62,900 nucleotides of DNA, taken from positions 1-62,900 of the forward strand of contig CABIIJ010000076.1 in the NCBI GenBank assembly GCA_902175065.1, given 5' to 3'. A program made the translations under genes and the position numbers. Every line of letters starts with the position of its first letter. Within the stretch, counting starts at the first letter, position 1. The notes beneath the pieces were generated by a model. It ran no database searches, had not been told where the DNA came from, and saw only the letters and a list, made by a program, of their open reading frames with translations. Of this stretch, positions 1 through 62,900 are shown in pieces. Source of the stretch: an uncultured Comamonas sp. (GTDB lineage: Bacteria > Pseudomonadota > Gammaproteobacteria > Burkholderiales > Burkholderiaceae_C).

Positions 1-569
1 CCGCTGCACCGCCGCCGCGTGCCGTCACGGTGCTGATCGCCCGCCGCGTCCAGCCCGCTGCCGTGGCCGCTTTCGAGGCCGCCATGCAGGGCATGCTGGC
101 GGCGGCGGAAGGTTTTCCCGGCCACCTGGGCGGCCAGCTCGTGCCGCCCCAGGAAGCCGGGGATGGCGCCGAGCCGCTGCTGTACCACGTGGTCTTTGCC
201 TTCGACAACGAGGCGCATCTGGCCGCCTGGCAGGTTTCGACCCAGCGCGAGCACTGGCTGCAGCAGGTGTTGCCGCACACCGTCGGCACGCAGCAGTTGC
301 ACCGCGTGACGGGGCTGGACTACTGGTTTGCCGCGCCCAACAGCACCACCCGGGCGGCCCCGCCGCGCTGGAAGGTGGCGGTGGTGACGTGGCTGGGGAT
401 TTTCCCCACCGTGCTGCTGCTGTTCCTGACCGTGGCGCCGCTGCTGGCCGACTGGACTCTGGTGCCGCGCGTGCTGGTGATCACCCTGCTGGTGGTCGTG
501 ATCATGACCTGGGGGGTGGCGCCGCGCCTGACGCGCTGGCTGCACCCCTGGCTGCACGCGAAAGGCTGA
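1..569 (+). CDS. Antibiotic-biosynthesis-monooxygenase-like membrane protein, 5' end cut by the window edge
   Basis: The reading frame is open to the window edge, so the true start probably lies upstream; a GTG at position 30 is the first possible start inside. The N-terminal ~100 residues look like an ABM (dimeric alpha/beta barrel) fold, with a hydrophobic core and a conserved-looking REHWL stretch. Two hydrophobic helices follow (about residues 115-137 and 146-166 counted from the GTG), ending in a short basic tail. This ABM-plus-two-helix layout is common among uncharacterised proteobacterial proteins. No catalytic role can be assigned. It ends about 150 bp before the meta-cleavage operon and may belong to the transcription unit upstream. 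The identification as ABM-like is by pattern only. Confidence 0.6.
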   Translation, partial: AAPPPRAVTVLIARRVQPAAVAAFEAAMQGMLAAAEGFPGHLGGQLVPPQEAGDGAEPLLYHVVFAFDNEAHLAAWQVSTQREHWLQQVLPHTVGTQQLHRVTGLDYWFAAPNSTTRAAPPRWKVAVVTWLGIFPTVLLLFLTVAPLLADWTLVPRVLVITLLVVVIMTWGVAPRLTRWLHPWLHAKG

Positions 570-590
570 GTGAAACGACGTTCTTTATTG

Positions 591-605
591 ATACCTGAAA
601 GGTAT
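591..605. promoter_or_regulatory. Candidate LysR-type regulator box (ATAC-N7-GTAT) upstream of the meta operon
   Basis: ATAC at 591-594 and GTAT at 602-605 are separated by 7 bp, giving the ATAC-N7-GTAT form of the LysR T-N11-A motif. The box is part of a larger imperfect dyad, TTGATACC-TGAAA-GGTATTGAA. It lies 118 bp upstream of the ferredoxin start. No LysR-type gene is present in the window, so the cognate regulator would have to be outside it. Seen directly; the function is inferred. Confidence 0.45.
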
Positions 606-632
606 TGAACAGAGGAAAAAATTGTATTGGAC

Positions 633-660
633 GGCAACGACATCTCTTTTTATCGTTGCC
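633..660 (+). promoter_or_regulatory. Perfect 8-bp inverted repeat in the meta operon leader
   Basis: GGCAACGA (633-640) pairs exactly with TCGTTGCC (653-660) across a 12-base T-rich spacer. It lies between the LysR-type box and the first gene of the operon. It could be an mRNA leader hairpin or a second operator. No clear promoter hexamers could be fixed around it. Confidence 0.4.
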
Positions 661-722
661 CCATGACTGGCAGGACTTGCAGGCGCCCCGCACAAAGAGG
701 GCGCCGCGAAGGAGACAAAACC

Positions 723-1067
723 ATGCAGAAATTCGTTGTCCACATCGAAGAAACCGGCGAGTGCTACACCGCCGCCGACACCCGTTCCGTGCTCGAAGGC
801 ATGGAAGCGCTGGGCAAGAAAGGCATTCCCGTGGGCTGCCGCCAGGGCGGCTGCGGCGTGTGCAAGGTGCAGGTGCTCGAAGGCCAGTTCACGCGCCGCG
901 TGATGAGCCGCGCCCACGTCAGCGCCGAGGAAGAGGCCGCCGGCTGCGTGCTCTCCTGCCGCATCTACCCCCGCAGCGACCTGCGCCTGAACGTGATCGG
1001 CGCCATGAAGAAAAACGTTTGCCGCCCTGCCCCCACTGCGGCGGCTCCCCTTTCCCCCAACCCATGA
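723..1067 (+). CDS. dmpQ: Plant-type [2Fe-2S] ferredoxin of the meta-cleavage operon (DmpQ/XylT-like)
   Basis: This 114-residue protein is a chloroplast-type ferredoxin. C39, C44, C47 and C79 form the C-x4-C-x2-C...C cluster motif, in CRQGGCGVCK and LSC. XylT/DmpQ-type ferredoxins re-reduce the active-site iron of catechol 2,3-dioxygenase after it has been oxidised by substituted catechols. The dioxygenase gene starts 26 bp downstream, which fits that role. The ATG at 723 was chosen because AAGGAGA lies just before it; an in-frame start at 627 would add an unconserved Arg/Thr-rich extension. The Pro/Ala-rich tail (last ~12 residues) is not part of the fold. It is probably the first gene of the operon. 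Confidence 0.9.
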   Translation: MQKFVVHIEETGECYTAADTRSVLEGMEALGKKGIPVGCRQGGCGVCKVQVLEGQFTRRVMSRAHVSAEEEAAGCVLSCRIYPRSDLRLNVIGAMKKNVCRPAPTAAAPLSPNP

Positions 1068-1093
1068 ACCTATCAAACCAAAGGAGACAAATC

Positions 1094-2020
1094 ATGGCAA
1101 TGACTGGCGTTTTACGCCCCGGACACGCACAAATCCGGGTGCTGGACCTGGAAGAATCGGTCAAGTGGTACACCGACGTGCTGGGCCTCAAGCCCATGGG
1201 CCGCGATGCCCAGGGCCGGGTCTATTTCAAGACCCGCAGCGAGCGCGACCACAACAGCGTCATCCTGCGGCAGGCCGACCAGGCGGGCATCGACTTCTTT
1301 GCCTTCAAGGTGCTGGACCGGGCCACCCTGGAAGACTTCGAGCGCAAGCTGCAGGCCTACGGCATCAAGACCGAGCGCATCCCTGCCGGCGAGCTGCTGG
1401 AGACGGGCGAGCGCGTGCGCTTCCAGATTCCCACCGGCCACATGATCGAGCTGTACTGCGAGAAGACCGACGTGGGCAACGGCATGGGCTACTTCGACCC
1501 CGACGTGGACGTGCTGGACGGCCCGGGCATCCGCCCCATCCGCCTCGACCACTGCCTGCTCTACGGCGGCGACGTGGACGGCAACGTCAAGCTGTTCACC
1601 GAAGTGCTGGGCTTCACCCTGGTCGAGCGCGTGAAGCTGGAAGACGGCCAGACCGACCTGGCCGTGTGGCTGACGTGCAGCGCCAAGGCGCACGACATCG
1701 CCTTCGTGCGCCATGCCGAGGACGGCAAGCTGCACCACGTCTCGTTCCAGATGCCGAGCTGGGAAAGCGTGCTGCGGGCCGCCGACATCATGAGCGTCAG
1801 CCGCACCTCGATCGACATCGGCCCCACCCGCCACGGCATCACCCAGGGCACGACGATCTACTTCTTCGACCCCAGCGGCAACCGCCTGGAGACGTTTGCC
1901 GGCGGCTACGACCACTATCCCGACATGCACCCGATCACCTGGAGCTGGGAAGAAGTGGGCCGGGGCATCTTCTACCACGACCGCAAGCTGAACGACGCCT
2001 TCCTGAGCGTCGTGACCTGA
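1094..2020 (+). CDS. dmpB: Catechol 2,3-dioxygenase (extradiol ring cleavage)
   Basis: This 308-residue type I extradiol dioxygenase opens catechol next to the hydroxyls to give 2-hydroxymuconic semialdehyde. It has two vicinal-oxygen-chelate halves, with the active site in the second. The iron ligands of the XylE/DmpB family are visible as H153 (DHCLLYGG), H215 (KLHHVSF) and E266 (NRLETF). Second-shell H200, H247 and Y256 are also in place. Length matches the family (~307). An AAGGAGA precedes the ATG at 1094; longer in-frame extensions overlap the ferredoxin and are unlikely. It sits between its probable reactivating ferredoxin and a GlcG-like gene. Confidence 0.95.
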   Translation: MAMTGVLRPGHAQIRVLDLEESVKWYTDVLGLKPMGRDAQGRVYFKTRSERDHNSVILRQADQAGIDFFAFKVLDRATLEDFERKLQAYGIKTERIPAGELLETGERVRFQIPTGHMIELYCEKTDVGNGMGYFDPDVDVLDGPGIRPIRLDHCLLYGGDVDGNVKLFTEVLGFTLVERVKLEDGQTDLAVWLTCSAKAHDIAFVRHAEDGKLHHVSFQMPSWESVLRAADIMSVSRTSIDIGPTRHGITQGTTIYFFDPSGNRLETFAGGYDHYPDMHPITWSWEEVGRGIFYHDRKLNDAFLSVVT

Positions 2021-2033
2021 GGAGCGCAGCACG

Positions 2034-2468
2034 ATGGCACAACACAGCGTCGAACAACGCGCCATCACCGCCGAGGCGGCCCATGCCGCCGTGCTGGCGG
2101 CGGTGGTCAGGGCGGGCGAACTGGGCATCCGCATCAATGTCGCGGTGACCGATGCGTCCGGCGTGCTGGCGGCCTTTCTGCGCATGCCCGGCGCCTTCCT
2201 GCACTCGGTGGACATTGCCATCGACAAGGCCTACACCAGCGCCGGCTTCGGCTTTGCCACGGCCCGGTGGGCAGGCATCCTGCAAGGCGACGAAGCGCTG
2301 CGCCTGGGCATGCCCACCAGGCCGCGCAACGTGGTCTTCGGCGGCGGCCTGCCGCTGCGCGAGGGCGGGGTGCTGATCGGCGGCATCGGGGTGTCCGGCG
2401 GCAGCGCCGAACAGGATGAACTCTGCGCCCGCGCCGCCCTGGTGGCGCTGGGCCTGGACGACGCATAG
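2034..2468 (+). CDS. GlcG/HbpS family protein (putative heme- or ligand-binding)
   Basis: This 144-residue protein shows the GlcG/HbpS fold signature: an alternating helix start, IRINVAVTDASG, a central GFATARWAG and the glycine-rich GGLPLREGGVLIGGIGVSGG. Family members bind heme (HbpS) or have unknown roles in glycolate and aromatic operons. GlcG-like genes recur inside phenol meta operons next to the dioxygenase. A role in protecting or maintaining the extradiol enzyme is possible but unproven. It starts 13 bp after the dioxygenase and is clearly in the same operon. Confidence 0.8.
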   Translation: MAQHSVEQRAITAEAAHAAVLAAVVRAGELGIRINVAVTDASGVLAAFLRMPGAFLHSVDIAIDKAYTSAGFGFATARWAGILQGDEALRLGMPTRPRNVVFGGGLPLREGGVLIGGIGVSGGSAEQDELCARAALVALGLDDA

Positions 2469-2492
2469 AAAAAAGAGACAAGGAACCAACCA

Positions 2493-3365
2493 ATGAAAGT
2501 CACACACATTGCCGGCGCTGCGGCGCTGGCCCTGCTGGCCGCCACCGGGGCGCAGGCCGACGGCCACTACGTCCCGGGCGTGGAAGGGATGCAAGGGCCC
2601 AGCGTGCCCCCGGCGGGCATGTACTACCTGGGCTATCTGGTGAACTACAGCATCGACAGCCTGCGTGCGCCCGGCAGCAGCAAGGTGCCGGGCCACAACA
2701 CCGGCACCGTCACGGCCCTGGCCAACCGCTTCGTCTGGGTGACGAACCATAAATTCCTGGGCGCGGACTACGGCATGGAGGCCATCGTGCCGGTCATGCG
2801 TACGTCGCTGACGTTCAACGCGCCGGGCATCTCGGACTCGCGCTCCGGCGTGGGCGACGTCTACCTGGGGCCGCTGGTGCTGGGCTGGCATGGCCCGCAA
2901 TGGGATGCCGTGGCTGCTGCCGGGCTGTGGCTGGACAACGCCAGCGACAGCCACCCGGCTTCGCCCGGCAAGGGTTTCAAGAGCACCATGCTGACGGGCG
3001 GGCTGACCTATTACTTCGATGGGGCCAAGACCATTTCCGGCTCGGCCCTGGCGCGGTACGAGTTCAACAGCAAAAAGGACGGCGGTTTTCGCCCCGGCCA
3101 GCAGCTGACCGTGGAGTGGGGGCTGGGCAAATCCTTCGGCGCGTTCTCCGCCGGCATGGTGGGCTACAGCCAGTGGCAGACCAGCGACGACAAGGGGCCG
3201 GGTGCCACCACCGACCGGGCACGCCGCCACGCCGTGGGGGCCGAGCTGGTCTACCCCATTGCCGGTGCGGGCGTGTTCCTGAAGGCGGCGGCCTACAAGG
3301 AGTTCAACGTCCGGAACACCACCAAGGGTTCCTTGGTGCGCTTCACCCTGGTGAAGGCGTTCTGA
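2493..3365 (+). CDS. Outer-membrane MetA-type protein of aromatic meta-pathways
   Basis: This 290-residue protein begins with a clear signal peptide (hydrophobic AALALLAATGAQA, cleavage about residue 22). The remainder alternates short amphipathic strands rich in G, Y, W and F and ends in aromatic F (LVKAF), as expected for an outer-membrane beta barrel. It matches the Phenol_MetA_deg family, found in phenol and toluene clusters and proposed to aid uptake of hydrophobic aromatics. It lies 24 bp after the GlcG-like gene. A GC-rich hairpin follows before the dehydrogenase. The function is inferred from family and context. Confidence 0.82.
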   Translation: MKVTHIAGAAALALLAATGAQADGHYVPGVEGMQGPSVPPAGMYYLGYLVNYSIDSLRAPGSSKVPGHNTGTVTALANRFVWVTNHKFLGADYGMEAIVPVMRTSLTFNAPGISDSRSGVGDVYLGPLVLGWHGPQWDAVAAAGLWLDNASDSHPASPGKGFKSTMLTGGLTYYFDGAKTISGSALARYEFNSKKDGGFRPGQQLTVEWGLGKSFGAFSAGMVGYSQWQTSDDKGPGATTDRARRHAVGAELVYPIAGAGVFLKAAAYKEFNVRNTTKGSLVRFTLVKAF

Positions 3366-3385
3366 GCCGCGATTCCCAGGGAGGC

Positions 3386-3415
3386 GGCACGGCGGCGGGG
3401 CACTGCCGCCGTGCC
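3386..3415 (+). terminator. Strong intra-operon stem-loop after the MetA-type gene
   Basis: An 11-bp perfect stem (GGCACGGCGGC at 3386-3396, GCCGCCGTGCC at 3405-3415) encloses an 8-base loop. Only a short TTTTATTTC tract follows, 15 bases later, so it is more likely a partial terminator or mRNA-stabilising hairpin than a full stop. It divides the operon between the upper accessory genes and the dehydrogenase branch. Confidence 0.45.
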
Positions 3416-3451
3416 GACAGGCAAGCGTTTTATTTCAACCAGAGCAGGGCT

Positions 3452-4912
3452 ATGCAAGAGTTTCTCAATTTCATCAACGGCGCGTACGTTCGCAACACCA
3501 GCGGCAAGACGTTTCCCGACATCAACCCCGTCAATGGCCAGGTGATCGGCCAGATCTACGAAGCCGGGCAAGGCGAGGTGGATGCCGCCGTGGCGGCCGC
3601 CCAGGCGGCGCTGAAGGGCGACTGGGGGCGCTTGTCGGTGGCGGAACGCTGCAAGCTGCTGGATGCCGTTGCTGGCGAGATCAACCGCCGCTTCGACGAT
3701 TTCCTCCAGGCGGAAATTGCCGATACCGGCAAGCCCCACCACCTGGCCTCGCACGTCGATATTCCGCGCGGCGCGGCCAACTTCCAGATCTTCATCGACA
3801 CCATCAAAAGCACGGCCACCGAGTCGTTCAACCTGCGCACGCCCGACGGCAAGACGGCGCTCTCCTACGGCGTGCGCGTGCCGCGCGGCGTCATCGCCGT
3901 GGTGTGCCCGTGGAATCTGCCGCTGCTGCTCATGACCTGGAAGGTCGGCCCGGCGCTGGCCTGCGGCAACACTGTGGTCGTCAAGCCCAGCGAGGAAACC
4001 CCGGCCACCGCCACGCTGCTCGGCGAGGTGATGAACACGGTGGGCATGCCCAAGGGCGTCTACAACGTGGTGCACGGCTTCGGCCCCGGCTCGGCGGGCG
4101 AATTTTTGACCAGGCACCCCGGCGTGAACGGCATCACCTTCACCGGCGAGACGCGCACCGGCAGCGCCATCATGAAGGCCGCCGCCGACGGCGTGCGCCC
4201 CGTGTCGCTGGAAATGGGCGGCAAGAACGCCGCCGTGGTGTTCGCCGACTGCGATTTCCAGGTCACCGTGGACACGCTCACGCGCTCGTGCTTCGAGAAC
4301 GCCGGCCAGGTCTGCCTGGGCACCGAGCGCGTGTATGTCGAGCGCCCGATCTTCGAGAAGCTGGTGGCTGCGCTGAAGGAGCGTGCCGAGGCCATGAAGC
4401 CCGGCCTGCCGTTCGACAAGGACACGAAGATCGGCCCGCTCATCAGCAAGAAGCACCAGGCCAAGGTGCTGGGCCTCTACCAGACGGCCAAGGACGAGGG
4501 CGCGACCATCGTCACCGGCGGCGGCATTCCCGACATGCCGGAGGCGCTGCAGAACGGCTCGTGGGTGCAGCCCACCATCTGGACCGGCCTGCCCGAGACC
4601 GCCACGGTGGTGACGGAAGAAATCTTCGGCCCCTGCTGCCACATCAGCCCCTTCGACAGCGAAGAGGAAGTGCTGGGCAAAGTCAACGCCAACCGCTACG
4701 GCCTGGCCACGGCCGTGTTCACGCAGGACATTTCCCGCGCCAACCGGCTGGCGCACCAGATCGAGGTGGGCCTGTGCTGGATCAACGCCTGGTTCCTGCG
4801 TGACCTGCGCACGCCCTTCGGCGGCTCCAAGCAGTCCGGCATCGGCCGCGAGGGCGGCGTGCATTCGCTGGAGTTCTATACCGAGCTGCGCAATGTGATG
4901 GTCAAGTTTTAA
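3452..4912 (+). CDS. dmpC: 2-Hydroxymuconic semialdehyde dehydrogenase
   Basis: This 486-residue NAD-dependent aldehyde dehydrogenase oxidises 2-hydroxymuconic semialdehyde to 2-hydroxymuconate (the oxalocrotonate branch). ALDH landmarks are N155 (PWNLPLL), K178 (VVKPSEE), E254 (SLEMGGKN) and nucleophile C288 (ENAGQVCLG). The ATG at 3452 gives the family length; in-frame starts further upstream run through the preceding gene in another frame. It is the only enzyme in this window acting directly on the ring-fission product, because no DmpD-type hydrolase is present. Known by xylG and dmpC names. Confidence 0.95.
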   Translation: MQEFLNFINGAYVRNTSGKTFPDINPVNGQVIGQIYEAGQGEVDAAVAAAQAALKGDWGRLSVAERCKLLDAVAGEINRRFDDFLQAEIADTGKPHHLASHVDIPRGAANFQIFIDTIKSTATESFNLRTPDGKTALSYGVRVPRGVIAVVCPWNLPLLLMTWKVGPALACGNTVVVKPSEETPATATLLGEVMNTVGMPKGVYNVVHGFGPGSAGEFLTRHPGVNGITFTGETRTGSAIMKAAADGVRPVSLEMGGKNAAVVFADCDFQVTVDTLTRSCFENAGQVCLGTERVYVERPIFEKLVAALKERAEAMKPGLPFDKDTKIGPLISKKHQAKVLGLYQTAKDEGATIVTGGGIPDMPEALQNGSWVQPTIWTGLPETATVVTEEIFGPCCHISPFDSEEEVLGKVNANRYGLATAVFTQDISRANRLAHQIEVGLCWINAWFLRDLRTPFGGSKQSGIGREGGVHSLEFYTELRNVMVKF

Positions 4913-4942
4913 TCATCAGATTGGCATGAAACCGTTTATTGA

Positions 4943-4963
4943 CAAGCGCTAACAGCTATTTAT
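4943..4963 (+). repeat. Half-copy of the dispersed AGCTATT palindrome family
   Basis: CAAGCGCTAACAGCTATTT between dmpC and dmpE matches the right arm of the longer palindromes elsewhere (for example 42520-42540). The left arm is missing, so this looks like a decayed or solo half element inside the operon. Confidence 0.5.
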
Positions 4964-4975
4964 TGGATAGTAATC

Positions 4976-5758
4976 ATGACCCCTGAACTCATCGATCAAC
5001 TGGGCGATGCGCTCTACCAGGCCCTGCGCAGCCGCCAGGTGCTGGAGCCGCTGACCAGCCAGCACCCCGAAATCACCATCGAAGACGCCTACGCCATCCA
5101 GCAAAAAATGCTGGCCCGCCGCCTGGCGGCCGGTGAAAAAGTGGTGGGCAAGAAAATCGGCGTGACCAGCCAGGCGGTGATGAACATGCTGGGCGTGTTC
5201 CAGCCGGACTTCGGCTGGCTGACCGACGGCATGGTCTTCAACGAGGGCGAGGCCGTGCCCGCCGACACCCTGATCCAGCCCAAGGCCGAGGGCGAAATCG
5301 CCTTCGTGCTCAAGAAAACGCTGCAAGGCCCCGGCGTCACCGCTGCCGACGTGCTGGCCGCCACCGAGGGCGTGATGGCCTGTTTCGAGATCGTCGATTC
5401 GCGCATCCGCGACTGGAAGATCAGGATCCAGGACACCGTGGCCGACAACGCCAGCTGCGGCGTGTTCGTGCTGGGCGACCGCCTGGTCGATGTGCGCGAT
5501 GTCGACCTGGGCACCTGCGGCATGGTGCTGGAGAAGAACGGCGAAATCGTCGCCACCGGCGCCGGTGCCGCCGCCCTGGGCCACCCGGCCAACGCCGTGG
5601 CCTGGCTGGCCAACACCCTGGGCCGCCTGGGCATTGCCCTGGAAGCGGGCGAGGTGGTGCTGTCCGGCTCGCTGGGCATCATGGTGCCGGTGGCTGCCGG
5701 CGACAACCTGCGCGTGACGATTGGCGGCATCGGCGGCTGCTCGGTGCGCTTTGTTTAA
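4976..5758 (+). CDS. dmpE: 2-Oxopent-4-enoate (2-hydroxypenta-2,4-dienoate) hydratase
   Basis: This 260-residue member of the fumarylacetoacetate hydrolase-like hydratase/decarboxylase family adds water to 2-hydroxypenta-2,4-dienoate to give 4-hydroxy-2-oxovalerate. Metal-ligand motifs are seen in KAEGEIAFVL and ACFEIVDSR. It is paralogous to the decarboxylase at 9263-10051. The KKIGVTSQAVMNMLGV block here versus KAGLTSHAKMKQMGV there separates hydratase from decarboxylase, and gene order (C-E-F-G then H-I as in dmp operons) supports this assignment. The hydratase and decarboxylase normally form a complex in this pathway. Confidence 0.9.
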   Translation: MTPELIDQLGDALYQALRSRQVLEPLTSQHPEITIEDAYAIQQKMLARRLAAGEKVVGKKIGVTSQAVMNMLGVFQPDFGWLTDGMVFNEGEAVPADTLIQPKAEGEIAFVLKKTLQGPGVTAADVLAATEGVMACFEIVDSRIRDWKIRIQDTVADNASCGVFVLGDRLVDVRDVDLGTCGMVLEKNGEIVATGAGAAALGHPANAVAWLANTLGRLGIALEAGEVVLSGSLGIMVPVAAGDNLRVTIGGIGGCSVRFV

Positions 5759-5776
5759 TTTCTGGAGAAACTGGCT

Positions 5777-6685
5777 ATGACCCGCAAAATCAAATGCGCC
5801 CTGATCGGCCCCGGCAACATCGGCACCGACCTGCTGGCCAAGCTGCAACGCAGCCCCGTGCTCGAACCCGTCTGGATGGTGGGCATCGACCCCGAATCGG
5901 ACGGCCTGAAGCGTGCCCGCGAGATGGGCATCAAAACCACCCATGAGGGCGTGGACGGCCTGGTGCCGCACATGCAGCAGGATGGCGTGCAGATCGTCTT
6001 CGACGCCACCAGCGCCTACGTCCATGCCGAGAACTCGCGCAAGGTCAATGCCCAGGGGGCGATGATGATCGACCTGACCCCGGCGGCCATCGGCCCCTAC
6101 TGCGTGCCGCCGGTGAACCTCAAGGCGCACGTCGGCCAGGCCGAGATGAACGTGAACATGGTCACCTGCGGCGGCCAGGCCACCATTCCCATGGTGGCGG
6201 CCATCAGCCGCGTGCAGCCGGTCGCTTATGGCGAGATCGTCGCCACCGTCTCCAGCAAGTCTGCCGGCCCCGGCACCCGCAAGAACATCGACGAATTCAC
6301 CCGCACCACGGCGGGCGCGATCGAGAAGGTCGGCGGCGCCAGGAAGGGCAAGGCCATCATCATCATCAACCCGGCCGAGCCGCCCATGATCATGCGCGAC
6401 ACCGTGCACTGCCTGGTCGAGGGTGAGCCGGACAAGGAGGCCATCACCGCCTCCATCCACGCCATGCTGGCCGAAGTGCGCAAATACGTGCCCGGCTACA
6501 AGCTGGTCAACGGCCCGGTGTTCGACGGCAACCGCGTCAGCGTCTTCCTGGAAGTGGAAGGCCTGGGCGACTACCTGCCCAAGTACGCCGGCAACCTGGA
6601 CATCATGACCGCCGCCGCCGCCCGTACCGCCGAAATGTTTGCCGAGGAAATCCTGGCCGGCAAGCTCACCCTGCAAGCCGCCTGA
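5777..6685 (+). CDS. dmpF: Acetaldehyde dehydrogenase (acylating)
   Basis: This 302-residue enzyme converts acetaldehyde, NAD and CoA to acetyl-CoA. The N-terminal Rossmann motif is [12 protein letters not shown] (residues 8-19), and the catalytic cysteine is C131 in MVTCGGQAT. In this family (DmpF, MhpF, BphJ) it forms a heterotetramer with the aldolase, encoded 14 bp downstream, and receives the toxic aldehyde through an internal channel. An SD-like GGAGAAAC lies just before the start. Length is as expected. Confidence 0.95.
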
Positions 6686-6699
6686 AGGAGGACACCACC

Positions 6700-7728
6700 A
6701 TGACGCAACACATCACCCTGCACGACATGACCCTGCGCGACGGCATGCACCCCAAGCGCCACCTCATGACCCTGGAGCAGATGAAATCCGTGGCCCAGGG
6801 GCTGGACGCTGCCGGCATCCCGCTCATCGAAGTCACCCACGGCGACGGCCTGGGCGGCAGTTCGGTGAACTACGGCTTTCCCGCGCACAGCGACGAGGAA
6901 TACCTGGGCACCGTCATCCCGCTGATGAAGCAGGCCAAAGTCTCGGCCCTGCTGCTGCCGGGCATCGGCACCGTCGATCACCTCAAAATGGCGCACGGCC
7001 TGGGCGTGCACACCATCCGCGTGGCCACGCACTGCACCGAGGCCGACGTCAGCGAACAGCACATCACCATGGCCCGCAAGCTGGACATGGACACCGTGGG
7101 CTTTCTGATGATGGCGCACATGAGCGATGCCGCCGGCCTCATCAAGCAAGCCAGGCTGATGGAAGGCTACGGCGCCAACTGCATCTACGTCACCGACTCG
7201 GCCGGCTACCTGCTGCCCGAGCAGGTCAAGGAACGCATCGCCGCCGTGCGCGATGCCCTCAAGCCCGAAACCGAACTGGGCTTTCACGGCCACCACAACC
7301 TGGCCATGGGCGTGGCCAACAGCGTGGCCGCCATCGAAGCCGGGGCCAACCGCATCGACGCCGCTGCTGCCGGGCTGGGCGCAGGCGCGGGCAACACCCC
7401 GATGGAAGTGCTGGTGGCCGTGCTCGACCGCATGGGCATTGCAACCGGGGTGGACGTCTGGAAGATCCAGGACGTGGCCGAAGACCTGGTGGTGCCGCTG
7501 ATGGACTTCCCCATCCGCATCGACCGCGATGCGCTGACGCTGGGCTACGCCGGGGTGTACGGCAGCTTCCTGCTGTTTGCCAAGCGGGCGGAGAAGAAGT
7601 ACGGCATTCCGGCACGCGACCTGCTGGTGGAGCTGGGACGGCGGGGCATGGTGGGCGGTCAGGAGGACATGATCGAGGACACTGCGCTGACCATGGCCCG
7701 CGAACGCGGCATTCCCGTGACTGCCTGA
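6700..7728 (+). CDS. dmpG: 4-Hydroxy-2-oxovalerate aldolase
   Basis: This 342-residue HMGL-like TIM-barrel aldolase splits 4-hydroxy-2-oxovalerate into pyruvate and acetaldehyde. The N-terminal [11 protein letters not shown] carries catalytic R13 and D14. The metal-binding histidines are H196 and H198 in [11 protein letters not shown]. It is the partner of the acylating dehydrogenase just upstream. AAGGAGGAC precedes the ATG, an almost ideal ribosome-binding site. Family length is ~340. Confidence 0.95.
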
Positions 7729-7770
7729 GGATTTGGCAACGACGCCGAACCCTTGAACCAGGAGAAAACA

Positions 7771-9180
7771 ATGGACCTGCTGGCATGGTGGCCCCCCGCC
7801 ACGGGCTTTGCCCTGGGCGCCGTATGCGCCGCCGTCTTCCTGACCTTCCTGGCCCCACGGCTGCGGCGCAGCCGGGGCGCTTCCCGCCAGACGGTACTGG
7901 CCCGGATCGACCAGCACGCCCTGGACGTGATCGTCAACAACGCCAGCATGCTCTCCTCCTTCACCCGCGTCGTGGCCTTCTCCCGCGCCCAGTCGGGCAG
8001 CCTGCAGGCCCTCGACCAGAGCGTGCACGGGCTGGCCGAAAGCGTGGCCACCGTGGTGCAGTCCGCCGACATCTCGCGCCAGCAGGTGCAGTCGATGTAC
8101 GAGCTGGCCCTGGATGGCGACCGCCTGCTGCGCGAGACGGCCGAGCAGATCACCGCCCTGGGCAGCTCCGCCCACGGCCTGGATGCCCGCTTCGGCGAAG
8201 TGCGCCAGCACACCGAGGCCATCGACGGCATCCTGTCCATGATCAAGAACGTGGCCATGCAGACGCACCTGCTCTCGCTCAACGCCGCCGTGGAAGCGGC
8301 CCGTGCCGGCGAGCAGGGCCGGGGCTTTGCCGTCGTGGCCGACGAAGTGCGCAAGCTGGCCGCCCGCACCAGCGAGGCGACCCAGCAAATCCAGCACATG
8401 ATCGTCGGCATCACCAGCAGCACCCGGGCGGCCGACCAGTTCCTGCAAACCGTGCTGCAGGGCATGGACGGGGGTGTTGCCCGCACCCAGCAGACCAGCC
8501 ACGCCCTGGCCGACATCCGCGCCCGGGCCGAACAGGCCCTGGCGGCCACCAGCGGCATGGCCCAGGCCGTGCAGGCGCAGACCCACTGGGGCGAACGCCT
8601 GGTGCAGCAGACCGAGACCCTGTCGCAAGCGGCCCGGGAATCGGTGGAGTGGATCGGCAAAAGCAACGCCCAGGTGCGCACCGTGCAGGGCATGGTCGGC
8701 CAGCTCAAGCGCGAGACGACGGCCCTGCAGCCGCGGCGCAAGGCGCTGGAGGTGATCGGCGACTGCGTGGAGGAGATGCGGGCCTGCAACATCCTGATCA
8801 TGAATGCCGATGCCTGGAGCCAGGCGCAGGCGGCGGTAGAGCGCATTGGCGAACTCGATGCCTTGCTGGACCGGGCCTGGGGCAAGCTTGGGGCGCTGGC
8901 CGGCACGGCGCCGGCACAGACCTTCAGCGCTGCGCTGGCGCACTACCGGCAGGTGCGGGCGCAGGTGCTGCAACTGGCGCGGCAGGGGGACTTCGAGGCG
9001 ATCCGGCTGCTGGTGCCGACGCAGGTGCGGCCCGCCTATGACCGCGTCAAGGAAACCCTGGCCGCCATCAGCGGCAGCACGGGCCGCGACGTCCCGGCCA
9101 CCACGGTAGCCGCCCCGCAGCCCGGGCCGACGCTGCCCCTGCCATCGCCCGACCGGGCCGTGAAGGCCCTGCCCGGCTGA
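7771..9180 (+). CDS. Chemoreceptor-like protein with the signalling domain ahead of a C-terminal helical sensor-like domain
   Basis: This 469-residue protein has one N-terminal membrane helix (about 12-30) and then goes straight into a methyl-accepting signalling coiled coil (about 90-310). There is no periplasmic loop and no recognisable HAMP. The hairpin tip is typical ([20 protein letters not shown], 171-190, then DEVRKLA). After it, residues about 325-433 form a further helical segment resembling the four-helix-bundle ligand domain of classical receptors, ending in a Pro-rich tail without a methyltransferase-docking pentapeptide. The ATG at 7771 follows CAGGAGAAAA. Its place between the aldolase and decarboxylase genes implies co-expression with the pathway and sensing of a cytoplasmic catechol metabolite or energy state. 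The domain interpretation is by eye. Confidence 0.8.
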
Positions 9181-9262
9181 TCGGCTGATCGGTCGATGGC
9201 CACCCGATTCGTTTTTTCCGTTTTCTCATCTTCCTGCCTGGAATTTTTTTGGAGTACCCACC

Positions 9263-10051
9263 ATGGCACTGACCCCCGAAACCATCGCCCGGCTTGCCGA
9301 GCACCTGGAAACCTGCCAACTGCAGGCCCGCGACACCCCCAAGATCACCGACGACCACCCCGAGATGGACTGGGACGACGCCTATGCCATCCAGGACGTC
9401 ATCCTGCAGCGCAAGCTGGCCCGGGGCGCCCGCGTCGTCGGCCTGAAGGCGGGCCTGACCTCGCACGCCAAGATGAAGCAGATGGGCGTGACCGACCCGG
9501 TCTTCGGCTTCCTGGTCGATGAATACACCCTGGCCGAAGGCGCGACCGTGAACACTGCCGAACTCATCCATCCCAAGGTGGAGCCGGAAATCGCCTTCGT
9601 GCTCAAGCACGCCCTGAAAGGGCCGGGCTGCCACATCGGCGCGGTGCTGGCGGCGACCGACTTCGTGCTGCCGGGCATCGAGGTCATCGACAGCCGCTAC
9701 CGCGACTTCAAGTTCGACTTGAAGAGCGTGGTGGCGGACAACACCTCTGCCGCCCGCTTCGTCGTCGGCGGCCAGGCCGTGCGCCCCGAGCAGGTGGACC
9801 TGCGCACCGTGGGCGTGGTGCTGGAGAAGAACGGCCAGCCCGTGGCCCTGGGCGCAGGCGCCGCCGTGCTGGGCCACCCGGCGGCGGCCATCGCCATGCT
9901 GGCCAACCACCTGGGGCGGCGCGGGCAGGAGATTCCGGCGGGCAGCCTGATCCTGTCGGGCGGCGTGACCGAGGCGGTCGCCGTGAATGCGGGCGACAAC
10001 GTGAGCCTGCGTGTGCAGGGCATGGGCAGCGTATCGTTGCGCTTTGCCTGA
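9263..10051 (+). CDS. dmpH: 4-Oxalocrotonate (2-oxo-3-hexenedioate) decarboxylase
   Basis: This 262-residue paralogue of the hydratase at 4976-5758 decarboxylates 2-oxo-3-hexenedioate to 2-hydroxypenta-2,4-dienoate. Metal-binding carboxylates are in KVEPEIAFVL and PGIEVIDSRYRDF. The block GLKAGLTSHAKMKQMGV is typical of the XylI/DmpH side of the family, and the tautomerase gene follows 38 bp later, which fixes the assignment. A TTTTTTTGGAG stretch precedes the ATG. Confidence 0.9.
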   Translation: MALTPETIARLAEHLETCQLQARDTPKITDDHPEMDWDDAYAIQDVILQRKLARGARVVGLKAGLTSHAKMKQMGVTDPVFGFLVDEYTLAEGATVNTAELIHPKVEPEIAFVLKHALKGPGCHIGAVLAATDFVLPGIEVIDSRYRDFKFDLKSVVADNTSAARFVVGGQAVRPEQVDLRTVGVVLEKNGQPVALGAGAAVLGHPAAAIAMLANHLGRRGQEIPAGSLILSGGVTEAVAVNAGDNVSLRVQGMGSVSLRFA

Positions 10052-10089
10052 AGCCGCCTGTCCATCCACTTTTTTCCGAGGAACCCACC

Positions 10090-10281
10090 ATGCCCTTTGC
10101 CCAGATTTACATGCTCGAAGGCCGTACCGAGGCGCAGAAAAAAGCCGTCATTGAAAAAGTCACCCAGGCGCTGGTCGAGGCGACAGACGCCCCCGTCGCC
10201 AACGTGCGCGTCTGGATTCAGGAGGTGCCCAAGGAAAACTGGGGCATCGCCGGCGTCAGCGCCAAGGAGCTGGGGCGCTGA
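10090..10281 (+). CDS. dmpI: 4-Oxalocrotonate tautomerase
   Basis: This is a 63-codon tautomerase. After removal of Met the catalytic Pro1 is N-terminal (PFAQIYMLEGR), with R11 in place and the second arginine in NVRVWIQEVP. It ketonises 2-hydroxymuconate to 2-oxo-3-hexenedioate for the decarboxylase encoded just upstream, and forms hexamers of ~62-residue chains. GAGGAACC precedes the ATG. It is the last gene of the operon; a palindromic repeat that could terminate transcription starts 44 bp later. Confidence 0.95.
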   Translation: MPFAQIYMLEGRTEAQKKAVIEKVTQALVEATDAPVANVRVWIQEVPKENWGIAGVSAKELGR

Positions 10282-10325
10282 CCTGCATTCCGCGCCGGAC
10301 GGCCGGCTGGCGTGATGCTCTGTAA

Positions 10326-10411
10326 AAAGGAGCTTCTTCCGCATTTGATTCAATGATTTCAGCATTGTTCATATCTGAAACCATTGAAATATCAGCGGAA
10401 AAAGCTCCTTT
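10326..10411. repeat. Dispersed palindrome copy between convergent dmpI and ccoG
   Basis: 17-bp arms with one mismatch (AAAGGAGCTTCTTCCGC at 10326-10342; GCGGAAAAAGCTCCTTT at 10395-10411) flank a second nested pairing (TGATtCAATGatTTCAG with CTGAAaCCATTGaaATATCA). It lies between the 3' ends of convergent genes and has A/T tracts on both sides, so it probably acts as a bidirectional terminator. It belongs to the AGCT/GCG-ended family described in the findings, but is a diverged copy. Confidence 0.7.
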
Positions 10412-10442
10412 ATTCATGGCTTGAAGGCATGGATCGAACCGC

Positions 10443-11837
10443 TCAACGCGGCACCAGGAACATGGCTTTCTCCTGCACCCGGGCCGGGTGTTCCACCGCC
10501 TGCACCGTGAAGTAGACCGGGTGCGAGCCGGGGGCCGCGCTGCCGTACGGGATGTGCAGCTGCACCGGCACCCAGCGCGAGGCGGTGGCGGGCACCTCCA
10601 CGGTGGTGGTCGAGGCCACCTCCAGCCCCAGCAGCCCGTGGGCGCTGATGCGGTAGTGCTGGGCCGTTTCGGTGGCGTTCATGATCTGCAGCTGGTAGAC
10701 GTTCTCCAGCTTGCCGCCCGGCACCATGCGCGAGAGCGCGGCGCGGTCGCGCACCACGTCCACCTTCAGCGGCGTGCGCATGGCCAGGCTGGTTCCCATG
10801 GCAATGGCCAGGGCCAGCAGCACCGCGCCGTAGCCGAGCACGCGCGGGCGGAACACGCGGCGCAGCATCTGCTGGTTCGTCCAGCGCTGGCGGATGCCGT
10901 TTTGCGTGGCAAAGCGGATCAGGCCCCGTTCGTAGCCCACCTTGTCCATCACCGTGTTGCAGGCGTCCACGCACAGGCCGCAGCCGATGCACTCGTACTG
11001 CAGGCCGTTGCGGATGTCGATGCCCGTGGGGCAGACCTGCACGCACAGCGAGCAGTCGATGCAGTCGCCCAGCCCGGCAGTCTTGGGATCGACCTTCTTG
11101 CTGCGCACGCCGCGCGGCTCGCCGCGTTCGCCGTCGTAGGTGACGATCAGCGTGTCCTGGTCGAACATGGCGCTCTGGAAGCGGGCGTAGGGGCACATGT
11201 ATTTGCACACCTGCTCGCGCATGTAGCCGGCAAAACCGTAGGTGGCAAAGGCGTAGAAGAACACCCAGAACAATTGCCAGCCGCCCTGCCAGTGCAGGAT
11301 TTCCGCGCCCAGGCTGCGGATCGGCACGAAAAAGCCGACAAAGGTGAACCCCGTCCACAGCGCCACGCCGAGCCAGGCGAGTTGCTTGAGGCCCTTCTTG
11401 AGCAGCTTTTCGGGGGATGTCCACGGCGCCTTGTCCAGGCGCATCCGGGCGCTGCGGTCGCCCTCGATGCGGTTTTCCAGCCACATGAAAATCTCGGTAT
11501 AGACCGACTGCGGACAACTGAAGCCGCACCACAGCCGCCCGGCCACCGCCGTGAACAAAAACAGCGACAGCGCCGACAGGATCAGCAGCCCCGTCAGGTA
11601 GATGAAATCCTGCGGGTACAGCACCAGGCCGAGCAGGTAAAAGCGCCGCGCCCCCAGGTCGAACAGCACCATCTGGCGCTCGCCCCACTGCAGCCAGGGC
11701 AGGCCGTAAAACATCAACTGGGTGGCAAACACCAGCACCCAGCGCCAGCGGTTGAACTTGCCGTCGATCGCACGGGGATAGACCTTTTGCTTGGGCGCGT
11801 AGAAGCTCAGGTAGGACTTGGGTTTGTCATCGGACAT
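10443..11837 (-). CDS. ccoG: Cytochrome c oxidase accessory protein CcoG (FixG/RdxA family)
   Basis: This 464-residue membrane ferredoxin is needed for assembly of cbb3 oxidase and is thought to reduce copper for the CuB site. Several hydrophobic helices are visible in the first ~240 residues (for example around GLLILSALSLFLFTAVAG). Conserved cysteines lie in GRLWCGFSCPQ and QVCKYMCPYARFQ, followed by two [4Fe-4S] motifs: DCIDCSLCVQVCPTG and ECIGCGLCVDACN. A C-terminal Ig-like FixG_C domain follows. The start MSDDKPKSY (11837) is preferred over 14 extra unconserved residues. No ccoNOPQ genes are in the window. It is divergent from the regulator starting near 12050. Confidence 0.92.
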   Translation of the reverse strand: MSDDKPKSYLSFYAPKQKVYPRAIDGKFNRWRWVLVFATQLMFYGLPWLQWGERQMVLFDLGARRFYLLGLVLYPQDFIYLTGLLILSALSLFLFTAVAGRLWCGFSCPQSVYTEIFMWLENRIEGDRSARMRLDKAPWTSPEKLLKKGLKQLAWLGVALWTGFTFVGFFVPIRSLGAEILHWQGGWQLFWVFFYAFATYGFAGYMREQVCKYMCPYARFQSAMFDQDTLIVTYDGERGEPRGVRSKKVDPKTAGLGDCIDCSLCVQVCPTGIDIRNGLQYECIGCGLCVDACNTVMDKVGYERGLIRFATQNGIRQRWTNQQMLRRVFRPRVLGYGAVLLALAIAMGTSLAMRTPLKVDVVRDRAALSRMVPGGKLENVYQLQIMNATETAQHYRISAHGLLGLEVASTTTVEVPATASRWVPVQLHIPYGSAAPGSHPVYFTVQAVEHPARVQEKAMFLVPR

Positions 11838-11982
11838 AGACGTCGTGCAGGGAACAAAGGAAAAATTATTCTGAATCAAGCCCCGTGCAGAATAATTGAC
11901 TGCCCTGCTGTGATTAAAAAATCAACAAAAACAAAAACTTACACCCATGCCTGCATGGACTGACTGCCAGATTCATGGCGCC

Positions 11983-12026
11983 GGTACTGACAATGACTGC
12001 CATATTTGGCACTATCCGGCAGTACC
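11983..12026. promoter_or_regulatory. Nested inverted and direct repeats ahead of the PAS-AAA-Fis regulator
   Basis: ACTGCC (11996-12001) pairs with GGCAGT (12018-12023), and GGTACTG (11983-11989) with CAGTACC (12020-12026). GACTGCCA also occurs as a direct repeat at 11962-11969 and 11995-12002. The cluster lies between ccoG and the regulator and could be its autoregulatory operator. Its presence favours the later start (12050) for the regulator. Confidence 0.4.
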
Positions 12027-12049
12027 CGCCCGCCCTGCTCCTTGCCATG

Positions 12050-13357
12050 ACATTGCCCGACCCCCTGGATTTGCTGACCACCTGGCTGGAAACCCTGCCC
12101 GAGCCGCACGTCCTCTTCGACGTTCAGTACCGCATCCTGGCCGCCAACAGTGCCTACCGGCAGGCGTTCGGGCAGGATGCCTCGGTGCTCGGGCGCACCT
12201 GCTACGCCGTCTCGCACCACTCCAGCGTGCCGTGCGACCAGGCCGGCGAGGTCTGCCCGCTGGCCCGCGCCCAGTACAGCGGCCAGTGCGAGCGGGTGCT
12301 GCACCTGCACCACACCAGCCGGGGCGAGGAATACGTCGCCATCGCCCTGCAGCCGCTGCGCACCGGGGCCGGGCCGGCGCAGTATTTCCTGGAAAGGATC
12401 GAGCTGCTGCCGCTGGGCCCGGCGCGGGCCGGGCAGGCGGCGCTGCTCGGGCGCTCCCCCGCCTTTCGCGCCACGCTGGAATGGCTGGCCCGCGCCGGGG
12501 CCAGCAACGCCTGCGTCGTCCTGCACGGGGAGCCGGGCACGGGCAAGGAGCTGGCCGCCCGCGCCGTCCATGCCGCCAGCCCCCGGGCCGAACACCCCCT
12601 GGTCGTGGTGGACTGCGCGGGCCTGCCCGAGGCCCTGCTGGAGAGCGAACTGTTCGGCCAGGGCCGCACCGGCGTGCCCAGCCGCACCGGCCTGGTGGAA
12701 ACGGCCCAGGGCGGCACCCTGCTGCTCCAGGACGTGGAAAACCTGCCCCTCATGCTGCAAACCCGGCTGCTGCGCCTGCTGGACAGCGGCACCTACCGGC
12801 GCGTCGGCAGCAGCGAACTGCGCCGCGCCGACGTGCGCGTCATCGCCACCACCAGCGCCGACCTTCCCGCTCTGGTGCGCAGCGGGCGCTGGCGGCCCGA
12901 GCTGTATTACCGCCTGAATGCCCTGCCCATCACCCTGCCGCCGCTGCGCGAGCGCGGGGCGGACATCACGCTGCTGGCCGACGACCTGCTGCAACGCCTG
13001 GCGCCGGGGCGCAAGTGCGTGCTGTCCGTCGCCGCACAGCGGGCGCTGCTGCGCCACCCCTTCCCCGGCAACCTGCACGAATTGCGCAACGTGCTGCAGC
13101 GGGCGCTGCTGCTGACCGACGGGCGCAGCATCGGCGGCTCGGCCATGGCCCAGGCGCTGGCCCTGGATGCGGCCCCGCCGCCGCCTTTGGCCGCGCCTGG
13201 CCGCACGACCTTGCGTGCCCGCGAAGCCGAAGCCCTGCACCAGGCCCTGCAACACACCAGTGGCACCCGCCAGGAACAGGCCCGCGCCCTGGGCGTGAGC
13301 GAACGCACCCTGTACCGGCGGCTCCGCGCCAGGGAAGCCGCCCCTGGCAGTGATTAA
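12050..13357 (+). CDS. PAS-AAA+-Fis transcriptional regulator without the GAFTGA loop
   Basis: This 435-residue protein (start at 12050; 11975 is an alternative adding 25 residues) has a PAS-like N-terminus with C51, H56, H57, C62 and C69 in a C-x4-HH-x4-C-x6-CPL pattern. A sigma-54-activator type AAA+ domain follows (Walker A GEPGTGKE, about 160-167), then a Fis-type helix-turn-helix at the end. The sigma-54 contact loop is shortened: after SELFGQ the text reads GRTGVPSRTGLVE instead of the usual GAFTGA region. Walker B is LLLQDV rather than LFLDE. It is therefore unlikely to activate sigma-54 polymerase in the normal way and may be a sigma-70-type regulator like TyrR. The Cys/His-rich PAS could hold a metal, heme or redox switch. 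It is divergent from ccoG. Confidence 0.75.
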   Translation, partial: TLPDPLDLLTTWLETLPEPHVLFDVQYRILAANSAYRQAFGQDASVLGRTCYAVSHHSSVPCDQAGEVCPLARAQYSGQCERVLHLHHTSRGEEYVAIALQPLRTGAGPAQYFLERIELLPLGPARAGQAALLGRSPAFRATLEWLARAGASNACVVLHGEPGTGKELAARAVHAASPRAEHPLVVVDCAGLPEALLESELFGQGRTGVPSRTGLVETAQGGTLLLQDVENLPLMLQTRLLRLLDSGTYRRVGSSELRRADVRVIATTSADLPALVRSGRWRPELYYRLNALPITLPPLRERGADITLLADDLLQRLAPGRKCVLSVAAQRALLRHPFPGNLHELRNVLQRALLLTDGRSIGGSAMAQALALDAAPPPPLAAPGRTTLRAREAEALHQALQHTSGTRQEQARALGVSERTLYRRLRAREAAPGSD

Positions 13358-13447
13358 AAAAGTAGCTTTTTGCGCTTGTATTCATTGGATTTCATGGCTA
13401 TTCAAATTGAAATTCGTTTGAATAAGAGCGCATCCAGCTATTTTTTA
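13356..13447. repeat. Dispersed palindrome copy after the PAS-AAA-Fis regulator
   Basis: The left arm AAAAAAGTAGCTTTTTGCGC and the right arm GAGCGCATCCAGCTATTTTT are imperfect complements. Inner pairs (TATTCA with TTGAATA, ATTTCA with TGAAAT) extend the hairpin. It lies 3' of the regulator and upstream of the permease gene on the same strand, and its T-rich right end could terminate transcription. Confidence 0.65.
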
Positions 13448-13520
13448 TGTAACAACTCCACCACGTTGGCTGCCATCGCCCCTGCCTAAAATGGCAGCCT
13501 TCCGACCCTGCACTGCCGCC

Positions 13521-14849
13521 ATGTCTTTTGTCCCCCGCCTTCGCCGCGTCCTTTGCACCTGGCTTGCACCCTTCAAGGTCTATGCCCAGCCCGCCAGCCT
13601 GCGGATGGTGGCGCTGGGGTTTTCGGCGGGGCTGCCGCTCCTGCTGGTGCTGGGCACGCTGTCGTTCTGGCTGCGCGAGGCGGGCATCGACCGCACGACG
13701 ATCGGCTACCTGTCCTGGGTCGGGTTGGCGTATGCCTTCAAGTGGGTCTGGTCGCCGCTGGTCGACCGGCTGCCGCTGCCCTGGCTGACCCGCCGGCTGG
13801 GGCGGCGGCGCAGCTGGCTGCTGCTGGCGCAGGCCGGTATTGCGCTGGGGCTGCTCGGCATGGGCTGGCAGGACCCGCAGCAGGCACTCATGCCCCTGGT
13901 GGGCTGCGCCCTGCTGGTGGCTTTCGGGTCGGCCACCCAGGACATCGCCCTGGATGCCTACCGCATCGAATCGGCCAGCATGCAGGAGCAGGCGGCGCTG
14001 GCCGCCGCGTACCAGACGGGCTACCGCCTGGGGATGATCTGGGCCGGTGCCGGTGTCTTGTGGCTGGCCGCGCTGGCCCAAGGCGGTGCCGACGGCTACC
14101 AGGTTCAGGCGTGGCGGGTCGCCTACGGCGCCATGGCCGCCAGCATGGCCGTGGGCATGGTGACCGTGCTGCTGGCCCCCGAGCCGCAGCCGCGCCCGTT
14201 GCCGCCCAGCCGCAACCTGCGCGAATGGCTGCAGGGCGCCCTGGTCGCGCCGTTTGCCGACTTCATCACCCGCTACCGCTGGCAGGCGGCGCTGGTGCTG
14301 GGCCTGATCGCGGTGTACCGCATCAGCGACGTGGTGATGGGCATCATGGCCAACCCGTTCTACGTGGACATGGGCTACACCAAGGAGCAGGTGGCCGCCG
14401 TCACCAAGGTTTACGGCGTGGTCATGACCCTGGCCGGGGCCTTTGTCGGCGGCGCCATGGCCATGCGCTGGGGCGTGATGCGCGTGCTCATGCTCGGGGC
14501 GCTGCTGTCGGCCAGCAGCAATCTGTTGTTCGCCTGGCTGGCCGGGCAGGCGCCGACGGTGCTGGGCCTGACCCTGGTGGTCAGCGCCGACAACCTGGCC
14601 GGGGGCATCGCCTCGGCAGCGTTCATCGCCTACCTGTCCAGCCTGACCAACGTGCAGTATTCGGCCACGCAATACGCGCTGTTCAGTTCGATGATGCTGC
14701 TGGCGCCCAAATGGCTGGCGGGGTTTTCCGGGCGCTTCGTCGATGCCTTCGGCTACAGCCCCTTCTTCATCGCCACGGCCTGCCTGGGGCTGCCGGTGCT
14801 GGTGCTGGTGGCCCTGGCCGCCCGCGTGCAGCCGGTGGCGCGGCCGTGA
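13521..14849 (+). CDS. AmpG-like major facilitator permease
   Basis: This 442-residue polytopic protein with about 12 hydrophobic segments resembles the AmpG muropeptide permease family: FSAGLPLLLVLGTLSFWLRE near the start, AYAFKWVWSPLVDRLPLP, and a GSATQDIALDAYRIE motif in the fourth/fifth helix region. AmpG imports anhydro-muropeptides for cell-wall recycling. Homologues of this shorter form are common in betaproteobacteria, and their substrate is not always tested. The ATG at 13521 (MSFVPRL) is preferred over a start 10 residues upstream. It is convergent with the dienelactone hydrolase gene, with only 12 bp between the stop codons. Confidence 0.8.
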   Translation: MSFVPRLRRVLCTWLAPFKVYAQPASLRMVALGFSAGLPLLLVLGTLSFWLREAGIDRTTIGYLSWVGLAYAFKWVWSPLVDRLPLPWLTRRLGRRRSWLLLAQAGIALGLLGMGWQDPQQALMPLVGCALLVAFGSATQDIALDAYRIESASMQEQAALAAAYQTGYRLGMIWAGAGVLWLAALAQGGADGYQVQAWRVAYGAMAASMAVGMVTVLLAPEPQPRPLPPSRNLREWLQGALVAPFADFITRYRWQAALVLGLIAVYRISDVVMGIMANPFYVDMGYTKEQVAAVTKVYGVVMTLAGAFVGGAMAMRWGVMRVLMLGALLSASSNLLFAWLAGQAPTVLGLTLVVSADNLAGGIASAAFIAYLSSLTNVQYSATQYALFSSMMLLAPKWLAGFSGRFVDAFGYSPFFIATACLGLPVLVLVALAARVQPVARP

Positions 14850-14861
14850 TTCTCTGAACGG

Positions 14862-15554
14862 CTACCGCTGCGCCAGGTGCTGGTCGAAGAAGGCCAGGGT
14901 GCGGTCCTTGGCCTGCACCGCGCTGTCGTGGTCGTAGCTGGAGCGCAGGTCGCAGTTGAAGCCATGGTCGGCGTCGTAGAGGTGGGTCTGAACCCGGGGC
15001 TGGACGTGGGCAAATTCCAGCACGCCGGGCAGCGCGATGATGGTGTCGCGGCGGCCAAAATGGGCCTGCACCGGGCAGCCGGGCTGGCGGGCGCGTTCCC
15101 GTGCCTCGGTCATGCCGCCGCCGTAGTAGCACACGGCGGCTGAAATCTCCGGCAGCTGCTCTGCGGCCCGCCACGTCACCAGTCCGCCCCAGCAGAAGCC
15201 GACCATGCCGACCTTGCACGGGGCCTGTGCCACGGCCCATTGGGCGGCGGCCTGGACCTGCTGCAGGATGGCGCCGGGCATGGCCTCGGCCTGGGCCTTG
15301 TACTGGCGGCCCTGGGCCACGTCGGCATCGGCATAGCCCAGGTCCAGGCGCGGGGTGAAGCGGGCGAACAGATCCGGGGCAATGGCCAGAAAGCCCCGTG
15401 CGGCCATGCGGTCGGTAATGGCGCGGATATGGCGATTGACGCCAAAAATCTCCTGCGCCACCACCACGGCACCGCGCAGGGGGCCGCTGGGCCGGGCGGC
15501 CCAGGCGGAAAACTCGGCCCCGTCTGCCGCCGTCAGGGTCAGCCACTGTCCCAT
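14862..15554 (-). CDS. Dienelactone hydrolase family protein
   Basis: This 230-residue alpha/beta hydrolase has the dienelactone-hydrolase triad C121 (GFCWGG), D170 (GRRD) and H197 (ADHGFN), with E35 in AQEIFG as in DLH enzymes. These enzymes open dienelactones in chloro-aromatic routes, but many chromosomal family members have unknown substrates. The start at 15554 (MGQWLTL) has GGAGCAC upstream; the longer frame runs back into the hemerythrin gene. It follows the hemerythrin gene by 13 bp on the same strand, so the two are cotranscribed. Confidence 0.88.
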   Translation of the reverse strand: MGQWLTLTAADGAEFSAWAARPSGPLRGAVVVAQEIFGVNRHIRAITDRMAARGFLAIAPDLFARFTPRLDLGYADADVAQGRQYKAQAEAMPGAILQQVQAAAQWAVAQAPCKVGMVGFCWGGLVTWRAAEQLPEISAAVCYYGGGMTEARERARQPGCPVQAHFGRRDTIIALPGVLEFAHVQPRVQTHLYDADHGFNCDLRSSYDHDSAVQAKDRTLAFFDQHLAQR

Positions 15555-15567
15555 GCCGTGCTCCTGG

Positions 15568-16026
15568 TCAGGCGGCGCAGCCGCAGCCGGTGCCTGCCGG
15601 GGCCGTCGCCGGGGGCGCTGCCGGGGCGGCATGGATGTCGAACCCGGTGCTTTGCAGGTGGTAGACCAGGGCGGCGTCCATGGTCTTGGCGTGGTAGCTG
15701 AACCAGTTGGCCAGATCGGGAATCATCGCCCGGATGGCCGCCAGATCGCCCTGCGCCCCTTTGGCCGCGCCTTCGCGCAGGATGTCCAGCACCGCCTGGT
15801 GCTGGTGCAGGTGGCAGTTGTCCGGGGCAAAGCCGGTGGCCAGCATCCAGCGGTCTTCCATGCCGAAGTGGCCTTCGGTGTGGGTGATGAGGGTGTGCCA
15901 CAGCGCCAGCAGTTCGGCATCGCCGGCCTGCTCGGCCTGGGCCAGCAAGTCCACGAATTCGCGGTGCACGGTGTCCAGCTCGGGCAAGTCCAGTTGCAGT
16001 TTGTCGTCCCATTCCAAGGCGGCCAT
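15568..16026 (-). CDS. Bacteriohemerythrin
   Basis: This 152-residue protein carries the full hemerythrin diiron set: H21, H53-x3-E57, H72-x3-H76 and H112-x4-D117. Such single-domain proteins bind O2 reversibly or sense it. The C-terminal ~25 residues are an Ala/Pro-rich tail ending CGCAA, unusual for the family and possibly a metal-binding or unstructured extension. It is cotranscribed with the dienelactone hydrolase just downstream. One of two hemerythrin-type genes in the window; the other starts at 21923. Confidence 0.9.
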   Translation of the reverse strand: MAALEWDDKLQLDLPELDTVHREFVDLLAQAEQAGDAELLALWHTLITHTEGHFGMEDRWMLATGFAPDNCHLHQHQAVLDILREGAAKGAQGDLAAIRAMIPDLANWFSYHAKTMDAALVYHLQSTGFDIHAAPAAPPATAPAGTGCGCAA

Positions 16027-16061
16027 AGGGGTGTTCTCTATTCAGCAAAAAGGGGCCAAGC

Positions 16062-16715
16062 TTAACGGCTGGCAGCGGGCTGGCGCAACCATGCCACCAG
16101 CTGTTGGCCCAGGGTGTCCATGGCCTGGGACAGCGCCCTGGCCCCGCCTGCGGCATCGGCACTGGCTGCCGGGGTGGTGACGCTGAAGACCTGCTGGCCC
16201 AGCAGCACTTCGCCCGCTGGCTGGTGGGCCAGCAAGGTGGCCCGCAGGCGCACCTTGGCAAAGCTGTGCGCGGGCTGGTCGAACACCTGCTCGAATTCTT
16301 CCAGCGCCAGCAGCAGCACGGGGGGCTGCTGCCCGGCCACGCGGGGGGGGATGCGCCCGCCTTCGGCGCTCAGAACCACCCGTCGGCCCTGGCTGAGCCA
16401 GTGGCGCAGGCGCTCCTGCACCAGCAGCTCCGGCGGCAGGCTCCAACTGGCCTGGCTGTAGGCGTGCAGGTTGTGCGGCTGGGCGTAGGCCAGGCGGTAA
16501 TACATGGCGGTGGTGCTGCCTTCGGCCTGCCAGGGGGCCTGGATGTCGGTCAGCACCAGGGCCGCCGGTTCGGCAGGGTCGGCGGCCACATTGGCCGCAT
16601 CGGCCAGGGCGGCGGCGCCCAGGTCGTAGCGCTCGGGTTCTTTCGGCGGGGTGGGCAGGCTCTGGCAGGCGGCCAGCAACAGGGCGGCCAGCAGGGGGGA
16701 TAAACGCAGCAGCAT
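16062..16715 (-). CDS. ABC-type transport auxiliary lipoprotein (PqiC/YmbA-like)
   Basis: This 217-residue protein starts with a lipoprotein signal peptide and lipobox LLAAC (Cys at 17). The mature part resembles the ABC_trans_aux family: YDLG near the N-terminus, LVLTDIQAPW, AMYYRLAYAQPHNLHAYSQASW, and a C-terminal region ending in an amphipathic helix. Partners of Mce/PqiB-type lipid transporters, these proteins sit at the inner leaflet of the outer membrane. It is the last gene of the four-gene minus-strand operon, starting 18 bp after the MlaD-like gene ends. Confidence 0.8.
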   Translation of the reverse strand: MLLRLSPLLAALLLAACQSLPTPPKEPERYDLGAAALADAANVAADPAEPAALVLTDIQAPWQAEGSTTAMYYRLAYAQPHNLHAYSQASWSLPPELLVQERLRHWLSQGRRVVLSAEGGRIPPRVAGQQPPVLLLALEEFEQVFDQPAHSFAKVRLRATLLAHQPAGEVLLGQQVFSVTTPAASADAAGGARALSQAMDTLGQQLVAWLRQPAASR

Positions 16716-16733
16716 AAGGATTCTTTCCGTCCA

Positions 16734-17699
16734 TCAAGGCGCCGATACCGGCGTCGGCGGGGTGAAGCCCGGTTCCCCCGGGCCGGGGCGCACCAGGCCA
16801 TTGCCGTAGATCAGCGATTGCGGGTTGGCGTCGATGTTCGCCATGGTGCGGCCCATCTGGCGCGAGGCCAGGCCCAGGTCGCCTGTGGCCCGCTGGATGC
16901 CCGGCAGGGTGTAGCGCTCGAAGCGCTGGGCCGATTGCGCCACCGATTGCGTACCGGCCTGCAGTTGGGCCAGCACGCCCTCGGGCGCCTGCAACTGTTC
17001 GGCCAGCTGTCCGATCTGCTGCCCGGCAGTGTTCAGCGTCTGCAGGCTGGTGCGCGTGTCCTGCACCAGGGCGGGCAGCGCCTGGAGCACTGGATCGACA
17101 CCGTGCTCCAGGCTGTGCTCGGCCCGGCGGCTGACTTGCTGCAGGGCCACGCTGGTCTGGTTCAGGTTGTCCAGCAACTGGCTGAACCGCACCTGGTTGG
17201 CGTCGCCCAGCAGGCGGTTCAGGCGCTCGGCGGCTTCGTCGGCCCGGCTCAGGATCATCATGCCCTGGTCGGAGAGCACGGTCAGCGGCGACGATTTCAT
17301 CGGCAGCCGTGGCAGACCGCTGGGGCCGACCGGCAGGATGGGGCTGGGGCCGCTTTCGTCGTCCAGCTGCACGTGGGCGATGCCGGTCACTCCCTGGTAG
17401 CCCAGCTGGGCGTAGGTATAGCCGGGGTGGACGGGCGCTTCGCTGTCGACGGCAATGCGGATCAGCAGGTTGCCGTTGTGCTCGCGGTCGAAGCCGATAT
17501 GGGTCACCTTGCCCACGGCCACGCCCTTGTAGCGCACGGTGGCCTGGGGCTGCAGGCCGCTGATGGCGTCGCTGGTGGACAGCTCGTAGCTGGTGTACTG
17601 GCGCTGATCACGCGTCAGCCACAGGGCCAGGCCGATCAACATGCTGGCCAGCACCAGCATGAAGATACCGGCGGCCATGGCGTGGGATTTGTTTTCCAT
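16734..17699 (-). CDS. MlaD/Mce-domain protein of a lipid transporter
   Basis: This 321-residue protein has one N-terminal membrane helix (about 8-28), then an MCE domain (about 38-115) with GLQPQATVRYKGVAVGKV and GYTYAQLGYQGVTGIAHVQL. A long helical, Gln-rich region (about 145-290) follows, as in Mce proteins that form a periplasmic needle or tunnel. The start at 17699 (MENKSHAMAAG) follows a GGAG sequence; an upstream in-frame extension overlaps the ATPase gene. It is the substrate-binding component of the transporter encoded with the ATPase and permease upstream. Confidence 0.88.
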   Translation of the reverse strand: MENKSHAMAAGIFMLVLASMLIGLALWLTRDQRQYTSYELSTSDAISGLQPQATVRYKGVAVGKVTHIGFDREHNGNLLIRIAVDSEAPVHPGYTYAQLGYQGVTGIAHVQLDDESGPSPILPVGPSGLPRLPMKSSPLTVLSDQGMMILSRADEAAERLNRLLGDANQVRFSQLLDNLNQTSVALQQVSRRAEHSLEHGVDPVLQALPALVQDTRTSLQTLNTAGQQIGQLAEQLQAPEGVLAQLQAGTQSVAQSAQRFERYTLPGIQRATGDLGLASRQMGRTMANIDANPQSLIYGNGLVRPGPGEPGFTPPTPVSAP

Positions 17700-17718
17700 G
17701 GGGCAGTCTGCTCCTTTT

Positions 17719-18519
17719 TTAGGCCGAAGCCGGGGCTGAAACGGGGGACGGGGCCATGGCCCGGCGGCCTCGCTCGCCCTGGAAGAAGGTGGTGGTGAAG
17801 GGGTGGTCGAACTGCGCCACTTCCTGCGCCGTGCCGCTGACCAGCACGCGCTTTTCCGCCAGCACGGCCACGCGGGTGGACAGGGCAAACAGCGTATCCA
17901 GGTCGTGCGTGACCATGACCACGGTCAGCCCCAGCCCGGCGTGCAGCTGGCGCAGCAGGTCGCAGAATTCGTCCGAGCTGGTCGGGTCCAGCCCGGCCGT
18001 CGGCTCGTCGAGCAGCAGCAGCGGCGGGTCCATGATCAGCGCCCGTGCCAGCGCCACGCGCTTGATCATGCCGCCGGAAAGGTCGGCGGGGTTGCGGGTG
18101 GCGTGCTCGGGCTTGAGGCCGACCATCTGCAGCTTGACCATGGCCGCCTCGCGCACCACGGCATCGGGCAGGCCGCCTTGCTCGCGCAGGGCAAAGGCAA
18201 TGTTGTCCAGCACGTTGAAGGCCGAATACAGCGCCCCGTGCTGGAACAGCATCCCCACCCGGGCCGAGGCGCCCTCGCGGCACAGCTCGGCTGCCGGGCG
18301 GCCCAGGGTGGTCACGCGGCCCCTGCCGGGCGTGAGCAGTCCCAGAATCTGGCGCAGCAGCACGGTCTTGCCCGTGCCGGAGCCGCCGACGATGGACAGC
18401 ATCTCGCCCTGGCGGACTTGCAGGCACAGGTCCTGGTGGACGGCAAAGGCCTGCTCGCCCTGGCCGAAAATGCTCCACAGGTGGTCGATGTCGATCATCG
18501 TCTCGGGGTTGGCAGCCAT
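17719..18519 (-). CDS. MlaF-like ABC ATPase of a lipid transporter
   Basis: This 266-residue ATPase has Walker A (GGSGTGKT), signature (LSGGMIKRVALARAL), Walker B (LLLLDEPTAGLDP) and the switch histidine (MVTHD). The LSGGM-K-R form is typical of the MlaF/Mce ATPase group rather than nutrient importers. Its ATG overlaps the stop codon of the permease gene by one base, showing tight translational coupling. It powers lipid movement between the inner-membrane permease and the MCE protein. Confidence 0.9.
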   Translation of the reverse strand: MAANPETMIDIDHLWSIFGQGEQAFAVHQDLCLQVRQGEMLSIVGGSGTGKTVLLRQILGLLTPGRGRVTTLGRPAAELCREGASARVGMLFQHGALYSAFNVLDNIAFALREQGGLPDAVVREAAMVKLQMVGLKPEHATRNPADLSGGMIKRVALARALIMDPPLLLLDEPTAGLDPTSSDEFCDLLRQLHAGLGLTVVMVTHDLDTLFALSTRVAVLAEKRVLVSGTAQEVAQFDHPFTTTFFQGERGRRAMAPSPVSAPASA

Positions 18520-19640
18520 TAGAACCCCACATCCTTGAAGGCGATGGCGAACACCGCGTCCACCAGGATGACCATGGTGATGGAGGTGACCACCGAGGCC
18601 GTCGTCCCCGCCCCCAGGCTTTGCGTATTGGGTTGGACGCGCAGGCCCCAGTGGCAGCCGATCAGCGCGATCCAGATGCCGAAGACCATGGCCTTGACGC
18701 TGGCCAGCCACAGGTTGCTCACCTCCACCGCGCTGGGCAGCGCCTGCCAGAAGTAGGCCGGGGAAATGCCCATCACCAGATCGGAGGCGACCACCCCGCC
18801 CATCAGCGCCGCCAGCGTCGTCCACAGGCTGACCAGCGGCATGGCCAGCGCCAGCGCCATGGCCCGGGGCAGCACCAGGCGGAAGCCGTGGGCAATGCCC
18901 ATGACGCGCATGGCGTCCAGCTCTTCGGTCACGCGCATGACACCGATCTGCGCGGTGATGGCCGAGCCGGAACGCCCCGCCACCAGGATGGCGGCCAGCA
19001 GCGGCCCCAGCTCCCGGATCAGCGAAATCCCCAGGATGTTGACGATGAACGCCTCGGCGCCGAACTGGCGCAGTTGCAGCGCCATCAGGTAGGCCAGCAC
19101 CACGCCGATCAGAAAACCGACCAGTGCGGTGATCGGCAGCGCGGTGGCCCCCATGTTGAACAGGTGGCCGGAAAAATCGCGCCACGGCCCCTTGTGCGGC
19201 GCCCGCAGCAGGCGCAGTGCGTCCAGCCAGAGCTGGCCGACGAGCAGCAGCAGGTCGCGGCCATGCACCAGCGCGGCCAGGATCAGGGTGCCCAGCCTTT
19301 CCACCGTGCGGCCAAAGTAATACGGTGCGGCGGGGAGGGCGGCGGTGCCGGCGAACTGCGCCACGCGCTGCAGCATGGCGCGTTGGGCCGCGCTGGCGTG
19401 CAGCTGTGCCGGCCATTGGCCCTGCCAGTGCCGCCACAGCAATTGGGCGCCGAGGTGGTCGAACCAGGCCAGTTGCGTCAAATCCCAGGCGGCGGTGGCA
19501 TCGGTGCCCGCCAGCATTTGCTGCATTCGCTGCCACTGTCCGCGCTGGCCCAGCTCGGCCGCGCCCCAGCGGCCCAACAGGACGACTCTGGGCGCGGCAT
19601 CGACCGTCCGGTGTTCAAGGCGGGGAATGGCGTGGGTCAT
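18519..19640 (-). CDS. MlaE-like permease with an N-terminal STAS-like domain
   Basis: This 373-residue protein begins with a STAS-like region (about 1-95, with AAWDLTQLAWFDHLGAQLLW). The MlaE permease domain follows (about 110-373) with several hydrophobic helices and the family block GPLLAAILVAGRSGSAITAQIG followed by MRVTEELDAMRVMG. In canonical mla operons the STAS protein (MlaB) is separate; in this subfamily it is fused. It is the first gene of the operon permease-ATPase-MlaD-lipoprotein. The 278-bp gap upstream holds its promoter, which could not be fixed. Confidence 0.9.
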   Translation of the reverse strand: MTHAIPRLEHRTVDAAPRVVLLGRWGAAELGQRGQWQRMQQMLAGTDATAAWDLTQLAWFDHLGAQLLWRHWQGQWPAQLHASAAQRAMLQRVAQFAGTAALPAAPYYFGRTVERLGTLILAALVHGRDLLLLVGQLWLDALRLLRAPHKGPWRDFSGHLFNMGATALPITALVGFLIGVVLAYLMALQLRQFGAEAFIVNILGISLIRELGPLLAAILVAGRSGSAITAQIGVMRVTEELDAMRVMGIAHGFRLVLPRAMALALAMPLVSLWTTLAALMGGVVASDLVMGISPAYFWQALPSAVEVSNLWLASVKAMVFGIWIALIGCHWGLRVQPNTQSLGAGTTASVVTSITMVILVDAVFAIAFKDVGF

Positions 19641-19858
19641 GGGGGGCTGGTTTTAGCACAATTTGTCGCAGTGCCACCGTTGGCCGGCGGGGGCAGGCAT
19701 CGCGGCTGACGATTTCACCCTAGGGAAAACGCTGTCTTATAGAAGACTGATCCGAGGTTAAAGTCTCGCCACTTCAAGCGCTGCGGGACAGCGGCGCACG
19801 GAGGGCCCGAGGAGACAACTCGATCCATAACTAGAATTTTCTATTCCAAGCACCCGTC

Positions 19859-19882
19859 ATGAGGTGTTCCTTTTTGCTCTAG
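19859..19882 (+). CDS. Possible 7-codon leader peptide before the tauE terminator
   Basis: ATG AGG TGT TCC TTT TTG CTC TAG (MRCSFLL) ends exactly where the terminator stem begins, an arrangement used in attenuation. No convincing ribosome-binding site is seen, so translation is doubtful. Reported because the overlap with the terminator is exact and the peptide contains a cysteine codon next to a sulfur-compound-exporter family gene. Speculative. Confidence 0.2.
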   Translation: MRCSFLL

Positions 19883-19910
19883 CGCCGGTTCATCCGGCGC
19901 TTTTCTTTTT
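19881..19910 (+). terminator. Intrinsic terminator upstream of tauE
   Basis: A perfect 8-bp stem AGCGCCGG (19881-19888) / CCGGCGCT (19894-19901), loop TTCAT, followed by TTTTCTTTTT. It is oriented toward the TauE-like gene, which starts 9 bp later, so it must end either a leader RNA (attenuator) or a small RNA encoded in 19660-19880. That stretch also holds the short hairpins GTCTT-ATAG-AAGAC and CGCTG-CGGGA-CAGCG. Confidence 0.75.
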
Positions 19911-19918
19911 GGTGCTCC

Positions 19919-20677
19919 ATGGAGTGGATCGTCATTTCCCTGGCGTCGGCGCTGGCCGGCATGGTCGATGCCATCGTCGGCGGCGGCGGGCTGATTCTGC
20001 TGCCGGCGCTGTTTGCCGTGTTTCCCGGGGCCGCCCCGGCCACCCTGTTCGGGACGAACAAAAGCGCCGCCATCTGGGGCACCGCCGTGGCCTCGTGGCA
20101 ATACAGCCGCCGCGTCGCGGTGCGCTGGTCGGCCCTGCTGCCGGGCGTGGCTGCGGCTTTCGTGGGCGCCTTCGCCGGGGCGTGGAGCGTGACGCTGATC
20201 GACCCGAGCTTTCTGCGCAAGCTGCTGCCGGTCATTTTGCTGGTGCTGTTCCTCTACACCCTGGTGAAAAAGGAACTGGGCCGCACCCACGCCCCGCTGT
20301 TCAGCGGCAGGGCCGAGCAGGTGCGCACGGCGCTGATCGGGCTGGTGATCGGGTTTTACGACGGCTTCTTCGGCCCCGGCACGGGCAGTTTCTTTGTCTT
20401 TCTGTTCGTGCGCCTGCTGGGCTACGATTTCCTGAACGCCTCGGTCGGCGCCAAGCTGCTCAACCTGGCGACGAACATTGCCGCCCTGATGCTGTTTGCT
20501 GCCAAGGGCCATGTCTGGTGGCATTTCGCCCTGCCGCTGGCGCTGGCGAATGTGCTGGGCAGTGTGCTCGGCAGCTGGCTGGCCTTGCGCCACGGCACGG
20601 CTTTCGTGCGGGTGATCTTCATCGTCGTGGTCGGCAGCCTGATTGTCAAAACGGGTTGGGATGCGTTTTTTGCTTGA
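19919..20677 (+). CDS. TauE/SafE family membrane exporter
   Basis: This 252-residue protein with about 8 hydrophobic helices has the two TauE/SafE signatures: AGMVDAIVGGGGLILLPAL near the N-terminus and GFYDGFFGPGTGSFFVFLFV in the middle. Members export sulfite, sulfoacetate or related organic anions, but the substrate cannot be told from sequence. No partner gene suggests one. Translation starts at ATG 19919, right after an intrinsic terminator, suggesting attenuation control. A palindromic repeat follows its stop. Confidence 0.88.
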   Translation: MEWIVISLASALAGMVDAIVGGGGLILLPALFAVFPGAAPATLFGTNKSAAIWGTAVASWQYSRRVAVRWSALLPGVAAAFVGAFAGAWSVTLIDPSFLRKLLPVILLVLFLYTLVKKELGRTHAPLFSGRAEQVRTALIGLVIGFYDGFFGPGTGSFFVFLFVRLLGYDFLNASVGAKLLNLATNIAALMLFAAKGHVWWHFALPLALANVLGSVLGSWLALRHGTAFVRVIFIVVVGSLIVKTGWDAFFA

Positions 20678-20678
20678 A

Positions 20679-20767
20679 TAAAAAGAGCTGTTTGCGCTGA
20701 TATATAAACGATTTTCGATGATTTTATTTTTGAAAACCTTTATTTATCAGTGCAGGCAGCTATCTTT
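20679..20767. repeat. Dispersed palindrome copy between convergent tauE-like and DUF4197 genes
   Basis: The left arm AAAAGAGCTGTTTGCGCTGA and the right arm TCAGTGCAGGCAGCTATCTT are imperfect complements. Inner TATATAAA pairs with TTTATTTA. It lies just 2 bp after the tauE stop codon and 22 bp from the end of the convergent gene, so it is a likely bidirectional terminator. Confidence 0.65.
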
Positions 20768-20788
20768 ATAGATATTCTTGCTCGCTTA

Positions 20789-21508
20789 TTACTGCGTGGC
20801 ACCAAATACTTTTTTCAGGATGGCGCTGCCCTGGCCGACCGGGTCGCGGCGGATTTTGCGCTCCTCCTCGCCGATCATGAAGAACAGGCCGTCCAGCGTC
20901 TTGCCCGTGACGTACTGCGCCAGGTTGGCGTCTTCCTGCTTGAGCAGGCCGAAGCTGGCCGCCTTGCCGGCAAAGGCGTCGTAGCGCTGCGCCAGCCCGA
21001 CCTTCTGCGTCGATTGCTGCACCACGGGTAAGAAACGCTGGCCCAGCGGCGTACGGGTCTTGCGGGCGAAGAAGTCGGTCACGGCCGTGTCGCCGCCGGC
21101 GAGGATGGTTTTCGCATCCTGCACGCTCATCGACTGCACGGCATCGACCAGCAAGTCCCGCCCCAGCGGCACGGCATCCTCGGCGGCGCGGTTCAGGCTG
21201 GTGACCAGATCGTCGATGCGCTGCCCCTGGCCGAAGCGGCGCATCAGTCTGGCCGCATCGTCGAGCTGCCCCGGCAGGCCGATGCGCACCTGGGGGTTGC
21301 CCAGGAAACCGTCCTTGCGCCCGAGCGTGTCCACCGCCACCCGCGCCCCCTGGGCCAGGGCGGTCTTGACGCCGCTGGCGGCATCGGCGTTGGACAGGGC
21401 CGACAGCGACAAGGCCAGCGCCTGCTGTTGTGCGGCCAGCAGCAGCGACCCCAGGGCAGCGCTGTGCTGCAAGAACCGGCGGCGGGAAGGGGGAGCGAGG
21501 GCGATCAT
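20789..21508 (-). CDS. DUF4197 family exported protein
   Basis: This 239-residue protein begins with a twin-arginine-like stretch (SRRRFLQHSAALGSLLLAA), then a typical DUF4197 body: GVKTALAQGARVAVDTLGRKDGFLGNP, the NRAAEDAVPLGRDLLVDAV block, and TKTLDGLFFMIGEEE-like text near the end. DUF4197 proteins are periplasmic or membrane-associated and of unknown function. It is convergent with the TauE-like gene and is followed upstream by a MITE-like element. No operon partner. Confidence 0.85.
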   Translation of the reverse strand: MIALAPPSRRRFLQHSAALGSLLLAAQQQALALSLSALSNADAASGVKTALAQGARVAVDTLGRKDGFLGNPQVRIGLPGQLDDAARLMRRFGQGQRIDDLVTSLNRAAEDAVPLGRDLLVDAVQSMSVQDAKTILAGGDTAVTDFFARKTRTPLGQRFLPVVQQSTQKVGLAQRYDAFAGKAASFGLLKQEDANLAQYVTGKTLDGLFFMIGEEERKIRRDPVGQGSAILKKVFGATQ

Positions 21509-21633
21509 GGCGGGATTCCTTTCAACACGCAGACAGGGCGATCGGGGGAAACATTACACCGCCAAATCGTCCTCCATCCCGGCGGGTGGCTTCTTGGCGC
21601 GGGTTTGCCGTCTCTGGCAAGGCGGCAGGCCTT

Positions 21634-21796
21634 AGAACCTGTTTACGATCTCCACGCGGGTGTGCAGTCGCGGCCTCGGGCGCTCTGCGTCGTTGCAAAT
21701 CCTCGCCATAGCACCGCTATGGCTGCGGTTTGCGCCTTGCAGCCCATCCCGATCCGCATCCCGCACCCCTTCGCGCTGAGATCGTAAACAGGTTCT
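21634..21796. mobile_element. 163-bp MITE-like palindromic element
   Basis: Perfect 19-bp terminal inverted repeats (AGAACCTGTTTACGATCTC at 21634-21652; its complement at 21778-21796) bound a non-coding segment. Inside is a second dyad: GCAAA...CCATAG, loop CACCG, CTATGG...TTTGC. TTA lies immediately outside the GAACC/GGTTC ends on both sides, a possible 3-bp target duplication. It carries no transposase, so it would be moved in trans if mobile. Confidence 0.65.
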
Positions 21797-21815
21797 TAGC
21801 AGAATCATTCATTGA

Positions 21816-21827
21816 CCGACCGGTCGG
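21816..21827. promoter_or_regulatory. PaaR-type operator ahead of the HHE hemerythrin gene
   Basis: CCGACCGGTCGG is a perfect 12-bp palindrome within TTGACCGACCGGTCGG and shares its core with sites at 26410 and 29317. TTGACC (21812-21817) could serve as a -35 element, so a bound repressor would block polymerase. It lies 96 bp upstream of the hemerythrin start and just outside the MITE-like element. The interval 21509-21922 holds only this site and the element. Confidence 0.6.
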
Positions 21828-21922
21828 AAATTTGTTACCGTAGCGGGCTATTACGTACCGATCGCATCGATTGCTGCCTGCGGCAGCCCGGTGCCCATCA
21901 CCATTCGGGAGATTTCTGCACC

Positions 21923-22504
21923 ATGTCCTCCATCACCCTCAAGGTCATCCGCGAAGAACACGGCACCTTGGCCGCCATCCTGCGCTCCCTGCGCATGCTG
22001 GCCGAACGCGGCCCCGGCAAGGAAACGGGCACGTTCTTCGACGCCATGCGTGCCATGCTGTTCTATATCGACGAATTTCCCGAGCGCCAGCACCACCCGA
22101 AGGAGACGGAACTGCTCTTCCCGCCCATCGCCCAGCGGGCGCCGGAGGTGGCCGAGGCCATTGCCCGCCTGGACCGCGAGCACGCCGGCGGCGAGGCCGC
22201 CGTGCGCGAGCTGGGCCACCTGCTGCTGGCCTGGGAGCTGATGGGCGAGAGCCGCCGCGCCACCTTCGTCGAAGCGCTGGATCGCTACATCACCTTCTAC
22301 CTGGAGCACATGCGCCTGGAGGAAACCGTGGTGCTGCCCGCCGCACTCCAGCACCTGACCGACGAAGACTGGGCAGCGATGGATGCCGCCTTTGCCAGCA
22401 ACACCGACCTGCTGGCCCGGGGCGCAACGCCCGACCCGGCCTACGAGCGCCTGTTCAGCCGCATCGTCCACAGCGCCCCGCCGCCTCTGGGCATGGGGCG
22501 CTGA
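21923..22504 (+). CDS. Hemerythrin HHE cation-binding domain protein
   Basis: This 193-residue protein has the HHE pattern: EEHGTLAAILR at the start, ERQHHPKETELLFP, LDREHAGGE and FYLEHMRLEETVVLP. Together these supply His/Glu ligands for a diiron centre. Family members act in O2, NO or iron handling. The start MSSITLKV (21923) is chosen; longer in-frame starts run through the operator region. The PaaR-type palindrome upstream suggests coregulation with the O2-dependent phenylacetate pathway. A palindromic repeat follows the gene. Confidence 0.85.
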   Translation: MSSITLKVIREEHGTLAAILRSLRMLAERGPGKETGTFFDAMRAMLFYIDEFPERQHHPKETELLFPPIAQRAPEVAEAIARLDREHAGGEAAVRELGHLLLAWELMGESRRATFVEALDRYITFYLEHMRLEETVVLPAALQHLTDEDWAAMDAAFASNTDLLARGATPDPAYERLFSRIVHSAPPPLGMGR

Positions 22505-22515
22505 ACTCCTGTAAA

Positions 22516-22601
22516 CATAGCTTTTTCCGTTGATGGATAAACGGATATAGATATAAAAATATCCAATATCGTTTATAGATCAGCGGTAACAGCTATTTTT
22601 T
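22516..22601. repeat. Dispersed palindrome copy between convergent HHE and Old Yellow Enzyme genes
   Basis: Outer arms CATAGCT... and ...AGCTATTTTTTT flank nested pairs: GTTGAT/ATCAGC, ATAAACG/CGTTTAT and ATAT/ATAT. The two coding regions end at its edges (22504 and 22602), so the element fills the whole gap and is probably a terminator for both. Confidence 0.7.
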
Positions 22602-23717
22602 TCAATCCTCCAGCCGGGGATAGTCGGTATAGCCTTCGGCCCCGCCGCCGTAATAGCTTTCGCGCCGGCCCGGGTTCAGCGGCGCGTCGCGGCGCAGGCG
22701 TTCGACCAGATCGGGGTTGGCGATGAAGTCCTTGCCCCAGGCCACCAGGTCGGCGTAGCCGCTGGCCACGGCCTGCAGCGCCATGTCCCGGGTGTAGCCG
22801 TTGTTCACCATCCACAGCCCCTGGCCGCCGGCGTTGCGGTAGGCGGCCTTCAGGGCGGCGTAATCGAAGGGCTGCTCCGGCAGGCTGCGCGGCCCGCCCG
22901 TGGCCCCTTCGATGACGTGGAGGTAGGCCAGCCCCAGCGGCGCGAGGCAGCGCAGCAGGTGCTCGAACAGCGGCTGCGGGGCGCTGTCGTGGATGCCGTT
23001 GGCCGGGCTGACCGGCGAGATGCGCAGCCCCACCCGGCCTGCGCCGATGGCGGCAGTCACGGCCTGCACCACTTCGCACACCAGGCGCACGCGGTTGTCG
23101 ATGCTGCCGCCCCAGGCGTCGTCGCGCTGGTTGCTGCCGTCCTTCAGGAACTGGTCGAGTAGATAGCCGTTGGCGCCGTGGATTTCCACTCCGTCAAAAC
23201 CGCATTGCCGCGCCTGGCGGGCGGCCTGGGCAAAGTCGGCCACGATGCCCGGCAGCTCCTGCGCCAGCAGGGCGCGGGGGGCCGAGGTGGACGCAAAGTG
23301 GCCGGTGCCGGTGGCGGCATCGACCAGATAGGTCTTGGCCTGCGCGGTCAGCGCCGAGGGGGCCACCGGCGCGGCGCCTGCCGGTTGCAGGCTGGTGTGC
23401 GAGACGCGGCCCACGTGCCACAACTGCGCGAAGATGGTGCCGCCCTGGGCATGGACGGCATCGGTCACGCCCTGCCAGCCGGCCAGTTGCGCGGGCTGGT
23501 ACAGGCCGGGCACGTCGGCGTAGCCCTGGCCCTGCTGGCTGATGGGGGCGCCCTCGGAAATGATCAGCCCGGCGCTGGCACGCTGGCCGTAGTAGGTGGC
23601 GGCCAGTGCGCCGGGCACGTTGCCGCTGGCGCGGTTGCGCGTCAGCGGGGCCATGGCGATGCGGTTGCGCAGGGGCAGATCGCCCAATTGGACGGGATCG
23701 AACAAAGAGTGCGGCAT
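22602..23717 (-). CDS. Old Yellow Enzyme family NADH:flavin oxidoreductase (NemA-like)
   Basis: This 371-residue FMN-binding TIM barrel reduces activated alkenes, nitro compounds or N-ethylmaleimide. Landmarks are RNRIAMAPLTRNRA near the start, QLWHVGRVSH, GFDGVEIHGANGYLLDQFL (active-site His/Asn pair) and the phosphate-binding LVAWGKDFIANPDLVERL. The start at 23717 (MPHSLFDPV) has AAAGGACAGC upstream; an in-frame extension of 31 residues is not conserved-looking. It is on the same strand as the crotonase and paaN but separated by 115 bp, so membership of the paa operon is uncertain. Confidence 0.9.
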   Translation of the reverse strand: MPHSLFDPVQLGDLPLRNRIAMAPLTRNRASGNVPGALAATYYGQRASAGLIISEGAPISQQGQGYADVPGLYQPAQLAGWQGVTDAVHAQGGTIFAQLWHVGRVSHTSLQPAGAAPVAPSALTAQAKTYLVDAATGTGHFASTSAPRALLAQELPGIVADFAQAARQARQCGFDGVEIHGANGYLLDQFLKDGSNQRDDAWGGSIDNRVRLVCEVVQAVTAAIGAGRVGLRISPVSPANGIHDSAPQPLFEHLLRCLAPLGLAYLHVIEGATGGPRSLPEQPFDYAALKAAYRNAGGQGLWMVNNGYTRDMALQAVASGYADLVAWGKDFIANPDLVERLRRDAPLNPGRRESYYGGGAEGYTDYPRLED

Positions 23718-23832
23718 ACGCTGTCCTTTCAATTGCAAAAGTGAAACCATAAAAAAACCGCTGCCCGGCAGTGTGGCCCGGCAGCGGTGGGGTGGCAACG
23801 GCCAGGGCATTGCGCCCCGCCAGACGGCAGTA

Positions 23833-24654
23833 TCAGTTCGATGCCGTAGGCACCCAGGGCGCGGGCTGTTTGGCGACGAAGGCAGCGAAGCCGTCGCGGG
23901 CCTCGCTGCCGGAGCGCACGCGGCTGATGGTCTGCGCCGTCAGCTCGCGCACCGCCGGGGTGATGGGGCCGACTTCGAGCTGATCGAGCAGGCGCTTGAT
24001 TTCGGTCAGCGCCTGCGGGCCGTTGTTCAGTAATTGGGCAATGGTGGCTTCCACCGTTGCATCCAGGTCCTGCGCGGGGACGACCTGGTGAACCAGCCCC
24101 ATGGCCAGCGCCTCGGCAGCGCCCACGGGCGCGGCGGTGAGGGCCAGGCGGCGGGCCTGGCGCAGCCCGACGGTATTGACCACGTAGGGGCCGATAACGG
24201 CCGGCAGGATGCCGAAGCGTGCTTCGCTGACGCTGAACAGCGCCTGCTCGCTGGCAATGGCGATGTCGGCCGCGCAGGCCAGGCCCACGCCGCCGCCGTA
24301 GGCCGCGCCCTGGATGCGTGCCACCACGGGGTGGGGGCAGTCGGCAATGGCGTGCATCATGGCCGCGAAGGCGCGGGCGTCCTCCAGGTTGGCCTGCTGG
24401 TCACGGGCGGCGGCGCGGCGCATCCAGCCGATGTCGGCTCCGGCGCAAAACAGGCTGCCCACGGCGTCCAGCACGATCACGCGCACGCTGGCATCCTGGG
24501 CCAGCGCGGTGAAGGTGTGGTGGATCAGCGCGATCAGCGGCTCGTCGAAGGCGTTGCGCACTTCGGGGCGGTTCAGCGTCAGGCGCACGACGCCGCGCAC
24601 GTCGCGGTTGTGCAACAGGGCCTGGGGGTTCTCGATGGGGGCGGGCAGCGTCAT
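23833..24654 (-). CDS. Enoyl-CoA hydratase/isomerase next to paaN (PaaF role likely, LiuC-like sequence)
   Basis: This 273-residue crotonase has the oxyanion-hole motifs FCAGADIGWMRR and AAYGGGVGLACAADIAIA. The second catalytic glutamate is present in FSVSEARFGILPAVIGPYV, but the position of the first (usually GGGCEL) is glycine. The LPAVI-x-PYV signature resembles methylglutaconyl-CoA hydratases (LiuC). In this setting it probably acts as the 2,3-dehydroadipyl-CoA hydratase (PaaF), since no other candidate is in the cluster. It starts 17 bp after paaN ends, in the same operon. The assignment of substrate is inferred. Confidence 0.75.
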   Translation of the reverse strand: MTLPAPIENPQALLHNRDVRGVVRLTLNRPEVRNAFDEPLIALIHHTFTALAQDASVRVIVLDAVGSLFCAGADIGWMRRAAARDQQANLEDARAFAAMMHAIADCPHPVVARIQGAAYGGGVGLACAADIAIASEQALFSVSEARFGILPAVIGPYVVNTVGLRQARRLALTAAPVGAAEALAMGLVHQVVPAQDLDATVEATIAQLLNNGPQALTEIKRLLDQLEVGPITPAVRELTAQTISRVRSGSEARDGFAAFVAKQPAPWVPTASN

Positions 24655-24671
24655 CGTGTGCTCTCCCGCAC

Positions 24672-26327
24672 TCAGGCGTGCTCGCGCCGCTGCACGACTA
24701 CAAAGCGGTCGGCGACAAACGCCAGGGTGGTGTAGCTGGCGTTGGCCGCCGGGTTGCCGCCGCTGGCGTGGTAGTCGGAGAAGGCCGCCGACTGGTTCAC
24801 GTACACCCCCTGGGTCAGGTTGATGGACAGGGCCACGCGGGCGCGGCGCGACAGTTGCACCGTGCGGTCGATGTAGGCGCGGTCGGTGGAATACACGCCC
24901 AGCGTCAGCGCACCGTGTTCGCACAGGGTCGATTGGGCGGTCGCCAGGGCGCTGTCGCTCGAGGCGGTGGCGATCAGGAAGGCGATGGGGCCGAAGCATT
25001 CGTTGGCGAAGGTGGCGCGGTCTGCCTCGGTCAGGGCGACGATCACCGGGCTGTGGATGCGGGCATCCGGGTACTGCGGGTGCGCCAGCGCCTGCGAGGC
25101 CAGCACCACGCGCCCCTTGCCGGCCGCTTCCTGGATGCGGGCCACGGTTTCCGGGGCGCACACCGCGCCCAGCACGGCGGTGGCCACGCGCGGGTTTTCC
25201 GCCAGCTGGCGCACGGCGGCCGCCAGGTCGTCGCACACCTGGTCGAACCCCTTGTGGCCCTGGTCGGTCTGGATGCCGCCCTGGGGGATGTAGATGTTCT
25301 GCGTGGTGGTGCACATCTGGCCGCTGTACAGCGACAGGGTGAAGGCCAGGTTGTTCAGCATGGCCTCGTATTGGTCGGTCGATTCGATGATGACGGTGTT
25401 CACCCCGGCCATTTCGGCATACAGGCGGGCCTGGCGGGCGTTGTCCTGCAGCCAGCGGCCAAACTGGTTGCTGCCGGTGAAGTCGATGCTGGCCACGGCC
25501 GGGCTTTGCGCCAGCGCCTGGGTGTGCGCCGGGTCGTTGGACAGGGCCAGGGTCACGAGGTTGGCGTCCAGCCCCTGCTCGGCCAGCACCTCGCGCAGGA
25601 TGCTGACGGTGATGGCGGCCGGCAGCACCGCGTTGGGGTGGGGCTTGACGATGACCGGGTTGCCGGTGGCCAGCGCGGCGAACAGGCCGGGATAGGTGTT
25701 CCAGGTGGGGAAGGTGGCGCAGCCGATCACCAGGCCGATGCCCCGGCCCACGATGTCGAAATGTTTTTTCATCACCAGCGGCGGGTTTTTGCCCTGGGGC
25801 TTTTCCCAGGTGGCTTCGGCGGGGACGTCTGCCATCGCTTTGTAGGCGTAGGCAATGGCTTCCAGCGCCCGGTCCTGCGCATGGGGGCCACCGGCCTGGA
25901 AAGCCATCATCGGGCCTTGGCCGGTGGTCAGCATGACGGCGTGGGTGATTTCGTGGCTGCGCCGATGGATGCGGGTCAGCGCCTCCAGCAGCACACCCAC
26001 GCGGCCTTGCACGCCCAGGGCCATCCAGGCCGGTTCGGCAGCCTGGGCGGCGGCGATCAGCGCATCGGCGCGGCATTCGGGGTAGCGCACGCCGATGTCC
26101 ACGCCGTAGGGGGAGCGCTCGGTGGCAATGCGGCCCGTCTCGCCGGGCTGCTGGAGCGGGTAGTCCTGGCCCAGCAAGGCTTGCACTGCGGCCTGGCCGT
26201 CGGCCTGGGCGGTTTCGCCGTAGATCTTGGGCGAGGCGTTCTCGGGGAACGGCGACCAGTAGGTACGTGCGGCAGAGGCGGCCAGGGCGCCGTCGAGCAG
26301 GGCACGGTGGGTGTCGAACAGGGTCAT
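24672..26327 (-). CDS. paaN: PaaN-type aldehyde dehydrogenase of phenylacetyl-CoA ring opening
   Basis: This 551-residue ALDH of the PaaN group oxidises the semialdehyde made when the oxepin-CoA ring is opened. ALDH residues are N210 (PTWNTYPG), K228 (VIVKPHPN), E305 (YAEMAGVN) and C339 (YSGQMCTTTQ). Unlike E. coli PaaZ (~680 residues) it has no C-terminal MaoC hydratase, so the oxepin-CoA hydrolase must be encoded elsewhere. It is divergent from paaG across a 170-bp interval carrying a PaaR-type palindrome and a good sigma-70 promoter. Confidence 0.9.
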   Translation of the reverse strand: MTLFDTHRALLDGALAASAARTYWSPFPENASPKIYGETAQADGQAAVQALLGQDYPLQQPGETGRIATERSPYGVDIGVRYPECRADALIAAAQAAEPAWMALGVQGRVGVLLEALTRIHRRSHEITHAVMLTTGQGPMMAFQAGGPHAQDRALEAIAYAYKAMADVPAEATWEKPQGKNPPLVMKKHFDIVGRGIGLVIGCATFPTWNTYPGLFAALATGNPVIVKPHPNAVLPAAITVSILREVLAEQGLDANLVTLALSNDPAHTQALAQSPAVASIDFTGSNQFGRWLQDNARQARLYAEMAGVNTVIIESTDQYEAMLNNLAFTLSLYSGQMCTTTQNIYIPQGGIQTDQGHKGFDQVCDDLAAAVRQLAENPRVATAVLGAVCAPETVARIQEAAGKGRVVLASQALAHPQYPDARIHSPVIVALTEADRATFANECFGPIAFLIATASSDSALATAQSTLCEHGALTLGVYSTDRAYIDRTVQLSRRARVALSINLTQGVYVNQSAAFSDYHASGGNPAANASYTTLAFVADRFVVVQRREHA

Positions 26328-26394
26328 GAAAAGTCTCCTAGGGTTTTTCTGGGTGTCGGTTTCGTCGGTTTGACTTGCATCAGAATGCGTTCAC

Positions 26395-26423
26395 AGCATA
26401 TTATTTACCGACCGATCGGTCAA
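26395..26423 (-). promoter_or_regulatory. paaN promoter overlapped by a PaaR-type operator
   Basis: On the minus strand TTGACC (26418-26423), 17 bp, then TATGCT (26395-26400) forms a sigma-70-like promoter for paaN. The 12-bp palindrome GACCGATCGGTC (26410-26421), within ACCGACCGATCGGTCA, covers the -35 region and spacer. That is a classic repression geometry, and it lies between divergent paaN and paaG. Confidence 0.65.
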
Positions 26424-26498
26424 ACATGTTTTTGACTTATCGCAAAACAGCATTGGCAACGTGATTACCCCTTTTCACCCTTGAACAGCTTGTCCTCT

Positions 26499-27302
26499 AT
26501 GTCCGAACCTCTTGTCCTGGCGTCCCGATCGGGCGCTGTGCAGACCCTGACCCTGAACCGCCCGGCGGCCCTGAACAGTTTCACGACCGCGCTGCACGCC
26601 CAATTGCTGGCCGCCCTGGAAGCTGCGGCGGCCGATGCCAGCGTGCGCTGCGTCGTGCTGACCGGTGCCGGGCGCGGCTTTTGCGCCGGGCAGGATCTGG
26701 CCGACCCGGCCGTTGCGCCCGATACGGCCCCGGGCGCTGCCGCCAAGGACCTGGGCGACGTGATCGAGCGCTTCTACCGTCCGCTGTGCCTGCGCCTGCG
26801 CTCCATGCCCGTGCCCGTGGTGGCCGCCGTCAATGGCGTGGCTGCCGGGGCCGGGGCCAGCATTGCCCTGGGCTGCGATCTGGTGCTGGCGGGGCGCTCG
26901 GCCAGTTTCATCCAGGCGTTCACCCGGATCGGCCTGCTGCCCGACAGCGGCGGTACCTGGCTGCTGCCGCGCCTGGTGGGCCGCGCCAACGCCCTGGGGC
27001 TGGCGCTGCTGGGTGACAAGCTGAGTGCCGAAGACGCCCAGCGCATCGGCCTGATCTGGCGCTGTGTCGAAGACGACGTGCTGGCCGAAGAGGCGCAAGC
27101 CCTGGCCCAACGCCTGGCGGCCATGCCCACCCAGGCTTTGGTGACGACCCGCGCGGCCCTGGATGCGGCGCTGACGCTGGACTGGCCCACCGCCCTGGCG
27201 CAGGAGGCCGTGCACCAGCGCCGCCTGGGCCAGGCTGGCGATTACCGCGAAGGCGTGCTGGCGTTCACCGAGAAACGCCCGCCGCAATTCACGGATCGCT
27301 GA
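26499..27302 (+). CDS. paaG: 1,2-Epoxyphenylacetyl-CoA isomerase
   Basis: This 267-residue crotonase-fold isomerase converts ring-1,2-epoxyphenylacetyl-CoA to oxepin-CoA and also acts later on dehydroadipyl-CoA isomers. The PaaG-typical GRGFCAGQDLADPAV stretch and VAAGAGASIALGCDLVLAG give the oxyanion hole, followed by IGLLPDSGGTWLLPRLVG. The ATG at 26499 is preferred over a TTG six codons upstream. It leads the plus-strand run paaG-paaI-paaK, divergent from paaN under a shared operator. Confidence 0.93.
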   Translation: MSEPLVLASRSGAVQTLTLNRPAALNSFTTALHAQLLAALEAAAADASVRCVVLTGAGRGFCAGQDLADPAVAPDTAPGAAAKDLGDVIERFYRPLCLRLRSMPVPVVAAVNGVAAGAGASIALGCDLVLAGRSASFIQAFTRIGLLPDSGGTWLLPRLVGRANALGLALLGDKLSAEDAQRIGLIWRCVEDDVLAEEAQALAQRLAAMPTQALVTTRAALDAALTLDWPTALAQEAVHQRRLGQAGDYREGVLAFTEKRPPQFTDR

Positions 27303-27363
27303 CCACCGACCGCTGACGCCCTGCGGCCCGTTTCCCCTGTTTCTTTCCCTTCGCTTTTTTTCC

Positions 27364-27816
27364 ATGCAAGCAAGTCTGACCCCCCAACAACTGGCCGAAC
27401 ACGTCCGCACGGCGATGTACGCCAACGACGGCGCCTCGCAGGCCCTGGGCATGCAGGTGGTAGCCATCAGCCCCACCAGTGCCACGGTGACGATGGCGGT
27501 TCGCGCCGACATGCTCAACGGCCACGCCACCTGCCACGGCGGCTTCATCACCACCCTGGCCGATTCCGCTTTCGCCTTTGCCTGCAACGCGGGCAACGAG
27601 ATGACGGTGGCCTCGGGCCTGTCCATCGATTTCGTCGCCCCCGCCCGCCTGGGCGATGTGCTCATTGCCGCAGGCGTCGAGGTTTCCCGCGCCGGGCGTA
27701 CCGGGGTGTACGACGTCACCGTGCGCAACCAGCGCGACGAGCTGGTTGCCGCTTTCCGGGGGCGTTCCTACACCATGAAGGGCCGCCCCACCGTGTCCCT
27801 GCCCCAGCCCGGCTGA
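27364..27816 (+). CDS. paaI: Hotdog-fold thioesterase PaaI
   Basis: This 150-residue hydroxyphenylacetyl-CoA thioesterase has the PaaI motif NGHATCHGGFITTLADSAFA, with catalytic D67 and the HGG at 58-60. It recycles CoA from dead-end thioesters such as those formed when the epoxide or oxepin intermediates stall. It lies 61 bp after paaG and 49 bp before paaK, on the same strand. Confidence 0.92.
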   Translation: MQASLTPQQLAEHVRTAMYANDGASQALGMQVVAISPTSATVTMAVRADMLNGHATCHGGFITTLADSAFAFACNAGNEMTVASGLSIDFVAPARLGDVLIAAGVEVSRAGRTGVYDVTVRNQRDELVAAFRGRSYTMKGRPTVSLPQPG

Positions 27817-27865
27817 ACGGCGCAAGCAGCACCCTCTATCAACAAAAAAATCCGGAGACAAACCC

Positions 27866-29179
27866 ATGACCGTCACACGCCCCGCCCCGGGAGAGCTGGA
27901 GCCGATCGAAACCGCCAGCCGCGACGAAATCCAGGCACTGCAATTGCAGCGCCTGCGCTGGTCGCTGCAACATGCCTACGACAACGTGCCGCATTACCGC
28001 AAGGCGTTCGACGAAAGATGCGTCCGCCCCTGCGACCTGAAAACCCTGGCCGACCTGTCCAAGTTCCCTTTCACCTACAAGAAAGACCTGCGCGACAACT
28101 ACCCCTTCGGCATGTTCGCCGTGCCGCGCAACCAGTTGCTGCGCGTCCATGCCTCCTCGGGCACCACGGGCAAGCCGACGGTGGTGGGCTACACCGCCAG
28201 GGACATCGACACCTGGGCCAACCTGGTGGCGCGTTCCATCCGCGCTGCGGGTGGCCGCCCCGGCGACATGGTGCACATCGCCTACGGCTACGGCCTGTTC
28301 ACCGGCGGCCTGGGGGCGCACTACGGTGCCGAGCGGGCCGGCTGTACGGTGGTGCCGATGTCCGGCGGGCAGACGGAAAAGCAGGTGCAGCTCATCCAGG
28401 ACTTCAAGCCGGACATCATCATGGTCACCCCCTCGTACATGCAGGTGATCGTGGAGGAGTTCCAGCGCCAGGGGCTGGATGCGCGGGACAGCTCCCTGAA
28501 AGTCGGCATTTTCGGGGCCGAACCCTGGACGGAAGCGATGCGCCAGGAGATCGAGGCCAAGGCCGGCATTGCCGCCGTCGACATTTACGGCCTGTCTGAA
28601 ATCATGGGGCCGGGCGTGGCCAGCGAGTGCGTGGAAAGCCAGGACGGCCCGGTGATCTGGGAAGACCATTTCTATCCCGAAATCATCGACCCGCAGACCG
28701 GCGAAGTGCTGCCCGACGGGCAGGAGGGCGAGCTGGTGTTCACCTCCCTGTCCAAGGAGGCGCTGCCCATGATCCGCTACCGTACGCGGGATCTGACGCG
28801 GCTGCTGGCCCCCACTTCGCGCAGCTTCCGGCGCATGGGCAAGATCGTGGGCCGCTCGGACGACATGCTCATCATCCGTGGCGTCAACATGTTTCCCACG
28901 CAGATCGAGGAAATCGTGCTGCAGCACCGTTCGCTCTCCGGCCAGTACCAGATCCACGTCACCCGCGACGGCACCCTGGACAAGGTGGCCGTGCGCTGCG
29001 AGCTGCAGCCCGGCATCCCGTCGGGCACCGAGGAGGTGCGAAAAATCGGCCAATGGCTCCAGCACCGCATCAAGACCCTGGTGGGCATCACCACCCAGGT
29101 GGACGTGCTGGATTACGGCGCGATCGAGCGCACCCTGGTGGGCAAGGCCCGACGGGTGATCGACCAACGGCCACGCTGA
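27866..29179 (+). CDS. paaK: Phenylacetate-CoA ligase
   Basis: This 437-residue adenylate-forming enzyme activates phenylacetate to phenylacetyl-CoA with ATP. The P-loop-like signature is SSGTTGKPTVVGYT. The aromatic-binding region around GAHYGAERAGCTVVPMSGG and the C-terminal domain hinge (GRSDDMLIIRGVNMFPTQIEE) are typical of PaaK. CGGAGACAAACCC precedes the ATG. It is the entry step of the pathway and the last gene of the paaG-paaI-paaK run; a perfect hairpin follows. Confidence 0.95.
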   Translation: MTVTRPAPGELEPIETASRDEIQALQLQRLRWSLQHAYDNVPHYRKAFDERCVRPCDLKTLADLSKFPFTYKKDLRDNYPFGMFAVPRNQLLRVHASSGTTGKPTVVGYTARDIDTWANLVARSIRAAGGRPGDMVHIAYGYGLFTGGLGAHYGAERAGCTVVPMSGGQTEKQVQLIQDFKPDIIMVTPSYMQVIVEEFQRQGLDARDSSLKVGIFGAEPWTEAMRQEIEAKAGIAAVDIYGLSEIMGPGVASECVESQDGPVIWEDHFYPEIIDPQTGEVLPDGQEGELVFTSLSKEALPMIRYRTRDLTRLLAPTSRSFRRMGKIVGRSDDMLIIRGVNMFPTQIEEIVLQHRSLSGQYQIHVTRDGTLDKVAVRCELQPGIPSGTEEVRKIGQWLQHRIKTLVGITTQVDVLDYGAIERTLVGKARRVIDQRPR

Positions 29180-29246
29180 TCGCAGAGCGGCCCCGAGGCA
29201 ACTGGTTTCAAGAACACCGCCCCCTGCCATCCCGCAGGAGCGGCTA

Positions 29247-29279
29247 GGAACCGGCCCGTTCCATGAATGGGCCGGTTCC
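29247..29279 (+). terminator. Hairpin after paaK
   Basis: An 11-bp perfect stem, GGAACCGGCCC (29247-29257) with GGGCCGGTTCC (29269-29279), and an 11-base loop. No U-tract follows, so it may be a rho-assisted terminator or a 3'-end stabiliser. It separates paaK from the PaaR-type operator of the next operon. Confidence 0.5.
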
Positions 29280-29316
29280 GGGGGCGGTGATGCCCGAATC
29301 ACCTCTCCTTTTTATT

Positions 29317-29330
29317 ACCGACCGGTCGGT
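29317..29330. promoter_or_regulatory. PaaR-type operator ahead of the R2-like diiron/paaABCDE operon
   Basis: ACCGACCGGTCGGT is a perfect 14-bp palindrome, the best of three related sites. It lies 35 bp upstream of the diiron gene start, within an A/T-rich stretch (TTATTACCG...TTTATTTAAATACC) that should contain the promoter. Repression by the TetR-type PaaR encoded at 35497, relieved by phenylacetyl-CoA, is inferred from Burkholderia precedent. Confidence 0.65.
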
Positions 29331-29364
29331 TTATTTAAATACCTTCACAAGGAGACATCTCGCC

Positions 29365-30387
29365 ATGCGTAAAGAAAAACTTGCCCACACGATGGAGTTC
29401 CCGCCTGCCATCGAGCAGCCCAACGTCTACCCGCTGTCCTGGCACCAGCACACGAAAAAGCTGGAGGAAATCTGGGACGCTTCGCGCCGCGAGGTCTGGG
29501 ACCCCAAGAAACTGCCCTGGGACACGTTCGACGTGAACAAATACACCTGGGAGCAGCGCGAGGCCATCGCCTACTGGTGGACGCTGCTGTCGGTGTTCGA
29601 CGCCTCTGCGCCGCCGGTGTTCGCTTCGGCGCTGATCAAGACCTACGAGGCCCATGAGGAAGACGCCGTGCGCCGCTGCTTCTTCAGCGTCACGCAGGAC
29701 GAGCAGAACCATGAGCAGATGTGCGGCCTGGCCATCACCAAGTTTCTGGAGCATCCCGATCCGATCACCTACACGCCCAAGACCGAACTGGGCAAGCGCC
29801 TGCAAAAGAACGCCAAGTGGCTCTACCACAATGGCGCCCGCTACTGGACGGGCTACAAGACGGCCGTGCCCAAATACAGCCTGGCCGTGCTGTTCAGCTC
29901 CTTCCTGATGGGCGAGATCGCAGCCGCCACCATCTTCCACCAGATGGCCGCCGGCTGCACCGAGCCGGTGTTCAAGGAAGCCTTCCGCAACATCGGCAAG
30001 GACGAGGGCCGCCACATGGGCATCTGCCTGGCGTTGATGGAGCGCGACTATCCCAAGATCGCCGTGGAAGACCGCGCCCTGATCACCAAGCAGATCCGTG
30101 CCGGCTACCTGTTCCTGTCCGCCGTGCTGTTCGAGCCGCCGATGGAGTTCTGGGATCTGCCCGAGGACTTTATCGAGAGCCAGCGTGCGGGCGAGGCCGC
30201 AGCCCGCGCCGCCGGGTTTGCCATTCCCGAGTACGAGGCCAAGAAGAACAACTGGCGCACCGCCATCCTGAACCTCAAGGGGGCGCTGGACAAGTACGAC
30301 ATCCCCTTCCCGGCGATCCCCGAGGTGGGCATCACCGGCGAGGAAGTCTCGGACGTGGACCTGGACGACATCATCCCCGTGTTCTAA
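29365..30387 (+). CDS. R2-like diiron protein of unknown function at the head of the paaABCDE operon
   Basis: This 340-residue ferritin-like helical protein has two E-x2-H motifs, E113-x2-H116 (TQDEQNHEQ) and E214-x2-H217 (GKDEGRHMG). E184 (MGEIAAA) lies 30 residues before the second, the spacing of R2/AurF-type carboxylate-bridged diiron enzymes; D79 or E95 may be the remaining ligand. It is not PaaA, which is encoded separately at 31496. A [2Fe-2S]/flavin reductase follows 47 bp later, so the pair looks like a two-component diiron oxygenase. It is the first gene after a perfect PaaR-type operator and has its own AAGGAGACAT site. It could pre-oxidise an aromatic precursor or protect the epoxidase; the substrate is unknown. 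Confidence 0.75.
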   Translation: MRKEKLAHTMEFPPAIEQPNVYPLSWHQHTKKLEEIWDASRREVWDPKKLPWDTFDVNKYTWEQREAIAYWWTLLSVFDASAPPVFASALIKTYEAHEEDAVRRCFFSVTQDEQNHEQMCGLAITKFLEHPDPITYTPKTELGKRLQKNAKWLYHNGARYWTGYKTAVPKYSLAVLFSSFLMGEIAAATIFHQMAAGCTEPVFKEAFRNIGKDEGRHMGICLALMERDYPKIAVEDRALITKQIRAGYLFLSAVLFEPPMEFWDLPEDFIESQRAGEAAARAAGFAIPEYEAKKNNWRTAILNLKGALDKYDIPFPAIPEVGITGEEVSDVDLDDIIPVF

Positions 30388-30434
30388 GCACCGGCACCCC
30401 GTTCCGCTTTTTCAGAACTTCGCAAATAACCACC

Positions 30435-31478
30435 ATGACCTCCCACATCAAGCTGTACCCCTCCGGGCAGACCGTCGCGTGCGACAGCGGCCAGACCGTG
30501 CTCGAAGCCCTTGAACGCTCAGGCTATGCCCTGCCCAACAACTGCCGTGCCGGCGCCTGCGGCGAGTGCAAGGTGAAAGTGCGTTCGGGCCAGTTCGACC
30601 AGGGTTTCGTGCTCGACATGGCGCTGTCGCAGGACGAGCGTGCCCAGGGGTATGGCCTGATGTGCATGGCCAAGCCACTGTCGCCAGAGCTGGAAATCGA
30701 ATGGGGCACGGAGGATGCCAAGCCCCAGCTCTTTCCCGCCCGCGAATCGCAGTACGCCGTGCTGGTCGACCGCATCGCCCGCACGCCGCGCATTACCGAG
30801 TTCGTGCTGCGCCCCCTGGGCGAAGCCATGCGCTTCTGGCCCGGCCAGTACGTGCAGCTGGGCGATGCCGGCCAGGGCATCCCGGTGCGCAGCTACTCGC
30901 TGGCCAGCGCCCCCCGGCACGACGGCGAAATCCGCCTGCAGGTCACCCGCGTCGATGCCGATGCGGCCAACACCCCCGCCGGGCGCACCAGTCGCTGGCT
31001 GCACGACGAGGTGGCGCTGGGCGCCCAACTGCGCTTTTCCGGCCCGCATGGCACCTTCATCGGCGACCCTGCGGCCGACACCCCGGTGCTGTGCCTGGCC
31101 GCCGGCTCCGGCCTGGCACCCATTCTTTCACTGACCGAAGCGGCCCTGCGCCGGGGCTACAAGCAGCCGGTGACGCTGATGTTCTCCGCCCGCGAGGCGG
31201 CGGACCTGTACGACGTCGGCCTGATGCGCTACTGGCAGTTGCGCTACCCCAACTTCCGCTACCTGCCCACGCTGACGCGGGATACGGGGGACGCGCAGGA
31301 CGGGGTGCTGCACGGGCGCATCCCGGCCATCCTGGGCCAGCATTTTCCCGACTTGAGCGGCTACAGCGTCTTCGTTGCGGGCACCACCGCCTTCGTCGAT
31401 GACTGCGTGGCTGCCGCCAGGGCGCTGGGCGCACAGCCCGCGCTGATCCATACCGAAGGCTTTTTCGCCCAGGTTTAA
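30435..31478 (+). CDS. Ferredoxin-flavin reductase partner of the R2-like protein
   Basis: This 347-residue protein has an N-terminal plant-type ferredoxin domain (C37, C42, C45, C77 in [11 protein letters not shown] and GLMC). An FNR-type flavin domain (VRSYSLAS) and an NAD domain ([11 protein letters not shown]) follow. The order Fd-FAD-NAD is that of class IB oxygenase reductases such as DmpP or BenC. PaaE, downstream, has the opposite order (FAD-NAD-Fd), so this is a second, dedicated reductase. The start at 30435 sits 47 bp after the diiron gene and it ends 17 bp before paaA. It most likely feeds electrons from NADH to the R2-like protein. Confidence 0.88.
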
Positions 31479-31495
31479 GCCACGAAAGGAACACC

Positions 31496-32488
31496 ATGTA
31501 CACCCAAGCAATGGACACCCTGGGCAAGGAGGCGGCCTCTGCCCCCGTGCCGCACAGTGCCGACGAGGCGCGGCTGCAGGCCCGCTTCGACGCCCGCATC
31601 GACGCGGGCGAGTTCATCGAGGCCAAGGACTGGATGCCCGAGCATTACCGCAAGACCCTGGTGCGCCAGATCAGCCAGCACGCCCATTCGGAAATCGTCG
31701 GCATGTTGCCCGAGGGCAACTGGGTGACGCGGGCGCCCACGCTCAAGCGCAAGGCCATCCTGCTGGCCAAGATCCAGGACGAAGGCGGCCACGGCCTGTA
31801 CCTGTATTCCGCCGCCGAGACCCTGGGCACCAGCCGCGACGAGATGCTGGACGCCCTGCACACGGGCCGCGCCAAGTACAGCTCCATCTTCAACTACCCC
31901 ACGCTGACCTGGGCGGACATGGGCGTGATCGGCTGGCTGGTCGATGGCGCGGCCATCATGAACCAGGTGCCCATCTGCCGCTGCTCCTACGCGCCCTACG
32001 CCCGGGCCATGGTGCGCATCTGCCGCGAGGAGAGCTTTCACCAGCGCCAGGGCTACGACGCCCTGCTGACCATGATGGAGCAGGGCACCGACGCCCAGCG
32101 GGCCATGGTGCAGGATGCGGTGAACCGCTGGTGGTGGCCCGCGCTGATGATGTTCGGCCCGCCGGACGACCAGTCGCCCAACAGCGCCCTGTCCATGCGC
32201 TGGGGCATCAAGCGCATCTCCAACGACGAACTGCGCCAGAAATTCATCGACGCCACCGTGCCCCAGGCCGAACTGCTGGGCGTGACGCTGCCCGACCCCG
32301 CCCTGCGATGGAACGCCGACCGCGAGCACTTCGACTTCGGCCCGATCGACTGGCCCGAGTTCTGGCAGGTGGTCGGCGGCGACGGCCCCTGCAACCGCGA
32401 ACGCCTGGGCGCCCGCGTGCAGGCCTGGGAGGACGGCGCCTGGGTGCGCGAGGCCGCCCTGGCCCATGCCGCCAAAGCCGAGCATTAA
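31496..32488 (+). CDS. paaA: Ring-1,2-phenylacetyl-CoA epoxidase subunit PaaA
   Basis: This 330-residue catalytic subunit holds the diiron centre that epoxidises phenylacetyl-CoA. Ligands matching E. coli PaaA with a +24 offset are E66 (HSEIVGM), E96-x2-H99 (QDEGGHG), D150 (WLVDGAA) and E179-x2-H182 (EESFHQRQ). The N-terminal ~24-residue extension is longer than in E. coli; a later ATG (MDTLGKEA) is possible. GAAAGGAACACC precedes the first ATG. It is separated from paaB by a palindromic repeat. Confidence 0.95.
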
Positions 32489-32491
32489 AAA

Positions 32492-32577
32492 CAAGAGCTG
32501 TTACCGCTTCATATACATGAATATCAGAATCAAAAATATCTGAAAACAAGCATATATCAGCGCTAAAAGCTATTGAA
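32492..32577. repeat. Dispersed palindrome copy between paaA and paaB
   Basis: CAAGAGCTGTTACCGC... and ...CAGCGCTAAAAGCTATTG form the outer arms. Nested ATATA/TATAT and ATCAGA-CAAAAA-TATCTGA pairs complete the hairpin. It lies inside an operon on one strand, so here it may set the paaA to paaB expression ratio rather than end transcription. Confidence 0.7.
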
Positions 32578-32595
32578 TTCATAAGAGAGTTTCCC

Positions 32596-32919
32596 ATGAA
32601 CATCCCCAAGCACCCCACCGACCCCGCGACAGCCACCGCCACCGAATGGCCGCTGTGGGAAGTTTTCGTGCGCAGCAAGGCGGGCCTGGACCACAAGCAC
32701 TGCGGCAGCCTGCATGCCGCCGATGCCGCGATGGCCATCCAGATGGCCCGCGACGTCTACACCCGCCGCCAGGAAGGCAGCAGCGTCTGGGTGGTGCGCT
32801 CCGAGCAGATCGTGGCCAGCGACCCCGGCGACAAGGCCATGTATTTCGACCCGGCCGAGGACAAGGTCTACCGCCACCCGACTTTCTACGTCCTGCCCCA
32901 GGCCGTGAACCACATGTAA
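32596..32919 (+). CDS. paaB: Phenylacetyl-CoA epoxidase subunit PaaB
   Basis: This 107-residue protein carries the family text WPLWEVFVRSKAGLDHKHCGSLHA and VYTRRQEGSSVWVVRSEQIVAS. PaaB bridges the PaaAC heterodimers in the epoxidase complex and has no metal site. The N-terminus is slightly long (Thr/Pro-rich). It starts 107 bp after paaA, across the repeat element, with AAGAGAGTTTCCC upstream. Confidence 0.95.
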   Translation: MNIPKHPTDPATATATEWPLWEVFVRSKAGLDHKHCGSLHAADAAMAIQMARDVYTRRQEGSSVWVVRSEQIVASDPGDKAMYFDPAEDKVYRHPTFYVLPQAVNHM

Positions 32920-32937
32920 GGCGAGGGCGGCAAACAC

Positions 32938-33711
32938 ATGCAAAGCATCCACATTGGCAATGCCCCGGCCTTCCGCTACCTGCTGCGCCTGGGCGACACC
33001 TGCCTGATCCTGGGCCAGCGCCTGTGCGAATGGTCGGGCCACGCCCCCATCCTGGAAGAGGACATCGCCCTGTCCAACATGGCGCTGGACCTGATCGGCC
33101 AGGCCCGCGCCGTGCTCACCCACGCCGGCCGGGTTGATGGCCGTGGCCATGACGAAGACCAGCTGGCCTTCCTGCGCAACGAGGCCGATTACTGCAACCC
33201 GACCATCGCCGAGCTGCCCCGGGGCGACTTCGCCTTCACCACCCTGCGCAACGCGCTGCTGGCCACGCTGCTCAAGCACCTGTGGCAATGCCTGCAGGAC
33301 TCCAGCGACGCCGAACTGGCCGCGATTGCCGCCAAGGCCGTCAAGGAGGCCCGCTACCACCAGCAGCACGCAGGCGACTGGGTGGTGCGCCTGGGCGACG
33401 GCACGCCCGAATCGCGCCGCCGGATGCAGCAGGCGCTGGCCAGCCTGTGGCCCTACACCGCCGAACTCTTTGCGCCGGACGCCGTGGACGAACACGCCCA
33501 TGCCAGCCGCCTTGGCCCGCGCTGGGCCGACGTCGAGGCCGACTGGCTCGAAGACGTGCGCCAGATGCTGGCCGCCGCCGACCTGGAGCTGCCCGCGCAG
33601 GAGGGCCGGTTCCGCAGCACCGGCAGGCTGGGCCGCCACAGCGAGCACATGGGCTACCTGCTGGCCGAAATGCAGCACCTGCAGCGCAGCTATCCGGAAG
33701 GGGTGTGGTGA
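32938..33711 (+). CDS. paaC: Phenylacetyl-CoA epoxidase structural subunit PaaC
   Basis: This 257-residue ferritin-like subunit is related to PaaA but has lost iron ligands, and it forms the PaaAC core. Typical blocks are YLLRLGDTCLILGQRLCEWSG, NMALDLIGQARAVL, KEARYHQQHAGDWVVRLGDGT and GRLGRHSEHMGYLLAEMQ. Its stop codon overlaps the paaD start (TGATG), and it follows paaB by 18 bp. Confidence 0.95.
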   Translation: MQSIHIGNAPAFRYLLRLGDTCLILGQRLCEWSGHAPILEEDIALSNMALDLIGQARAVLTHAGRVDGRGHDEDQLAFLRNEADYCNPTIAELPRGDFAFTTLRNALLATLLKHLWQCLQDSSDAELAAIAAKAVKEARYHQQHAGDWVVRLGDGTPESRRRMQQALASLWPYTAELFAPDAVDEHAHASRLGPRWADVEADWLEDVRQMLAAADLELPAQEGRFRSTGRLGRHSEHMGYLLAEMQHLQRSYPEGVW

Positions 33712-34244
33712 TGGTGGCCGAGGATGTCCGCATCCAGCAGGCCTGGGAGGTGCTGGGCACCGTGCCCGACCCCGAAGTGCCCGCCGTCTCGCTGTGCGAC
33801 CTGGGCATCGTGCGGGCCGTGCGCCTGGCCGATGCCGGCGCAGCGCAGGCCGGTGGCGTGCTGGAAATCGTCCTGACCCCCACCTACAGCGGCTGCCCGG
33901 CCACCGAGGTGATTGCGTCCGACGCGCTGGCCGCCATCGATGCGGCGGGCCTGGGGCCGGCCCGGGCCACGCTGCAACGTGCGCCCGCCTGGACGACCGA
34001 CTGGATCAGCGCCGAAGGGCGCGAAAAGCTGCGGGCCTACGGTATCGCCCCGCCCGGGCCGGTGGCTGCCGATGCGGGCGTGCCCGTTCGCTTCATGCCC
34101 CGGCGTCCCGCCCCCAGCGTGCCCTGCCCGCACTGCGCCGGCACGCATACCGAGCGCCTGGCGGCCTTTGGCGCCACCGCCTGCAAGGCGCTGTACCGCT
34201 GCCTGGACTGCCGCGAGCCGTTCGAGCATTTCAAGCCTATCTGA
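33711..34244 (+). CDS. paaD: Iron-sulfur assembly-type protein PaaD
   Basis: This 177-residue protein has an N-terminal MIP18/DUF59 domain (AWEVLGTVPDPEVPAVSLCDLGIV, then LTPTYSGCPATEVI) and a C-terminal zinc-ribbon-like part (CPHCAGTHTERLAAFG...CKALYRCLDC). It is thought to help load the iron-sulfur or diiron centres of the epoxidase complex. Its ATG overlaps the paaC stop by one base; a GTG two codons upstream is an alternative. Confidence 0.93.
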   Translation: MVAEDVRIQQAWEVLGTVPDPEVPAVSLCDLGIVRAVRLADAGAAQAGGVLEIVLTPTYSGCPATEVIASDALAAIDAAGLGPARATLQRAPAWTTDWISAEGREKLRAYGIAPPGPVAADAGVPVRFMPRRPAPSVPCPHCAGTHTERLAAFGATACKALYRCLDCREPFEHFKPI

Positions 34245-34257
34245 TGAAGCCATTGCC

Positions 34258-35343
34258 ATGAGCGTTTCCTTCCACCCCTTGCGCGTATGCGCCATCGAAC
34301 CGGATACCGCCGAGGCGGTCATCGTCTCCTTCGAGGTGCCGCCTGCGCTGCGCCAGGTCTTCGGCTTCATCCAGGGCCAGTACCTCACGCTGCGCACCAC
34401 CATCGACGGCCAGGACGTGCGCCGCTCCTACTCCATCTGCGCCGGCGTGGACGAGGCCCACCTGCGCGTGGGCGTGCGCCGCGTCGCCGGCGGCCTGTTT
34501 TCCAACTGGATCCACCGCCGCCTCAAGGTGGGCGACACCCTGCAGGTCATGGCCCCGCAAGGGCGCTTTTACGTCCCGCTGGACGCCGGCGCCCGGCGCC
34601 ACTACCTGGGCATTGCCGGGGGCAGCGGCATCACGCCCATCCTGTCCATCATGAAAACCGTGCTGGCCCGCGAGCCGCAGAGCCGCTTCACCCTGCTGTA
34701 TGCCAACCGCACGCTGCAATCGACCATGTTCAAGGAGGAGCTGGAAGATGTGAAGAACCGCTACCTCACGCGTGTGGCGCTGCACCATGTGTTCTCCGAC
34801 GAAGCCACCGAGGCGCCGATCAACATGGGGCTGATGAACCGCGACAAGGTGGGCGAATTTCTGCGCCACGTCGTGCCGCCTGCGCAGATCGGCGAAGCCT
34901 TCGTCTGCGGCCCCTTCCAGATGAACGACGAGGCCCAGGCCGCCCTGCTGGCCGCCGGCGTGCCCGAGGAGCGCATCCACGTCGAGCGCTTTGGCGTCGC
35001 GCTGTCCGCCGCCGGCCAGGTCGGCGCGGCAGTCCACCAGGTGCAGGAAGGCGATGCCGAGCAGGCGCAGATCACCATCGTGCGCGATGGCCTGAAGCGT
35101 GAGTTCGGCTTTCGCAAGGAGCAGCCCAGCATTCTGGATGCCGCCTCCGTCGCCGGGCTGGAAGTGCCGTTTTCCTGCACCTCGGGCGTGTGCGGCACCT
35201 GCCGCGCCAAATGCCTGGAAGGCCAGGTGCGCATGGAGCGCAACTTCGCCCTGGACAAGGACGAGGTGGCGGCCGGTTTCGTCCTCACCTGCCAGTGCCG
35301 TCCCCTGACGCCGCAGGTCGTGCTGTCCTTCGATGAACGCTGA
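34258..35343 (+). CDS. paaE: Phenylacetyl-CoA epoxidase reductase PaaE
   Basis: This 361-residue reductase transfers electrons from NADPH to the PaaA diiron site. The N-terminal FAD domain (RRSYSICAG) and nucleotide domain (IAGGSGITPILSIMK) are followed by a C-terminal plant-type ferredoxin (C307, C312, C315, C345). The start at 34258 gives the family length; upstream in-frame extension overlaps paaD. It is the last epoxidase gene; a 153-bp gap separates it from paaR. Confidence 0.95.
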   Translation: MSVSFHPLRVCAIEPDTAEAVIVSFEVPPALRQVFGFIQGQYLTLRTTIDGQDVRRSYSICAGVDEAHLRVGVRRVAGGLFSNWIHRRLKVGDTLQVMAPQGRFYVPLDAGARRHYLGIAGGSGITPILSIMKTVLAREPQSRFTLLYANRTLQSTMFKEELEDVKNRYLTRVALHHVFSDEATEAPINMGLMNRDKVGEFLRHVVPPAQIGEAFVCGPFQMNDEAQAALLAAGVPEERIHVERFGVALSAAGQVGAAVHQVQEGDAEQAQITIVRDGLKREFGFRKEQPSILDAASVAGLEVPFSCTSGVCGTCRAKCLEGQVRMERNFALDKDEVAAGFVLTCQCRPLTPQVVLSFDER

Positions 35344-35438
35344 GGCCGAACCATGTCTTGCTTCAATCCCTCAAGAATCGTAGCGGCAAGCGCTTTTCAG
35401 ACAATGGCCGGCCACTATATTCGTAGTGCATTTGGCAC

Positions 35439-35464
35439 GCCCGGGCGCATTCCTGCGCCTGGGC
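35439..35464. terminator. Stem-loop between paaE and paaR
   Basis: GCCCGGGCGC (35439-35448) and GCGCCTGGGC (35455-35464) pair with one mismatch around a 6-base loop. There is no U-tract. A smaller dyad, CACTA-TATTCG-TAGTG, lies at 35413-35428 and could be an operator for paaR. Confidence 0.4.
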
Positions 35465-35496
35465 ACCCTTGAGAGAAACGAAGGAGGAATACCACC

Positions 35497-36153
35497 ATGG
35501 CCCGAGGACGCTCATCCGGATACGAAGACCAGCGCGAGCTGATCTTGCTGCACGCCGCCGAACTGTTTGCCCAGCGCGGCTACTCGGCCACGTCCATGAA
35601 TGGCGTGGCCGAAGCCTGCGGCCTGTCCAAGCCGGCCCTGTACCACTACTTCCGCGACAAGTACGACCTGCTGGTGAACATCGCGGAAAACCACATCGTG
35701 CGCCTGCAGGCCCTGGTCAGCGAGGTGGCCGAGCTGGAGCTGGAGCCAGAGGCGCGGCTGCGCGAGCTGATCCGCCGCTTCGTCATCGAATACGCCCAGG
35801 CCCAGCACGCTCACCGCGTGCTGATCGAGGACATCAAATTCCTCACCGAAGCCGACCAGGCCCGCATCCTGGGTTCCGAACGCCAGGTCACCCGCGAGTT
35901 TTCCAGCACCGTGGAAGCGTTGTGGCCGCATCTGGGCCAGGAGCGCCTGTCCAAGCCCACCACCATGCTGCTGTTCGGCATGATCAACTGGATGTTCACG
36001 TGGTTCCGCCCCGGCGGCGCACTCAGCTACGAGGACATGGCCCCCATCGTGACCGACCTTTTCTTCGGCGGCGCTGCGGCAGTGCGCCGGCCTGCAGCGG
36101 CCACCGCCTCGCCCGCTTCATCCCCCCCTTCTCCTACGAAAGCAAATACATGA
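35497..36153 (+). CDS. paaR: TetR family regulator PaaR (Burkholderia type)
   Basis: This 218-residue TetR protein has an N-terminal helix-turn-helix (about 10-58: LFAQRGYSATSMNGVAEACG, then SKPALYHYFRDKYDLL) and a C-terminal ligand domain. TetR-type PaaR regulators of betaproteobacteria and Thermus repress paa genes and respond to phenylacetyl-CoA, unlike the GntR-type PaaX of E. coli. Three matching palindromes in the window fit a TetR dimer. GAAGGAGGAATACCACC is a strong ribosome-binding site. Its stop overlaps the thiolase start (ATGA). The last ~30 residues are an Ala/Pro/Ser-rich tail. Confidence 0.9.
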   Translation: MARGRSSGYEDQRELILLHAAELFAQRGYSATSMNGVAEACGLSKPALYHYFRDKYDLLVNIAENHIVRLQALVSEVAELELEPEARLRELIRRFVIEYAQAQHAHRVLIEDIKFLTEADQARILGSERQVTREFSSTVEALWPHLGQERLSKPTTMLLFGMINWMFTWFRPGGALSYEDMAPIVTDLFFGGAAAVRRPAAATASPASSPPSPTKANT

Positions 36154-37361
36154 CGCAAGTGAACGCATGGATCGTCGATGGCGTGCGCACGCCCTTTGGC
36201 CGCTACGGCGGCGCCCTGGCGGATGTCCGCACGGACGACCTGGGCGCCATTCCCCTACGCGCCCTGATGGAACGCAACCCCACCGTGGACTGGAGCGCGA
36301 TCGACGACGTGCTCTACGGCTGTGCCAACCAGGCCGGGGAGGACAACCGCAACGTGGCCCGCATGGTGGCGCTGCTGGCGGGCCTGCCCGTCGACGTGCC
36401 CGGCGGCACCGTCAACCGCCTGTGCGGCTCGGGGCTGGACACCATCGGCATGGCGGCCCGCGCCATCCGCGCCGGGGAAGCCGATCTGATGATCGCCGGC
36501 GGCGTGGAAAGCATGACCCGCGCCCCCTTCGTCCTGGGCAAGGCCGACAGCGCCTTCTCGCGCAGTGCCCGCATCGAGGACACCACCATCGGCTGGCGCT
36601 TCGTCAATCCCCTGATGAAGGCGCAGTACGGCATCGACTCCATGCCCGAGACGGCAGAGAACGTGGCGCAGGACTTCGGCATCGCCCGCGCCGACCAGGA
36701 CGCGCTGGCGCTGCGCTCGCAGCAGCGCTGCAAGGCTGCGCAGGACACGGGATTTTTCGAGGGCGAGATCGTCCCCGTCACCATTCCCCGGCGCAAGGGC
36801 GACCCCGTCGTGGTGCGTGAGGATGAGCACCCCCGCCCGGAAACCACCGCCGAACAGCTCGCCCGCCTCAAGGGCGTGGTGCGCCCGGACGGCTCGGTCA
36901 CCGCCGGCAACGCCTCGGGCGTGAACGACGGCGCCTGCGCCCTGCTGCTGGCCTCCGACGCCGCGCTCCAGCGCTACCGGCTCACCCCGCGCGGGCGCAT
37001 CGTCGGCATGGCGACCGCAGGCGTGGCCCCCCGCATCATGGGCATCGGCCCGGCCCCGGCCACGCAGAAGCTGCTGGAGCGCATCGGCTGGCCGCTGGAC
37101 AGCCTGGACACCATCGAACTGAACGAAGCCTTTGCCGCGCAAGGGCTGGCCGTGCTGCGCCAGCTGGGCCTGCCCGACGATGCGCCGCACGTCAATCCCA
37201 ATGGCGGGGCGATCGCCCTGGGCCACCCCCTGGGCGCTTCGGGGGCCCGCCTGGCATTGACGGCCTTGCGCCAACTGGAGCGTACCGGGGGCCGCCGCGC
37301 CCTGGCGACGATGTGCATTGGCGTGGGCCAGGGCATTGCCCTGGCGCTGGAACGCGCCTGA
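36150..37361 (+). CDS. paaJ: 3-Oxoadipyl-CoA / 3-oxo-5,6-dehydrosuberyl-CoA thiolase
   Basis: This 403-residue thiolase performs both thiolytic steps of the pathway, releasing acetyl-CoA and finally succinyl-CoA. Catalytic residues are C92 (NRLCGSGLD), H359 (ALGHPLGASG) and C389 (ATMCIGVGQG). Its ATG overlaps the paaR stop, so regulator and thiolase are translationally coupled. Homologous to PcaF/PaaJ; context decides for PaaJ. Confidence 0.93.
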   Translation: MTQVNAWIVDGVRTPFGRYGGALADVRTDDLGAIPLRALMERNPTVDWSAIDDVLYGCANQAGEDNRNVARMVALLAGLPVDVPGGTVNRLCGSGLDTIGMAARAIRAGEADLMIAGGVESMTRAPFVLGKADSAFSRSARIEDTTIGWRFVNPLMKAQYGIDSMPETAENVAQDFGIARADQDALALRSQQRCKAAQDTGFFEGEIVPVTIPRRKGDPVVVREDEHPRPETTAEQLARLKGVVRPDGSVTAGNASGVNDGACALLLASDAALQRYRLTPRGRIVGMATAGVAPRIMGIGPAPATQKLLERIGWPLDSLDTIELNEAFAAQGLAVLRQLGLPDDAPHVNPNGGAIALGHPLGASGARLALTALRQLERTGGRRALATMCIGVGQGIALALERA

Positions 37362-37447
37362 GCCGCCAGCGGCGCACCTGCTGCCGCTGGCGTTGGTTTT
37401 TGATTTTTTCCACCACCACCACTACTACCACCACCAAGGAGACAACG

Positions 37448-38602
37448 ATGACAAAACGACTGACCCTCTCTGCCCTGGCTGCGGCCAGCCTGCTGGCCGC
37501 CAGCGGCCTGGCCCTGGCCGACATCAACGTCGGTGTGACCGTTTCGGCCACCGGCCCGGCGGCCTCGCTCGGCATCCCGGAAAAGAACACCATTGCCCTG
37601 ATGCCCAAGGAAATCGGCGGCGAGAAGATCAACTACATCGTGCTGGACGACGCTTCGGACACCACCAACGGCGTGGCCAACATGCGCAAGCTCATCAGCG
37701 AGAACAAGGTGGACGTGGTGCTCGGCTCCAGCACCTCGCCGGTGTCGCTGGCCATGATCGACGTGGCCGCCGAAACCAAAACGCCGATGATTTCCATGGC
37801 CGCTGCCGCACGCATCGTCGAACCCATGGACGACAAGCGCAAATGGGTGTTCAAGACCCCGCAGAACGACATCATGATGTCGCTGGCCATCGCCGCCCAC
37901 ATGGCCGCTGCGGGGGCCAAGACCGTGGCCTTCATCGGCTTTTCGGATGCCTATGGCGAAGGCTGGTACAACGAATTTTCCAAGGCGGCCGAGCTGAAGA
38001 AGCTCAAGATCGTCGCCAACGAGCGCTACAACCGCACCGACACCTCGGTCACGGGCCAGGTGCTCAAGATCATCTCGGCCAAGCCCGATGCGGTGCTGGT
38101 GGCCGGTTCCGGCACCCCCGCCGCCCTGCCGCAGAAAATGCTGAAGGAACGCGGCTTCACCGGCAAGTACTACCAGACCCACGGCGTGGCCAATGCCGAC
38201 TTCCTGCGCGTCGGCGGCAAGGATGTGGAAGGCACCTTCCTGCCTGCCGGCCCGGTGCTGGTGGCCGACCAGCTGCCGGCCAGCCACCCGGTCAAGGCCA
38301 CCGCCACCGCCTACGTGAAAGCCTATGAGGCCGCCCACGGCAAGGGCAGCGTCTCCACCTTCGGCGCCCACGGCTGGGATGCCGGCGTGCTGATGGCCGC
38401 TGCCGTACCCGAAGCGCTGAAGAAGGCCAAGCCCGGCACGGCAGAGTTTCGCGCCGCCATGCGCGATGCGCTGGAGGGGCTGAAGGAAGTGCCCGGCGCC
38501 CACGGCATCTTCACCATGTCGCCCACCGACCACCTGGGCCTGGACCAGCGGGCCAGCGTGATGGTGAAGATCGAGAACGGCACCTGGAAATACCAGCCCT
38601 GA
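37448..38602 (+). CDS. ABC transporter substrate-binding protein (branched-chain amino acid/aromatic type)
   Basis: This 384-residue Peripla_BP_6 protein has a signal peptide (about 1-24, cleaved after ALA) and the typical start INVGVTVSATGPAASLG. It is encoded between paaJ and the permease genes, so it probably captures phenylacetate or a related aryl acid rather than an amino acid. A CAC/TAC-rich trinucleotide run and AAGGAGACAACG lie just before the ATG at 37448. A second binding protein is encoded after the ATPases. Confidence 0.88.
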   Translation: MTKRLTLSALAAASLLAASGLALADINVGVTVSATGPAASLGIPEKNTIALMPKEIGGEKINYIVLDDASDTTNGVANMRKLISENKVDVVLGSSTSPVSLAMIDVAAETKTPMISMAAAARIVEPMDDKRKWVFKTPQNDIMMSLAIAAHMAAAGAKTVAFIGFSDAYGEGWYNEFSKAAELKKLKIVANERYNRTDTSVTGQVLKIISAKPDAVLVAGSGTPAALPQKMLKERGFTGKYYQTHGVANADFLRVGGKDVEGTFLPAGPVLVADQLPASHPVKATATAYVKAYEAAHGKGSVSTFGAHGWDAGVLMAAAVPEALKKAKPGTAEFRAAMRDALEGLKEVPGAHGIFTMSPTDHLGLDQRASVMVKIENGTWKYQP

Positions 38603-38735
38603 TGGTGGCTCTGCCGCCTGGCCACCCCCTTGCGGGGTCGGGCGGCAGGGGCCATGCAGGCGCATCCATGAACCGCGTGTTCCCCGGGCCGACCCCGGCC
38701 CTGGGGCTGTTTGGATTGCAGAAAGAAAGACGAAT

Positions 38736-39764
38736 ATGGATTTCCAGATTGCCCTGTTGCTGGGGCAGGACGGCATCGTCAACGGTGCCGTGTACGGCCT
38801 GATGGCGCTGTCACTGGTCCTGGTGTTTTCCGTCACCCGCGTGATCTTCATTCCGCAGGGGGAGTTTGTGGCCTTTGGCGCCCTCAGCATGGTCATGCTG
38901 CAGGCTGGCGGCACCCCGGCCACCCTGTGGCTGCTGCTGGGGCTGGCCCTGGCCGTGCTGGCCGTGGAGGGCTGGCGCTGGAAGAAGGGTGAGGGCGTCA
39001 ACTGGTTCGCCACCCTGTTCTGGTGCGTGGCCCTGCCGGCGCTGGCCGCCGTTCTGGTGCTGGCCGTGCGCCCCGAGGCGATGTGGCTGCAGGCGCTGAC
39101 CACGCTGCTGCTCATCACCCCGCTGGGGCCGCTGTTGTACCGCTTGGTGTTCCGCCCTCTGGCCGATGCCTCGGTGCTGATTTTGCTGATTGTGGCGGTC
39201 GCGTTGCACGGTGTGCTGGTGGGCGCAGGCTTGCTGTTCTTTGGTGCTGAAGGCTCACGCACGACGCCGTTTTCCGAAGCCCGCTTCGAGCTGGGGTCGA
39301 TGATGATTTCCGGCCAGTCCCTGGTCGTGCTGGGGGTGACGCTGGCGCTGGTGCTGCTGCTGTTCGCGTTCTTCGAGCGGTCGATGGTCGGCAAGGCCCT
39401 GCGGGCCACCGCCATCAACCGCGTCGGCGCACGCCTGATGGGCATCCCCACCGATTTGTCGGGGGATGTGAGCTTTGCCCTGGCGGCGCTGATCGGCGCG
39501 ATCTCCGGCCTGCTGATCGCCCCCTTGACCACGGTGTATTACGACACCGGCTTCCTGATCGGCCTCAAAGGCTTCGTCGCGGCCATCGTCGGCGGGCTGG
39601 CCAGCTACCCGCTGGCCCTGGTGGGCGCTTTGCTGGTCGGCCTGCTGGAGTCGTTTTCATCCTTCTGGGCCAGCGCCTACAAAGAGGTGCTGGTGTTTAC
39701 CTTGATTATTCCGGTGCTGTGGTGGCGTTCGCTGCACAGCCGCCATGTGGAGGACGATGAATGA
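38736..39764 (+). CDS. LivH-type ABC permease
   Basis: This 342-residue permease is a HAAT-family membrane protein: GIVNGAVYGLMALSLVLVFSV at the start and RATAINRVGARLMGI in the EAA-like loop, with about 8-9 hydrophobic helices. Its length exceeds the usual ~300, owing to a segment around residues 75-125. It starts 133 bp after the binding protein and ends in a 4-bp overlap (ATGA) with the fused permease-ATPase gene. Confidence 0.9.
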   Translation: MDFQIALLLGQDGIVNGAVYGLMALSLVLVFSVTRVIFIPQGEFVAFGALSMVMLQAGGTPATLWLLLGLALAVLAVEGWRWKKGEGVNWFATLFWCVALPALAAVLVLAVRPEAMWLQALTTLLLITPLGPLLYRLVFRPLADASVLILLIVAVALHGVLVGAGLLFFGAEGSRTTPFSEARFELGSMMISGQSLVVLGVTLALVLLLFAFFERSMVGKALRATAINRVGARLMGIPTDLSGDVSFALAALIGAISGLLIAPLTTVYYDTGFLIGLKGFVAAIVGGLASYPLALVGALLVGLLESFSSFWASAYKEVLVFTLIIPVLWWRSLHSRHVEDDE

Positions 39765-41659
39765 CTGCGCCCACACCCACATCTGCAACAACATCCGCAA
39801 CGCCGGCAGCCGGCGCCCCCGGCGGGCTGCTGACCCGCGCCCAATTGACCGGGCTGTGCGTGCTGGCCCTGGCGCTGGCCTGGGGACTGCTGCCGGAATT
39901 CACCGTGGTGGTGATGAGCTACATCGGCCTGTACGCCATCGTGGCCGTCGGGCTGGTGCTGCTCACCGGCGTCGGCGGCATGACCTCGTTCGGCCAGGCC
40001 GCCTTCGTCGGCATGGGCGCGTATGCCACGGCCTGGGCCTGCACATCGCCCACGGCGGTGCAGGCGCTCGGCGGCCTGGTCGGCATGGGCGGCCTGCCCT
40101 GGGTCGGGCTGGCGCTGGGGCTGGTGCTGACGTTTGCCGTGGCCTGGGGGCTGGGGGCGGTCACGCTCAAGCTCTCCGGGCACTACCTGCCGCTGTGCAC
40201 CATCGCCTGGAGCCTGAGCCTGTACTACCTGTTCGGCAACATGCAGTTCCTGGGCGGGCAGACCGGCATCAGCGGCGTGCCGCCCCTCACCATTGCCGGT
40301 TACTCGCTGGCCGACCCGCGCCTGCTGGGCGTGCTCATCTGGACGGTGCTGCTGCTGGCGCTGTGGCTGATGAGCAACCTGCTCGACTCGCGCGAGGGCC
40401 GCGCCATCCGCGCCTTGAAAGGGGGGCGGGTCATGGCCGAATCCATGGGCGTGGATACGGGCCGCTACCGCATCAAGCTGTTCGTGCTGGCGGCGCTGCT
40501 GGCGGCCATCTCCGGCTGGCTGTACGCGCACATGCAGCGCTTCATCAACCCCACGCCGTTCAACCTGAACATCGGTATCGAGTACCTGTTCATGGCCGTG
40601 GTCGGCGGCGCGGGCCACCTGTGGGGCGCGGTGCTGGGCGCCACGGTCATCACCCTGCTCAAGCAAAAGCTCCAGGACGTGTTGCCCGCCCTGCTGGGCA
40701 CCAGCGGCAACTTCGAGGTGGTGGTGTTCGGCCTGCTCATGGTGCTGGTGCTGCAACGCTTTGCCGAAGGCATGTGGCCGACGCTGCAACGCCTGTCCAG
40801 CCGCTTCCTGCGCCCGGACAAGGCGCGTGCGCCCAGGGCCGAAGCGGCGCTGGCGCAGCGCACCCTGCCGGCCCCCGGCACCGAGATCCTGCAGGCCAGG
40901 GAAGTGACCAAGCGCTTTGGCGGGCTGGTCGCCAACAACCAGGTGTCCATGTCCGTCAAGGCCGGGGAAATCCACGCCCTGATCGGCCCCAACGGCGCCG
41001 GCAAGAGCACCTTCTTCAACATGATCTCCGGCGTGGACGAACCCACCGAGGGCGAGGTGCGCCTGATGAACGAGGTGATGGGCAAGCGGCCCTCGCGGGC
41101 CTTTGCCGCCCTGGGCCTGGGGCGCACCTTCCAGCACGTGCGCCTGCTGGGCCAGCGCAGCGTGGTCGAAAACGTCGCCCTGGGGGCGCACCGGCGGGCG
41201 CACAAGGGCTGGCTTGCCGCCATGTTGCGCCTGGATCGCAGCGAGGAGGCCGCCCTGCTGGCCGAAGCCCGCCGCCAGATCGAGCGCTGCGGCCTGGGCG
41301 CGTTGGCCGATGCGCCTGCCGCTTCGCTGGCGCTGGGCCAGCAGCGCATCGTGGAGATCGCCCGCGCCCTGGCCGGGCAGCCCGCCGTGCTGCTGCTGGA
41401 CGAGCCGGCCGCCGGCCTGCGCCACCTGGAAAAACGCGCCCTGGCCGACCTGCTCACGCAGCTGCGGGCCGAGGGGCTGGGCATCCTGGTGGTGGAGCAC
41501 GACATGGAGTTCGTCATGAACCTGGCCGACCGCATCACCGTGCTCGAATTCGGCACCGTGATTGCCGAGGGTACGCCCAGGGAAATTCAAAACAACCAGC
41601 GCGTGCTGGACGCCTACCTGGGCGGCGCCGACGACCTGGCAGCGGGGATCACCAAATGA
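39761..41659 (+). CDS. LivM-LivG fusion: ABC permease joined to ATPase
   Basis: This 632-residue protein has an N-terminal LivM permease (about 30-345: YAIVAVGLVLLTGVGGMTSFGQ, GHYLPLCTIAWSLSLYYLFG). A ~30-residue Ala/Arg-rich linker leads to a LivG ATPase (about 378-632) with Walker A GPNGAGKST at 409-417, the signature LALGQQRIVEIARAL and Walker B VLLLDEPAAGL. Permease and ATPase are usually separate genes. There is no stop codon or frameshift at the junction, so it is a true fusion. Start and stop overlap the neighbours by ATGA, giving full translational coupling. Confidence 0.9.
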   Translation: MTAPTPTSATTSATPAAGAPGGLLTRAQLTGLCVLALALAWGLLPEFTVVVMSYIGLYAIVAVGLVLLTGVGGMTSFGQAAFVGMGAYATAWACTSPTAVQALGGLVGMGGLPWVGLALGLVLTFAVAWGLGAVTLKLSGHYLPLCTIAWSLSLYYLFGNMQFLGGQTGISGVPPLTIAGYSLADPRLLGVLIWTVLLLALWLMSNLLDSREGRAIRALKGGRVMAESMGVDTGRYRIKLFVLAALLAAISGWLYAHMQRFINPTPFNLNIGIEYLFMAVVGGAGHLWGAVLGATVITLLKQKLQDVLPALLGTSGNFEVVVFGLLMVLVLQRFAEGMWPTLQRLSSRFLRPDKARAPRAEAALAQRTLPAPGTEILQAREVTKRFGGLVANNQVSMSVKAGEIHALIGPNGAGKSTFFNMISGVDEPTEGEVRLMNEVMGKRPSRAFAALGLGRTFQHVRLLGQRSVVENVALGAHRRAHKGWLAAMLRLDRSEEAALLAEARRQIERCGLGALADAPAASLALGQQRIVEIARALAGQPAVLLLDEPAAGLRHLEKRALADLLTQLRAEGLGILVVEHDMEFVMNLADRITVLEFGTVIAEGTPREIQNNQRVLDAYLGGADDLAAGITK

Positions 41660-42435
41660 GTACGACGACAGCCACACCACCACGCACGACACTGCTGCAA
41701 TTGCAGGGCATCTGCGTCTCCTACGGCCCGGTGGAAGCCGTGCACGAGGTGAACCTGGATGTGCAGGAGGGCGAGATCGTCACCGTCATCGGCCCCAACG
41801 GCGCGGGCAAGACCACGCTGCTGAGCGCCGCCATGGGGCTGCTGCCCTCCAGGGGCAGCATCACCCTGGCCGGCGAGCGCATCGCCCGCCCCAGCGTGGA
41901 GAGCATGGTGGTCCGCGGCATCGGCCTGGTGCCGGAAAAGCGCGAGCTGTTCGGCGAGATGACCATCGAGGACAACCTGCTGCTGGGCGGCTTCTCGCGC
42001 TGGCGCCGGGGCCAGCGCGACCAGGCGCAGCGGATGCAGGAAGTCTTCGACATCTTCCCGCGCCTGGGCGAGCGGCGTTTGCAGATCTCCTCGACCCTCT
42101 CCGGCGGGGAACGCCAGATGCTGGCCATTGGCCGGGCGCTGATGGCCCGCCCGCGCCTGCTGATGCTGGACGAGCCTTCGCTGGGCCTGGCTCCGCTGAT
42201 CACGCGCGAGGTGCTGCAGGTGGTGGCCTCGCTGCGCCGCCACGGCGTCTCGGTGCTGCTGGTCGAACAGAACGCCCGCGCCGCCCTGCAGGTGGCCGAC
42301 CGCGCCTATGTGCTGGAGATGGGGGCCGTGGCCCTGTCCGGCGATGCGCAGGACCTGCTCAACGACCGGCGCATCATCGACACCTACCTGGGCATGGGCG
42401 CGAATGCGCACAGGGAGCCGGCAGCATCTGCTTGA
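41656..42435 (+). CDS. LivF-type ABC ATPase
   Basis: This 259-residue ATPase has Walker A GPNGAGKTT (46-54), the signature LSGGERQMLAIGRALM, Walker B LLMLDEPSLGLAP and the switch region VLLVEQNARAAL, typical of LivF. It works with the LivG half of the fusion protein. Its ATG overlaps the fusion gene stop. It ends just before a palindromic repeat, which then leads into the second binding-protein gene. Confidence 0.92.
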   Translation: MSTTTATPPRTTLLQLQGICVSYGPVEAVHEVNLDVQEGEIVTVIGPNGAGKTTLLSAAMGLLPSRGSITLAGERIARPSVESMVVRGIGLVPEKRELFGEMTIEDNLLLGGFSRWRRGQRDQAQRMQEVFDIFPRLGERRLQISSTLSGGERQMLAIGRALMARPRLLMLDEPSLGLAPLITREVLQVVASLRRHGVSVLLVEQNARAALQVADRAYVLEMGAVALSGDAQDLLNDRRIIDTYLGMGANAHREPAASA

Positions 42436-42449
42436 GTAAATTTCTATGA

Positions 42450-42540
42450 ATTCAATAGCTGCCAGCGCTTCATGAACATTGTTTTTATGGTTATTTATAT
42501 TTGAAAACATTGTTAAACAAGCGCTGAAAGCTACTGAATC
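42450..42540. repeat. Dispersed palindrome copy between the LivF-type ATPase and second binding protein
   Basis: AATAGCTGCCAGCGCTTCAT and AACAAGCGCTGAAAGCTACT are the outer arms, with ACATTGTTTT pairing to AAAACATTGT inside. It is one of the best-preserved copies and shows the consensus ends clearly. It lies in an operon on one strand, 74 bp before the next start. Confidence 0.75.
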
Positions 42541-42613
42541 GATAGTTTTTCGGCCTTCATTGCCGCGTGCTGCACACCGGTTGCGGCGGCATGTTTTTTC
42601 AAGGAGACGGTTC

Positions 42614-43759
42614 GTGGTTCTACGGCGTCGTCGCGGCCTGGCCGCATTGCTGTGCCTGTTGGGCGCCCCCCTGGTGCGTGCGCAGGGCGCCAGCACTCCC
42701 GGCGTGACCGATACGGAAATCCTGCTGGGCCAGTCATGCCAGCTCTCCGGCCCGCTGGAAGGCATCACCCGGGAAGTGCGCCAGGGCGCCGGCCTGTATT
42801 TCGATCACGTCAACGCCCAGGGCGGAGTGCATGGGCGCAGGATCCGCGTGCTGGCGCTCGATGACGCCTACGACCCGAAAAGGGCCGAGGCCAACACCCG
42901 CCATTTCATCGAAGACGCCAAAGTGCTGGCGCTGTTTCAATACGCCGGCACGCCGCCTGCGCTGGCGGGCATGGCCCTGGCCGAACAAACCGGCGTGCCG
43001 CTGATTGCGCCGTTCACCGGTTCGGAGGAGTTGCGCAAGCCGGGCCTGCGCTACGTGTTCAACATCAAGGCGGGCTACGCCACCGAGCTGCACGCCATGA
43101 TCGGGCACCTGGCCTCCGTGGGCTTGCGCAACGTGGCCGCGGTGTACCTGGACAACCCGTTCGGCACGGGCGGATTGGCGGCACTGCAGGCCTCGGCCCG
43201 GGCGCTGGGCATCCAGCTGCTGGCCAGCGCTCCCCTGGATGTTGCCGGTGCAAACCTGGCGCAGGCCGTGGCCGAGGTCGGGCAGCACAACCCGCAGGCC
43301 ATCATCGTCATCAGCGCGGGCAAGCCCAGCGTGGACTTCATCGCGGCCTACCAGGCATCCGGGCGGCATACGCTGTTCTACGTGCTGTCGGTCATCAGCA
43401 ACGTGCAGTTGGTGCAGGGCCTGGGCGAACGTGCCCGCGGCGTGGTGGTGTCGCAGGTGGTGCCCTCGCCCTGGTCGGTCAAGCTGGAGCTGTCGCGCGA
43501 GTTCCAGCGCCTGGCCCGGGCGCAAGGCATCGAGGAGTTGACCTTCAGCCAGATGGAAGGCTTCCTGTCGGCCAGATTCCTGGTCGAGGCGCTGGGTCGT
43601 GCGGGGCCTCACCTCACGCGTGCCGGCCTGATCCAGGCCATGGAGAACATGCAGACCAGCCTGGGCGGCTACCCCATCCGGCTGTCGCCGCGCGAGCACA
43701 GCTCGGGCAGGTTTGTCGATTTGCTCATGTCCAGCAAGGACGGCAAGTTCACCCGCTGA
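42614..43759 (+). CDS. Second ABC substrate-binding protein (Peripla_BP_6)
   Basis: This 381-residue protein starts at GTG 42614, which has AAGGAGACGG upstream; a longer in-frame start would run through the palindromic repeat. The signal peptide (LAALLCLLGAPLVRA) precedes a typical Peripla_BP_6 fold: TEILLGQSCQLSGPL, NAQGGVHGRRIRVLALDDAYDP. It differs clearly from the binding protein at 37448 and may widen the substrate range of the same importer. It is followed by paaH after 60 bp. Confidence 0.85.
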   Translation: MVLRRRRGLAALLCLLGAPLVRAQGASTPGVTDTEILLGQSCQLSGPLEGITREVRQGAGLYFDHVNAQGGVHGRRIRVLALDDAYDPKRAEANTRHFIEDAKVLALFQYAGTPPALAGMALAEQTGVPLIAPFTGSEELRKPGLRYVFNIKAGYATELHAMIGHLASVGLRNVAAVYLDNPFGTGGLAALQASARALGIQLLASAPLDVAGANLAQAVAEVGQHNPQAIIVISAGKPSVDFIAAYQASGRHTLFYVLSVISNVQLVQGLGERARGVVVSQVVPSPWSVKLELSREFQRLARAQGIEELTFSQMEGFLSARFLVEALGRAGPHLTRAGLIQAMENMQTSLGGYPIRLSPREHSSGRFVDLLMSSKDGKFTR

Positions 43760-43819
43760 TCCCTTTTTTCATCCTGCGCTGCTGCGTCAGCGCATCCTGT
43801 GGAACGGAAGTTTCTTTCT

Positions 43820-45343
43820 ATGACGACCCCCATTTACCCTCTCGTGGGCCTGGTTGGCGCTGGTGCCATGGGCCGGGGCATTGCCCAGATTGCCGCCCAG
43901 GGCGGCTGCCAGGTACTGCTGTTCGACGCCCAGGGCGGCGCTGCCGAGGCCGCCCGCGCCGCCGTGCAGGAACAGTGGCAGCGCCTGCTGTCCAAGGGCC
44001 GCATCAGCGCCGGGCAGTTGCAGGACTGGAGCGCCCGCCTGCAACCCGTGGCCGACATGGCGGCCCTGAAAGACTGCGCCCTGGTGGTGGAAGCCATCGT
44101 CGAGCGCCTGGACGTCAAGCAGGCCGTGTTCGCCCAGCTCGAAGCCGTCGTCGCCCCGGATGCGGTGCTGGTGAGCAACACCTCCTCGCTGTCGGTCACG
44201 CAGATCGCTGCGGGCCTGCAACGCCCCGCGCGTTTTGCCGGGCTGCACTTCTTCAACCCGGTGCCGCTCATGAAGGTCGTGGAAGTGATCGCCGGGCTGA
44301 AAACCGACCCCGCCCTGTGCGCTGCCCTGGCCCGGGCCGTGCGCCAGTGGGGCCACCAGCCGGTGCAGGCGCAGGACACACCCGGCTTCATCGTCAACCA
44401 CGCCGGACGTGGCTACAACACCGAGGCGCTGCGCATCGTCGGCGAAGGCATTGCCGACTTCGCCACCGTCGACCGCATCCTGCGCGACCAGGCGGGCTTT
44501 CGCCTCGGCCCCTTCGAGCTGATGGACCTGACGGCGCTGGACGTCTCGCACCCGGTCATGGAAGCCATCTACCGCCAGTATTACGACGAGCCGCGCTACC
44601 GTCCCAGCGTCATCACCGCGCAGCGGCTGGCCGGCGGCGTGGTCGGCAAAAAGGCCGGGCAAGGCTTTTACCGCTACGACAACGGCCGCGCCCAGGTGCC
44701 GCCGGAGCCGCCCGTGCCGGACGTTGCCGTGCTGCCGCCGGTCTGGGTCTCGCCCCAGGCCACGCGCCGCGCCGCGCTGTGCGCCCTGCTGCACACGCTG
44801 GGCGCGGAGCTGGAAACGCAGGCCACGCCCTCTGCCCAGGCGCTGATCGTGGTTGCGCCCCTGGGCCTGGATGTGAGCGCCGCCGCCGTGGCCGAGCGCC
44901 TGGATGCCACGCGCACCGTGGGCATCGACCTGCTGATCGACGACAGCGCCACGCAGCGCCGCGTGCTGGCCACCAACCCGGCCACCCGGGCCGACATGCG
45001 GGCTGCCGCGCACGCCCTGTTCGCCCGGGACGGCAAGGCCGTCAGCGTCGTGCGCGACAGCGGCGGCTTCGTCACCCAGCGCGTGCTGGCCACCATCGTC
45101 AACATTGCCGCCGACATCTGCCAGCAGCGCATCTGCACCCCGCAGGACCTGGAAACCGCCGTCACCCTGGGCCTGGGCTATCCGCAAGGCCCGCTGGCCC
45201 TGGGCGAGCGCTGGGGCGCGGCGCAGATGCTGGAAGTGCTCGATGGCCTGCACCGGGTGTACGGCGATCCGCGCTACCGTCCCAGCCCCTGGCTGCGCCG
45301 CCGGGCGCTGTTGGGCTTGAGCCTGATGCACGCGGAAGATTGA
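43820..45343 (+). CDS. paaH: 3-Hydroxyadipyl-CoA dehydrogenase
   Basis: This 507-residue long-form 3-hydroxyacyl-CoA dehydrogenase oxidises 3-hydroxyadipyl-CoA to the 3-oxo ester used by PaaJ. The NAD-binding motif is VGAGAMGRG (12-20). The catalytic His/Glu region is FAGLHFFNPVPLMKVVEV, and a second C-terminal 3HCDH domain (about 405-500) ends the protein. Length fits the PaaH/PaaC enzymes of Pseudomonas. The ATG at 43820 is chosen over a GTG seven codons upstream. It is the last gene of the paa run, convergent with hemB. Confidence 0.92.
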   Translation: MTTPIYPLVGLVGAGAMGRGIAQIAAQGGCQVLLFDAQGGAAEAARAAVQEQWQRLLSKGRISAGQLQDWSARLQPVADMAALKDCALVVEAIVERLDVKQAVFAQLEAVVAPDAVLVSNTSSLSVTQIAAGLQRPARFAGLHFFNPVPLMKVVEVIAGLKTDPALCAALARAVRQWGHQPVQAQDTPGFIVNHAGRGYNTEALRIVGEGIADFATVDRILRDQAGFRLGPFELMDLTALDVSHPVMEAIYRQYYDEPRYRPSVITAQRLAGGVVGKKAGQGFYRYDNGRAQVPPEPPVPDVAVLPPVWVSPQATRRAALCALLHTLGAELETQATPSAQALIVVAPLGLDVSAAAVAERLDATRTVGIDLLIDDSATQRRVLATNPATRADMRAAAHALFARDGKAVSVVRDSGGFVTQRVLATIVNIAADICQQRICTPQDLETAVTLGLGYPQGPLALGERWGAAQMLEVLDGLHRVYGDPRYRPSPWLRRRALLGLSLMHAED

Positions 45344-45376
45344 GCCGCCTGCCGACAAAACCCGGGTGATGAAAAA

Positions 45377-45462
45377 ATAATAGCTGCCACCACTTTCCAT
45401 TGCCTGGTTTTCGAGTGCAACAGCACTCGAATCGTCGGCAGAAAAGTGGTGACAGCTATTTA
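45377..45462. repeat. Dispersed palindrome copy between convergent paaH and hemB
   Basis: Outer arms AATAGCTGCCACCACTTT and AAAGTGGTGACAGCTATTT pair with few mismatches. An inner perfect dyad TCGAGTGC-AACA-GCACTCGA forms the tip. It lies between two gene 3' ends and is probably a bidirectional terminator. Confidence 0.75.
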
Positions 45463-45490
45463 AGTTGTAGCTGTATCCGGCGTCGGTGCC

Positions 45491-46675
<1,185 letters not shown>

Positions 46676-46723
46676 CGGCCCCCGAACAGGGGGATCGCAG
46701 GGGGCACGTACACTGCTGGCCCT

Positions 46724-47143
46724 ATGTTATGGGTCAAAGCTTTTCATATCGTTTTCGTGGCCAGCTGGTTTGCCGGCCTGTTCTACCTGCCGCGCATTTA
46801 CGTGAATCTGGCCATGGTGCCGCCCGGCTCCGTCGCCGAGCGCGAGCGCCTGCTGCTGATGGCCCGCAAGCTGCTGCGCTTCACCACCTTGCTGGCCGTG
46901 CCTGCCGTGGGGCTGGGCCTGTGGCTGTGGTTCGGCTGGTTCTGGGGCGCCACGGGCTGGCTGCACGCCAAGCTGGTGCTGGTGCTGGCTACCATCGGCT
47001 ACCACTGGATGTGCGCCCGCATGTTCACCCGGATGCAGGCCGGGCAGACGCTGCGCAGCCATGTGTGGTACCGCTGGTTCAACGAGCTGCCGGTGCTGCT
47101 GCTCACCGTCGTCGTCATCCTGGTGGTGGTCAAGCCCTTCTGA
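46724..47143 (+). CDS. hemJ: Protoporphyrinogen oxidase HemJ (UPF0093)
   Basis: This 139-residue membrane protein with four hydrophobic helices has the HemJ signature MLWVKAFHIVFVASWFAGLF then YLPRIYVN, with the conserved histidine in FHIVFV and the later LHAKLVLVL. HemJ oxidises protoporphyrinogen IX, and being divergent from hemB supports the heme role. A possible leader RNA or sRNA with a terminator precedes it. The next gene (VanZ-like) starts 13 bp after its stop. Confidence 0.9.
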   Translation: MLWVKAFHIVFVASWFAGLFYLPRIYVNLAMVPPGSVAERERLLLMARKLLRFTTLLAVPAVGLGLWLWFGWFWGATGWLHAKLVLVLATIGYHWMCARMFTRMQAGQTLRSHVWYRWFNELPVLLLTVVVILVVVKPF

Positions 47144-47156
47144 GCGCGGGCCGGGC

Positions 47157-48257
47157 GTGCTGCACAAATCCTCCGCCTGGCCGCTGGCGCTGCTGTATGC
47201 GGCGCTGATCGTCTTCGCCAGCCTGTACCCGTTCGAGGGCTGGCGCGACCAGGAGCTGTCCTGGTGGGCCGTCCTGGCCCAGCCCCTGCCGCCGCAGTAT
47301 TGGACGGGGTTCGACGTCGGCAGCAACATCGCCGGTTACCTGCCGCTGGGCTTTTTGCTGGGCCTGGGTATGGTGCGTTCCGGCGCGGCGCGGTGGGCGG
47401 TGCTGCTGGCCCTGGGGCTGGGCAGCGCCTTGTCGCTGGGCATGGAGGTGCTGCAGCTGTACCTGCCCCGGCGCGTGCCGTCCAATCTCGACTGGCTGCT
47501 CAACAGCCTGGGGGCGGCGCTGGGCGGCGTTCTGGCCTGGCTGCTGCACCTGCTCGGCGGGGTGCAGCGCTGGGCCGTGTTCCGCCAGCGCTGGCTGGGC
47601 GATGCGGATGCGGGCGGCACCGCGTTGCTGCTGCTGTGGCCGTGGGCCTTGCTGTTTCCGGCGGCGGTGCCGCTGGGCCTGGGGCAGGTGCTGCCGCACC
47701 TGGAGATCGGCCTGACCCAATGGCTGCAAGGCTCGGCCTATGCGGACTGGCTGCCGCTGCGCCATGCGCCCGCGCAGGCGCTGACGCCGCTGGGCTACCT
47801 GTTCTGCGTGGCCGTGGGCGTGCTGGCGCCGTGCCTGCTCACGCACCTGCTGGTGCGCCAGCCGGTGCGGCGCATGGTCGCCGCCCTGGTCTGGGTGGCC
47901 GTCGGGGTGGGGGTAACGGCCCTGTCCTGCGCCCTGGGCTATGGCCCGGCCAATGCTTGGGCGTGGCTCAGTCCCCCGGCCTTGCTGGGGCTGGCCGTGG
48001 GCCTGGGGCTGGCCTGGGTGCTGGCGGTGCTGTCCTGGCGCTGGAGTGCGGTGGTGGCCCTGGTCGGGCTGGCGCTGCAACTGGGGGCGCTCAACCAGGC
48101 GCCGCAAAGCGCCTACTTTGCCCAGACCTTGCAGATGTGGGAGCAGGGGCGCTTCGTGCAGTTCTACGGCCTGGGGCAGTGGCTGGGCTGGCTCTGGCCG
48201 TATGCCGTGCTGGTGTATGCGGCGGCGCGACTGACCCGGCGGCGGTTGGATCTCTAG
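47157..48257 (+). CDS. VanZ-like family membrane protein
   Basis: This 366-residue polytopic protein (start GTG 47157, no strong ribosome-binding site) has a VanZ-like N-terminal half: LYAALIVFASLYPFEGW, FDVGSNIAGYLPLGFLLGLG and SLGMEVLQLYLPRRVPSNLDWLLNSLGA. The C-terminal half holds further hydrophobic helices of unknown function. VanZ proteins lower teicoplanin sensitivity in enterococci, but roles in Gram-negative bacteria are unknown. It is probably cotranscribed with hemJ and the ferredoxin gene downstream (9 bp gap). Confidence 0.8.
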   Translation: MLHKSSAWPLALLYAALIVFASLYPFEGWRDQELSWWAVLAQPLPPQYWTGFDVGSNIAGYLPLGFLLGLGMVRSGAARWAVLLALGLGSALSLGMEVLQLYLPRRVPSNLDWLLNSLGAALGGVLAWLLHLLGGVQRWAVFRQRWLGDADAGGTALLLLWPWALLFPAAVPLGLGQVLPHLEIGLTQWLQGSAYADWLPLRHAPAQALTPLGYLFCVAVGVLAPCLLTHLLVRQPVRRMVAALVWVAVGVGVTALSCALGYGPANAWAWLSPPALLGLAVGLGLAWVLAVLSWRWSAVVALVGLALQLGALNQAPQSAYFAQTLQMWEQGRFVQFYGLGQWLGWLWPYAVLVYAAARLTRRRLDL

Positions 48258-48266
48258 AATGTGTAC

Positions 48267-48629
48267 ATGACTGACGCTGCCCCCAACCCCTTGCCCGCTG
48301 CGCCCGGCTACTACCAGCGGCATATTTTTTTCTGCCTGAACGAGCGCCCCAATGGCGAGGACTGCTGCGCCCTGCACGGCGCCAAGGCCGGTTTCGACCA
48401 TTGCAAGCGGGCGGTCAAAGAGGCAGGCCTGGCCGGCCAGGGCCTGGTGCGGGTGAACAAGGCGGGGTGCCTGGATCGCTGCTCTGCCGCACCGGTGTGC
48501 GTGGTCTACCCCGAGGGGGTGTGGTACTCCTTCATCGATGAGGCCGATATCGACGAAATCGTCGAATCCCACCTGAAAAACGGCCACATCGTCGAGCGCC
48601 TGCTCGTGCCTCCCCACATGGGGCGGTAA
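48267..48629 (+). CDS. Thioredoxin-like [2Fe-2S] ferredoxin
   Basis: This 120-residue protein has the cysteine pattern of thioredoxin-fold ferredoxins: HIFFCLNERPNGEDCCALHG, then VNKAGCLDRCSAAPVCVVYPEG. The C...C-x3-C ligands belong to the NuoE/shethna-type fold. These single-domain proteins (related to CbiW or the N2-fixation FdI type) carry electrons in unknown pathways. ATG 48267 is taken; a GTG two codons earlier is possible. Last gene of the hemJ-VanZ-ferredoxin run; a repeat follows. Confidence 0.85.
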   Translation: MTDAAPNPLPAAPGYYQRHIFFCLNERPNGEDCCALHGAKAGFDHCKRAVKEAGLAGQGLVRVNKAGCLDRCSAAPVCVVYPEGVWYSFIDEADIDEIVESHLKNGHIVERLLVPPHMGR

Positions 48630-48663
48630 ACACCTTCCAAGGCATCCGGCCCAGGCCGGACTG

Positions 48664-48768
48664 CCTTTTTGCTATTAATCAAGGTGCTTGTTCCGCAGGT
48701 ATTCAAACGATTTCAAGATGAAAACATATTGAAATCGTTATTTAATAAGCAGTAAAAGCTATCAATAA
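48664..48768. repeat. Diverged dispersed palindrome copy after the ferredoxin gene
   Basis: AACGATTTCA (48706-48715) pairs with TGAAATCGTT (48730-48739) as a perfect 10-bp inner stem. The right end AGTAAAAGCTATCAATAA keeps the family end, while the left end TTTTTGCTATTAATCAAGG is only a weak complement. It lies between two plus-strand genes and is followed 20 bp later by the hydrolase start. Confidence 0.55.
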
Positions 48769-48784
48769 TGATTCATTGACTCCC

Positions 48785-49420
48785 ATGATTGCCCAGACAG
48801 AAAAACTTACCCTGGACGGTATGGTCGGCCCCGTGGAGGCGGTGCGCAACCGCCCCGCCCAGCAGCCGGCCCAGGGCGTGGCCGTCGTGGCCCATCCCCA
48901 TCCGCTGTACGGCGGCACCATGCACAACAAGGTCGTGCAGACGCTCACCCGCGCCTTCGTCCAGGCGGGCTGGGAGGTGGTGCGCTTCAACTTTCGCGGC
49001 GTCGGCGCCAGCGTGGGCGAGCACGACGGCGGCCGGGGCGAACTGCAGGACCTGCTGGCCGTGGTGCAGCAGGTCGCGCCTGGCGGCAACCTGGCGCTGG
49101 CCGGTTTTTCCTTCGGGGCATTCGTCACCACCCACGCCGTGCAGGCGCTGTGGACGCCCGAGCGCTTGCAAAAAATTGTTTTGGTGGGAACTGCGGCCAG
49201 CCGTTTCGATCCAGCACCCTTGCCGCCCGAAAGCCATGACCGCACCCTGGTGCTGCATGGCGAGCAGGACGACACCGTGCCGCTGGCCAGCGTCATGGAC
49301 TGGGCGCGGCCCCAGGTCCTGCCGGTCACGGTGGTGCCCGGGGGGGAACATTTCTTCCACGGGCAACTGCCGCTGTTGAAATCCCTGGTGCTGCGCCATT
49401 TGTTGAGCGCCCCGCTGTAA
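48785..49420 (+). CDS. Alpha/beta hydrolase (COG2945-like)
   Basis: This 211-residue hydrolase has the family start VAHPHPLYGGTMHNKVVQTL. The nucleophile elbow is GFSFGAF (Ser), an acidic residue follows in GEQDDTVPL, and the catalytic His is in PGGEHFFHGQ. This compact group (including YcjY-like hydrolases) has broad but mostly unknown ester substrates. ATG 48785 was chosen over a TTG three codons upstream. It is followed by an intrinsic terminator. Confidence 0.88.
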   Translation: MIAQTEKLTLDGMVGPVEAVRNRPAQQPAQGVAVVAHPHPLYGGTMHNKVVQTLTRAFVQAGWEVVRFNFRGVGASVGEHDGGRGELQDLLAVVQQVAPGGNLALAGFSFGAFVTTHAVQALWTPERLQKIVLVGTAASRFDPAPLPPESHDRTLVLHGEQDDTVPLASVMDWARPQVLPVTVVPGGEHFFHGQLPLLKSLVLRHLLSAPL

Positions 49421-49439
49421 CCCGCCCTTTTTCAACCAC

Positions 49440-49468
49440 GGCCTGCTTGCAGCAGGCCTTGTTTTTTT
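49440..49468 (+). terminator. Intrinsic terminator after the alpha/beta hydrolase
   Basis: A perfect 7-bp stem GGCCTGC/GCAGGCC with loop TTGCA (49440-49458) is followed by TTGTTTTTTT. It lies 13 bp before the carboxypeptidase start, so that gene must have its promoter inside or upstream of this stretch, or be served by read-through. Confidence 0.8.
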
Positions 49469-49480
49469 CCAGTGAGTTCC

Positions 49481-50650
49481 ATGACTACGTTGAAAACCCG
49501 CCTTCGCCTTCTGGCCTGTACCGCTGCCTTCGCCCCCCTTTGCGCGATGGCCCAGATGACCACCCTGCAGCCCCCGGAAATCGCTGCCCGCAATTACATG
49601 CTGGTGGACGTCACGGCCAACCAGGTGCTGGCCTCCAAGGATGTCGATGCGCAGATCGAACCCGCATCGCTGACCAAGCTGATGACCGGCTACCTCGTCT
49701 TCGATGCCCTGCGCTCCAAGAAAATCACCCTGGAGCAGCGCCTGCCGGTGAGCGAGCTGGCGTGGAAAATGCCCGGTTCGCGCATGTTCATTGACCCCAA
49801 GATGCAGGTGCCCGTCGACGACCTGATCAAGGGCATGATCGTGCAGTCCGGCAACGACGCCACCATGGCCCTGGCCGAAGGCGTGGGCGGCACGGTGGAA
49901 AACTTCGTGCGCCTCATGAACGAGCAGGCCAAGGCCCTGGGCATGACCGGCACCACCTACCGCAACCCCGAAGGGCTGACCGAGCCGGGGCATCTGACCA
50001 CGGCGCGGGACTTGTCCATCCTGTCGATGCGGCTGATGCGAGACTTTCCGCAGTTCATGCACTACTACAAGATCAAGGACTACCGCTACGAAGGCACGCC
50101 AGCGGCGAACAGCAAGAACCGCAACACCCTGCTGTTCCGCGACCCGACCGTCGATGGTTTGAAAACCGGGCACACCAATGCCGCCGGCTATTGCCTGGTG
50201 TCCACCGCGCAGCGCGACATGCCCAACGTCGGTGGGCGGCGCCTGCTCTCCATCGTCCTGGGCACGGCCAGTGAAAACGCCCGGGCCAACGAAAGCCAGA
50301 AACTGCTCAACTGGGGCTACACCGCCTACGACGCGGTCAAGCTGTTCGAAGCCGGCCAGGCCATGGAAGACGCGCCGCTGTGGAAAGGCAGCCAAAGCAC
50401 CCTGAAGCTGGGCCGCGAGGCCACCACCGTCGTCACCGTGCCCTCGGGCAGCAGCGGCAAGCTCGTCACCCGGATCGAGCGGCAGGACCCGCTGATCGCC
50501 CCGGTCGTCAAGGGGCAGCAGGTCGGGACGCTGCACGTCATGCTGGGTGAGGAAACCCTGGCCCAACTGCCCGTGTTTGCCCTGGAAGACGTCGCCGCAG
50601 GCGGCTTCTTCAGCCGCGCGTGGGATGCCATTCGCCTGTGGATCCGCTGA
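49481..50650 (+). CDS. D-alanyl-D-alanine carboxypeptidase (PBP5/6 type)
   Basis: This 389-residue periplasmic penicillin-binding protein trims D-Ala from peptidoglycan stem peptides. The signal peptide is cleaved about residue 24 (AMA). Active-site motifs are S63-x2-K66 (SLTK), S123-G-N125 (SGN) and K228-T-G (LKTG). The C-terminal ~110 residues form the beta domain and end with a short amphipathic membrane anchor (FFSRAWDAIRLWIR), as in DacA/DacC. The ATG at 49481 is used; a GTG three codons upstream is possible. A strong terminator follows. Confidence 0.93.
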   Translation: MTTLKTRLRLLACTAAFAPLCAMAQMTTLQPPEIAARNYMLVDVTANQVLASKDVDAQIEPASLTKLMTGYLVFDALRSKKITLEQRLPVSELAWKMPGSRMFIDPKMQVPVDDLIKGMIVQSGNDATMALAEGVGGTVENFVRLMNEQAKALGMTGTTYRNPEGLTEPGHLTTARDLSILSMRLMRDFPQFMHYYKIKDYRYEGTPAANSKNRNTLLFRDPTVDGLKTGHTNAAGYCLVSTAQRDMPNVGGRRLLSIVLGTASENARANESQKLLNWGYTAYDAVKLFEAGQAMEDAPLWKGSQSTLKLGREATTVVTVPSGSSGKLVTRIERQDPLIAPVVKGQQVGTLHVMLGEETLAQLPVFALEDVAAGGFFSRAWDAIRLWIR

Positions 50651-50697
50651 TCGCGGTAGCCTGACCTCTTTCTCTTCCCACCGTCACATCCGTTCCT

Positions 50698-50724
50698 GCC
50701 CGCCTCGATCGAGGCGGGCATTTT
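50698..50724 (+). terminator. Intrinsic terminator after the carboxypeptidase
   Basis: A perfect palindromic stem GCCCGCCTCGA/TCGAGGCGGGC (50698-50719) is followed by ATTTTTAATTTCT. It insulates the cell-wall gene from the iron-uptake operon. Confidence 0.85.
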
Positions 50725-50775
50725 TAATTTCTATTTAATACAGGTCAGACATTCTTGCGTTACGCCCACCCGGCT

Positions 50776-50805
50776 GTTTACATACGCAATATGTAAACGT
50801 ATATT
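50776..50805 (+). promoter_or_regulatory. Sigma-70 promoter with an overlapping palindromic operator for the iron-uptake operon
   Basis: TTTACA (50777-50782), 17 bp, TATATT (50800-50805) is close to consensus. The inverted repeat GTTTACAT-N7-ATGTAAAC (50776-50798) covers the -35 and the spacer, a typical repressor position. It does not look like a standard Fur box. The gap 50651-50963 otherwise holds the terminator before it and a ~150-nt leader with no recognised riboswitch. Confidence 0.6.
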
Positions 50806-50963
50806 GTGCCCCAATTTGATTGGTTCGACGCATACAGCACAGCCTGCGGCGCAATGGGGGGATTTCGCGTGCCGTGCGTGGGCGTTGGCCGTTGTGGCTA
50901 GCCCGTTGCTGCTTACTCCTGGATTCAGCCACCTTCGTTCTGTCGGTTGTATGCGAGGCGTGC

Positions 50964-51476
50964 ATGGGGAAAATAATCACTTGGCATGGGGTGGATTTGC
51001 GGTGGGCGTATTCCGACCTGCTCAAGGGCATCCAGCGTCGCACCGGCTGCGCCCACCAGGCCGGCGACGTACTGCATGACTCCCTGCTCCGGCTCGCCCT
51101 GACCGTGGCACGCAACCCCGTGGCACAGCCCCATGCCTACCTGCGCACCGTGGTCGGCACCGTCATGGCCGACCGCTACCGCGACAACGCCCGCTGGGTG
51201 TCCTTGCCCGATTACGACGACTGGTCCGGGGAAGACAGCGCCGCCGTCGCACCCTCCGCCGAACGGATCGTGCAGTTACGGGCCTGCCTGGCTGCGGCCC
51301 AGCGGGTGTTCGACCGGCTGCCGGCACGCCGCCGCGAAGTCTTCTGGCTATTCCGCATCGATGGCTTGAGCTGCAGGGAAATTGCCGAACGCCTCGGACT
51401 GTCCGTGCGCACCGCAGAAAACCACGTCATGCGCACCATGGTCGAACTGCGCGATGCCGAGGAGCTGATGATTTGA
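50964..51476 (+). CDS. FecI-like ECF sigma factor
   Basis: This 170-residue ECF sigma factor has region 2 around DLLKGIQRRTGCAHQAGDVLHDSLLRL and YLRTVVGTVMADRYRDNAR. Region 4 is around FDRLPARRREVFWLFRIDGLSCREIAERLGLSVRTAENHVMR. The start MGKIITWHG (50964) gives the usual length; 48 further in-frame codons upstream are not sigma-like. It is the first gene of a sigma/FecR/TonB-receptor set that signals presence of an iron ligand from the cell surface. Its stop overlaps the next start. Confidence 0.9.
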   Translation: MGKIITWHGVDLRWAYSDLLKGIQRRTGCAHQAGDVLHDSLLRLALTVARNPVAQPHAYLRTVVGTVMADRYRDNARWVSLPDYDDWSGEDSAAVAPSAERIVQLRACLAAAQRVFDRLPARRREVFWLFRIDGLSCREIAERLGLSVRTAENHVMRTMVELRDAEELMI

Positions 51477-52435
51477 GCCGGGTGCGAGAGGAAGCGGCAC
51501 GCTGGTTTGCCCGTATGCGCGATGCCGAAGCCGACGACCCCGAGCGTGGCCGCTTCGAAGCCTGGCTGGTCAGCGACCCGGCCCATGCGCGGGAATATGC
51601 GGCTTTCGCGGAATTCTGGCAGCGCCTGGACACTAGGCAGGGCTGGGAAACGGTTGGCTCGGGGCTGGAGCGCAAGCGGGAACAGCGCAGGCGGGCGTTG
51701 AAGAGCGGTCTGGCGACGGCCCTGTTCGCCGCCGTTGGCGCCGAGGCGGTCTGGTGGCAATGGCGCCATACCACCGTTTGGGAAACGGCCCTGCAGAGCG
51801 AAACCGGCCAGACCCGGATGGAAATCCTCCAGGACGGCAGCCAGCTCGCCCTCGGCGCGGCCAGCGCCGTTGCGATCAGCTACAGCCGGGCCGAGCGCCA
51901 TGTCGCACTGCAGTACGGCGAGGCGGCATTCGACGTCGTGCGCAACGCCGAATGCCCCTTTGTCGTCGCGGCAGGCGATCTGCGCATCACCGTGCTGGGC
52001 ACCCGGTTTGCCGTCACCCGCTTGGCCGACCGTACCCGGGTCAGCGTCGATCACGGGCAGGTTCAGGTCGAGACCGGGCCATTCTGGCGGCGCCAGCGCA
52101 TTCTGCTGGGCGATGGGGAGGTGGCCGAATGCGCCGCCTTGCCGCTCCAGGCCGCCGAACCCCTCCAGCGCGTGCAGCGCAATGCCGCTGGCGCGTTTGC
52201 CTTCGCGCAGGGGTTCATCGATCTGCAAAATGCCGACCTGGCCGAAGTGGCCGCCACCTTCTCGCGCTACCGCCGCTCGCCGGTCGTGCTGGCCGGCCCG
52301 GCCCGAGACACATCGCGCATCACGGCCTCGGTGAACGTTGCCGATGTCGAAGGCTTTTTGCGGCTGTTGCCGCAAATGGCCGCCGTGAATGTGTATTTCC
52401 AGACCGATGGCAAGGCCGTCCTCCGGCCGTATTGA
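51473..52435 (+). CDS. FecR-like anti-sigma sensor
   Basis: This 320-residue protein begins at TTG 51473, overlapping the sigma gene stop (GTG at 51482 is an alternative). The N-terminal DUF4880-type cytoplasmic part (EEAARWFARMRDAEADDPERGRFEAWLVSDPAHAREYAAF) is followed by one membrane helix (about residues 83-100). A FecR periplasmic domain follows (SGAASAVAISY-like text, YGEAAFDVVRNAE, VLGTRFAVTR), then a C-terminal STN-like part. It relays the state of the TonB receptor to the sigma factor. Confidence 0.9.
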   Translation: MSRVREEAARWFARMRDAEADDPERGRFEAWLVSDPAHAREYAAFAEFWQRLDTRQGWETVGSGLERKREQRRRALKSGLATALFAAVGAEAVWWQWRHTTVWETALQSETGQTRMEILQDGSQLALGAASAVAISYSRAERHVALQYGEAAFDVVRNAECPFVVAAGDLRITVLGTRFAVTRLADRTRVSVDHGQVQVETGPFWRRQRILLGDGEVAECAALPLQAAEPLQRVQRNAAGAFAFAQGFIDLQNADLAEVAATFSRYRRSPVVLAGPARDTSRITASVNVADVEGFLRLLPQMAAVNVYFQTDGKAVLRPY

Positions 52436-52536
52436 CCTCCCGCCACCGTCCACAGAAAAAATGGCTTGAGTAGTTTCGGGCCTTGCTCCGTCAAGGAGAG
52501 GTGAAGTCAGTTTTTCATCTCTTGACCGGAGCCTTC

Positions 52537-54915
52537 ATGCCTTCCCTTCGCCTCGTCTTTCGTGTTCATCCCATTGCCGCCGCCCTGTTGTCCATCGGCG
52601 TCGCAGTGGCCCATGCGGCGCCGCAGCCCATTGATCTGCCGGCGCAAGCGCTGACCACCTCGATCCAGCAGCTCTCACGGCAATCGGGGCTTTCCATCGG
52701 GGGGGATGCCGCCTTGCTCGTCGGCAAGACAGCGCCCGCCGTCAAGGGCAACCTGGAACCTGCTGTTGCCTTGCACAAACTGCTTGCGGGCAGCGGGCTG
52801 GATGTGCGCTTTGAGGACAACAAGGCGGTTATCGGCAGGATGCCTGTGGCCACACTGAAGGAAGTGGTGGTGAAAGGCCAGGCGCCGAGGGTGATGGAGG
52901 GGAGTGCGGAACTTGGCTATCGGCCCGAGACGGCCAAGACGACTGGGCCATGGGGAGATAAGCAGATTCTGGACACCCCCTATTCCATATCGGTAGCGCC
53001 AACGGAGCTAATGGAAAACGTCATAGCCAGTAACCCGAACCAGATTTATCAAATGCTGCCCAACGTACAGTCTTATGGAAGTTCCAGTCCATATGGTGAT
53101 TCCGTGCAGACATTTGTCCGGGGTTTTTACGTTTGCAATGGCTCGTTCAATGGAATGAATGCGTCGAATAATGGTTGTCTGGAATCATTGGATCCCGAAG
53201 AGCTTGAGCGCATTGAAGTGCTTAATGGTGCAGATGGCTTCCTGTACGGTGGAAAGTCGGAAATTGGCGGGAGACTTAACTATATTTCCAAGCGCCCGAC
53301 CACGAACCGTCTGACCAATCTGACGGTTGGTAACTATGGCGGCAGCCAGTATTTTGTACATGCCGATCTTGGCGGTCCCATAGATAAAGATGGTCGCTTT
53401 GGGTATCGCATCAACGCCGTGACTGCCAATGGTGATACGGCTGTTGACCACCGGAAAATCAAGCGTAATCTGATCAGCGCCGCTTTCGACTGGAAAGTCA
53501 CAGATGACCTGCTTGTCCAACTCAATCTTGCACGCAGGGAATTCAAGCAGAATGGATTGCCGATGGGTTTATGGGCCGATACGGGCCTGAAGTTATCCGA
53601 TCTTCCAATTCCGGATGCAGGGAAAAACTATAGTCAAAAATGGACGTTTCGTGAATCCACGGTAGATCGTTATGGTCTGAACGTTCAATGGACGGCAAAC
53701 GACACGCTTTCTTTCCGGACTGGAGTTCAACTCAGAACAGATGACAGGGCACCTTTTATTTATAGTCCTTGGGCCACGTTATATGGCGATGGTACTTTGG
53801 AAGCGCTGGTTGCCAGCATTGGGCCGCATAAGTCCACCAACAAAAGTGGATATTTCTTTATCGATGCCAATTTTGATACCGGCCCGTTGCGGCACAAACT
53901 GGTAGCTGGCTTCAATGCGTACTTCGGGGAATATTCTTTTACTTCTGATAATTGGTCGAGCGTCATGTTGAGGTCGAGTCTCAATGATCCGTATGTCGAA
54001 AAACCTGTCTTTGATGTGGTAGGAAGTACGCCAATGTATGTTGCGCGTAAAACCACTTATCGCAGCATGATGATCGGTGATCAAATTCAGTTCAGCGAAA
54101 AATGGTCAGCGCTGGCTGGCATCAATCGTACCTATATTTCCGGCGGCTCGATCGACAAAAATGGTACGAAGATCGCCCCTTTCTATGAAAAATGGGCTGC
54201 CACGCCAACACTGTCCCTTATTTACAAGCCTCGGCCTTGGTTGACCACTTATGCGACTTATATGGAGACCCTGACGCAAGGCAATATCGTTAGCGATTTT
54301 TATAAAAATGCGAACGAAGTTTTTTCTCCAAAGATCAACAAGCAGGTTGAAATTGGCGCCAAGGCCAATCTAGGTGGCATGTTGCTGAGTGTGGCGCTGT
54401 TCAAGATCAACGCCCCTTTGTCCTACGAGCACTATGCCAATCCGGGGGATATCTTGAAAACATTGACGCAGGATGGCGAGCAAGTGAATAAGGGCGTCGA
54501 ATTTTCGGCGGTTGGCAAGGTGACCGAGCGCCTGACGGTAATGGGAGGCGCGACATTCTTCAATGCCAAGCAGGTGAAAACCAGTGATCCCGGTATGCGA
54601 GGAAAAGTTCCGGCGCAAATAGCAGAAAAAATGGCCAAACTGTATGCAGAGTACCAGGTGCCGTGGGCGTCAGGCTTGTTCTTGAACGGGGGGGTAAATT
54701 GGACCGATTCCTTCTGGGCTGATTTGGAAAATACAGATAGATTACCCGCTCGAACTGTGCTGGATGTGGGGCTGAGGTATGAAACAAGAATAAATTCAAC
54801 GCCTGTTACCGGGCGGCTATATATCAGCAATCTTACGAATAAGTCTTACTGGCTGGCCAATGCTGCCTTAGGAGAACCGCGTACCGTTGCGTTCTCACTC
54901 ACGACAAAATTTTGA
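52537..54915 (+). CDS. TonB-dependent siderophore receptor with N-terminal signalling domain
   Basis: This 792-residue outer-membrane receptor has a signal peptide (about 1-28), a secretin/TonB short N-terminal domain (IDLPAQALTTSIQQLSRQSGLSIGG), a TonB box-like region (TLKEVVVKG), a plug (about 120-250) and a barrel ending in F. The plug contains two cysteines (YVCNG and NNGCLES) likely to form a disulfide. The signalling domain fits the upstream sigma/FecR pair. From about 53000 to 54900 the base composition drops clearly below the flanking ~65% GC, with AAT/TAT codons common, suggesting recent acquisition of the receptor. The ligand is unknown. Confidence 0.93.
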   Translation: MPSLRLVFRVHPIAAALLSIGVAVAHAAPQPIDLPAQALTTSIQQLSRQSGLSIGGDAALLVGKTAPAVKGNLEPAVALHKLLAGSGLDVRFEDNKAVIGRMPVATLKEVVVKGQAPRVMEGSAELGYRPETAKTTGPWGDKQILDTPYSISVAPTELMENVIASNPNQIYQMLPNVQSYGSSSPYGDSVQTFVRGFYVCNGSFNGMNASNNGCLESLDPEELERIEVLNGADGFLYGGKSEIGGRLNYISKRPTTNRLTNLTVGNYGGSQYFVHADLGGPIDKDGRFGYRINAVTANGDTAVDHRKIKRNLISAAFDWKVTDDLLVQLNLARREFKQNGLPMGLWADTGLKLSDLPIPDAGKNYSQKWTFRESTVDRYGLNVQWTANDTLSFRTGVQLRTDDRAPFIYSPWATLYGDGTLEALVASIGPHKSTNKSGYFFIDANFDTGPLRHKLVAGFNAYFGEYSFTSDNWSSVMLRSSLNDPYVEKPVFDVVGSTPMYVARKTTYRSMMIGDQIQFSEKWSALAGINRTYISGGSIDKNGTKIAPFYEKWAATPTLSLIYKPRPWLTTYATYMETLTQGNIVSDFYKNANEVFSPKINKQVEIGAKANLGGMLLSVALFKINAPLSYEHYANPGDILKTLTQDGEQVNKGVEFSAVGKVTERLTVMGGATFFNAKQVKTSDPGMRGKVPAQIAEKMAKLYAEYQVPWASGLFLNGGVNWTDSFWADLENTDRLPARTVLDVGLRYETRINSTPVTGRLYISNLTNKSYWLANAALGEPRTVAFSLTTKF

Positions 54916-55004
54916 ACAGTGGATGGCCTGTAGTCAGGTATATCCCTTCTCTAACTCCACCATGCTTCATGGTATTTGTCTAACTCTGAAATAAGGAAAT
55001 CTTG

Positions 55005-56075
55005 ATGACTTCTCCATTGGAATTTACCTCGGCCAATAGCGAGCTGGCGGGTGCTGGCGTCTATATCCGCAATCGACCATGGATTGACGATACGCCCGTC
55101 TCGTTCTACTTCCGTGAAATCCATGGCAGGCTGTTGCGCCATGTTGCGCACGAGAAAATATCGGTCAAGGGCTGGTCGCTGGACATGCTGGGCAGCTTCA
55201 AGTCGCAATTGGAGGCCAGCGAAACTTTTGACGGGCAAAGAATATCCTGGCTGTTGCGCCATAACCCGGATCTGATCACCCTGATCGAAGTTGTTGACGG
55301 CTGGGCCGAGATCCTCACTGCCGGAAAGGATTACCAGGCCGTGCATGAAACCTGCGCGGTCATTGCCCGGCAGGTCGGCGAGGAGGCGGATAGCGCGATT
55401 GTTCCCATTACCTTCTGGGCATCGGATCCGGACAAATATCCCAAGGCGATGATGCGCAAGCTGGAAGCACCTAGCTGGGAGTCGCTGCAAGATAACTATG
55501 ACACGGGCGTTGTCGAGGGTGTGGAGAAGCTGCTTGCCCTACGGGATTGCCCCAAGGAACGCATGATTCTCTGGCATGGCGCCCCTGGCACCGGCAAGAC
55601 CTATGCGTTGCGTGCGCTGCTGCGCGAATGGCAGCCGTGGTGCGATGCGGCCTTCATCACCGACCCGGAGCGTTTCGTTGGTGGCTCGCCAACCTATATC
55701 TTCGACGTGGCCAACTTCGGTGGCGGACGCACGGCCAGCGAGGCCAGGCAGCGCAGCAAGCTGATCATTCTGGAAGATGCTGGTGAACTGATGACGACCG
55801 AGGCCCGCGTGACTACCGGGCAGGGCCTGTCGCGGCTGCTGAACATGACCGATGGCCTGCTTGGCCAGGGTCTGAAGGTGATGATCCTGATCACGACCAA
55901 CGAACCGCTGCGGGCCATGCACCCTGCCGTGATCCGTCCCGGCCGCTGCCTGAACGAGATGGAGTTCGGCACGCTGTCGGCAGGCCAGGCCAACCGCTGG
56001 CTGCGTGAACGGGGCTCGAAGGCGCAGGTGCTTGGCTCTGCGACGCTGGCGCAGCTTTATTCGATGCTGGGCTGA
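55005..56075 (+). CDS. AAA+ ATPase inside the iron-uptake operon
   Basis: This 356-residue protein has an N-terminal region (1-165) with no recognised domain, then a classic AAA module. The module has Walker A HGAPGTGKT (191-199), Walker B LIILED (253-258), sensor-1 N299 (LITTNEP) and an arginine-finger segment HPAVIRPGRC. It is a single-ring type ATPase without membrane helices or signal peptide, so it is cytoplasmic. It lies between the receptor (89 bp) and the binding-protein gene (TGATG overlap), so it is cotranscribed and coupled. Nothing in known FecABCDE systems needs such a protein. It may remodel the sigma/FecR complex, release metal from the ligand or act on the transporter; these are guesses. 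Confidence 0.8.
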   Translation: MTSPLEFTSANSELAGAGVYIRNRPWIDDTPVSFYFREIHGRLLRHVAHEKISVKGWSLDMLGSFKSQLEASETFDGQRISWLLRHNPDLITLIEVVDGWAEILTAGKDYQAVHETCAVIARQVGEEADSAIVPITFWASDPDKYPKAMMRKLEAPSWESLQDNYDTGVVEGVEKLLALRDCPKERMILWHGAPGTGKTYALRALLREWQPWCDAAFITDPERFVGGSPTYIFDVANFGGGRTASEARQRSKLIILEDAGELMTTEARVTTGQGLSRLLNMTDGLLGQGLKVMILITTNEPLRAMHPAVIRPGRCLNEMEFGTLSAGQANRWLRERGSKAQVLGSATLAQLYSMLG

Positions 56076-57244
56076 TGGGCTGGCCGTGCGTCGGGTCATC
56101 GTCGCAATGGCGCAACTGGCTGGCGGTTGCAATGATGCCGTTGTTGGCCATCGCAGTGCTTGGGCTGGCTCTGCGGCCGCCCCATGTGCGGCAGACGCCG
56201 CCGCCCGAAGGGGCGGTGGTCGAGGATTTGATGCAGCGCCGTGTGCCGCTGAAGGCCCCGGCGCAGCGCGTCATGTTCGATCAGCCCATGGTTTGGCATT
56301 ACATGACGGTGGATGAAACCGATGCCCATGTGGCCACGCTTTACCCTTATCTGTGGAAGGAGGCACGCAATGCGCTGCTGTCCCGCCTGTTCCCCGATTT
56401 TGCGCAGCGCACGCCGCTGGTGATGCGGGCCGAGACGAATATGTTGAGCATCGAGCAGGTGCTGATGGAGGATCCCGATGCGGTGATTACCAGCGATTGG
56501 TTCGGGCAGTTGCTGGAGACGGCGGGTTATCCGTACACGGTTCAGCTCGATACCTTTCGGGCCGATGCCCGTGATGAGCCGGACAAGGCCGCGCTGTTTC
56601 GCCTGCTGGGGGCGATGACGGGCAAGCCGGACCGGGCCGAGGCCCTGCTGCGGCGTTACCGGGAGGCCATCGAGCGGGTCGGCGCTGGTATCCCGGCGGA
56701 TGCGGAGCCTGTCGGCGTGCTGGTTGTGAACAATGAGTATCTGAGTTTTGTCGGGGGGCGTTATGAATCCCTGGGGGCTTTGCTGCGTGCCGCTGGGGCA
56801 CGCAATCTTGCGGAAAACGTCCGTGGCTTCTTCGGCCCGGCCAATGCCGAGGAGCTATACCGGCTCGATCCCCAGGCTGTCTTGCTGCTTTCCTCGCCCT
56901 ACTATTCGCTGACACCGCAGACCTTGTACGAGAACCCTGCGCTGCGTGCGCTGGATGCGGTGCAGCAGCGGCGGGTGTACCGGATGCCGATGGGCGCATC
57001 ACGCATGGCCGGGCCGGTGGAGGCGCCGCTGCTGGCTGCTTGGCTGGCGCGGCTCCTGCACCCCGATGGGCAGTGGGAAACTTCGCTGTGCGAGGACATT
57101 GCCGACACTTACCGTGAGGTTTACGGCTACACCTTCACTGCCCACGATTTCGAAACGATGCTGCATCTGCGTGACAACGCGCAGGCTGCCGGGTTCCGGC
57201 GGATTCTGGGCGATGCGGCGGCCTGTGCGGGGCTGGGCGCATGA
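56075..57244 (+). CDS. Iron-siderophore ABC transporter binding protein (FecB/FhuD-like)
   Basis: This 389-residue protein has an N-terminal hydrophobic segment (about 14-33) that acts as signal or anchor. A Peripla_BP_2 fold follows: QRVMFDQPMVWHY, VITSDWFGQLLETAGYPYTVQL, LLRAAGARNLAENV, and DPQAVLLLSSPYYSL. It is longer than typical (~300) because of a C-terminal extension with an FETMLHLRD segment. No lipobox is seen. Its ATG overlaps the AAA gene stop and its stop overlaps the permease start. Confidence 0.85.
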   Translation: MGWPCVGSSSQWRNWLAVAMMPLLAIAVLGLALRPPHVRQTPPPEGAVVEDLMQRRVPLKAPAQRVMFDQPMVWHYMTVDETDAHVATLYPYLWKEARNALLSRLFPDFAQRTPLVMRAETNMLSIEQVLMEDPDAVITSDWFGQLLETAGYPYTVQLDTFRADARDEPDKAALFRLLGAMTGKPDRAEALLRRYREAIERVGAGIPADAEPVGVLVVNNEYLSFVGGRYESLGALLRAAGARNLAENVRGFFGPANAEELYRLDPQAVLLLSSPYYSLTPQTLYENPALRALDAVQQRRVYRMPMGASRMAGPVEAPLLAAWLARLLHPDGQWETSLCEDIADTYREVYGYTFTAHDFETMLHLRDNAQAAGFRRILGDAAACAGLGA

Positions 57245-58329
57245 GCAGGCGGCCTACTTCTTCTGAGGCATTGCTCCGCTCTGCAAGCAGGGCAGGGCGG
57301 ATGGCTGGGTTTTTCCGCGCTGATCTGTTCATCCTGGCGCTTTTTGTTGCCTTGCTGGCGTTGATGGTTTTTTCGCTCACCCTTGGTCGCTATCCGGTAT
57401 CGATTCCCGAGATTGTCGGGATCGTGCTGGGCACGGGGGGCAATGAAACCCGCCCCTATGCCGACAAGGCCTGGGTGGTGATCGAGGTCGTGCGGATGCC
57501 GCGTGTCCTCGGTGTGACGCTGTGCGGCATGGGGCTGGCGATCGCTGGCGCGGCGATGCAAGGGGTGTTCCGCAATCCGCTGGTCGGGCCGGAAGTGGCC
57601 GGGGTTTCCGCCGGTGCATCGTTTGGCGGTGTGCTGGCGATCATGCTGTCCTGGCCGATGGCCGGCGTGGTGGGGCTGGCGTTCGGCTTTGGCATCGGGG
57701 CGCTGGCCGTGGCGTTTGGCCTGTCCAGGCTGGCGGGCAAGAGCAGCATCCTGTCGCTGATTTTGGCCGGGGTGATCGTCGGGGGTTTCTTCGGCGCCCT
57801 GACGGGGCTGGCCCAATATGTGGCCGATCCGCAGACCCGCTTGCCGTCGATCATTTACTGGCTGCTCGGCAGCTTTGTGGGGATGACGTACGAAAAGGTC
57901 GCCATCGTGGCGGGCGTCACGCTGTTTGCGGGCACGCTGCTGCTGATGCTGCGCTGGCGGATCAATCTGCTGTCGCTGGGCGAGGCGGATGCGCAGGCCC
58001 TGGGCGTCAATGTCGAGGCGCTGCGCTGGGGTGTCGTCTTGCTGGTGGCCTTGCTGGTGGCCGCCCAGGTGGCGGTATCGGGTGGCGTGGGCTGGGTGGG
58101 GCTGATCATTCCGCATATTGCGCGGATGTTGATCGGGCCGGAGCATTCGCGGCTGTTGCCGGCCTCGGCGCTGCTGGGCGGCATCTATCTGTTGGCGATG
58201 GACGATATTGCCCGTAGCGTGACGGCGCAGGAAATCCCCATCGGTTTGCTGACCGCTCTGGTGGGAACGCCGGTGTTTGCCTTTCTGTTCTGGCAGATGC
58301 AGGGCAAGGGGTGGAACCGTGAGGGATGA
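57241..58329 (+). CDS. FecCD-family ABC permease
   Basis: This 362-residue permease has about 10 helices and typical FecCD motifs: LGRYPVSIPEIVGIVLG, RMPRVLGVTLCGMGLAIAGA, MQGVFRNPLVGPEVAGVSAGA, and GWVGLIIPHIARMLIGPEHSRLLP near the end. One copy is present, so the transporter would be a homodimer. Its start overlaps the binding protein stop (ATGA). Confidence 0.93.
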   Translation: MSRRPTSSEALLRSASRAGRMAGFFRADLFILALFVALLALMVFSLTLGRYPVSIPEIVGIVLGTGGNETRPYADKAWVVIEVVRMPRVLGVTLCGMGLAIAGAAMQGVFRNPLVGPEVAGVSAGASFGGVLAIMLSWPMAGVVGLAFGFGIGALAVAFGLSRLAGKSSILSLILAGVIVGGFFGALTGLAQYVADPQTRLPSIIYWLLGSFVGMTYEKVAIVAGVTLFAGTLLLMLRWRINLLSLGEADAQALGVNVEALRWGVVLLVALLVAAQVAVSGGVGWVGLIIPHIARMLIGPEHSRLLPASALLGGIYLLAMDDIARSVTAQEIPIGLLTALVGTPVFAFLFWQMQGKGWNREG

Positions 58330-59134
58330 TCGGCAAGGGGCGGCGCAGATGCGTGCCGGGCCGGCGATCCGGTTGAGTGCGGTCGGCTATGCCTACGATC
58401 CGAGGAAGCCTGCGGTGTTGCGCGGCTATTCGGCCGAGGTGGGGCAAGGCCGTGTTTTTGCCGTACTCGGCCCCAATGGCCGGGGCAAGACGACTTTGCT
58501 CAAGCTGTTGCTGGGCGCGTTGCAGCCGCAGCAGGGCGAGATTGCCGTCAATGGGCGGGTCGCCTTTGTGCCGCAATTGTTCCAGGTCAGCTTTCCCTAT
58601 CGGGTGCTGGACATGGTGCTGATGGGCCGGGCGCGGCATATCGGGCTGTTCGCGCTGCCGGCGCGGCGTGATGAGGTGGCGGCGCTGGAGGCGCTGGGCC
58701 GGTTGGGGCTGGCCGAACTGGCCGACCATGGTTTCGACGAGCTGTCCGGCGGTCAGCGGCAATTGGTCATCTTTGCACGGGCGTTGGCCAGTGGTGCCGA
58801 TATCCTGGTGCTCGATGAGCCGACCTCGGCGCTGGACCTGAGGAACCAGGGTGTCGTGCTGGAATGGATCGCCAGGTTGCGCGAGAGCGGGCTGACGGTG
58901 GTGTTCACGACGCACCATCCGCACCACGCCCATGCCGTGGCCGACGATGCCTTGCTGATGTTCGGTGCGCAGGACTATGTTTGCGGCGCTATCGATACGG
59001 TGCTGACCGAGGCAAATCTGCACCGGCTCTATGGTGTCCCGATGCGCCGCGTCGGTTTCGAGTTCGAGGGGCAGGCGATGGAAACTCTGGTTCCGGTCTA
59101 CCAGGGTCTGCGTGGGCTGCCCGGGGCAGGGTGA
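58319..59134 (+). CDS. Iron-siderophore ABC ATPase (FecE-like)
   Basis: This 271-residue ATPase (GTG 58319, overlapping the permease stop by 11 bp; ATG 58349 is an alternative, both preceded by AAGGGG) has Walker A GPNGRGKTT, the signature LSGGQRQLVIFARAL, Walker B ILVLDEPTSALD and the switch His in FTTHHPHH. The PQLFQVSFPYRVLDMVLMGR stretch is typical of the iron-siderophore group. It is the last gene of the operon; a GC-rich two-tier hairpin follows. Confidence 0.92.
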   Translation: MRDDRQGAAQMRAGPAIRLSAVGYAYDPRKPAVLRGYSAEVGQGRVFAVLGPNGRGKTTLLKLLLGALQPQQGEIAVNGRVAFVPQLFQVSFPYRVLDMVLMGRARHIGLFALPARRDEVAALEALGRLGLAELADHGFDELSGGQRQLVIFARALASGADILVLDEPTSALDLRNQGVVLEWIARLRESGLTVVFTTHHPHHAHAVADDALLMFGAQDYVCGAIDTVLTEANLHRLYGVPMRRVGFEFEGQAMETLVPVYQGLRGLPGAG

Positions 59135-59149
59135 CGAGGTTGTCTCTGC

Positions 59150-59190
59150 CCCTGGCAGCCCACGCCGTTTTTCGTGGAAGAGTGCCAGGG
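59150..59190 (+). terminator. Two-tier stem-loop after the iron-uptake operon
   Basis: CCCTGGCA (59150-59157) pairs with TGCCAGGG (59183-59190), and CCACG with CGTGG inside. There is no U-tract after it, so termination may need Rho. It separates the uptake operon from the rpsL promoter immediately downstream. Confidence 0.5.
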
Positions 59191-59191
59191 C

Positions 59192-59220
59192 TTGCGGTCA
59201 GCCCGCCAAACTGCTACAGT
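59192..59220 (+). promoter_or_regulatory. Promoter of the str operon
   Basis: TTGCGG (59192-59197), 17 bp, TACAGT (59215-59220) is a good sigma-70 match. A perfect 7-bp dyad (TTCGGAA-TT-TTCCGAA, 59230-59245) follows just after the expected start point and would fold in the ~70-nt leader of the rpsL mRNA. Confidence 0.6.
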
Positions 59221-59298
59221 TGCGGGCTTTTCGGAATTTTCCGAAGGGATTCACGTTTTCGCTTTTTTAAAGCAATTCACGTTTAGGGACGTTAATAC

Positions 59299-59676
59299 AT
59301 GCCAACCATTAACCAACTCGTGCGTCAGGGCCGCACGGTCGAAGTTGTTAAATCCAAAAGCCCTGCCATGGAAAACTGCCCTCAGCGCCGTGGCGTGTGC
59401 ACCCGTGTGTACACCACGACGCCCAAGAAGCCTAACTCCGCTTTGCGTAAGGTTGCCAAGGTGCGCCTGACCAACGGTTTCGAGGTTATTTCCTACATCG
59501 GCGGTGAAGGCCACAACCTGCAAGAGCACAGCGTGGTGCTGGTGCGCGGCGGTCGTGTGAAGGACTTGCCCGGTGTGCGTTACCACATCGTGCGTGGTTC
59601 GCTGGACCTGCAAGGCGTGAAAGACCGCAAGCAAGCCCGCTCCAAATACGGTGCCAAGAAGCCCAAGGCTAAGTAA
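59299..59676 (+). CDS. rpsL: 30S ribosomal protein S12
   Basis: This 125-residue S12 contains [22 protein letters not shown] and [18 protein letters not shown]43 and K88, the common streptomycin-resistance sites, are both lysine here, so the allele is wild type. First gene of rpsL-rpsG-fusA-tuf. S12 sits at the decoding centre. AGGGACGTTAATAC lies before the ATG. Confidence 0.98.
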
Positions 59677-59837
59677 GCACTGGTTTGAATTTTCGGTGCT
59701 GTTGCCCCGCGTGGCGCGGTGCGCAGCGTAGTGACCACTAACGCACATGGTGTGCGCGGGTCGAGTAAGTGGGAGTCCTTGTTTGGCTCTCGCGGTACCT
59801 GAAATGGTGCCAACTGAAGCAAAGATAGAGGTAAAAA

Positions 59838-60311
59838 ATGCCACGTCGTCGCGAAGTCCCCAAACGTGAAATCCTGCCGGATCCCAAGTTCGGCAATGTC
59901 GAGCTGTCCAAATTCATGAACGTGATCATGGAAGGCGGCAAGAAAGCAGTTGCCGAGCGCATCATTTATGGCGCTCTGGAACTGATCGAGAAAAAACAGC
60001 CGGAAAAGAACGCACTGGAAGTGTTCATCACTGCAGTGAACAACGTCAAACCCATGGTCGAGGTCAAATCCCGCCGCGTGGGTGGTGCCAACTACCAGGT
60101 GCCCGTTGAAGTGCGTCCCGTGCGCCGCCTGGCCCTGTCCATGCGCTGGCTGAAAGAAGCTGCCCGCAAGCGCAGCGAAAAATCCATGGCCCAGCGCCTG
60201 GCCAATGAGCTGATGGAAGCCACCGAAGGCCGTGGCGGTGCCATGAAAAAGCGTGACGAAGTGCACCGCATGGCCGAAGCCAACAAGGCTTTCAGCCACT
60301 TCCGCTTCTAA
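59838..60311 (+). CDS. rpsG: 30S ribosomal protein S7
   Basis: This 157-residue S7 begins [17 protein letters not shown] and ends FSHFRF, as in betaproteobacteria. It binds the 3' domain of 16S rRNA and begins assembly of the head. A 161-bp gap separates it from rpsL. AGAGGTAAAAA precedes the ATG. In E. coli S7 autoregulates the operon by binding the rpsL-rpsG spacer; whether this spacer does the same cannot be judged by eye. Confidence 0.98.
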
Positions 60312-60453
60312 AGCCTTGGCCCCTGGGGCCTTTGGAGGTCGCCCGCAAGTCCTTGCTGGCGACCTTGTTGAGGTTCTAGGGTTACCCTTTGCAGTTGCTG
60401 CTGCGTAAGCACCGTGAGCAGCAGCCACATCCATTGATCATCAAGGATCCATC

Positions 60454-62562
<2,109 letters not shown>

Positions 62563-62573
62563 GTGTCAGATCG

Positions 62574-62610
62574 GCTGCTAGCGCTTATGCAGTAAGCGCT
62601 GGCAGCTATT
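62574..62610. repeat. Short dispersed palindrome copy between fusA and tuf
   Basis: GCTGCTAGCGCTTA (62574-62587) and TAAGCGCTGGCAGC (62593-62606) pair with one mismatch around a 5-base loop, followed by TATT. This is a minimal copy that shows the family consensus ends without the long inner arms. Confidence 0.75.
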
Positions 62611-62732
62611 AAATCAGCAAAATTTTTTGCAATCTGCGATCCGGTGCCATCCTGTTGTCCTGTGCAGGATGAATTCGCAACCGGGTGCAGACGTTAAACC
62701 CCACACAGGCAAGCTCTTTTGGAGAATTTGCA

Positions 62733-62900
62733 ATGGCAAAGGAAAAATTTGAACGGTCGAAACCCCACGTCAACGTGGGCACCATCGGCCACGTGGACCA
62801 CGGTAAGACCACGCTGACGGCTGCTCTGGCAACGGTGCTGTCCAAGAAATTCGGCGGTGAAGCGAAAGACTACTCGCAAATCGACAATGCTCCCGAAGAA
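62733..62900 (+). CDS. tuf: Elongation factor Tu, 3' end cut by the window edge
   Basis: The first 56 codons are present: [20 protein letters not shown], with the G1 loop GHVDHGKTT. The rest lies beyond the window. TTTTGGAGAATTTGCA precedes the ATG. Betaproteobacteria often carry two tuf copies, so whether this is tufA or tufB cannot be told. Confidence 0.97.

Follow-up and report, generated by a model that had tools for sequence, protein, structure and literature searches.

A gene pair at the head of a Comamonas paaABCDE operon, probably encoding an alternative two-component phenylacetyl-CoA oxygenase

Introduction

The phenylacetate pathway is a central route in the breakdown of phenylalanine, styrene and other aromatics. 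According to the available parts of PMC9493321 and PMC9007349, its epoxidation step is carried out by PaaABCDE, and PaaG then forms oxepin-CoA. The window, a stretch of 62,900 nucleotides from an uncultured Comamonas sp. (contig CABIIJ010000076.1), encodes these enzymes, and two further genes are placed immediately before paaA. What does this pair do in a cluster that already contains PaaABCDE? An earlier note had described it as a two-component diiron oxygenase tied to paa regulation and lacking an assigned function, a description that our analysis bears out, and had offered precursor oxidation, detoxification and alternative ring oxygenation as its possible roles.

Results

The gene pair and the host paa cluster

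As the earlier note had stated, ORFs for a 340-residue R2-like protein and a ferredoxin-FAD-NAD reductase precede paaA; the gene order on the + strand is paaK, the R2-like gene, the reductase gene and paaA. The features of the window that are used here are as follows.

21815-21828, unstranded: third PaaR-type palindrome, 1 mismatch, flanked by a DUF4197 gene (20789-21508, - strand) and an ORF (21871-22533, + strand) that has no Pfam match
24672..26327, - strand: paaN-type aldehyde dehydrogenase (551 aa; Aldedh; the homologue at locus L069, 54% identical, passes TIGR02288)
26407..26420, unstranded: second PaaR-type palindrome, 1 mismatch, in the paaN-paaG intergenic region
26481..27302, + strand: paaG, epoxide isomerase, start uncertain (ORF; L069 homologue, 56% identical, above the TIGR02280 cut-off)
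27866..29179, + strand: paaK, phenylacetate-CoA ligase (ORF; L069 homologue, 63% identical, passes TIGR02155)
29317..29330, unstranded: putative PaaR-type operator palindrome ACCGACCGGTCGGT (exact match)
29365 (ATG) to 30387 (stop), + strand: R2-like diiron oxygenase component (340 aa), proposed alternative phenylacetyl-CoA oxygenase (ORF, alignment, predicted fold)
30435 (ATG) to 31478 (stop), + strand: reductase of the R2-like protein (347 aa; Pfam domains, tblastn)
31496..32488, + strand: paaA, canonical epoxidase catalytic subunit (PF05138, 317 bits)
32596..32919, + strand: paaB (ORF; tblastn conservation with paa loci)
32938..33711, + strand: paaC (ORF; tblastn conservation)
33717..34244, + strand: paaD, start approximate (ORF end; tblastn conservation)
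34258..35343, + strand: paaE, canonical epoxidase reductase with C-terminal ferredoxin (TIGR02160, 434 bits, cut-off 421, scanned from 34294)
35497..36153, + strand: TetR-family regulator, probable PaaR (TetR-type matches, none over cut-off among the 25 listed; position in the paa cluster)

The reductase has three Pfam domains, all above cut-off: an N-terminal Fer2 (residues 7-81), FAD_binding_6 (113-208) and NAD_binding_1 (221-324). This is the layout of the BenC/MmoC type of ferredoxin-FAD-NAD oxygenase reductases, and the best NCBIfam model was BenC, at 144.7 bits far below its cut-off of 430.

The R2-like protein reached no curated Pfam or NCBIfam cut-off. Its Pfam scores for AurF (18.7 bits, cut-off 29.6) and Rubrerythrin (19.3 bits, cut-off 22.8) were below threshold, as were three NCBIfam matches at 12.5-19.8 bits. 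No PHROGs match was found at E≤0.001, and a PDB sequence search gave weak or local helix-pair matches alone (best E 0.031 and 0.0043). The predicted fold was R2lox/RNR-R2-like; BoxB, PaaA and PaaC were missing among the 50 Foldseek/VIA matches listed, an absence that proves nothing.

The diiron ligands proposed earlier, E113, H116, E184, E214 and H217, were invariant in all 77 aligned sequences, and so were D79 and C120. The alignment consisted of the window protein and proteins from 76 of the 80 loci described below (L046, L084, L088 and L091 were left out). Judged by its spacing, D79 is plausibly the sixth metal ligand.

The PaaR-type operator

The palindrome ACCGACCGGTCGGT lies 34 bases 5' of the R2-like start codon, and 29317-29330 is its only exact occurrence in the 3.23-Mb genome; the pair does lie directly behind the best PaaR-type palindrome, as had been claimed. 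The Thermus PaaR consensus AACnAACGTTnGTT, given in the available part of PMC6651687, has the same layout. Three sites in the genome have at most one mismatch to the palindrome and all of them are in the window (29317, 26407 and 21815). As a control, the pattern read backwards occurred 13 times per strand in the genome. With up to three mismatches, the window contained 9 sites against 3.56 expected.

On 92 loci (1.53 Mb) the combined pattern gave 13 sites, of which three repeat the window or genomes counted elsewhere (L001, L005, L006), against 0 in one mononucleotide shuffle. A PaaR-type site starts 47-254 bases 5' of R2 in the window and in eight of the 80 loci (L013, L014, L037, L041, L050, L071, L076, L089); in L022 and L057 it is located elsewhere. 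No paa marker gene adjoins R2 in five of these eight loci, and the site thus ties some stand-alone R2 copies to the PaaR regulon too. Phenylacetyl-CoA is the known ligand of PaaX. PaaR reportedly has the same ligand, going by the title of a 2011 study by Sakamoto.

An inverted repeat of 15 nt around a 3-nt loop (29247-29279) separates paaK from the R2 operator and possibly divides two transcription units. No sigma-70-like promoter was found in 29150-29400.

Distribution of the pair

A genome scan for the R2-like protein gave 432 relatives, and the best 80 of the 432, 78-97% identical, were kept. Many of the genomes compared are MAGs. The co-occurrence check suggested earlier was run on the 80 loci, with paa markers defined as ORF clusters named by scanned representatives or by tblastn with the window genes. 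The reductase was found behind R2 in 80/80 loci by tblastn (in 76 as the next called ORF), and at least one of nine paa markers was present in 43. PaaX occurred in 26 loci and was at most two genes from R2 in 23. The other 37 loci, some of them short contigs, had none of the nine tested markers beside R2. Among relatives of the host, a strong R2 match was seen in 3 of 52 other genomes of the same genus, 0 of 7 of the same family and 1 of 40 of the same order; four more matches were weak and partial (E 4.8e-4 to 8.3e-4).

In the R2 tree, locus L045, whose MAG bears the label Stygiobacter, falls among Magnetospirillum proteins that are nearly identical to its own, and is probably a misbinned contig or a recent transfer.

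A second subfamily was seen at 47-56% identity: L003 8989-11041 (Variovorax plasmid), L004 8962-9978 (Nonomuraea), G270:C118 and G271:C47. The Variovorax homologue (51% identical) lies in another CoA-thioester cluster, with an AMP-binding protein, a thiolase with an OB-fold protein, MaoC, an enoyl-CoA hydratase and a Liv transporter, and an indolepyruvate ferredoxin oxidoreductase gene is near it. This context suggests another arylacetyl-CoA substrate for the second subfamily. No reductase was detected by tblastn beside the Nonomuraea copy.

Presence and absence of PaaA

Fifty R2 genomes were hand-picked and scanned for PaaA with TIGR02156, and those without PaaA over the cut-off were scanned for PaaG with TIGR02280 (cut-off 345.15 bits). 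PaaA was over the cut-off in 33 of them, so that the pair is often redundant, and was not in 17. The word "extra" that had been applied to the pair is right for the host, which also has PaaABCDE, but not for the family. No PaaA match at E≤0.001 was found in 14 of the 17 PaaA-negative genomes, and PaaG was over the cut-off in 15 of the 17 and at 340.2 bits in one; G143, a Bacteriovoracaceae MAG with R2, had no PaaG match at E≤1e-70. Three of the 17 (G131, G132 and G143) encode a protein with distant similarity to PaaA (68-120 bits against a cut-off of 280), and in the R2-only genome G279 such a protein adjoins R2. A replacement of PaaA is therefore a weaker claim for these four genomes. Bifunctional PaaZ was found in 1 of 25 genomes and is too scarce to be usable as a downstream marker; in 12 of the 25, a PaaN-type dehydrogenase was seen close to paa genes.

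Beside PaaX and R2, the loci L058 (7089-8403), L059 and the R2-only L098 (near 2719), all from Azospirillaceae genomes without canonical PaaA, encode a 272-aa protein that distantly resembles PaaA (69 bits to TIGR02156); in L058 and L059 a 183-aa neighbour accompanies it. In these three loci the PaaA-like protein might be the oxygenase itself.

Two families were then scanned as wholes. Among 104 genomes of Arcobacteraceae, the family of G121, R2 (76-80% identity) was present in 8, PaaG in 9 (7 over the cut-off and 2 at 337-340 bits) and PaaA in 1 (E≤1e-10). The nine genomes with PaaG are exactly the eight that have R2 without PaaA and the one that has PaaA without R2. For the 103 PaaA-negative genomes, a one-sided Fisher test that ignores relatedness gave 4e-12 when the two sub-cut-off PaaG proteins were counted and 2e-8 under the strict cut-off.

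Among 82 genomes of Azospirillaceae, the family of G131, R2 orthologues (77-81%) were present in 28, PaaA in 29 and PaaG over the cut-off in 36. PaaG accompanies R2 in every one of the 28 and PaaA in every one of the 29; 23 genomes have both oxygenases and five have R2 without PaaA. Of the 48 genomes with neither oxygenase, two have PaaG (G293:C16 and G298:C68), and these are incomplete assemblies or contain yet another oxygenase. For the PaaA-negative genomes of this family the one-sided Fisher test, again ignoring relatedness, gave 7e-6; the PaaG absences are less sure here because for many genomes scoring covered only 27 first-look candidates per genome.

Mapped onto a tree built from 51 R2 proteins, the absence of PaaA required 9 changes, at least five of them on well-supported branches, against a shuffled mean of 14.2. 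PaaA-negative and PaaA-positive genomes thus interleave.

Gene order in clusters with and without PaaABCDE

The exchange of the two oxygenases can be followed in G244 and G121. In G244, which has PaaA and no R2, the order is paaN and paaF-G-H-I-J-K-X, followed by PaaE-D-C-B-A on the opposite strand. G121, which has R2 and no PaaA, contains the same paa genes (identity to G244: N 82%, F 80%, G 87%, H 81%, I 51%, J 90%, K 92%, X 81%) with two additional genes separating K from X, and the cluster is followed by reductase-R2 and a Liv-type transporter, not by PaaABCDE. PaaA of G244 runs into a contig end and the assembly is 1.7 Mb, so the absence of R2 from it may reflect incompleteness.

Other genomes show further arrangements. 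X-reductase-R2-N-G-H-I-K-J forms a single block in G263, and R2-reductase and N-G-H-I-J-K lie in one 20-kb stretch in G266, G279 and G131. In G126, which has both oxygenases, the order is A-B-C-D-E-N-G-I-K and R2 is elsewhere. The paa clusters of Tepidiphilus margaritifer (G142), in whose genome no PaaA match to TIGR02156 was found, and of a Magnetospirillum MAG (G109) lack A-E, and both genomes carry R2-reductase elsewhere. For part of the family, 37 of the 80 loci being marker-free, the R2-reductase pair thus occupies the oxygenase slot of a PaaX- or PaaR-controlled paa cluster.

Comparison with known diiron systems

The R2-like protein is not an ordinary ribonucleotide reductase subunit, the identity that the earlier note had wished to see checked. 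The window protein gave no Ribonuc_red_sm match at E≤0.5, and the class 1b model scored 12.5 bits against a cut-off of 486; weak Ribonuc_red_sm matches occurred in 7 of 18 family members scanned (best E 4.8e-5). From the E115/H118/Y122 spacing of E. coli R2, the radical Tyr falls on Cys120, the invariant cysteine noted above. Some RNR classes also lack the radical Tyr. The subunit was ruled out by the lack of a curated match together with Cys120, the dedicated reductase and the paa context. R2lox is characterised by a Mn/Fe cofactor, a bound long-chain ligand and a Tyr-Val crosslink. The pair differs from both R2lox and class I RNR R2 in an identity of about 10% and in having its own reductase partner.

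Like all 18 family members scanned (best E 8.1e-6), the window protein has weak similarity to the AurF/CmlI-type N-oxygenases (PF11583), but it stays under the gathering score (18.7 against 29.6 bits), its context is different and it has its own reductase.

The proposed reaction, the slot in the pathway, the PaaX/PaaR regulators, the diiron chemistry and an NAD(P)H-dependent ferredoxin-FAD reductase are features that the pair shares with PaaABCDE. In that enzyme the catalytic subunit is PaaA, and PaaE serves as reductase, so the remark that PaaE already supplies the epoxidase should have named PaaABCDE. The catalytic part is PaaA+B+C(+D) in PaaABCDE but a single gene in the pair, and the ferredoxin domain is C-terminal in PaaE but N-terminal in the reductase of the pair; the two reductases thus have different layouts. 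The R2-like protein gave no PF05138 match at E≤0.5 and no TIGR02156 match at E≤0.1, and as a diverged PaaA or PaaC it was rejected by hhalign, whose comparison of (shallow) profiles gave probabilities of 0.7% for PaaA and 0.2% for PaaC.

BoxAB, the benzoyl-CoA 2,3-epoxidase, resembles the pair in being a two-component diiron epoxidase acting on an aryl-CoA, with a single-polypeptide oxygenase. According to the available part of PMC4498308, BoxB is a structural homologue of PaaA that is unable to oxygenate phenylacetyl-CoA, and BoxA has two [4Fe-4S] clusters. A substitution by BoxB was rejected on this inactivity and on the lack of BoxB among the NCBIfam matches at E≤0.1.

Discussion

We consider the pair to be an alternative two-component phenylacetyl-CoA oxygenase (epoxidase) that has no detectable homology to PaaA or PaaC and that serves in this genome as a second isozyme next to PaaABCDE, with a probability of about 0.75. 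On the sequence observations given above (the pair with its conserved ligands, the operator, the frequent linkage to paa genes and the paa clusters that hold the pair without PaaABCDE), a role at the phenylacetyl-CoA oxygenase step of the pathway is strongly supported, and in some bacteria the pair seems to be the sole oxygenase of the pathway. Because near-complete paa clusters carry it without PaaABCDE in several lineages, it looks like an alternative version of the oxygenase step, and the earlier statement that placed both genes outside the phenylacetyl-CoA pathway is probably wrong. Of the three roles first offered for the pair, the comparative data favour alternative ring oxygenation.

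We infer the substrate, the epoxide product, the cofactor and the reason for two enzymes as follows. Electrons would pass from NAD(P)H to FAD and the [2Fe-2S] cluster in the reductase and on to the diiron site of the R2-like protein. The reduced diiron site would activate O2 and insert one oxygen atom into the phenylacetyl-CoA ring, giving the 1,2-epoxide, which PaaG would convert to oxepin-CoA for further degradation by PaaN/PaaZ and PaaF-J. The epoxide is proposed because PaaG and PaaN are retained; PaaG also acts at a later point of the phenylacetate pathway, so its retention is no proof of an epoxide product. In the Comamonas-like host the PaaR-type operator would control the second isozyme, which perhaps serves at low O2 or acts on ring-substituted substrates. 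Denitrifiers or microaerophiles make up many of the hosts (Azoarcus, Pseudothauera, Denitromonas, Magnetospirillum, Accumulibacter, Arcobacter), and these lifestyles may point to an enzyme for low O2.

The 33 genomes that also have PaaA, the host among them, do not obviously need a second phenylacetyl-CoA oxygenase, and the pair might instead oxidise a precursor that feeds phenylacetyl-CoA (phenylacetaldehyde, phenylethylamine, styrene-type or hydroxyphenyl compounds) and be merely co-regulated. We regard this as unlikely: PaaA-negative genomes with a paa cluster would be left without a ring oxygenase, and in Arcobacteraceae the pair takes the position that PaaABCDE has in the other cluster type. 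A little less probable again is that the pair oxygenates a related CoA ester, such as hydroxy- or otherwise substituted phenylacetyl-CoA, which would then be the only compound that PaaA-negative hosts degrade via PaaG/N/H/J. The CoA-thioester cluster of the 51%-identical Variovorax homologue agrees with this, since several different arylacetyl-CoA esters may be substrates across the wider family, but many orthologues (at least 76% identity) occur with PaaK, PaaX or a PaaR-type site, and the known ligand of these regulators is phenylacetyl-CoA itself. An accessory oxidoreductase for detoxifying leaked epoxide or tropone-type shunt products, or for scavenging O2, is very improbable, since, although the epoxide is toxic and PaaABCE can itself deoxygenate it (available part of PMC4498308), paa clusters without any other ring oxygenase would go unexplained.

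The reading as an alternative phenylacetyl-CoA oxygenase can be extended to the family, for which we would give even odds to the full account. In it, a second phenylacetyl-CoA ring epoxidase arose independently from an R2lox/RNR-R2-like scaffold and has a reductase of its own. PaaABCDE would have given way to this enzyme in Campylobacterota, Azospirillaceae, Magnetospirillum-like bacteria, Accumulibacter, Tepidiphilus and a myxobacterial MAG. Many denitrifying or microaerophilic bacteria would keep it as a second isozyme, perhaps for low O2, and the wider family (about 50% identity) would oxygenate other arylacetyl-CoA esters.

No alternative phenylacetyl-CoA oxygenase is named in the open-access literature consulted, including the available parts of PMC9007349, PMC13186573, PMC6515984, PMC6651687, PMC9765128, PMC9416434, PMC9493321 and PMC4498308; a prior description in subscription papers or preprints is possible. 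The available part of PMC13186573, a 2026 survey, mentions paa configurations without the epoxidase module, names no replacement there, and takes paaA/paaC as the genomic marker of the phenylacetate pathway. If our reading is true, surveys based on paaA/paaC miss degraders without PaaABCDE, a large unnamed protein family gains a function, and a compact two-gene oxygenase becomes available for aryl-CoA chemistry. The pair also raises a testable question, namely why a single step is served by two non-homologous enzymes in many bacteria.
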